A stretch of 26,461 nucleotides of DNA, taken from the IMG/VR virus record IMGVR_UViG_3300010885_023593, positions 1 to 26,461 of that record; one strand, given 5' to 3'. Each line of letters opens with the position of its first letter. Positions within the stretch are counted from its first letter, which is position 1. The stretch is from a virus. Below, one piece after another: positions 1 to 26,461 of the stretch. Made by a program: the position numbers and the translations under genes. Below the pieces are notes generated by a model. That model was not told where the DNA came from. It saw only the letters and a program-made list of their open reading frames with translations, and made no database searches.

Positions 1-2
1 CT

Positions 3-860
3 GGTATTGGAAAAGTGGTTACCACAATTGGTTGGGGAATATTATTATTAGGAGATATAATTACCTCAAGTGTGAGGGGTGTTGTAAAATGGGCGGAAAT
101 AATACTTGATATTATAACCATTTGTACGACTGGAGCTTTTGGTGCTACCGTTGGTAAAGTTTTGAAACCTTTTTTTGGAACTGGAAGTTCCCTTGCAACT
201 TTAATGACAAAATTATCAAAATATACTTGGTTTACAAGTATAGTTGGAGCAATAAAAACTGGAATTTCTAAAGTAACTGGTTTGTTAGGTAAAGCAATGA
301 CTTGGATAATGTCAACTTCTTGGTGGAAATTCCTGGCGGGTACTTCAATAGGTAAATTTATTGGTAGTGCAATGACTAAAGCAACATCGTTTTTTAATGA
401 GATGACAAAATCTATGGCTACTAAGGGTGGTGCGGGCACAAAAGCACTCGCTACCGGTAATCAAAATCTAACTAACCTCGCAATTAAAAAAGGTCAAGCA
501 AAAATTAAAACTAAATTAACAACTGGCGCCGCCGAAGATTTAGCATGGGCAGGAGGCGCTGAGTTAGCTGGAGATGCTGGTGGTGAACGAGCTAAAGCTG
601 CGGTTAACTTAACTAAAGCGGGTTCCGGTCTTGAGTCGGGGATTAGTGATTTAAGTAAAACTAAAAAGACTGGAGTCGGCTTTACAACTTACGATAATGC
701 ACAAAAACAAAAATTAGCAAAACAAACCGGGACAATAACTAAAGACGCTATTAAAACAGGTAAGGCAGGTGCTGGAGTTGTTGCAGGAGAAGAGGAACCA
801 GAAAATAAAACACAAACACCTATAGGATCAACGTTTGCTCCTGGACAAATTACGACATAA
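3..860 (+). CDS. C-terminal part of an uncharacterised hydrophobic, Gly/Ala/Lys-rich protein (5' end outside window)
   Basis: The reading frame is open to the left edge (codons before the GTG at 15 read GIGKV), so the gene starts outside the window and the GTG is not a convincing start. The visible ~285 residues begin with several hydrophobic stretches (about residues 5-15, 30-50 and 75-115, interrupted by Gly, Thr and Trp) that could touch or span a membrane. They then become a soluble Ala/Gly/Lys/Thr-rich tail without recognisable motif. The gene is followed immediately by a hairpin shared with the convergent tmRNA. Possible identities include the end of a large virion, tail-associated or internal protein, but no family is recognised. 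Coding status is well supported by length and even composition; function is unknown. Confidence 0.75.
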   Translation, partial: GIGKVVTTIGWGILLLGDIITSSVRGVVKWAEIILDIITICTTGAFGATVGKVLKPFFGTGSSLATLMTKLSKYTWFTSIVGAIKTGISKVTGLLGKAMTWIMSTSWWKFLAGTSIGKFIGSAMTKATSFFNEMTKSMATKGGAGTKALATGNQNLTNLAIKKGQAKIKTKLTTGAAEDLAWAGGAELAGDAGGERAKAAVNLTKAGSGLESGISDLSKTKKTGVGFTTYDNAQKQKLAKQTGTITKDAIKTGKAGAGVVAGEEEPENKTQTPIGSTFAPGQITT

Positions 861-888
861 AAAAACCCCACCGTTAAGATGAGGTTTT
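861..888. terminator. Hairpin terminator shared by the upstream gene (+) and tmRNA (-)
   Basis: An AAAACC.../...GGTTTT stem with one mismatch encloses a roughly 12-nt loop. Read on the minus strand it lies just past the tmRNA CCA end and runs into seven U residues, so it fits best as the tmRNA terminator. On the plus strand it ends in UUUU and follows the stop codon at 858-860 directly. Confidence 0.6.
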
Positions 889-891
889 AAT

Positions 892-1301
892 TGGTGGAGG
901 TGCGGAGGCTCGAACTCCGGTCCATAATATCCTGTCAGATAAGGACTACACGTTTAGGTTAACATTTTCTAATGTTCCAAAATATTTGGTTTTAATTTGA
1001 CCAAAAACAAAGTTAATCTGTTCTTCACCATCGTAGATCAACAACCAATGGACGACTCGATTTCGGGTTCAGTCGTATTCCACCTTAAAGGACTTCTGTT
1101 GCTAGGTTATATGTCCGTCGACCCCCGTTTCCGTAAACTTCTTAAGCTACAGTAACTTCAGAACCTCTTACTAATCCAAGAGTTTCCATTTTGTTTAGCA
1201 CATTGCCAGTTGTTTTTCTGAATCAGTTTTTAAGGAGATTAATTCAGTCTCCACGTGCCCTTATTCTTCAGCCGATACCTGTCAAATCCAAAAACACCCC
1301 C
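892..1301 (-). ncRNA. ssrA: Transfer-messenger RNA (tmRNA)
   Basis: This is a complete one-piece tmRNA of about 410 nt, which rescues ribosomes stalled on broken mRNAs and tags the product. The 5' end GGGGGUG pairs with CACCUCC before an encoded ACCA end, giving a 7-bp acceptor stem with a G3-U pair, the alanine identity element. The T arm is CGGAG-UUCGAGC-CUCCG. The 5' region has the conserved GGAUUUGACAGG segment. Long helix H2 is visible as AUAAGG/CCUUAU plus CACGU/ACGUG. Pseudoknot PK1 is explicit: GGAGA/UCUCC interlocked with CUGAAU/AUUCAG (about 1252-1218). Ten nucleotides later the tag frame opens. No smpB is seen in the window, so host SmpB is presumably used. A TTTG seven bases upstream of the 5' end could be part of a Bacteroidota-type -7 box, but this is weak. 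It is divergent from the gene at 1353. The structural match is strong; a phage origin follows from the context. Confidence 0.96.
1142..1207 (-). other. tmRNA tag reading frame (21 codons plus UAA)
   Basis: With GGC (1207-1205) as resume codon, 10 nt after PK1, the frame reads GNVLNKMETL, then GLVRG, then SEVTVA and UAA. The charged Ala would precede it, giving a 22-residue tag. Gly as first encoded residue is, from memory, usual for Bacteroidota tmRNAs. The length is about twice that of E. coli (10 encoded residues), and the end is TVA rather than LAA. One neighbouring frame stops after three codons; the other ends in SWISKRF, lacking the nonpolar C-terminus proteases need. The GGC frame is therefore preferred. 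Confidence 0.75.
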
Positions 1302-1320
1302 ATATTTTCAAAGAACTATA

Positions 1321-1347
1321 TATAAATACAAATATAATTATATTTAT
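1321..1347 (+). promoter_or_regulatory. Candidate late promoter elements before the gene at 1353
   Basis: TATAAATA at 1321-1328 is identical to the T4 late-promoter -10 octamer and lies 24 nt before the ATG. A second element, TATATTTAT (1339-1347), belongs to the motif that recurs before many genes here and ends only 5 nt before the ATG. Which one is used cannot be told from sequence. Confidence 0.4.
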
Positions 1348-1352
1348 CTAAT

Positions 1353-2414
1353 ATGGCAAGTGAAACCTATGAATTTTTTAAAGATTTAGCAAATGGTAAA
1401 GAAATCAATAGATGGTCTTATCCGGATAAGTTAATATATGATGTTCGTCATACCAGAGGATCAAATTCAATTAAAGTTGTAATTACTTTTGATGATGACG
1501 ATGATTTTTTAGATGTACTAGGTATTGAAAAGGATGATGGGGATCGTTATACATTTAAAAGATTTATGAGTAGTTATTATCGTGACGATTGGGATAGCTA
1601 TAGGTACGATGATGACTGGAGTGAAGGATATACGTTACAAAATTTTAATAATGAAAATAAAGAACTTGTAAATGAGATATTAAAATACACAAATCCAACT
1701 TTAAGGGTTATTGAAGGTGATAATGATAATTTATCTAAAATATCAAGATTTTTAGAAACTAGATTTAAAGATGTAATTGATGAATTAATTTATGATAGTG
1801 CCGAACAAAGAGAGGAATGTATTTATGATGGTGCAAAACAGGTAATAATGAGAGAAACTGATAACCCGTTTAAAAGGTTTGGGATAGTTCAAAAAAGTCA
1901 CGCTTATAGATTTGAGACAACCGTTAATGTTATTTTAAAATTATATCGTTTATTAAACGCTGAAGATGAAGATCTTAAAGGACTTCTAACAAAATTACAT
2001 GAAAAATACCCACAAGTAAGTTATATTGGTGATTGGGAGAACCTTCAATATGAAGGTTGGTGTGATAATTTTGATGAAGAATTAGAACAAGAAAACTTTA
2101 AAAAACATTTAGAAAAAATACTTGATGAAATTCGTGATAATTCTGATGAGTATGATAGTGAAGAATATAATAAATTATATGATAAAGTTCACGAACTTGG
2201 TGGGTTTGGTAAATGGATTAAAATTAATGAAAAGGGTCTTAGTATACACTTTAAATCTTTGGACGAAAAAACAAACATGCTAAGTATGGTAGTTCAAAAA
2301 TTTGGATCTCCTATGCAGTCAAGGTCTGTTAATAACCTTGAAGATTTAAATTTAACATTATATCATCCGGAATTATTTGAAAGTGTTAAAAAAACTTTAA
2401 GAAAATTTTTATAA
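1353..2414 (+). CDS. Uncharacterised acidic protein
   Basis: A 353-residue soluble protein with no recognised family. It is strongly acidic and aromatic in its N-terminal third: five consecutive Asp at residues 47-51, then around residues 74-93 a segment alternating Asp, Tyr and Trp. The rest looks mainly helical, with many Glu/Lys/Leu. No signal peptide, membrane segment, Cys cluster or nucleotide-binding motif is visible. The ATG at 1353 is the first in frame after an AT-rich leader that also separates it from the divergent tmRNA. The next gene (M20 peptidase) follows after 27 nt on the same strand, so the two may be co-expressed, although a TATATTTG element lies between them. Coding status is secure from length and codon regularity. 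Confidence 0.85.
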   Translation: MASETYEFFKDLANGKEINRWSYPDKLIYDVRHTRGSNSIKVVITFDDDDDFLDVLGIEKDDGDRYTFKRFMSSYYRDDWDSYRYDDDWSEGYTLQNFNNENKELVNEILKYTNPTLRVIEGDNDNLSKISRFLETRFKDVIDELIYDSAEQREECIYDGAKQVIMRETDNPFKRFGIVQKSHAYRFETTVNVILKLYRLLNAEDEDLKGLLTKLHEKYPQVSYIGDWENLQYEGWCDNFDEELEQENFKKHLEKILDEIRDNSDEYDSEEYNKLYDKVHELGGFGKWIKINEKGLSIHFKSLDEKTNMLSMVVQKFGSPMQSRSVNNLEDLNLTLYHPELFESVKKTLRKFL

Positions 2415-2429
2415 TCCAGATTTAATTTC

Positions 2430-2437
2430 TATATTTG
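2430..2437 (+). promoter_or_regulatory. TATATTTG element before the peptidase gene
   Basis: An exact match to the Bacteroidota -7 consensus TAnnTTTG, 4 nt before the ATG at 2442. If it is a promoter the transcript would be nearly leaderless; it may instead be a chance AT-rich match. Confidence 0.3.
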
Positions 2438-2441
2438 TTTT

Positions 2442-3227
2442 ATGGAAAGAAATTTTGAATTATTAAAGGATGTATTATCAGTCCCAACAAAAACGTATCA
2501 AGAACATTTAATGGTTGAATTTATAAGTAATTGGTTGACTGAAAATAATATTCCACACTACATTGATCAATTTAACAATGTTTACGCAACAAAACAAACT
2601 GATGGTGATATTTCCCATTTTCCTTGTGTTGTTGCTCACACCGATACTGTTCATAATATTGATACAATAAACGTTGTTGAGGAAATGTTACCAAATGCTC
2701 AGAAAGAAATAAAATTAGCACTAAAAGCATATAACGATGAAGGAAGCCCAACTGGTATTGGTGGTGATGATAAATGTGGTGTATATGGTTGTCTTGAATT
2801 ACTAAAAGAATTACCTAATCTAAAAGCTGCGTTTTTTGTGGCCGAAGAAACCGGATGTAAAGGATCATCTAATGCCGATCCAAAATTCTTTAAAAACATC
2901 GGATATGTAATCCAATTTGACGCACCAGAAAATAATATGATTTCCGAGTTTTTGATGAATAAACCAATGTTTAAAAGAGATTCAGAATTTTTTAATGTTG
3001 GTGGTCGTTTAATTACAGAACACTTTCCAGGCGATACCAAATACCATAGACACCCTTACACGGACATCTTTCCGTTAAACCAAAATTTTGGTCTATCTTG
3101 TTTTAACATCTCAATTGGTTATTACAACTACCACACAAAAAATGAATATGTTGTTGTTGAGGACACATATAATGGTATAAAAGTTGGTAAGTTAATGATA
3201 GAGGAATTAGGTTACACTAAACATTAA
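2442..3227 (+). CDS. M20-family zinc metallopeptidase (peptidase T-like)
   Basis: Predicted cytoplasmic two-zinc aminopeptidase/dipeptidase-type enzyme. The M20 residues appear in order: AHTDTVH with metal ligand H66 and neighbouring D68; GIGGDDKCG with bridging D109; AEETGCKGS with general base E135 and ligand E136; QFDAPE with D160; YHTKNE with final ligand H231. No signal peptide is present. At 261 residues it is much shorter than a usual M20 enzyme (about 350-450). There is little room between E136 and H231 for the normal dimerisation (lid) domain, so it is probably a minimal catalytic-domain form. It lies between the tmRNA and the clp-like gene and converges on the latter across a shared terminator. 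Peptidases of this class trim short peptides, which would suit a role downstream of a Clp machine, but that link is inferred. An M28/M42-type peptidase is a less likely reading. Confidence 0.85.
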   Translation: MERNFELLKDVLSVPTKTYQEHLMVEFISNWLTENNIPHYIDQFNNVYATKQTDGDISHFPCVVAHTDTVHNIDTINVVEEMLPNAQKEIKLALKAYNDEGSPTGIGGDDKCGVYGCLELLKELPNLKAAFFVAEETGCKGSSNADPKFFKNIGYVIQFDAPENNMISEFLMNKPMFKRDSEFFNVGGRLITEHFPGDTKYHRHPYTDIFPLNQNFGLSCFNISIGYYNYHTKNEYVVVEDTYNGIKVGKLMIEELGYTKH

Positions 3228-3228
3228 A

Positions 3229-3257
3229 AAAAAGGAGGGTTTTTAATCCTCCTTTTT
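3229..3257. terminator. Bidirectional hairpin terminator between convergent peptidase and clp-like genes
   Basis: Perfect 10-bp stem AAAAAGGAGG/CCTCCTTTTT with a 9-nt loop, flanked by A/T runs so it works on both strands. It overlaps the last codons and stop of the minus-strand clp-like gene (stop at 3243-3245). Confidence 0.8.
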
Positions 3258-5306
3258 CTTTCTTCCTTTTTTCTTTGGTTCTAAAACAACCCTTTCTTCT
3301 AATTCTATGACTTGTTCATCACCTTCTGTTTTAACAAATAACATATATTGTTTATCTTCAACAACTTCATTTGTTAATATTTTTTCTGAAATAAGATCTT
3401 CTATTTTATCCTGGATTGCTCGTTTAATTGGTCTTGCTCCAAACAATTCGTCAAACCCAACCTTTGCAATTTTTTCAATTACCGATTGTTCATATGTGAA
3501 ATTATATTTCATTGATGTTAATCTACCAATTAATTTATCAATTTCAAGTTTAACAATCTTATCAACATGTTCTTTTTTCAAGGAATTAAAGATTACAATA
3601 TCGTCAATTCTATTTAAAAATTCTGGAGCAAAAAACTTACTCAATTCTTTTTTAAGAACGTCTCTCTTATATTCTTCCTGGACCGCATCACTATTGTTGT
3701 TTGTTTTAAACCCAACACCACTTCCAAAATCTTGAACTTTTCTAACACCAATATTTGATGTCATAATAATTAAACAATTTTTAAAATTGATCTTTCTACC
3801 TAACCCATCTGTCATATGTCCATCATCTAACATTTGAAGTAAAGTTCCGAAAATCTCTTTGTTTGCTTTCTCAACCTCATCAAATAAAATTACAGAATAT
3901 GGTTTATTTTTTACTTGTTCCGTTAATTGGCCACCTTCTTCGTGACCAACATATCCCGGAGGAGAACCTATTAGTCTTGATATGGTGTGTTTTTCCTGAT
4001 ATTCGGACATATCAACACGAATCAAACTATCCTCACTACCAAAAATTTCTTTTGCAAGTTTCTTAGCTAAAAATGTTTTACCAACACCAGTAGATCCAAG
4101 GAAAATAAATGAACCAATTGGTCTATTTGGATCCTTAATACCAACTCTATTTCTTCTAATTGACTTTGATATTTTTTTAACAGCTTCTTCTTGACCAATA
4201 ACATTAGCATTTAGAGTATCTTCTAAACTAACAAGTGAGTTTTTTTCATCCACATTAATTTTACTTACTGGTATCTTTGTCATGTTTGAAACAACCTCGT
4301 AAATTAACTCTTCTGGAATACCTCTTTTACTTGTCTTTAATTCCTCCTCAAATTTATTTTTTTCCTCTTCAAGGTTATTTAAAATATTTTTTTCACGGTC
4401 TCTTAATTCGGCCGCCATTTCATATTTTTGTTTTTTAATAACATCAGCTTTTTCTTTTTTGATATCTTGAGCTTCCTGTTTTAATTTTTCAATATGTTCC
4501 GGAAGTTTAATATCAATTTGCATCCTTGACCCAACCTCATCTAAAATATCAAACGCTTTATCTGGAAACTCTCTATCTGTAATATAACGATCTGCTAACT
4601 CAACACATAACCAAAGAGCTTCGTCGGTGTAATTAACCTTATGATGATCTTCATATTTTTCCTTACTTAATTTAAGAATCTCAAATGTTTCTTGTTTTGT
4701 TGATGGATCCACAATAATTTTTTGAAATCTCCTTTCTAATGCACCATCTTTTTCAAAGTGTTTTCTATATTCATCAAGTGTTGTAGCACCGATACATTGA
4801 ATTTCACCTCTTGATAAAGCTGGTTTGAATATGTTTGACGCGTCAAGTGATCCGGAACTATTACCAGCACCAACCATTGTATGAATTTCATCAATAAAAA
4901 TTATAATATTTGGATTATTTTGTAACTCCTCAATTATAACTTTCATTCTTTCTTCAAATTGTCCTCTATATTTTGTCCCAGCAACAATTGAGTTGATGTC
5001 TAATGATACAATTCTTTTATCTGATAAATTTTTAGGACATTCACCACTATGAATCATCATCGCAAGACCCTCAACGATTGCTGTTTTTCCAGCACCTGGT
5101 TCACCAATAATGATTGGGTTATTTTTTTTTCTTCTTGATAGGACTTGAGCAATTCTTAAAATTTCTTTTTCCCTACCAATTACAGGATCTAATTTTCCCA
5201 ATTGAGCTTGTTTTATTAAATCTTTACTGAAGTTATCTAAAACAGGTGTTCCACCATCAGTTTTCTTTTTGTTTTTGTCGTTGTCATCTACAAATTCTAT
5301 TGCCAT
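3243..5306 (-). CDS. ClpC-like AAA+ unfoldase lacking the N-domain
   Basis: A 687-residue protein with two AAA+ modules, predicted to unfold proteins with ATP and feed them to ClpP. D1 has Walker A GEPGAGKT (68-75), pore loop GTKYRG (110-115) and Walker B IDE (138-140). A middle domain (about 270-325) carries a UVR-type motif, KYEMAAELRD (294-303). D2 has Walker A GSTGVGKT (404-411), pore loop GYVG (451-454), Walker B FDE (475-477), sensor-type TSN and FLNRID. VGF at 531-533 sits where ClpC carries its ClpP-docking loop, which separates it from ClpB disaggregases. Bacterial ClpC is about 810-850 residues because of an N-terminal adaptor/substrate domain; here the AAA+ core begins after only ~25 residues, so that domain is absent. 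The C-terminus is Lys-rich. No clpP is seen, so host ClpP is the likely partner. A UVR protein is encoded divergently 159 bp away, and a TATATTTA element lies 20 bp upstream of the start. ClpA/ClpE-like naming is possible. Confidence 0.93.
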   Translation of the reverse strand: MAIEFVDDNDKNKKKTDGGTPVLDNFSKDLIKQAQLGKLDPVIGREKEILRIAQVLSRRKKNNPIIIGEPGAGKTAIVEGLAMMIHSGECPKNLSDKRIVSLDINSIVAGTKYRGQFEERMKVIIEELQNNPNIIIFIDEIHTMVGAGNSSGSLDASNIFKPALSRGEIQCIGATTLDEYRKHFEKDGALERRFQKIIVDPSTKQETFEILKLSKEKYEDHHKVNYTDEALWLCVELADRYITDREFPDKAFDILDEVGSRMQIDIKLPEHIEKLKQEAQDIKKEKADVIKKQKYEMAAELRDREKNILNNLEEEKNKFEEELKTSKRGIPEELIYEVVSNMTKIPVSKINVDEKNSLVSLEDTLNANVIGQEEAVKKISKSIRRNRVGIKDPNRPIGSFIFLGSTGVGKTFLAKKLAKEIFGSEDSLIRVDMSEYQEKHTISRLIGSPPGYVGHEEGGQLTEQVKNKPYSVILFDEVEKANKEIFGTLLQMLDDGHMTDGLGRKINFKNCLIIMTSNIGVRKVQDFGSGVGFKTNNNSDAVQEEYKRDVLKKELSKFFAPEFLNRIDDIVIFNSLKKEHVDKIVKLEIDKLIGRLTSMKYNFTYEQSVIEKIAKVGFDELFGARPIKRAIQDKIEDLISEKILTNEVVEDKQYMLFVKTEGDEQVIELEERVVLEPKKKGRKKKED

Positions 5307-5345
5307 AATAAATGTTTTATTTAATTTTAAATATAATCTTCTGTG

Positions 5346-5399
5346 TTGTCAATATTTGACTTTTTGTCAGTCACTTAAAAAAACATTGACAATTTGTCA
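5346..5399. promoter_or_regulatory. Operator-like TTGTCA/TGACAA array in the clp/UVR divergent spacer
   Basis: Repeated half-sites: TTGTCA at 5346 within GTCAA-TAT-TTGAC (5348-5360), TTGTCA at 5364, and the perfect palindrome TGACAA-T-TTGTCA (5387-5399). The last TTG is 20 nt before TAGATTTA (5417-5424), a near match to a Bacteroidota -33/-7 pair for the UVR gene. A repressor or activator controlling one or both genes is plausible but unproven. Confidence 0.5.
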
Positions 5400-5403
5400 T
5401 GTT

Positions 5404-5442
5404 TTTTGTTTTGGTATAGATTTAGTCAAAACCAAAACAAAA
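5404..5442. repeat. 11-bp inverted repeat upstream of the UVR gene
   Basis: TTTTGTTTTGG (5404-5414) and CCAAAACAAAA (5432-5442) form a perfect 11-bp inverted repeat around a 17-nt loop, 23 nt before the ATG at 5466. It could be a leader hairpin, an operator, or an insulating terminator; its role is unknown. Confidence 0.5.
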
Positions 5443-5465
5443 TAAACTTATAAAAAAATAAAATT

Positions 5466-5834
5466 ATGTTTGGTAAAAATTTTGACAAACTTTTTAATGA
5501 ATTATTCAGTTCTGATCCTTTTTTTAAGGATATAAACAATTTTGAAAAGAAGACTTATAAATCAGAAGATGGGTCAATTACATTTACTTACATCACAAAT
5601 ACTAAAGGTGATCTAAATAAATCTGATGAGTTATATCTTTTAAAACAAAAACTTAATATGGCTGTTGAAGACCAAAATTTTGAGGAAGCTGTGGAGTTAA
5701 GAGATAAAATTAAAAACCTTGAAAAAAACAAAGAAAAAATAAGTGGTCTGAAAAAAGAACTGGACGAATGTGTTAAAATCAAGAATTTTGAGAGGGCAAT
5801 AGAATTAAGAGATGAAATTAACTCCCTAAAATGA
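5466..5834 (+). CDS. Small protein with two UVR motifs; possible Clp adaptor
   Basis: A 122-residue protein with two tandem helical UVR motifs, at about residues 58-85 (core QNFEEAVELRDKI) and 92-122 (core KNFERAIELRDEI). The preceding ~50 residues include an aromatic N-terminus (FGKNFDKLFNELF) and a short strand-like segment. UVR motifs occur in UvrB/UvrC, in the ClpC middle domain and in the ClpC-related activator McsA, where they mediate protein-protein contacts. This protein lacks the zinc-finger cysteines of McsA and any nuclease or helicase domain. It is transcribed divergently from a ClpC-like gene that carries the same motif, which makes an adaptor or regulator of that unfoldase the most attractive role, by inference only. 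It ends before a strong terminator, so it is probably a single-gene unit. Lys/Glu repeats suggest a charged helical bundle. Confidence 0.85.
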   Translation: MFGKNFDKLFNELFSSDPFFKDINNFEKKTYKSEDGSITFTYITNTKGDLNKSDELYLLKQKLNMAVEDQNFEEAVELRDKIKNLEKNKEKISGLKKELDECVKIKNFERAIELRDEINSLK

Positions 5835-5840
5835 TAAAGG

Positions 5841-5866
5841 ATCCACCAGAAATGGTGGATTTTTTA
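5841..5866 (+). terminator. Rho-independent terminator after the UVR gene
   Basis: Perfect 8-bp stem ATCCACCA/TGGTGGAT with a GAAA tetraloop, followed by TTTTTATTTA. Confidence 0.85.
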
Positions 5867-5878
5867 TTTATGTAAAAT

Positions 5879-5886
5879 ATATTTAT
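5879..5886 (+). promoter_or_regulatory. ATATTTAT element before the KTSC gene
   Basis: One copy of the recurrent upstream octamer, ending 15 nt before the ATG at 5902, directly after a terminator, so a fresh promoter is expected here. Confidence 0.4.
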
Positions 5887-5901
5887 CAAAAAAAATATAT
5901 T

Positions 5902-6147
5902 ATGGCAATTTTAAAAGAAGAAATCGCAGGTTCAAAAATTATTAATATAATTGAGTCTTCAAACATTATAAAAACAGAATATGACACACTAACTAAAAAA
6001 TTAGTAGTTGAGTTTAAACACGGTGGATCTTATATCTATGACGATGTTCCACATCAAGTTTACACACAGTTTAGAATGGCCCCATCACAAGGATCTTTTT
6101 TTAGTAAAAACATATCTAAAACTTTCAAATATAAGAAAGCTGAGTAA
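5902..6147 (+). CDS. KTSC-domain protein
   Basis: An 81-residue protein whose middle and end match the KTSC domain pattern: SSNI (19-22), a YD followed by a beta-rich segment with V-x-F-x-x-G-G-S-Y-x-Y, then DDVP, VYTQF, and A-x-S-x-G-S-FF-x-K-x-I near the C-terminus. KTSC domains are small folds of unknown biochemical role, found alone in phages and bacteria or fused to lysyl-tRNA synthetases and other enzymes. The gene has its own upstream octamer and lies 27 bp before the nucleotidyltransferase gene, on the same strand. No membrane segment or signal is seen. The family assignment rests on remembered pattern rather than a search. Confidence 0.75.
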   Translation: MAILKEEIAGSKIINIIESSNIIKTEYDTLTKKLVVEFKHGGSYIYDDVPHQVYTQFRMAPSQGSFFSKNISKTFKYKKAE

Positions 6148-6161
6148 ATCAATAAACCATT

Positions 6162-6169
6162 ATATTTAT
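6162..6169 (+). promoter_or_regulatory. ATATTTAT element before the nucleotidyltransferase gene
   Basis: Recurrent octamer (within TATATTTATA), ending 5 nt before the ATG at 6175; a promoter here would give an almost leaderless transcript. Confidence 0.35.
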
Positions 6170-6174
6170 ATGTA

Positions 6175-6906
6175 ATGGATAATGCACTTATAAAAAGTTT
6201 TGAGCCACAAAAAAAACTAAATTCCAAAATCTGGGAAAAATTTGGTAATTCTGTAAGAATGGAACCTGTGGTTAGAGCAAGGTTATTAGAAATAGCAAAT
6301 GAGTTTATAGATTTTTTAGATATAGAAATTATGGTGTCCGACATTATTTTAACAGGATCACTAGCAAATTATAATTGGTCAAAATATTCTGATTTTGATT
6401 TACACATTGTTGCCGATTTTAGTCAATACTCAGAAAAACAAAAAGAGTTATATGAAAAATTATTTAATTTAAAAAAATTAATTTTTAATCAAAAACAAAA
6501 TATAACAATATTCAATTACGAGGTTGAACTATATGTTCAAAATGAAACCGAAACACATTTTAGTAGTGGTGTTTATTCTGTCTTGTTTGACGAATGGGCA
6601 AACAAACCAAAAAAGGAGGATGTGAATATTGATAAAAATCTTTTAAAAGAAAAATCAAAACAATGGATGAATATAATTGATGGTGTAATTGAAAACATTG
6701 AGGATGAAGACATTGAAACATCAAAAAAATTATTAGACAAATATAAAGACAAGATTAAAAAATTTAGAACCTGTGGTTTAGAAACAGGTGGTGAATATTC
6801 AATTGAAAACCTTGTATTTAAGATACTAAGAAGGAATGGATATATTGAAAAATTAATGACTGCTTACTCAAAAATTTTAGACGATAGATTATCTATGGAA
6901 CAATAA
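6175..6906 (+). CDS. Predicted nucleotidyltransferase (Pol-beta superfamily fold)
   Basis: A 243-residue protein with the minimal nucleotidyltransferase signature: LTGSLANYNW (G61-S62) followed by SDFDLH with metal-binding D73 and D75, and a third carboxylate plausibly E118 (or E116) in the strand NYEVELYV. Enzymes of this fold transfer a nucleotide to RNA, protein or a small molecule; the substrate cannot be told here. The C-terminal ~100 residues are helical and Lys/Glu-rich, without a recognisable HEPN partner motif. No gene that looks like an antitoxin follows, so a toxin-antitoxin reading is not favoured. It lies downstream of the KTSC gene and is followed by a 76-bp AT-rich gap. The fold call is fairly confident; the function is open. 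Confidence 0.75.
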   Translation: MDNALIKSFEPQKKLNSKIWEKFGNSVRMEPVVRARLLEIANEFIDFLDIEIMVSDIILTGSLANYNWSKYSDFDLHIVADFSQYSEKQKELYEKLFNLKKLIFNQKQNITIFNYEVELYVQNETETHFSSGVYSVLFDEWANKPKKEDVNIDKNLLKEKSKQWMNIIDGVIENIEDEDIETSKKLLDKYKDKIKKFRTCGLETGGEYSIENLVFKILRRNGYIEKLMTAYSKILDDRLSMEQ

Positions 6907-6928
6907 TTTAACAATTAAATAGATAAAG

Positions 6929-6948
6929 ATATTTATTGTTATATTTAT
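6929..6948 (+). promoter_or_regulatory. Two ATATTTAT elements before the gene at 6983
   Basis: Copies at 6929-6936 and 6941-6948, separated by 4 nt, ending 46 and 34 nt before the ATG. They are the only upstream signals in the 76-bp gap and may start a unit covering 6983-11115. Confidence 0.45.
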
Positions 6949-6982
6949 TAATAAAAAATTAATTAAAAAAAAACAAAATACT

Positions 6983-8422
6983 ATGGGAGGATTAAGACCT
7001 ATTGGAAGTGAAAAACTTAGCGGAATGGATAAAATCCGTAGAATAATGGAAATTGCAACATATGATGGTAATAAAGGTTCTAACCTAAATGAAGATAAAG
7101 AAAATGTATTTTCTGTTAAATTAGCAGATAATATTGACTATGTCATTGTGAAAGAAAAACAAGGATATATTATTAAAGAGTCATTTAATGGTGAAATTAA
7201 TTATTTAGAAAATATACAAGAAAGAAAATATTATAAATCATATTCTCAAGCATTAAAAAGATTAAATCTGGTTGCAAAAGAGAAAAATACTCTTTATGAG
7301 AACAAAAAAGGGACGGCGTTGTTTGAACAGTCTGAAAAAAAAAAGTATTATCTAGACTTGGGTGATAAAAAAAAAGAGGAAACTAAATCAGAAACAACAC
7401 CTGCTCCGGCAACACCTGTAACACCTGCTCCGGCAACACCTGTAACACCTCCTCCAGCGGCACCTCTTGAGGAACAAGGTGATCCTACGTTAGATCCTAA
7501 CGCAGCGGCACCGGCTGTAGCACCACCATTGCCTGGAGCTGAAACAGCACCACCATTACCTGTAACCGAACCAATTCCAGATGCTGGACTAGAAGGTGGT
7601 GAAGGAATGGAACCAGAAGAAGATATGGGTATGGAACCAGAAGAAGGTGGTGAAGATAAAAAAGAAGAAATTACATTTAAACTTATCCAAAAACTTACCG
7701 GGAAATTAGCACAAAAATTAAGATCTTACGGCGAAGATAAAGAAATGAGTTCTGATAACATTAAGTATGTTATAAACTCAATAATATCAGCAATTGATGT
7801 TGAGGCTTTGGACGAAGACGATATTGAAGAGATTATTAATAGATTGGAAGGTGAAGAAGAAGAGGGTGAGGAAGGAATGGAAGATGAAATGGATATGGAA
7901 TCTGAAGAAGAACCGATGGGTGGTATGGGTGCAGAACCAGGATTAGAAGGACCTCCACCAGCGCCAGAAGGAGCTCCAGTTCCGGCACCAGGTGAAATGG
8001 CAGAAGGATTTAAAAATTTAAGTGATGCTTTTGTAAATAAATTTAAAGGTGCTTATAGTTCTGTGTTGGCCGATAAAATGATGGAAGGTCAAAGAAGAGA
8101 CAGAAGAAGAAAAAAACGTAGCTACTCTGAAAATATCGGTGAATCTAATGTTGATAGAATTATCTCAAATTATTTTAATATAAAAGAAGATGAATATATT
8201 ATAAAAGAAGAAGAAACAAGAAAAGAAATTGAATTTATAAAAAGAAAAAATACATCAGAAATTAAAAGACTTTCAGAATCTTTAAGACAAGAAAGAATGG
8301 CTTTAAAATTTATTGAGAAATTCCCTAAAGCAAAACTAATTGGTTCTACAACAAAGAAAAATTTAGTATTTAAACAAGGATTAACTGAAAGAAAAATAAC
8401 ACCAGAAGGACAGGTTCTATGA
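6983..8422 (+). CDS. Proline-rich/acidic low-complexity protein, probably virion or head-core associated
   Basis: A 479-residue protein with no recognised family. The N-terminal ~120 residues are basic and ordered-looking, starting with a Lys/Arg/Ile segment, DKIRRIMEIA (16-25). A Pro/Ala/Thr-rich linker follows, with the repeat TPAPATPV, then Glu/Gly/Met-rich acidic tracts, a helical segment (about 230-290), another acidic and Pro-rich stretch, and a basic C-terminus with RRDRRRKKR. Alternating acidic linkers and basic ends are typical of phage scaffold or core proteins, and I-M-E at 21-23 loosely resembles a gp21 processing site, but this is weak. The stop overlaps the next start as ATGA (8419-8422), indicating translational coupling. 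Function unknown. Confidence 0.8.
   Translation: MGGLRPIGSEKLSGMDKIRRIMEIATYDGNKGSNLNEDKENVFSVKLADNIDYVIVKEKQGYIIKESFNGEINYLENIQERKYYKSYSQALKRLNLVAKEKNTLYENKKGTALFEQSEKKKYYLDLGDKKKEETKSETTPAPATPVTPAPATPVTPPPAAPLEEQGDPTLDPNAAAPAVAPPLPGAETAPPLPVTEPIPDAGLEGGEGMEPEEDMGMEPEEGGEDKKEEITFKLIQKLTGKLAQKLRSYGEDKEMSSDNIKYVINSIISAIDVEALDEDDIEEIINRLEGEEEEGEEGMEDEMDMESEEEPMGGMGAEPGLEGPPPAPEGAPVPAPGEMAEGFKNLSDAFVNKFKGAYSSVLADKMMEGQRRDRRRKKRSYSENIGESNVDRIISNYFNIKEDEYIIKEEETRKEIEFIKRKNTSEIKRLSESLRQERMALKFIEKFPKAKLIGSTTKKNLVFKQGLTERKITPEGQVL
7397..7453 (+). repeat. In-frame 24-bp tandem repeat (Pro/Ala/Thr linker)
   Basis: Two exact 24-bp copies (7397-7420 and 7421-7444) plus a partial third encode repeated TPAPATPV-type linker sequence. 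Slippage or recombination could vary linker length between relatives. Confidence 0.8.
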
Positions 8423-8829
8423 GTTATTTAATTTATATAAATGGGATGGGACCAAACTATAAAGGTGATAATATCTATGAATTTATATTCTCGGATACGA
8501 CTGAAGATGTTTGGGGTGAAAATTGGGAATCAAAACCAGCAAATGGTTATCCATCACCTCCGGATGTTGAATATATTAAAAAAGTAGGAACACTAAAAAA
8601 TGAAAAAATAACATTAGATCTGGTTCAAGGATCTGATGTTTTTTCTGTTTTGGACTCTATGGATGGTGTGATTGCAATGGGTTGGGAAAGAGAGTGTGAT
8701 GAGGTTGATTTCTCAATAACAAAAAGGTTGGTATTCAAGTTTGGTGATACCGAACAAGACGTAAAAGATAAACTATACGAACGAGATATCGTTTTAGAAT
8801 TTGAAAAAAAAGTAGTATATGAAAACTAA
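8419..8829 (+). CDS. Uncharacterised small protein, coupled to its neighbours
   Basis: A 136-residue soluble acidic protein without recognised motif. It begins with a beta-rich segment (SYLIYINGMGP), has a Trp-rich patch around residues 31-37 and looks alpha/beta globular. The start overlaps the previous stop as ATGA, and its own last 11 bp overlap the next gene, whose ATG is at 8819. The three genes are therefore very probably translated from one mRNA and could act in stoichiometric amounts. The position upstream of the terminase suggests a virion or assembly role; nothing in the sequence proves it. Confidence 0.8.
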   Translation: MSYLIYINGMGPNYKGDNIYEFIFSDTTEDVWGENWESKPANGYPSPPDVEYIKKVGTLKNEKITLDLVQGSDVFSVLDSMDGVIAMGWERECDEVDFSITKRLVFKFGDTEQDVKDKLYERDIVLEFEKKVVYEN

Positions 8830-9832
8830 TAAATATGTAAAAATCCTTTTGGATAATGGTTTAAATGTAAAAACAATATCTAAATTAAATGAGTCACAAA
8901 TGAGAGTGCTTGTTGAAAGATTTAAAAAACTTGAATCTAAAGAACAAGTGACACCAATAACACAACCAGCAAAAACCGGTTTTAAAATACAAGGATCTGG
9001 TAATTTACCTAAAACTGATAAAGGTTATTCCTTAAGTAAAAACCCTGACGGTTCTATGGATGCTTTCCCAATGACTGAAGATGATACATTAAATATTGTT
9101 ACTGATCCTGCCGCAACAGCAGATGGAATGGAAACAACAGAAGGAGAAACAAACGAAAGATTTAAATCTACAGCACAACAAAGATTTTTTTGGAGAAAGT
9201 GTGATAAAAGCGAAGACAAGAAAAGTAAGTGGTGTCAATTAGCAAATGAATTTCAAAAAGACACTAAGGATAAGAATTTACCAAAAAAATTACACCCAGA
9301 AAAAAGTGTAAAAGTAAAAACTGAAGGTTATGAAAAATACCTTGAGGATAGTATTGTTGAGATGGTTGATAGATATATTAACCCTGCAATGACAAAATCC
9401 CAACTTATAAACACTTTAAATGAAAAAGTTAATAAGTCAGAATCTTTCATGTTGAAAAAACCAAAAAGAAACTCTATATTTTCACAAGACGAAGGAAAAG
9501 AAATGAAAACAATGAAAAGACCAATCGGTAAAATGTTCTCTTTGGGTGAAGACACAAAAGAAAAAGAAAGAACAAAAACAAGAGAAAAAGAAAAAGATAA
9601 GGATAGAAAAAATCCTTACGAACCAAAACATAAACCAGCACCAAAAGCTAGAAAAGAGTTTAAGGAACAAGAGATCGCACCTTCAAAACCAGGTACAAAA
9701 GAAAGAACAAAAGAAAAAGATCCAGGTAAGAAAAACCCTTTCCAACCAAAACACAATCCAGCACCAAAAGCAGGAAAAACATCTTTACCAAACTTTTTGA
9801 AGTGGGATAAACTTAGAGTTAATTTAAAATAA
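8819..9832 (+). CDS. Lys-rich protein with duplicated C-terminal PKHxPAPKA segment
   Basis: A 337-residue, strongly basic protein. The N-terminus is helical (NKYVKILLDNGLNVK) and contains L-N-E at 23-25. Residues about 115-150 form a small motif, TAQQRFFWRKCDK...KWCQLANEF, with two Cys, resembling small AQQR-type segments common in phage proteins. The C-terminal ~90 residues are almost wholly charged and carry a duplicated unit, KNPYEPKHKPAPKA and KNPFQPKHNPAPKA, each preceded by Lys/Glu/Arg/Thr-rich repeats. This composition suits an internal, DNA-neutralising virion protein or a disordered assembly factor. The first 11 bp overlap the preceding gene. No enzyme motif is seen; function unknown. 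Confidence 0.82.
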   Translation: MKTNKYVKILLDNGLNVKTISKLNESQMRVLVERFKKLESKEQVTPITQPAKTGFKIQGSGNLPKTDKGYSLSKNPDGSMDAFPMTEDDTLNIVTDPAATADGMETTEGETNERFKSTAQQRFFWRKCDKSEDKKSKWCQLANEFQKDTKDKNLPKKLHPEKSVKVKTEGYEKYLEDSIVEMVDRYINPAMTKSQLINTLNEKVNKSESFMLKKPKRNSIFSQDEGKEMKTMKRPIGKMFSLGEDTKEKERTKTREKEKDKDRKNPYEPKHKPAPKARKEFKEQEIAPSKPGTKERTKEKDPGKKNPFQPKHNPAPKAGKTSLPNFLKWDKLRVNLK

Positions 9833-9840
9833 AACATATA

Positions 9841-11115
9841 ATGGGAAATTTAAACGACAGAAAACTTAATAGTTTAATTAGAAAAGCATTAAACGAAGCG
9901 CCAATAGATTACGAAGGACCGGAAAGAATGGACCCAAGTATTGAAAGAAAAATTTTAGATAAATCTACACCATACTCAAAACATCCTGCAATGCCAAAAA
10001 TGAATAGAGATTTTGTTGAACTTATTTCATCTAAAAGATTTAACGATACTGTTGGTAAATTAAGATCTGCATTAGAAAGAAGTGTTGGTTCTACTAGACA
10101 TCTTACAACTGGGAATCCACTTATGAACCTTATGGGTTTAGTAATGACAGCTCTTAGACAAAGTGGGTTAATTGAAACAAGATATAAAGAAGAGCTTGAA
10201 AATTTAGCTGTTGAATTAGTTAAAAAAGAAATGGCAATTCCTCCAGGTTCTTTACAATTTGATGCAAAACTTATGGGTATGGGTCAAAGTGAGTCAACTC
10301 AAAATATGAGAAGACAAGCTGAAGAACCATCAAGAGAAGAAATGATGGATGCTTTTAAAAGTGCTCAAGATCATGAAAACGATGTTGAGGCTTTCTTAGA
10401 TGCTATGGACAACTTTGATAGAGAAAGAGCAAAAAGAAGAATGATTAATGCTCTTATTGGTGGTGCGGCAAAAAAAGGTCAATACATGTATCACATGGTT
10501 TCACAAAGATTAAATGAAATTGATCCTAATCTTGTTGAGTTATATGGTATTACAACAGCAATTATTGATCACTTATACTGGTTATACCCAGAAGAAACAC
10601 TTGAAGCCATGTCTGGTCAAGGTGGTAGTGAAGTTGGGACTTCTGAGATTGATAACCAAACAGATCCACCAACAGTTAAAGCCAGAGGTGTAAACTTCCC
10701 AACATTAGTACATGAACTTGTTAAAGGTGTTTATGAAGTTTTTGGAACACATGGTTTACCTGACGATCCAAGACAAGCTGAAATGATTATGGGTGCTGAA
10801 GATACGGTTCCAGCAGAAGCTTGGGATTTAAAATTAGGACCGGTATTTTGGGAACTTTTACAAAAATCATATCCTATTGAGATTCTAACTGAAGATGATA
10901 TGAAACACATCCAGCATTATCTTTTTATGAGATTAAGTGCTATGCCAGCTGAAGAGTTCTTCCAATTATTCAAAGAAGTTTTAGAAGAAAAACAATCAGG
11001 TAAAGATAAGATTCAAAGAATGGTAAATGAAATTGTAAGAGAATTAGAAGAAAATGACGAAGAAGAGGATGACGAAGAAGAGGATGACGATATTCTTTCT
11101 CAATTAGGTTTATAA
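9841..11115 (+). CDS. Uncharacterised probable virion/head protein with capsid-targeting-like N-terminus
   Basis: A 424-residue, mostly helical protein. The N-terminus, LIRKALNEA (12-20), contains L-N-E19|A20, matching the gp21-type processing consensus and resembling the short capsid-targeting leaders of T4 internal proteins. The middle is a long helical region (RKL, ALE, RYKEELENL) with a Met-rich part. Around residue 292 HELVKGVYEVFG recalls a metallopeptidase but lacks the second zinc His. The end is a Glu/Asp run followed by DILSQLGL. It lies 8 bp after the Lys-rich gene, ends at a strong terminator and precedes the terminase, so it closes the 6983-11115 unit. A structural role in the head or neck is likely; family not recognised. 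Confidence 0.82.
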   Translation: MGNLNDRKLNSLIRKALNEAPIDYEGPERMDPSIERKILDKSTPYSKHPAMPKMNRDFVELISSKRFNDTVGKLRSALERSVGSTRHLTTGNPLMNLMGLVMTALRQSGLIETRYKEELENLAVELVKKEMAIPPGSLQFDAKLMGMGQSESTQNMRRQAEEPSREEMMDAFKSAQDHENDVEAFLDAMDNFDRERAKRRMINALIGGAAKKGQYMYHMVSQRLNEIDPNLVELYGITTAIIDHLYWLYPEETLEAMSGQGGSEVGTSEIDNQTDPPTVKARGVNFPTLVHELVKGVYEVFGTHGLPDDPRQAEMIMGAEDTVPAEAWDLKLGPVFWELLQKSYPIEILTEDDMKHIQHYLFMRLSAMPAEEFFQLFKEVLEEKQSGKDKIQRMVNEIVRELEENDEEEDDEEEDDDILSQLGL

Positions 11116-11134
11116 AAATTATATATTGTTCTAG

Positions 11135-11167
11135 AAACCCCCTTTTATGAAAATAATTGGGGGTTTT
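11135..11167 (+). terminator. Rho-independent terminator upstream of the terminase
   Basis: Perfect 8-bp stem AAACCCCC/GGGGGTTT with a 16-nt loop and TTTT end. Confidence 0.75.
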
Positions 11168-11168
11168 G

Positions 11169-11176
11169 ATATTTAT
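11169..11176 (+). promoter_or_regulatory. ATATTTAT element before the terminase gene
   Basis: Recurrent octamer directly after a terminator, ending 14 nt before the ATG at 11191, the same spacing as at 15065 and 16541. Confidence 0.5.
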
Positions 11177-11190
11177 ATTAAAATATCTTT

Positions 11191-12963
11191 ATGGCTTTAA
11201 CTAAAGAACAAATAATGTTAGAGTATGTGAGGTGTATGAAAGACACTCCATACGCATTAAGAACATACCTACAAACTTATGATAACACCGTATCTAAATA
11301 CGTACCACTTGAGCTATTTCCGGATCAAGTATCTCTACTAAAAGATTATGAAGAATACGAAGAAAATATCGCATTAAAATACCGTCAGGCTGGAGTATCA
11401 ACGGTAACGGCTGCTTGGATATCAAAAAGATTAGTATTTGCAAAAAAAGAAAGACCCGAAAAAATATTGATTATTGCTAACAAACTTGATACATCAATGG
11501 AGATGGCAAATAAAATTAGAGCATTTGTTGATCAATGGCCGTCATGGGTTGGGACTGGGTTTTCTGTTGATAAAAATTCACAAAGACATTATAAACTTAC
11601 GAATGGTTGTGAGGTAAAAGCCGTTGCAACATCACGAGATGCTTTGAGGGGTTATACACCAACTATACTTGTTTTTGATGAGGCGGCGTTTATTGAAGCT
11701 GACGGTGATTTCTGGGCAGCTTGTATGGCATCACTATCTACCGGTGGTAAAGTAATTGTGGTATCAACACCAAACGGATATGACCCAATTTATTATGAAA
11801 TCTATAACCAAGCAAACAAAGGGATTAATAACTTTAAAATTTCTGAAATGTTTTGGTGGAAAGACCCAAGATATTCAAAAGAACTTTATTTGGTTCCAAC
11901 TGACGATATGGTGGATTATCTTTTAAATAAAGATGAAAGAGACCATTCTGGAAATATCTCATTTGCGGATTCAGATCCATACGATAGAGATTATGAAAAA
12001 ATAAAAGAGTATTTCTCAAAAGGATACAAACCGTGTTCTCCTTGGTATGAAAAGATGGTTAAAAAACTAAAGTATGACAAAAGAAAAATTAACCAAGAGC
12101 TTAATTGTGAATTTTTAGGTTCTGGTGATAACGTATTTGATTCAAAACAACTAGAGTATATTAAACAAAGTACAATAGAAGATGCCCCAACAAAACTGAT
12201 GGGTAATTCTTTGTGGATGTGGAAAGAACCAGTTCAAGGACACAAATACATTATGGGTGTTGACGTTTCTCGTGGTGATAGTGAAGACTTTTCATCTATT
12301 CAAATAATTGATTTTGATGAAAGAGAACAAGTTTTAGAATATGTTGGGAAAATACCACCTGACGCTTTAGCTGAAATTGCATATAAGTGGGGATTAATGT
12401 ATAATGCGTTTTGTGTTGTTGATATCACCGGTGGTATGGGGATCACTACTGTAAGAAAAATGCAAGAACTTGGATATAAGAGTTTATATATTGATGGTGT
12501 TGACTCAATGAATATATGGGCGGTTAATAAAACTTCTGTTGACAAAATACCAGGAATTAACTTTAATAATAAAAGAGTCCAAATTGTTGCGGCATTTGAG
12601 GAGTATGTGAGACACAAATTTAAAATAAAAAGTGTTAGGTTGTATAATGAAATGAACACTTTTGTTTATGTTAACGGTAGACCGGACCATCAAAAAGGGC
12701 AACACGATGACCTTATTATGGGTGTATCAATGGCAATATATGTTGGTGAATCTTCTTTTTCTAAATTAGAAAAAGTTACGGAAAAAACAAAAATAATGAT
12801 TGAGTCTTGGACGGTAGCAAATAACGAAGCGGTAGCAAAAGAGGCTTTTTTTAATCCAGTACTCCCAAACACAAATGTAAAAAATGATAGATATGGTAGA
12901 GACTTTTCTGGACCATCAAAAAATGATTATATTGAATACAGTTGGTTATTTGGTAAACGATAA
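11191..12963 (+). CDS. Terminase large subunit (T4 gp17-like)
   Basis: DNA-packaging motor ATPase and headful nuclease, 590 residues (T4 gp17 is 610). The ATPase domain has a Walker A-like loop RQAGVST (65-71), a common terminase variant of RQxGKT; Walker B LVFDEAA with D163-E164; and motif III STPNG (192-196). The nuclease domain has GVDVSRG (D358), VDITGG (D411) and HDDL (H505-D507), matching the acidic triad of T4-type terminases. It docks on the portal encoded 315 bp downstream. The start follows a terminator and an ATATTTAT element, so it heads a new unit. T4 genes 18 and 19 (sheath, tube), which separate terminase and portal in T4, are not here. Confidence 0.97.
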   Translation: MALTKEQIMLEYVRCMKDTPYALRTYLQTYDNTVSKYVPLELFPDQVSLLKDYEEYEENIALKYRQAGVSTVTAAWISKRLVFAKKERPEKILIIANKLDTSMEMANKIRAFVDQWPSWVGTGFSVDKNSQRHYKLTNGCEVKAVATSRDALRGYTPTILVFDEAAFIEADGDFWAACMASLSTGGKVIVVSTPNGYDPIYYEIYNQANKGINNFKISEMFWWKDPRYSKELYLVPTDDMVDYLLNKDERDHSGNISFADSDPYDRDYEKIKEYFSKGYKPCSPWYEKMVKKLKYDKRKINQELNCEFLGSGDNVFDSKQLEYIKQSTIEDAPTKLMGNSLWMWKEPVQGHKYIMGVDVSRGDSEDFSSIQIIDFDEREQVLEYVGKIPPDALAEIAYKWGLMYNAFCVVDITGGMGITTVRKMQELGYKSLYIDGVDSMNIWAVNKTSVDKIPGINFNNKRVQIVAAFEEYVRHKFKIKSVRLYNEMNTFVYVNGRPDHQKGQHDDLIMGVSMAIYVGESSFSKLEKVTEKTKIMIESWTVANNEAVAKEAFFNPVLPNTNVKNDRYGRDFSGPSKNDYIEYSWLFGKR

Positions 12964-12970
12964 TATTTAT
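12963..12970 (+). promoter_or_regulatory. ATATTTAT element before the gene at 12975
   Basis: Recurrent octamer that starts on the last base of the terminase stop codon and ends 4 nt before the next ATG; a promoter here would give a leaderless message. Confidence 0.35.
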
Positions 12971-12974
12971 TGTT

Positions 12975-13238
12975 ATGGGTTTAAGTCGTAGAAAAAAATC
13001 AGGAAAAAAAATTGGCGGATCTTCACTTATTGTTGTTGGTCAAGACATTTATAGTACAAAAACTTTTAAACCGGATTTTAATAAAAAAAGAAAACCATAT
13101 CAAGAATTTGCTGAAGCTCCAATTATTGAACCAACGACAACTACAACTACAACAATCCCAATTCAAACTTGTAATTTGGAAACACAACAATTAAACAATT
13201 TGATTACACAAGATTATTTTAATTTGGTTTGGTGTTAA
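12975..13238 (+). CDS. Small basic protein with a Thr tract
   Basis: An 87-residue protein: a basic N-terminus (SRRKKSGKK), a short ordered segment around SLIVVGQDIYSTKTF, then PTTTTTTTIP at about 53-62 leading to a short tail, QTCNLETQQLNNL, that ends in WC. Runs of Thr are typical linkers in structural proteins of Bacteroidota phages. Its place between terminase and portal suggests a small head-completion or connector-associated protein, but no family is recognised. It starts 11 bp after the terminase stop. Coding status is supported by position and spacing more than by motif. Confidence 0.65.
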   Translation: MGLSRRKKSGKKIGGSSLIVVGQDIYSTKTFKPDFNKKRKPYQEFAEAPIIEPTTTTTTTIPIQTCNLETQQLNNLITQDYFNLVWC

Positions 13239-13277
13239 AACATTTAGAAAAAAAAGAAAGTTATTAAATTTTTAAAT

Positions 13278-15065
13278 ATGGAACAAAATAATTTAACAAT
13301 ATGGCAGAAGTTATCCAAAACGTTTGGACCTAACTCTCTGTTAAGTATGGATGAACCGTCTTATAGACTAGACAAAAAAGTAATACTAAGAACACCAGAT
13401 AAACAAGAGTATGAAAAAGAAAAGTTGCAAATGCAACAAAGTCTATATATTCAAGATAACTGGAAAAAAATAGAAAATAATTTATACGCTCAAGCCGTAT
13501 ATTACGAACCAAATAGGATTTCTGCTTTTTATGATTATGAATCTATGGAATATACTCCAGAAATCTCAACAGCCCTTGACATATACTCCGAAGAATCAAC
13601 AACACCAAATCAAGATGGTTATGTTTTACAAATATATTCTGAATCAAAAAGAGTTAAAGCAATTTTAGCTGATCTATTTAATAAGGTTTTAGATGTGAGT
13701 ATTAACTTACCAATGTGGATTAGAAATACATGTAAATATGGTGATAATTTTGTCTATTTAAAACTAGACCCAGAAAAAGGAATTGTTGGTTGTTTACAAT
13801 TACCAAATATTGAAATTGAAAGATTGGAAAGAGGAATGGAAGCAAGAACTATGACGGCTAATATTGGTTCAGATGTTGAATTTAAACACAAGAATTTAAA
13901 GTTTGTTTGGAAAACCAAAGATATGGAATTTAATACTTGGGAGATCGCACACTTTAGATTACTTGGTGATGACAGAAAACTTCCATATGGTACATCAATG
14001 CTTGAAAAAGCAAGAAGGATTTGGAAACAACTTGTGTTATCTGAAGATGCGATGTTAATTTATCGTACCTCTAGAGCACCAGAAAGAAGAGTTTTTAAAG
14101 TATTTGTTGGGAACATGGATGACAAAGATGTGGAAGCGTATGTACAAAGAGTTGCAAATAAGTTTAAAAGAGATCAAGTTGTTGATAAAAATACTGGTAA
14201 TGTAGATTTAAGATTTAATCAAATGGCTGTAGATCAAGATTATTTTATTCCAGTTAGGGATGCGGCCGCTGCAATGCCAATTGAGACATTACAGGGAGCT
14301 CAAAACTTATCTGAAATCGCGGATATTGAATACATCCAAAAGAAATTAGTTACAGCACTTAGGATTCCAAAAGCTTATTTAGGTTTTGAAGAACCGGTTG
14401 GTGACGGAAAAAATCTATCATTACTTGATATTCGTTTTGCAAGAACAATTAATAAAATTCAAAAAGCAGTAATTGCTGAATTAAATAAAATTGCAATTAT
14501 TCATTTATTTTTACTTGGGTTTGAAGATGAGCTTGGAAATTTTACTTTAGGGCTTACAAATCCATCTAAACAAGCTGATCTGTTAATGATTGATCTTTGG
14601 AAAGAAAAGGTAACACTTTATAAAGATATGGTTACAGAAATTCCAAACACAATACAACCAACATCAGCAACCTGGGCTAAAAAACACATATTTGGATTTT
14701 CTGATGAAGATATTAAACTTGAAATCCAACAAATAAGATTAGAAAGAGCTGTGGCCGCTGAAATCGCAAATACAGCAACAGTTATAACACACACTGGATT
14801 ATTTGATAATGTTGACAAATTATATAAAACTGTATCTGGAGAAACTACGAATGCTGCGGGAGGAGCACCACCAGCAGGAGGAGCACCACCACCACCTCCG
14901 GGAGGTGAAGCACCGGCACCAATGATGGATAGTGTTGAAAAATCCAATCTAAATATACTACTTGAAAGTGATGCTTTATTTGGTGATGAATATATTGATT
15001 TATCAAAAGGTAAAAATTCTTTAGGTCAGATTGAAGAAGAACTTGAAAAATTACTTAATGGTTAA
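13278..15065 (+). CDS. Portal protein (T4 gp20-like)
   Basis: Forms the dodecameric ring at the head vertex through which DNA is packaged. At 595 residues it is somewhat longer than T4 gp20 (524). The family hallmark YRTSRAPERRVFKVFVGNM is present near residues 258-276, as are the preceding segment GTSMLEKARRIWKQL and the downstream PVRDAAAAMPIETLQGAQNL and NLSLLDIRFARTI segments. The extra length is mainly an N-terminal extension and a C-terminal Gly/Ala/Pro-rich linker (GGAPPAGGAPPPPPGG, about 535-550), followed by a short acidic tail. It lies 39 bp after the small Thr-tract gene, with an A/T-rich leader but no exact ATATTTAT or Shine-Dalgarno sequence. Confidence 0.96.
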   Translation: MEQNNLTIWQKLSKTFGPNSLLSMDEPSYRLDKKVILRTPDKQEYEKEKLQMQQSLYIQDNWKKIENNLYAQAVYYEPNRISAFYDYESMEYTPEISTALDIYSEESTTPNQDGYVLQIYSESKRVKAILADLFNKVLDVSINLPMWIRNTCKYGDNFVYLKLDPEKGIVGCLQLPNIEIERLERGMEARTMTANIGSDVEFKHKNLKFVWKTKDMEFNTWEIAHFRLLGDDRKLPYGTSMLEKARRIWKQLVLSEDAMLIYRTSRAPERRVFKVFVGNMDDKDVEAYVQRVANKFKRDQVVDKNTGNVDLRFNQMAVDQDYFIPVRDAAAAMPIETLQGAQNLSEIADIEYIQKKLVTALRIPKAYLGFEEPVGDGKNLSLLDIRFARTINKIQKAVIAELNKIAIIHLFLLGFEDELGNFTLGLTNPSKQADLLMIDLWKEKVTLYKDMVTEIPNTIQPTSATWAKKHIFGFSDEDIKLEIQQIRLERAVAAEIANTATVITHTGLFDNVDKLYKTVSGETTNAAGGAPPAGGAPPPPPGGEAPAPMMDSVEKSNLNILLESDALFGDEYIDLSKGKNSLGQIEEELEKLLNG

Positions 15066-15083
15066 TATTTATAATAAAAATTA
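15063..15083 (+). repeat. Leader repeat copy 1, containing ATATTTAT
   Basis: A 21-bp sequence beginning TAATATTTATAAT and ending AAAATTA occurs here and, identically, at 16539-16559. In both places three bases separate it from an ATG (15087 and 16563). It contains the recurrent octamer at 15065-15072, so both genes probably share promoter and leader signals. Confidence 0.7.
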
Positions 15084-15086
15084 GCT

Positions 15087-15803
15087 ATGAAATTTGGATT
15101 ACTTAAATCAAAAATAGAAAAATGTTTGGTAGAATCATACACAAACAATACAATAAAAAGAGATTTATTTGTCTTTGACCAATTAGTTGCAAAAAATAAA
15201 AATATAAATAAACTTTATTATTTATATGATGAACTATCATCAAAAAAAGGTTTAAATGAATCTATAGCTTCTGATTTTGTAAATCAAAGTATTACTATCT
15301 ATGAAAATATTGTTAACAAAATTTCTAAATCTGATATTGATGACTTAAAATTGTGGGTTAGTGATATTAAAACAAAAAATATTTACGAAGATATTGATAA
15401 TGTTTTTTCTAATAATCTTTTAACATTGGAAAATAAAATTAAAAGTAAAAATATTTTAATAGAAAATCTGAAGAAAAAAGATGAAAATAATGACGAACTA
15501 AAAAATATTAGTATTAATCAAATGGTCCAGATTGCAAATAAAACTGTAAAAAATTATTTGTCATCACTAAATGAAAATGAAAAAATAAAATTAGAATCAA
15601 TATTATCAGAGTCGGACGAAAAGTTAACTTTAAAATATGAAATAATTAAAGAAGATGTTGTTGACAAATTAAATGATTTAAAATCTAAAGAAACTGACAA
15701 TGATATTAAATCTAAAATAACAGAGACAATAACAAAAGTTAAAAACGAAAAATACGATAAATTAAATTACTTTAAACTACAAGAATTAAATAGAAATATT
15801 TAA
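15087..15803 (+). CDS. Putative prohead core protein in the gp67/gp68 position
   Basis: A 238-residue, Lys/Asn/Glu-rich, largely helical protein (probable coiled coils around residues 100-160 and 190-230) without recognised family. It lies between portal and prohead protease, where T4 carries the small prohead-core genes 67 and 68. The N-terminus, KSKIEKCLVESYTNN, contains L-V-E16|S17, compatible with cleavage by the phage protease near its start. A core or scaffold role is therefore inferred from position and composition. Its last 4 bp overlap the convergent bS21 gene. The leader is the duplicated sequence at 15063-15083. Confidence 0.8.
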   Translation: MKFGLLKSKIEKCLVESYTNNTIKRDLFVFDQLVAKNKNINKLYYLYDELSSKKGLNESIASDFVNQSITIYENIVNKISKSDIDDLKLWVSDIKTKNIYEDIDNVFSNNLLTLENKIKSKNILIENLKKKDENNDELKNISINQMVQIANKTVKNYLSSLNENEKIKLESILSESDEKLTLKYEIIKEDVVDKLNDLKSKETDNDIKSKITETITKVKNEKYDKLNYFKLQELNRNI

Positions 15804-15985
15804 TTATTTGATTGTAATTTTTGTCTATAGATTGCTTTGTTTAACAAGTCTCTCCTCTCAACTGATTTTTTTGTAAATTCCTTTCTATAATTTAGATGTG
15901 AATTTTGACGAGTTTTTATAACTTTACTCTTTAACTCTTTAAGAGCTCTTTCTATGTCGTTTTTTTTTACCGGGACTATTAACAT
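15800..15985 (-). CDS. rpsU: 30S ribosomal protein bS21, phage-encoded
   Basis: A 61-residue basic protein that matches bS21 along its length: start MLIVPVKKNDIERALKELK, middle KSVERRDLLNKAIYRQKLQ. bS21 joins the small subunit near the 3' end of 16S rRNA and affects initiation. In Flavobacterium a tyrosine of bS21 (Tyr54 as I recall) helps hide the anti-Shine-Dalgarno; the equivalent Y53 is kept here in KAIYRQ. The gene is antisense within the head operon and overlaps the end of the preceding gene by 4 bp. No purine-rich Shine-Dalgarno precedes its ATG (the leader reads TTTTAATTAAATT). Host rpsU genes of this group are reported to retain one for autocontrol, so the phage copy may escape that control. 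Incorporation into host ribosomes is inferred. Confidence 0.9.
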   Translation of the reverse strand: MLIVPVKKNDIERALKELKSKVIKTRQNSHLNYRKEFTKKSVERRDLLNKAIYRQKLQSNN

Positions 15986-16073
15986 AATTTAATTAAAATG
16001 TTTATTATATTGATATATATTACAAAATTAAGTATTTTTTTAAAAATAAACCAAAGTCACATGGAAAAAAATT

Positions 16074-16541
16074 ATGAAGAAAGGAAAAACTACCAAAATA
16101 AATGGTTTCAGAACATCTAAAGTACATTACGGTACGGTAGATTCAAAAGAATTTAAATCACTATATTTAAACTTACAAACCTGGGTAGAACCAAAAGAAG
16201 AGTATGAAAACTGGAATAGAATTGTTTTAAATATGAATAGATCGGTTAAACATTCAGTATTTCAGAGTATAGATAAAAATTTATTTGATGATAAATTTAT
16301 TGTAGATCTAGACTTAAGAACTAGTGGGTTACACTTAAAAAAGAAATCTTTTATGAATCTAGAAATAAATTTATTTTTAAAACAAGAAATAGATTTTAAA
16401 TCAACAAAATTAAAAAAATCATTAAAAAATATTATAAAAGAAATATATTCCGATATACTAACAAGGAATGAATATTTCAAATTTTACTTAACTAAAAATG
16501 GAAATACTAAGTTAATAAAAATAAAAACCGAAAAGGAGTAA
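16074..16541 (+). CDS. Uncharacterised basic protein before the prohead protease
   Basis: A 155-residue, Lys/Asn/Leu-rich, soluble protein of unknown family. It contains the aromatic segment LQTWVEPKEEYENWNRIV (about 33-50), then VKHSVFQSIDKNLF and a beta-looking stretch, FIVDLDLRTSGLHLK. The C-terminus is basic. An out-of-frame ATG at 16061 opens only a 19-codon frame and is ignored. The gene follows an 88-bp AT-rich spacer shared with the divergent bS21 gene and ends 21 bp before the protease ATG; its 3' end contains AAGGAG, but this is 25 bp from that ATG and not a usable ribosome site. The position suggests a head-assembly role; nothing more can be said. Confidence 0.75.
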   Translation: MKKGKTTKINGFRTSKVHYGTVDSKEFKSLYLNLQTWVEPKEEYENWNRIVLNMNRSVKHSVFQSIDKNLFDDKFIVDLDLRTSGLHLKKKSFMNLEINLFLKQEIDFKSTKLKKSLKNIIKEIYSDILTRNEYFKFYLTKNGNTKLIKIKTEKE

Positions 16542-16559
16542 TATTTATAATAAAAATTA
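16539..16559 (+). repeat. Leader repeat copy 2, containing ATATTTAT
   Basis: Identical to 15063-15083 and again three bases before an ATG (16563). The octamer is at 16541-16548, 14 nt before the start codon. The first three bases are the stop codon of the preceding gene. Confidence 0.7.
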
Positions 16560-16562
16560 AAT

Positions 16563-17279
16563 ATGAAAATTTTAGCACCTAACGAAACTGGTAAGGGCAT
16601 TCTTATTGAATATGATGCAGGATATATAAACCCAAGAGAAAGTGGTAACCATTTTATTATGGAACAAAAAAATTTCTTGGATTATTCAAAACCCTTTGAA
16701 TTTTATGCGGTTTTACAAAAATATAACACACCTAATAGAAACGGTAGAGTATACCCAGAAAAAATCTTAAAAAGAGAAGCTGATAACTATAAAAAGATGA
16801 TTGAGAAAGGAACGTCTCTGTCCGAACTAAATCACCCAGAATCTTCTCTTATTGACCTTGATCGTGTATCACACATAATCACTGAGGTATGGTGGGATGG
16901 TCCGGTATTGTTGGGTAAATTAAAATTACTTACAAGTCCAGGATTTCATGAAAGAGGTATTTGCTCAACAAAAGGCGATTTAGCGGCAAATTACCTTAGA
17001 CAAGGAGTTACACTTGGAATTTCTTCTCGTGGTGTTGGATCACTTAAAAAGGTTGGGGAACAAAATGAAGTACAAGATGATTTTGAATTAATTTGTTTTG
17101 ACCTTGTTTCATCACCATCAACACCTGGGGCTTATTTATTTTTAAATAAAGATGATAGAATGAAATATGAAGAAAATCTAGATGAGGAGAAAAAAATGTC
17201 AATTGAAAGAAATGTTGGTGAAACTGGTAACAAATCTCTTGACTTAATGAAAAAATTGTCTCATTATTTAGAAAAATAA
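16563..17279 (+). CDS. Prohead core protease (T4 gp21-like, S80/U9 family)
   Basis: Serine protease that matures the prohead by cutting scaffold, capsid and internal proteins after [I/L]-x-E; 238 residues against 212 in T4. Catalytic residues fit the family: H91 in SELNHPE, the nucleophile in GISSRGVGS (S154 or S155), and D180 in CFDLVSSPSTPGA. The early segment NTPNRNGRVYPE is also typical. The C-terminal ~30 residues, rich in Lys/Glu, are the kind of tail removed by self-cleavage. It sits in the T4 order: portal, core protein, protease, scaffold, capsid. The leader is the duplicated octamer-bearing repeat. Expected substrates in this window are listed among the findings. Confidence 0.95.
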   Translation: MKILAPNETGKGILIEYDAGYINPRESGNHFIMEQKNFLDYSKPFEFYAVLQKYNTPNRNGRVYPEKILKREADNYKKMIEKGTSLSELNHPESSLIDLDRVSHIITEVWWDGPVLLGKLKLLTSPGFHERGICSTKGDLAANYLRQGVTLGISSRGVGSLKKVGEQNEVQDDFELICFDLVSSPSTPGAYLFLNKDDRMKYEENLDEEKKMSIERNVGETGNKSLDLMKKLSHYLEK

Positions 17280-17283
17280 AATT

Positions 17284-17499
17284 ATGGAACAAGGAGAAAA
17301 ATATTTTGTAGCAAAAATTACATCGGATCTATTAGACAGTGAATCTGGTAGAGTAAAAAAAGTAAAAGAAGAAAAATTAGTATTAGGCTATACACCTACG
17401 GATGTTGAGGCAAAAGTAACAAAAGTATATGAAAATTATACGATGGACTGGAGAATCACATCAATAACTGAAAGTAAAATTGATGAGGTAATAGACTAA
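17284..17499 (+). CDS. Small DUF4494-like protein
   Basis: A 71-residue protein: KYFVAKIT, then a basic RVKKVKEEKLVLGYTPTDVEAKV segment, then a second beta/alpha part ending ITSITESKIDEVID. The layout (strand, short basic turn, a 'valued by position' T-x-x-E-A helix, final strand) resembles DUF4494, a small family common in Bacteroidota and their phages with unknown function. It begins 4 bp after the protease stop, so it is in the same transcript, and it ends just before a strong terminator. No catalytic motif is visible. The family call is from memory of the pattern and is tentative; coding status is good. Confidence 0.6.
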   Translation: MEQGEKYFVAKITSDLLDSESGRVKKVKEEKLVLGYTPTDVEAKVTKVYENYTMDWRITSITESKIDEVID

Positions 17500-17518
17500 T
17501 TAAAAATTATTTTTTTAT

Positions 17519-17546
17519 AAAAGGGGACAAAATTGTCCCCTTTTTT
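17519..17546 (+). terminator. Strong rho-independent terminator after the protease operon
   Basis: Stem AAAAGGGGACAA/TTGTCCCCTTTT with a 2-nt centre (effectively a slightly larger loop), ending in six T. It separates protease and scaffold units. Confidence 0.88.
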
Positions 17547-17576
17547 GTTTTACACCGAATTTTTCTCCAACTACCA

Positions 17577-17584
17577 ATATTTAT
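17577..17584 (+). promoter_or_regulatory. ATATTTAT element before the scaffold gene
   Basis: Recurrent octamer 31 bp past a terminator and 19 nt before the ATG at 17604, consistent with a new promoter for the scaffold. Confidence 0.45.
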
Positions 17585-17603
17585 ATTGTAAAGAAAAATA
17601 TCA

Positions 17604-19199
17604 ATGGGAGAAAAAAACATGATAGAAGACACATTGTTCCAAATAAAGAATTTGGAAGAATCTCTTAAAAAAAACGCACAAGGAATACTTTCGTCAACAA
17701 TGAGGAAAGAAATTAATTCACTAGTAAAAGAATCTCTTATGGAACAAGAAGAGGTTATAGAACCAGAAATGGACCCAGAAGATGTTGCTACAGAAGACCC
17801 AACTATGATGCCTGACGAGACTGGAATGGAAATGGATCCTAATATGGTAGCAGCAGAACCTGAATTTGAGGACCCAGAAATGATGGGTGATGAAAGTTTG
17901 CCTGGAATGGAAACTGGTGACGATGAAACAATAGACATGAGAGACGCCTCTGATGCTGAAGTAATCCGAGTATTTAAAGCCATGGGTGATAATGATGGCG
18001 TTGTAGTTACAAGAGATAACAATATTATCACATTAACAGATGATGACGATGAATACATCATTAAATTAAATGAATCTATGGAAAATTTTGATGAAACAGC
18101 ATTTGACTCAGAACTTGAGGAAATGTATGAAGATGGTACTGAACTAGAAGAAGAAGATGAGGATATGGAATATTCTTTTGATGATGAAGAAGATGATGAG
18201 GATATGGAATATTCTTTTGAAGACGAGGACGAAGAAGATGAGGACGATATGGAAGATTATTCTTTTGAAGACGAGGACGAAGAAGATGAGGACGATATGG
18301 AAGATTATTCTTTTGAAGACGAGGACGAAGAGGTTGAAGGTGTCATGTATGAAATAGAAATGAATGAAGAATCTATGGATGACATTGACATGATGGAAAT
18401 GGATGACGTGATGGAAATGGATGACGTGATGGAAATGGATGACATGGACATGATGGGTTTTGAAGATGACGATGAAGAAGAAGATTATTATGAAGATGAT
18501 GATTTAAACATTTATGAATCTAAAAAAACTAAAAAAAGTTCTAAAGGATTAACCGGAAAAGGACCTAAATTCAAATACGGTCAAGTTACTGATTATAAAA
18601 TGCCTAAACAAAAAGAAGGAACAAAAGGTGTTGGAATGGGTAAAGCTAAATTTAGTTATAAAGATGGTGAAAATCTTGATGGTGAATATAGACCAATAAA
18701 GAGAGGTAAAAAAGTTGAAACTAAAGAAGCTTCAAGAACTTACGGTTCTGGAAGATCGTTTGGTAGAGGTTTACCTAAACCAAAAGCAGCACCAAGACAT
18801 CTTAAAGAAGAGGTAATTGAGTTAAGAACTAAAAATGATGAATACAGAAAAGCACTTGATTTGTTTAGAACTAAATTAAATGAAGTTGCGGTATTTAATT
18901 CAAACTTAGCTTACGCAACAAGATTGTTTACTGAGCATTCAACAACAAAACAAGAAAAGATTAACATCTTAAGAAGATTTGATGATGTTGAAACATTAAA
19001 AGAATCAAAAAATCTTTATAGAGTTGTTAAATCTGAATTATCAAATAATTCTCTTAATGAAAGTGGTTCATTGAATGAGTCAATTGAAAGAACTGTAAAT
19101 AAAACAGCATCGTCTGGATCGGCAGTTAGTTTAATTGAATCTAAAACATATGAAAATCCACAGTTCTTAAGAATGAAAGATTTGATGGGAAAACTATAA
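17604..19199 (+). CDS. Prohead scaffold protein (gp22-like role)
   Basis: A 531-residue protein directly between protease and major capsid genes, the position of T4 gene 22. Residues 1-50 are helical (LFQIKNLEESLKKNAQ), about 50-310 are extremely acidic with Met-rich tandem repeats (DMEDYSFEDEDEE units), 310-395 are basic and Gly/Lys-rich, and the C-terminal ~135 residues are helical (LKEEVIELRTKNDEYRKAL, FNSNLAYATRLFTEHSTTK). The last part matches the C-terminal helical module of T4-like scaffolds in my reading. Abundant [I/L]-x-E sites would let the protease destroy it during maturation. T4 gp22 is only 269 residues, so the acidic insert roughly doubles it. Low complexity makes sequence search difficult. 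Confidence 0.85.
   Translation: MGEKNMIEDTLFQIKNLEESLKKNAQGILSSTMRKEINSLVKESLMEQEEVIEPEMDPEDVATEDPTMMPDETGMEMDPNMVAAEPEFEDPEMMGDESLPGMETGDDETIDMRDASDAEVIRVFKAMGDNDGVVVTRDNNIITLTDDDDEYIIKLNESMENFDETAFDSELEEMYEDGTELEEEDEDMEYSFDDEEDDEDMEYSFEDEDEEDEDDMEDYSFEDEDEEDEDDMEDYSFEDEDEEVEGVMYEIEMNEESMDDIDMMEMDDVMEMDDVMEMDDMDMMGFEDDDEEEDYYEDDDLNIYESKKTKKSSKGLTGKGPKFKYGQVTDYKMPKQKEGTKGVGMGKAKFSYKDGENLDGEYRPIKRGKKVETKEASRTYGSGRSFGRGLPKPKAAPRHLKEEVIELRTKNDEYRKALDLFRTKLNEVAVFNSNLAYATRLFTEHSTTKQEKINILRRFDDVETLKESKNLYRVVKSELSNNSLNESGSLNESIERTVNKTASSGSAVSLIESKTYENPQFLRMKDLMGKL
18162..18335 (+). repeat. In-frame tandem repeats of ~48 bp in the scaffold gene
   Basis: Four units start at 18162 (39 bp), 18201 (45 bp), 18246 (48 bp) and 18294, the last diverging at its end. 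They encode DMEYSF/DMEDYSF followed by acidic runs; unit length grows by whole codons, indicating recent in-frame expansion. Confidence 0.85.
18393..18446 (+). repeat. In-frame 18-bp tandem repeat in the scaffold gene
   Basis: Three units of ATGGAAATGGATGACGTG at 18393, 18411 and 18429, with one base changed in the third, encode MEMDDV/M. Confidence 0.88.
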
Positions 19200-19236
19200 A
19201 AAATAAACGAAAAATTAACTTTTTCAAAAGTAAAGT

Positions 19237-19258
19237 ATATTTATACAATACATAAATA
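19237..19258 (+). promoter_or_regulatory. Candidate promoter elements before the capsid gene
   Basis: ATATTTAT (19237-19244) lies 39 nt before the ATG at 19284, and CATAAATA (19251-19258), matching the NATAAATA form of T4-like late promoters, lies 25 nt before it. Either could drive the highly expressed capsid gene. Confidence 0.45.
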
Positions 19259-19283
19259 AAAATAAAGCTAAAAAAAATTAAAA

Positions 19284-21146
19284 ATGGGAGCATTATTAGA
19301 ATCAGGTCTTGTAGGTAACATTGGGTTAAAACACCTTAAAGTTATCAAAGAAGATACAATTAACAAATGGGACAGATTAGGGTTCCTTGAAGGTCTTAAA
19401 GGCCACCTAAAAGAGAACGTAGCACAATTATACGAAAACCAAGCTTCTCACTTGATTAACGAAGCAACTTCAGAAGGTTCTAACGGAGCATTTGAAACTG
19501 TTGTTTTCCCTATCGTAAGAAGAGTTTTCTCTAAATTGTTAGCTAACGATATCGTTTCTGTACAAGCAATGAATTTACCTATTGGTAAATTGTTCTACTT
19601 TGTACCTCGTATCCAAGGATACCAACAAACTAACCCAACTGATGTTGCTACTCACTATGCACCTGTTGGTTCACCAACAAATCCAGGTACTGGTAATGTT
19701 GGTGCTGGTTATCCACCAAATGCTAACGCATATGCTAAAAATCTTTATGATTTATTTTATGAAGGTTCAGAAGCTGGTTTAGATCCTCCAGGATTATTTG
19801 ATTACTCAAAAGGAAAATGGTCTGCTGTTACAGCATCTACTAGCATGGTAATTTGGGATAATGGTAATTTAACAACTTCTGGCGCTGCTGCAGCTTACCA
19901 AAATGGTAACAGAAGAAAAATTATCGTTAAAATGTGTAACTTTAGAACTTTAGGTGTTGGTGCTGGTAAACTAATCGGACCTGATGGTAACGAAGTTGAT
20001 ACAGAATCTTTCCTTTCTGATTTAAGAATTTTTGCAACATCTAATATTACAACAACTGCTGATACTTGTAATGTTGTTTGGGATGCAGCTAATGGAGTTG
20101 GTAAACCATTATTGTTCAGAGTTGTTACTCAACAATATGGTAAAGGTATCGTTGATTACAATCAAGGACAACCTACACAAACAAGCTTCTTTAACGGTCC
20201 TAACTACGGAAATGGTGGTTCTTACTACGATATCTGTGACGCAACAGGATGTATCTATTTAGAAGTTGACCTTTCTTGTCCAGCGTGTTTTGAGTGTGGT
20301 GACGAATCTTTAGATGGTTACACAGGATCTACATTAGGAGCGTTGAGTGGTACTGAATTAATGGTTATGTATAGAACTTACGAAAATCTTGAGTTCGCTG
20401 AAGAAATTGGTGAGGTATCTTTTGATCTTCAATCAGTAACAGTTTCTGTAACTGAAAGAAAATTAAGAGCACAATGGTCTCCAGAACTTGCACAAGACGT
20501 TGCTGCATTCCATAATATTGATGCTGAAGCTGAATTAACAGCTTTATTGTCAGAACAAGTTGCTGCTGAAATTGATAGAGAAATCTTGAGAGACTTAAGA
20601 AAAGGTGCTGCTTGGAATTTAAGATGGGATTACAACGGATGGAGAAGATTGAGTTTAACAACTTCTTATACTCAAAAAGACTGGAACCAAACTTTGATCA
20701 CAGCAATTAACCAATTGTCAGCACAAATCCACAAGTCTACACTTAGAGGTGGTGCTAACTGGATCATCGTATCTTCTGAGGTTTCTGCAATCTTTGATGA
20801 TTTAGAATACTTCCACGTATCTAACGCGTCTCCTGAGCAAGATCAATACAACATGGGTATTGAAAGAGTTGGTACACTTTCTGGTCGTTACCAAGTGTAT
20901 AGAGATCCTTACTTCCCACCAAATCAAATTTTGATTGGTCACAAAGGAACATCTCTACTTGACACTGGTTACATTTACGCACCGTATGTACCTCTTCAAT
21001 TAACACCTACAATGTATAACCCATTCAACTTTACACCTATCAAAGGTATAATGACGAGATATGCTAAGAAAATGGTTAACAACCGTTTCTATGGTAGAAT
21101 CACAGTTGATGGAGTTAGAACATTTGACTTGAGAGAATTAAGATAA
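19284..21146 (+). CDS. Major capsid protein (T4 gp23-like)
   Basis: Main shell protein, 620 residues (T4 gp23 is 521). The N-terminal propeptide matches T4 style: NKWDRLGFLEG, YENQ, then HLINEATSEG with a predicted cut after E60 (T4 cuts after E65 in FLTEAEIGG). Next come FPIVRRVFSKLLANDIVSVQ and AMNLPIGKLFYF, corresponding to the T4 segments RRAIPNLIA...VQPMNSPTG. The HK97-type core resumes with KLRAQWSPELAQDVAAFH and DAEAELTALL. Between (about 115-355) lies an enlarged insertion with a Cys-rich end (DICDATGC, CPACFECGDE). Codons ending in C appear more frequent than in neighbouring genes, as expected for high expression. It is followed by a strong terminator. Confidence 0.97.
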   Translation: MGALLESGLVGNIGLKHLKVIKEDTINKWDRLGFLEGLKGHLKENVAQLYENQASHLINEATSEGSNGAFETVVFPIVRRVFSKLLANDIVSVQAMNLPIGKLFYFVPRIQGYQQTNPTDVATHYAPVGSPTNPGTGNVGAGYPPNANAYAKNLYDLFYEGSEAGLDPPGLFDYSKGKWSAVTASTSMVIWDNGNLTTSGAAAAYQNGNRRKIIVKMCNFRTLGVGAGKLIGPDGNEVDTESFLSDLRIFATSNITTTADTCNVVWDAANGVGKPLLFRVVTQQYGKGIVDYNQGQPTQTSFFNGPNYGNGGSYYDICDATGCIYLEVDLSCPACFECGDESLDGYTGSTLGALSGTELMVMYRTYENLEFAEEIGEVSFDLQSVTVSVTERKLRAQWSPELAQDVAAFHNIDAEAELTALLSEQVAAEIDREILRDLRKGAAWNLRWDYNGWRRLSLTTSYTQKDWNQTLITAINQLSAQIHKSTLRGGANWIIVSSEVSAIFDDLEYFHVSNASPEQDQYNMGIERVGTLSGRYQVYRDPYFPPNQILIGHKGTSLLDTGYIYAPYVPLQLTPTMYNPFNFTPIKGIMTRYAKKMVNNRFYGRITVDGVRTFDLRELR

Positions 21147-21167
21147 GATATCTTAAACGAATAAGAG

Positions 21168-21197
21168 AAAGGAGACAAGAAATTGTCTCCTTTTTTT
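21168..21197 (+). terminator. Strong rho-independent terminator after the capsid gene
   Basis: Perfect 11-bp stem AAAGGAGACAA/TTGTCTCCTTT with a GAAA tetraloop and a seven-base T run. Confidence 0.92.
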
Positions 21198-21295
21198 ATG
21201 AATAATAATTTAATAACACTAAATGTTCATTTGACACAAAATTTACTTTATAATTAAACTTCTTTAAACTATTTATTAAGTAAAAATATTTAATT

Positions 21296-23725
21296 ATGAA
21301 AAGTTTTTTAATCTTACTATTTACCCTAATTTCTTTTTTGGGCTTTACACAAGTTAGTTCTTATACATTCGGAACATCAACTGGTACTTACACACCAATA
21401 ACTGGTGGTGCTAACTATGATAACTTTACAAGTTGGACAAACACAAATTTTTTAGATGATAATAACTCAACTGCATTAGAATCAATTGGGTTTAATTTTG
21501 TTTATAATGGGACAACCTATACTCAATTTGCCGTTAATACCAATGGATTTATAACATTAGGTGCTTTACCTACTAATAGTTATTTACCACTATCAACAGG
21601 TACGTCAAATAATGTTATTTCTGCAATGGGAGCCGATTTAATAGGTCGTGGTTCATTTTTAGCAAATAGAACTTCTGGGAGTGCCGTAATCACAATAACC
21701 GGTGGTGATATATCTTTAATATCAGTTGGTGACAAAGTAAGTGGTACTGGTATTCCTGCGGGTGCTACGGTATTATCTAAAACAGCAACAACTGTCATTA
21801 TTTCAGCAAGCGCATCAAGTAATGGCACAGGGTTTCATTTTAGATTTAGTAGATCAACATTCGGTATTAGATTTCAAACAATAGGTACCGCACCTAATAG
21901 AACATTAGTTGTTCAGTGGACGGGTTGGCAAAGATATACCACATCAGGAGCGTTTGGTGAATTGTATAACTTTCAAATAAGATTAAACGAAACAACTAAC
22001 GCAATAAATATTGTTTATAACATACAAGGTCCAACAAGTGCTACCGCAACAACTTTTCAAATTGGTTTAAGAGGAAGTGTAAACACCAATTTTAATAACA
22101 GAACAACAACAACAAATTGGTCATCAACAACCGCAGGGACATTAAATAGCTCAACTGTAACACTTTCAAGTACAGTTAAACCAACAGCCGGATTAACATA
22201 TACTTGGACACCCCCATCTTGTGCGGCACCATCATCATTATTAGTAACTTACACATCACCAACATCCGCTAATTTATCCTGGTCAGCATCACCATCATTA
22301 CCAACAAATGGATATGAATGGGAAATAAGAACTTCTGGATTAGGGGGTAGTGGAGCAACTGGCTTAACGGCTAGTGGTAGTGTTGGTGCGGGAGTTACAT
22401 CTGTTTCTACCTCATCATTAACTCAAAATACGACCTATATATTATATGTTAGAAGTAATTGTGGGGGAACGTATAGTTCCTGGAATGCGTCCGCTAGCTC
22501 AACTTCACCAACACCTCCACCAGCAAATGACTATTGTTCTGGAGTAGTGGATGTTCCTTGTGCTACTAGTTCATTAGCTGGTACAACGGTGGGAACAATA
22601 GTTGAGACAGCACCATTTTCTTTATCATCTAATTATGGGGTTTGGTATACATTTGTAGGCGACGGACAACAAACAACAATTACATCAACAGCCACATTTG
22701 ATCATAGTTTATTGTTTATGTCTGGATCTTGTAGTGGATTAAGTTATATAACTAACATTGATAATTCATTCACAACTGAAACATATACATTTACCACAAC
22801 AGTAGGAGTTCAGTATTATATTTATATTGCTCATTATTTAACAAGTAGTACTTCAACTGGAACTTTTACAATATCCAGAACTTGTACAGCACCTCCTGTA
22901 CCACCAATTAATGATAATCCATCTGGAGCTATTACATTAACGATAGGTAACACCGTTACATATGTAACATATACCAATGTAAACGCAACTAACACAACAA
23001 CTGAATCAACACCAAGTTGTGCTGCGTATGTTGGTGAAGATGTTTGGTTTAAAGTTACACTTCCACAATATGTGACATCATTGGATTTTGACACACAAAC
23101 CGGTGTGATAACTGATGCGGGTATGGCAATTTATAGAGGTGCGTTAGGTTCGCTAGTTGAAATACAATGTGATGATGATAGTTCACCAAACGGTGCAATG
23201 TCTTTTATATCAAGAACTGATTTTTTTGAATACGAAACAATATACATTAGAATATGGGAATATAATGGTGGGACAACCGGTACTTTTGGTATATCTGTTA
23301 CAACACCACAACCGCTACCAGTTGAGTTAAGTCAGTTTGAGGGAATTAAATATACAATGTTTAATTTAATTAATTGGACAACTGAATCAGAAAACAACTC
23401 AAGTTATTTTGATTTAGAATCAAGTATTGATGGTGAGAACTGGAAAGTTATTACAACAAGTCCGGCTGCTGGTAATAGTAATGAAAAAATTAATTATTCA
23501 TATATTGATAATAATTTAAGTGAAATTGTTTATTATAGATTACAACAATTTGATATTGACGGAAAATATGAAACATTTGGACCAATTGTTATTACTAGAG
23601 ATGTTAAAAATAAACAAATTATCGGTTATATTAATTTATTAGGACAAAAAGTTGACCCAAAATATACTACAGGTGTAATAATTGAGGTATATGAAGATGG
23701 GACAATGATAAAAAAAATTAGATGA
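21296..23725 (+). CDS. Large secreted surface protein with FN3 domain and type IX secretion C-terminal region
   Basis: An 809-residue Thr/Ser/Gly-rich protein. Residues 1-19 are a signal peptide (KSFLILLFTLISFLGFTQ, flavobacterial style). The region 20-300 contains YTFGTSTGTYTPI, IGFNFVYNGTTYTQF and VNTNGFITLG, common in secreted Bacteroidota proteins. An inserted piece (about 125-177) reads VSGTGIPAGATVLS, as in phage structural proteins. About 305-400 is a fibronectin type III-like domain. Two PPC-like beta modules begin with NDYCSG (~410) and NDNPSG (~539). From ~674, LPVELSQFEG, INWTTESENNSSYF, YYRLQQFDIDGKYE and YINLLGQKV match the region preceding and within type A T9SS sorting domains, and the end, GTMIKKIR, fits too, although the final domain looks short. 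It was probably acquired from a host and displayed on the infected cell, though a virion fibre is possible. The stop overlaps the next start (ATGA). Confidence 0.88.
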   Translation: MKSFLILLFTLISFLGFTQVSSYTFGTSTGTYTPITGGANYDNFTSWTNTNFLDDNNSTALESIGFNFVYNGTTYTQFAVNTNGFITLGALPTNSYLPLSTGTSNNVISAMGADLIGRGSFLANRTSGSAVITITGGDISLISVGDKVSGTGIPAGATVLSKTATTVIISASASSNGTGFHFRFSRSTFGIRFQTIGTAPNRTLVVQWTGWQRYTTSGAFGELYNFQIRLNETTNAINIVYNIQGPTSATATTFQIGLRGSVNTNFNNRTTTTNWSSTTAGTLNSSTVTLSSTVKPTAGLTYTWTPPSCAAPSSLLVTYTSPTSANLSWSASPSLPTNGYEWEIRTSGLGGSGATGLTASGSVGAGVTSVSTSSLTQNTTYILYVRSNCGGTYSSWNASASSTSPTPPPANDYCSGVVDVPCATSSLAGTTVGTIVETAPFSLSSNYGVWYTFVGDGQQTTITSTATFDHSLLFMSGSCSGLSYITNIDNSFTTETYTFTTTVGVQYYIYIAHYLTSSTSTGTFTISRTCTAPPVPPINDNPSGAITLTIGNTVTYVTYTNVNATNTTTESTPSCAAYVGEDVWFKVTLPQYVTSLDFDTQTGVITDAGMAIYRGALGSLVEIQCDDDSSPNGAMSFISRTDFFEYETIYIRIWEYNGGTTGTFGISVTTPQPLPVELSQFEGIKYTMFNLINWTTESENNSSYFDLESSIDGENWKVITTSPAAGNSNEKINYSYIDNNLSEIVYYRLQQFDIDGKYETFGPIVITRDVKNKQIIGYINLLGQKVDPKYTTGVIIEVYEDGTMIKKIR

Positions 23726-24201
23726 TAAAAAATTTTGATTTTATAAGAAGGTTGTTTGTTATAGTTCTTGCTATACTACAACCTTTTATAATTTATTTTT
23801 ATTGTGGTGAATTACAATCATTATCTCAATCATGGACAACAGATCTACAATTTTTATTTATTTTAACAAATGCACTTGTAAGTTACTTTTTTTTTGATTT
23901 AGATGAATGGAAAATACCATCAATGTTTCTATTATTATTAACAGCATTTTCAGTTCCGGATCATTTTTGGTTACATAATATTTTTGCAATACTTTTTTTT
24001 CTATCTTGTTTGGTGCCATTATACTTGGCAAAAAGATTTAAATATTATTTCTATATCTATTTAATATCAATTTTTTTCTGGGTTTTTAAAGGGTTTTTTT
24101 GGATGGAGACTTGGGGGATATTAACATTATGTGTATATCACTTACATTTAATGTTATATAAAGTACACTTACTGTCTAGACATAGTTCTAATAGCCTTTG
24201 A
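23722..24201 (+). CDS. Polytopic membrane protein coupled to the secreted protein gene
   Basis: A 159-residue, very hydrophobic protein with about five or six membrane segments (roughly 10-28, 42-60, 66-80, 84-102, 106-125, 128-145), many Phe/Leu/Ile and a basic N-terminus (IKNFDFIRR). No family is recognised. The start overlaps the previous stop as ATGA, so translation is coupled to the T9SS-type protein, and the two may act together at the envelope. Possible roles include help in export or anchoring, superinfection exclusion, or holin-like activity, but none is supported by a motif. The gene's last 33 bp overlap the convergent gene ending at 24169. Base composition is even more AT-rich and T-heavy, as expected for membrane proteins. 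Confidence 0.78.
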   Translation: MIKNFDFIRRLFVIVLAILQPFIIYFYCGELQSLSQSWTTDLQFLFILTNALVSYFFFDLDEWKIPSMFLLLLTAFSVPDHFWLHNIFAILFFLSCLVPLYLAKRFKYYFYIYLISIFFWVFKGFFWMETWGILTLCVYHLHLMLYKVHLLSRHSSNSL

Positions 24202-24387
24202 GATTATCTCAACTTCACCTATTGTAAAAGCTCCCCGTTTGTGAGCGGCTTTAACCGACTCAATTAAATAATATAAAGAATGTTCTTTATCCATAGTTGA
24301 TAATATTACCTCAAGATGATCTTCACTTAAAAGATCAATAGTTCCAAATAAATTACCAAATAATTCATTACTTTCTTTATTTTCCAT
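24169..24387 (-). CDS. Small uncharacterised acidic protein
   Basis: A 72-residue protein with an acidic, helical composition (ENKESNELFGNLFGTIDLL, EDHLEVILSTMDKEHSLYYL, then AAHKRGAFTIGEVEIISKAI). There are no Cys, membrane or nucleotide-binding motifs, and no recognised family. It is convergent with the membrane protein, overlapping its 3' end by 33 bp, and divergent from the gene at 24411; the 23-bp gap holds motif copies for both strands. A good globular-looking sequence and a start next to ACAAATAT support real coding, but the size leaves some doubt. Confidence 0.65.
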   Translation of the reverse strand: MENKESNELFGNLFGTIDLLSEDHLEVILSTMDKEHSLYYLIESVKAAHKRGAFTIGEVEIISKAIRTMSRQ

Positions 24388-24391
24388 TTTT

Positions 24392-24403
24392 ACAAATATT
24401 TAT
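24392..24403. promoter_or_regulatory. Overlapping divergent ATATTTAT/ATATTTGT elements
   Basis: ACAAATATTTAT reads ATATTTAT on the plus strand (24396-24403, 7 nt before the ATG at 24411) and ATATTTGT on the minus strand (24399-24392, 4 nt before the ATG at 24387). One near-palindromic site thus faces two divergent genes. Confidence 0.4.
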
Positions 24404-24410
24404 ATGAATA

Positions 24411-25520
24411 ATGATAGACGATAAATTAATAAAGAAAATAATAAGAGAGGCAACATCTGACGGTGGTGGTAGAGGTGCATATGTTGGACCTTTACAACCT
24501 GGGATTCGTTTGTTTAAAAAAAATCAAATGACACCTTTTACAATTCCTGTTTCAAAATATGATAGTCCATTATTATCTTATGACAGTTATGACGGTAAAA
24601 TGGATGAAACAAAAAAACAAATAAAAAAAATTGAAACAAAAGCAAAAAAAAATTCTATCTTCTTAAAGAATCATCCTGGGTTAACAATAAGTGATGAAGA
24701 TGGTAATGTTATAAATCAAACCCCAGGGAAAAAATTAAAATTTGTTCCAATTAAAGAAAATATGAAAATAGATCAGATAATCAAAAAAATTTTATTAGAA
24801 GCTACGTCTGAAAAAGCAACTAGAGGTTCTTATGTTTCACCACTATTACCTGGGTATAGAGAGTTTCAAAAAAATCAAAATGCACCATTTACTGAATTTC
24901 TTACACAATGGGATGATGCCATGTTAGATCATGATAGTATGGATGGTAAAATGTCAACTAAAAAAAGTGAGATAAAAAAGAGAGAAAAAAGAGCAGAAAA
25001 GATTGCTAGATATATAAAAAATAACCCTGACGCTTTTACGTTTGCTGACGATGGTGGTGTTATGAATGGTATACCAGGTAAAAATTTAGACGCAAAACCA
25101 CTTAAAAATTTTGACCCAAAAAAAACTGTAACAAAACTTGGTGAGTGGGTTGAAATTACTCAAGATGTCATTGTTGAGGATCTTGCTGTATGGTTTGGGA
25201 AAAAGAAAAAACCAAAAGGTTCTTCACAACCAAAAGGACCATGGGTTGATATATGTAGAAAAGTTGACGGTAAACATCCACCTTGTGGTAGAAAGGACGC
25301 TGATAGTGGGTCTTATCCTAAATGTAGGGCCGCTGGTGTTGCGGGTAAAATGTCTGACTCACAAAAAAGATCGGCTTGTCAACAAAAAAGAAAAGCGGAA
25401 AAAAATGATTCTCAATCTGGTAAAGGACAGAAACCGGTTATGACTTCATATAAAACAAAAAAGGAGTCTGTAGACTCCATAGTTTTTAATATCTTATCAG
25501 AGTTTAGAAATTCTATCTAA
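24411..25520 (+). CDS. Probable virion protein with duplicated module and Cys-rich C-terminal domain
   Basis: A 369-residue basic protein made of two copies of a ~115-residue module. Copy A (1-117) starts DKLIKKIIREATSD, copy B (118-235) starts MKIDQIIKKILLEATSE. Both then share RG-x-YV-x-PL-x-PG, KNQ-x-x-PFT, a D-x-x-DGKM segment, a Lys-rich helix, NPD/HPG and PGK-x-L. Both leaders contain gp21-type sites, I-R-E13|A14 and L-L-E130|A131. Met118 falls exactly at the start of copy B, as if two adjacent duplicated genes had fused. After a linker comes a Lys/Cys domain (about 265-330) with WVDICRK, PPCGRK, YPKCRAAG and KMSDSQKRSACQQKRK, of a type I associate with phage structural proteins. The end, VDSIVFNILSEFRNSI, is helical. 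It is predicted to be packaged and cut by the phage protease. Confidence 0.82.
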   Translation: MIDDKLIKKIIREATSDGGGRGAYVGPLQPGIRLFKKNQMTPFTIPVSKYDSPLLSYDSYDGKMDETKKQIKKIETKAKKNSIFLKNHPGLTISDEDGNVINQTPGKKLKFVPIKENMKIDQIIKKILLEATSEKATRGSYVSPLLPGYREFQKNQNAPFTEFLTQWDDAMLDHDSMDGKMSTKKSEIKKREKRAEKIARYIKNNPDAFTFADDGGVMNGIPGKNLDAKPLKNFDPKKTVTKLGEWVEITQDVIVEDLAVWFGKKKKPKGSSQPKGPWVDICRKVDGKHPPCGRKDADSGSYPKCRAAGVAGKMSDSQKRSACQQKRKAEKNDSQSGKGQKPVMTSYKTKKESVDSIVFNILSEFRNSI

Positions 25521-25919
25521 TACGTTATGTAATGAATTTTTAATTTGAGAATTAATTGTTTCTTCGTATTCAACTCTTCTTTTTTCTGTTTCGTTATCAA
25601 ACACATATGTTACTCTTTCCCAATCACGATTTGATAGTTTTACATTATAGTGATAAATGTGATTTGTCAAATCAATTTTATTATCAAACATCGTAATAAA
25701 AAGATCCATAGTTTTATTCTCAATGTATCTTTTATTTGACATTGGTGCAATCATAAATTTTGTATCTTTATGTTTGATTGCTTTTAAACAAATGTTAAAA
25801 CAAGTCTTTTCATATGACATTGTTTTTTCTACATACGTTGGTGCAATTACATTACCTTTTTTTGACAATAAATACATTCTTAATTTAAATCGTCTAAAAA
25901 AATTCCAAATCTTTATCAT
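25497..25919 (-). CDS. Uncharacterised basic protein
   Basis: A 140-residue protein with a basic, aromatic N-terminus (IKIWNFFRRFKLRMYLLSKK) and an alpha/beta body (KTMSYEKTCFNICLKAIKH, DTKFMIAPMSNKRYIENK, MDLFITMFDNKIDL, DWERVTYVFDNET). No recognised domain. It converges on the preceding gene, with 24 bp of overlap between 3' ends, and an ATATTTAT copy lies on its coding strand about 39 bp upstream. A short opposite-strand frame (25723-25962) is regarded as a shadow because this one is longer and better balanced. Function unknown. Confidence 0.72.
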   Translation of the reverse strand: MIKIWNFFRRFKLRMYLLSKKGNVIAPTYVEKTMSYEKTCFNICLKAIKHKDTKFMIAPMSNKRYIENKTMDLFITMFDNKIDLTNHIYHYNVKLSNRDWERVTYVFDNETEKRRVEYEETINSQIKNSLHNVLDRISKL

Positions 25920-25958
25920 AGTTCTTATTTTATATTGTTCTACAAATATATGGAAAAA

Positions 25959-25966
25959 ATAAATAT
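25959..25966 (-). promoter_or_regulatory. ATATTTAT element (minus strand) before the gene ending at 25497
   Basis: Minus-strand copy of the octamer in the 73-bp gap between two minus-strand genes, 39 nt before the ATG at 25919. Confidence 0.35.
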
Positions 25967-25992
25967 ACTACCAAATAAAATTTAAGAAATTT

Positions 25993-26461
25993 TTAACAAT
26001 AAACACCAGAACAACGTTTTTTACCATCAAGTCCAGCTTTACTTCCTTTACAAACTTGAACAGCGAACGCATTAGCATAAGCGCTAGGGTACACATCAAA
26101 TTTAGATTTGGCGGCTGCTTTACCTCTAGCACATAATTTAGTGCCAGTTTTTTTTCTACCTTCCATAACAACCTCATCATCTTCATAATCAGACATATCT
26201 TCATCATCAACAGACACATCACCATGCGTTTTGTTCATAATAAAATCAAAAACCTGATCCATATTATTTTTTGCTTCAGCAATATGATCTTGAGCCCAAT
26301 CGTGACCATTTTCTAAAATAGACTCAACCATTTCTTCATCTAAATCAAGTAATAAATCACATTGTCTTCTCATTTGTTCTAAATTAGAAAAAAACATATA
26401 TCTTCCAGACCTATGCTCCTCTTCTTCTTTTAAAACTTTTTTTATTATTCTTTCTATATTC
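25993..26461 (-). CDS. Probable virion protein with Cys-containing YPSAYANA domain (5' end outside window)
   Basis: The frame stays open past Met at 26397 to the window edge and reads ERIIKKVLKEEEEHRSGRY before that Met, so the real start is outside; more than 155 residues are visible. The leader resembles those of the 24411 and 9841 proteins and contains L-K-E, a possible phage-protease site. A helical acidic middle follows (MRRQCDLLLDLDEEMVESI, AEAKNNMDQVFDF), then an acidic linker (DVSVDDEDMSDYEDDE). The C-terminal domain, KLCARGKAAAKSKF, VYPSAYANAFAVQVCKG and KKRCSGVYC, has four Cys (perhaps zinc) and is a type recurring in T4-like environmental phage proteins, function unknown. Packaging in the head is inferred from the leader. 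Confidence 0.8.
   Translation of the reverse strand, partial: NIERIIKKVLKEEEEHRSGRYMFFSNLEQMRRQCDLLLDLDEEMVESILENGHDWAQDHIAEAKNNMDQVFDFIMNKTHGDVSVDDEDMSDYEDDEVVMEGRKKTGTKLCARGKAAAKSKFDVYPSAYANAFAVQVCKGSKAGLDGKKRCSGVYC

Follow-up and report, generated by a model that had tools for sequence, protein, structure and literature searches.

The window, a contig of 26,461 bases that makes up the whole virus record IMGVR_UViG_3300010885_023593, carries behind its T4-type capsid gene a phage gene for a protein of 809 amino acids with the predicted features of a Sec-exported surface protein of the type IX secretion system (T9SS). The sequence-only reading had proposed such a protein, and the proposal is supported, as a prediction, by a signal peptide, by homology to a cellular domain (“LPVEL”) and by a short C-terminal tail. 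The whole is best explained by a T9SS cargo with which infected cells come to display a variable binding protein, an explanation that we think reasonably likely. Export of the cargo through Sec and T9SS is the firmer element and, judged from sequence, appears quite probable, while a role in surface exclusion or adhesion would be a tentative proposal.

Modules of the cargo protein

The open reading frame list gives 809 amino acids at 21296 to 23725 (plus strand, as are the protein features below), in agreement with the sequence-only reading, and homologues were found at 37 IMG/VR loci, with full-length relatives reaching 90% identity. Residues 1 to 19 (MKSFLILLFTLISFLGFTQ; 21296 to 21352) form a Sec signal peptide, modelled as a helix over residues 2 to 15, which bears out the flavobacterial signal peptide claimed earlier; a similar start was kept in 75 of 78 related viral proteins under a simple hydropathy rule, and the other three are apparently cut short or late-starting. 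The N-terminal all-beta passenger domain (residues 20 to 308; 21353 to 22219) was delimited from the alignment and a low-confidence model, and a search for a family match to these residues found none. The FN3 domain that had been reported was recovered at residues 311 to 399 (22226 to 22492), where PF00041 matched slightly under the Pfam gathering score (E = 7e-5) and a PDB FN3 match was found. A GBD_T9SS_assoc-like domain at residues 539 to 628 (22910 to 23179) is weak in the window protein (PF23759, E = 0.12), and the same T9SS-associated model is over its cut-off in the relatives L012, L018 and L117. The PPC-like module, also claimed earlier, is not matched by Pfam in the window protein; what survives of it is a weak match in the relative L136 (E = 0.02) together with the related GBD module. 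Overall, the protein is acidic and rich in Ser, Thr, Asn and Gly, a composition frequent among extracellular flavobacterial proteins.

The full-length structure model was poor (pLDDT 52) and therefore unsuited to a fold search, so the C-terminal module alone was searched. Its model (pLDDT 91.7) comprises a seven-strand domain followed by a three-strand tail, the tail strands lying at positions 102 to 106, 121 to 126 and 131 to 135 of 136. Foldseek returned generic FN3 and other beta folds for this module, none with an E-value of ≤0.001. Assignment to a known phage family or a known T9SS-sorted family was considered and rejected, with TIGR04183, Pfam and PHROG all giving no match.

The C-terminal tail in phages and cells

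Residues 674 to 767 (23315 to 23596) constitute an FN3-like domain whose homologue in cellular T9SS cargo precedes the CTD (hhalign E = 8e-50; model pLDDT 91.7), this LPVEL domain being present in at least 504 confirmed cellular Bacteroidota stretches. In the cellular proteins it is followed by a canonical CTD, mostly of YPNP type, whereas the phage protein has in that place a short C-terminal sorting tail (residues 773 to 809; 23612 to 23722) with three predicted strands, delimited from alignments, the model and cellular copies. The phage tail spans about 36 residues of the form K-x-IVKYINLLGQEV-x(5-7)-G-x-IFEVYEDGT-x-KKIIR, in which G, G, D and G are invariant.

Against export through T9SS stands the finding that no curated T9SS sorting model matches this tail and that its similarity to long CTDs is weak. 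TIGR04183 and PF18962 had no C-terminal match in the window protein or its homologues, and the type B CTD model TIGR04131 gave no NCBIfam match at E ≤ 1 (window protein) or E ≤ 10 (homologues). Comparison of the tail with canonical long CTDs was not significant (hhalign probability 5.6%, p = 0.007), and the best hmmsearch value against cellular long-CTD proteins was E = 0.09. The sequence-only reading had placed a T9SS-type C-terminal region at residues 674 to 809 and had named the lack of a match to T9SS domains there as a ground for giving it up; these residues have no TIGR04183 match, and the claim thus fails if the curated model was meant, while it holds in the form of the LPVEL homology and the short sorting tail. 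The putative sorting element is a shorter tail outside the curated models, behaving as a short C-terminal sorting tail. From sequence and model, the phage tail would work like a short CTD, and membership of that class is not claimed as proven because the Tyr of motif D is absent and the resemblance to long CTDs falls short of significance.

The tail model had 13 matches in one cellular genome of the Flavobacteriales (G001). The 12 of these proteins that were fetched end 1 to 7 residues past the match. Their passengers are unrelated, ranging over beta-lactamase-like, multicopper oxidase, leucine-rich-repeat and other types, and a signal peptide is present in nearly all of the tail proteins whose start is intact. 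The same genome encodes SprA and has at least 150 TIGR04183 matches. A tail shared by many otherwise unrelated exported proteins within a single cell is the pattern of a sorting signal. Within the order of G001, the tail was found in 105 of 199 genomes (E ≤ 1e-3), the top-scoring matches including LPVEL-type proteins that bear the same tail. In a sample of the phylum it was found in 1 of 395 genomes, G001 alone (E ≤ 1e-5), which suggests that the model seldom fires by chance, although the thresholds of the two counts differ and the samples seem to overlap little. Our own reading is that the tail is probably restricted to the order of G001. It is possible, as part of a tentative joint reading, that the tail represents a class of short T9SS signals in Flavobacteriales cells that has gone unrecognised. 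If this is correct, current models miss a short sorting signal, and Flavobacteriales secretomes, and phage cargo generally, are probably under-counted.

The thirteenth match in G001 (L039) was considered as a possible prophage copy and rejected as such, its neighbours looking cellular; we take these to be a FolK-type protein and a GldD-like lipoprotein. It is also worth noting that the short tail class of G001 (L218 to L229) and its order occurs in a KELIKIVDLMGRET...PLIYIYSDGTTEKV form as well, likewise outside NCBIfam.

The slot behind the capsid gene

Upstream, the slot occupied by the cargo gene is bounded by the T4-type major capsid gene (19284 to 21146, plus strand; Pfam Gp23 E = 3e-73, PHROG 138), which belongs to a head module that also encodes large terminase, portal and prohead protease; locus comparison placed the other boundary at a conserved gene (24411 to 25520, plus strand). 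The product of the latter has an internal duplication (IIKKI..EATS...G.YV.PL.PG, near residues 8 and 125). The C-terminal module is encoded in 209 viral stretches, with a signal peptide in nearly all of the inspected proteins that have an intact start. At 77 viral loci retrieved through this module, the capsid gene lies upstream on the same strand in 51 and a homologue of the downstream boundary gene is present in 55. Among annotated phage genomes, no isolate was found with the gene, and the only matches, to the C-terminal module, came from four uncultured records (462 to 642 kb); the tail is also present in an uncultured phage of 634 kb.

In many loci, the gap between capsid and cargo genes is 149 to 170 bases, while others hold extra, mostly endonuclease-like genes, examples being L116:3573-4265, L139:2205-2879 and L133:1564-3267. 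By eye, we presume these to be HNH endonucleases; no Pfam match to HNH was obtained, and a match to MTES_1575 REase-like was weak. Possibly, these genes drive passenger exchange. Exchange itself is evident when the window is compared with its relative L117: their DNA is 96% identical up to base 21412, slightly beyond the signal peptide, then unrelated through the passenger, bar one patch of 74 bases, until 23316, from which point (the LPVEL codons) it is 92% identical. Across three pairs whose capsid proteins are 97 to 100% identical (L132/L139, L164/L165 and window/L117), passengers share 32 to 35% identity and tails 55 to 91%. Single-linkage clustering of passengers was tried and discarded in favour of pairwise identity, since modules shared between passengers chained most of them into a single group. 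The passengers are built of modules of the GEVED, CUB, FN3, GBD or PKD-like kinds, and those that were scanned yielded no catalytic domain. Passengers are exchanged by recombination between constant ends, which fits a part under strong ecological selection.

Between the capsid and cargo genes stands a hairpin terminator (21168 to 21199, plus strand) with an 11-bp stem and a T-run. A simple terminator scan counted no more candidates in the region than expected by chance; nevertheless, most relatives have this hairpin in the corresponding position, with compensatory pairs (GGAGACAA/TTGTCTCC, GGAGACGA/TCGTCTCC and GGAGATAA/TTATCTCC). The earlier placement of the gene behind a terminator, which proves to be conserved, and in a head region is borne out. 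The start codon is preceded, 26 nt upstream, by the element TATTTAT (21270 to 21276, plus strand), common to head genes. Of 25 genes, 13 have it ≤60 bases upstream, against 1.4 expected under a first-order model of those regions, and the genes so preceded include those for terminase, protease, capsid and cargo. We regard it as a candidate late-promoter element of the phage group. There are 19 plus-strand copies, most directly preceding a gene (examples at 11170, 15066, 16542, 17578, 19238 and 21270). Read on the other strand, TATTTATA becomes TATAAATA, the T4 late box. The description of the gene as accessory suits its variable passenger; it does not suit the slot, signal peptide and tail, which are conserved throughout the phage group, or the TATTTAT element, which the cargo gene has in common with the TerL, protease and capsid genes.

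Further genes were observed around the slot and elsewhere in these phages. In L136, the interval between capsid and cargo genes holds a signal-peptide protein of gliding-adhesin type with SprB repeats (7199-7885, minus strand; PF13573, 4e-10), whose end matches positions 23 to 71 of the TIGR04183 profile under the cut-off (E = 0.0024); on its sequence, this protein would be a bridge to known T9SS signals. Signal-peptide subtilases (Peptidase_S8, E about 1e-29) that end in short T9SS-like tails occupy the same interval in L127 (1979-3430) and L136 (5525-6985, minus strand). The window itself encodes a ClpB/ClpA-type AAA+ ATPase of 687 amino acids beside the head genes on the opposite strand (3243-5306, minus strand), an M20/M28-type peptidase-like protein (2442-3227) and a nucleotidyltransferase-like protein (6175-6906), and open reading frames near the cargo gene of L190 are presumably ClpS-like and GroEL-like. 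In the cultured, T4-like Flavobacterium phage immuto (L239), an Ig-like repeat protein with no obvious signal peptide is encoded shortly after the capsid gene (7955-9595), and similar repeats occur within the exported passenger of L018.

Proposed function and relation to known systems

In the mechanism that we propose, the Sec signal peptide would take the cargo to the periplasm, and the LPVEL domain with the short CTD would direct it across the outer membrane via SprA/PorV, beyond which it may be anchored or released. The exposed passenger would consist of beta-sandwich binding modules (FN3 and GBD-like here; CUB, GEVED or PKD in sister phages). Its most likely function would be to coat or mask the surface of the infected cell late in infection, the late timing being itself a prediction, with the coat blocking competing phages or changing adhesion. 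This reading of export is based on the signal peptide, the LPVEL homology, the place of the tail and its copies in G001, and also on the match between a three-strand tail after a seven-strand domain and the short-CTD architecture of Prevotella intermedia, with which cleavage and anchoring are supported (PMC11969387). More broadly, and tentatively, the T4-type group might keep a slot for late T9SS-displayed coat proteins with swapped passengers and a coupled membrane protein, serving surface exclusion.

An exported protein could also act away from the envelope, as a released factor for binding or adhesion, clumping cells or debris together or keeping progeny phage near hosts. Passengers made of binding modules (CUB, GEVED, FN3, GBD) would suit such a factor, and the exported subtilases near the slot in sister phages suggest that the slot may house secretome genes in general; however, the position and late-type element suit a function on the infected cell equally well, and sequence does not separate release from anchoring. 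We consider release unlikely.

Directly 3' of the cargo gene, and joined to its stop codon by an ATGA overlap, lies a gene for a small membrane protein of 159 amino acids with about four hydrophobic segments (23722 to 24201, plus strand). A homologue directly follows the cargo gene in 29 of the 77 loci, with the ATGA overlap in 17, and its absence elsewhere makes it an associate rather than an obligate part; this translationally coupled protein may assist the cargo. This arrangement, and a tail that matches no T9SS model, would also suit export by Sec only, in which case the cargo would stay in the periplasm or in the inner membrane with the membrane protein as its working partner, and the tail would be an ordinary structural element. 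However, the same tail on many unrelated exported proteins of G001 has the pattern of a sorting signal, and the LPVEL domain stands before T9SS sorting domains in cells, making export by Sec only improbable. A virion protein, whether a Hoc-like capsid decoration or a fibre, is equally improbable: the cargo gene does adjoin the capsid gene, and the Ig-like repeat protein of immuto without an obvious signal peptide is encoded shortly downstream of one, but nearly all relatives have a cleavable signal peptide and T4-type heads form in the cytoplasm. Moreover, the protein ends in the manner of a T9SS cargo, and other phages (L138 and L186) have the cargo and membrane-protein genes with no capsid gene recognised nearby.

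Were display of the cargo on infected cells correct, a large T4-like phage group of environmental flavobacteria would remake the outer surface of its hosts through their own T9SS and vary that surface by cassette exchange, providing a concrete candidate for superinfection exclusion in Bacteroidota.

Type A T9SS cargo (TIGR04183/PF18962) resembles the phage protein in its signal peptide, beta-sandwich surface modules, LPVEL domain and terminal sorting element, whereas the phage tail has about 36 rather than about 72 residues, lacks the YPNP start and is phage-encoded. Nearer in length are the short CTDs of P. intermedia, which have 40 to 55 residues, three predicted strands and motifs B, D and E, and whose cleavage and glycosylation were established by mass spectrometry; that paper describes P. 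intermedia as the one species on record with CTDs of both lengths (PMC11969387). In HBP35, the final 22 residues are enough for secretion of GFP (PMC10202324). The phage tail shares with them a short signal, three predicted strands, a B-like motif (LLGQEV) with glycine, a G-containing D-like motif and a basic, E-like C-terminus. It belongs to phages of a different bacterial order and, at about 36 residues, is somewhat shorter than the 40 to 55 that were measured from the cleavage site; motif D of the GxY/GxN type was absent, phage tails keeping Gly and replacing Tyr/Asn with a hydrophobic residue (G-x-[IFLV]). T4 Hoc-type decoration likewise has Ig/FN3-like modules near the capsid gene, but the protein described here differs in having a signal peptide and a C-terminus of T9SS type.

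Phage use of T9SS had been called unusual; two precedents have been published. In crAss-like phages, proteins with BACON and T9SS sorting domains are similarly T9SS-sorted and encoded near the head genes of Bacteroidota phages, although the phage group, passenger and sorting domains differ (PMC6949934). The Cryophage study of 2020 described phage-borne T9SS cargo, highly variable among nearly identical phages, and made the same functional proposal (PMC7468147). That 76-kb phage encodes an endoglucanase, a GH39 protein and a PA14 protein that bear type A sorting domains, whereas the phages described here are of a T4-type (gp23) group and have binding modules in place of enzymes, a short tail, a fixed slot and a coupled membrane gene. 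Judged against the open-licence literature, the new elements are the T4-type group, its fixed slot and coupled membrane gene, the scale, and a short tail outside the curated models that is common to phages and cells.
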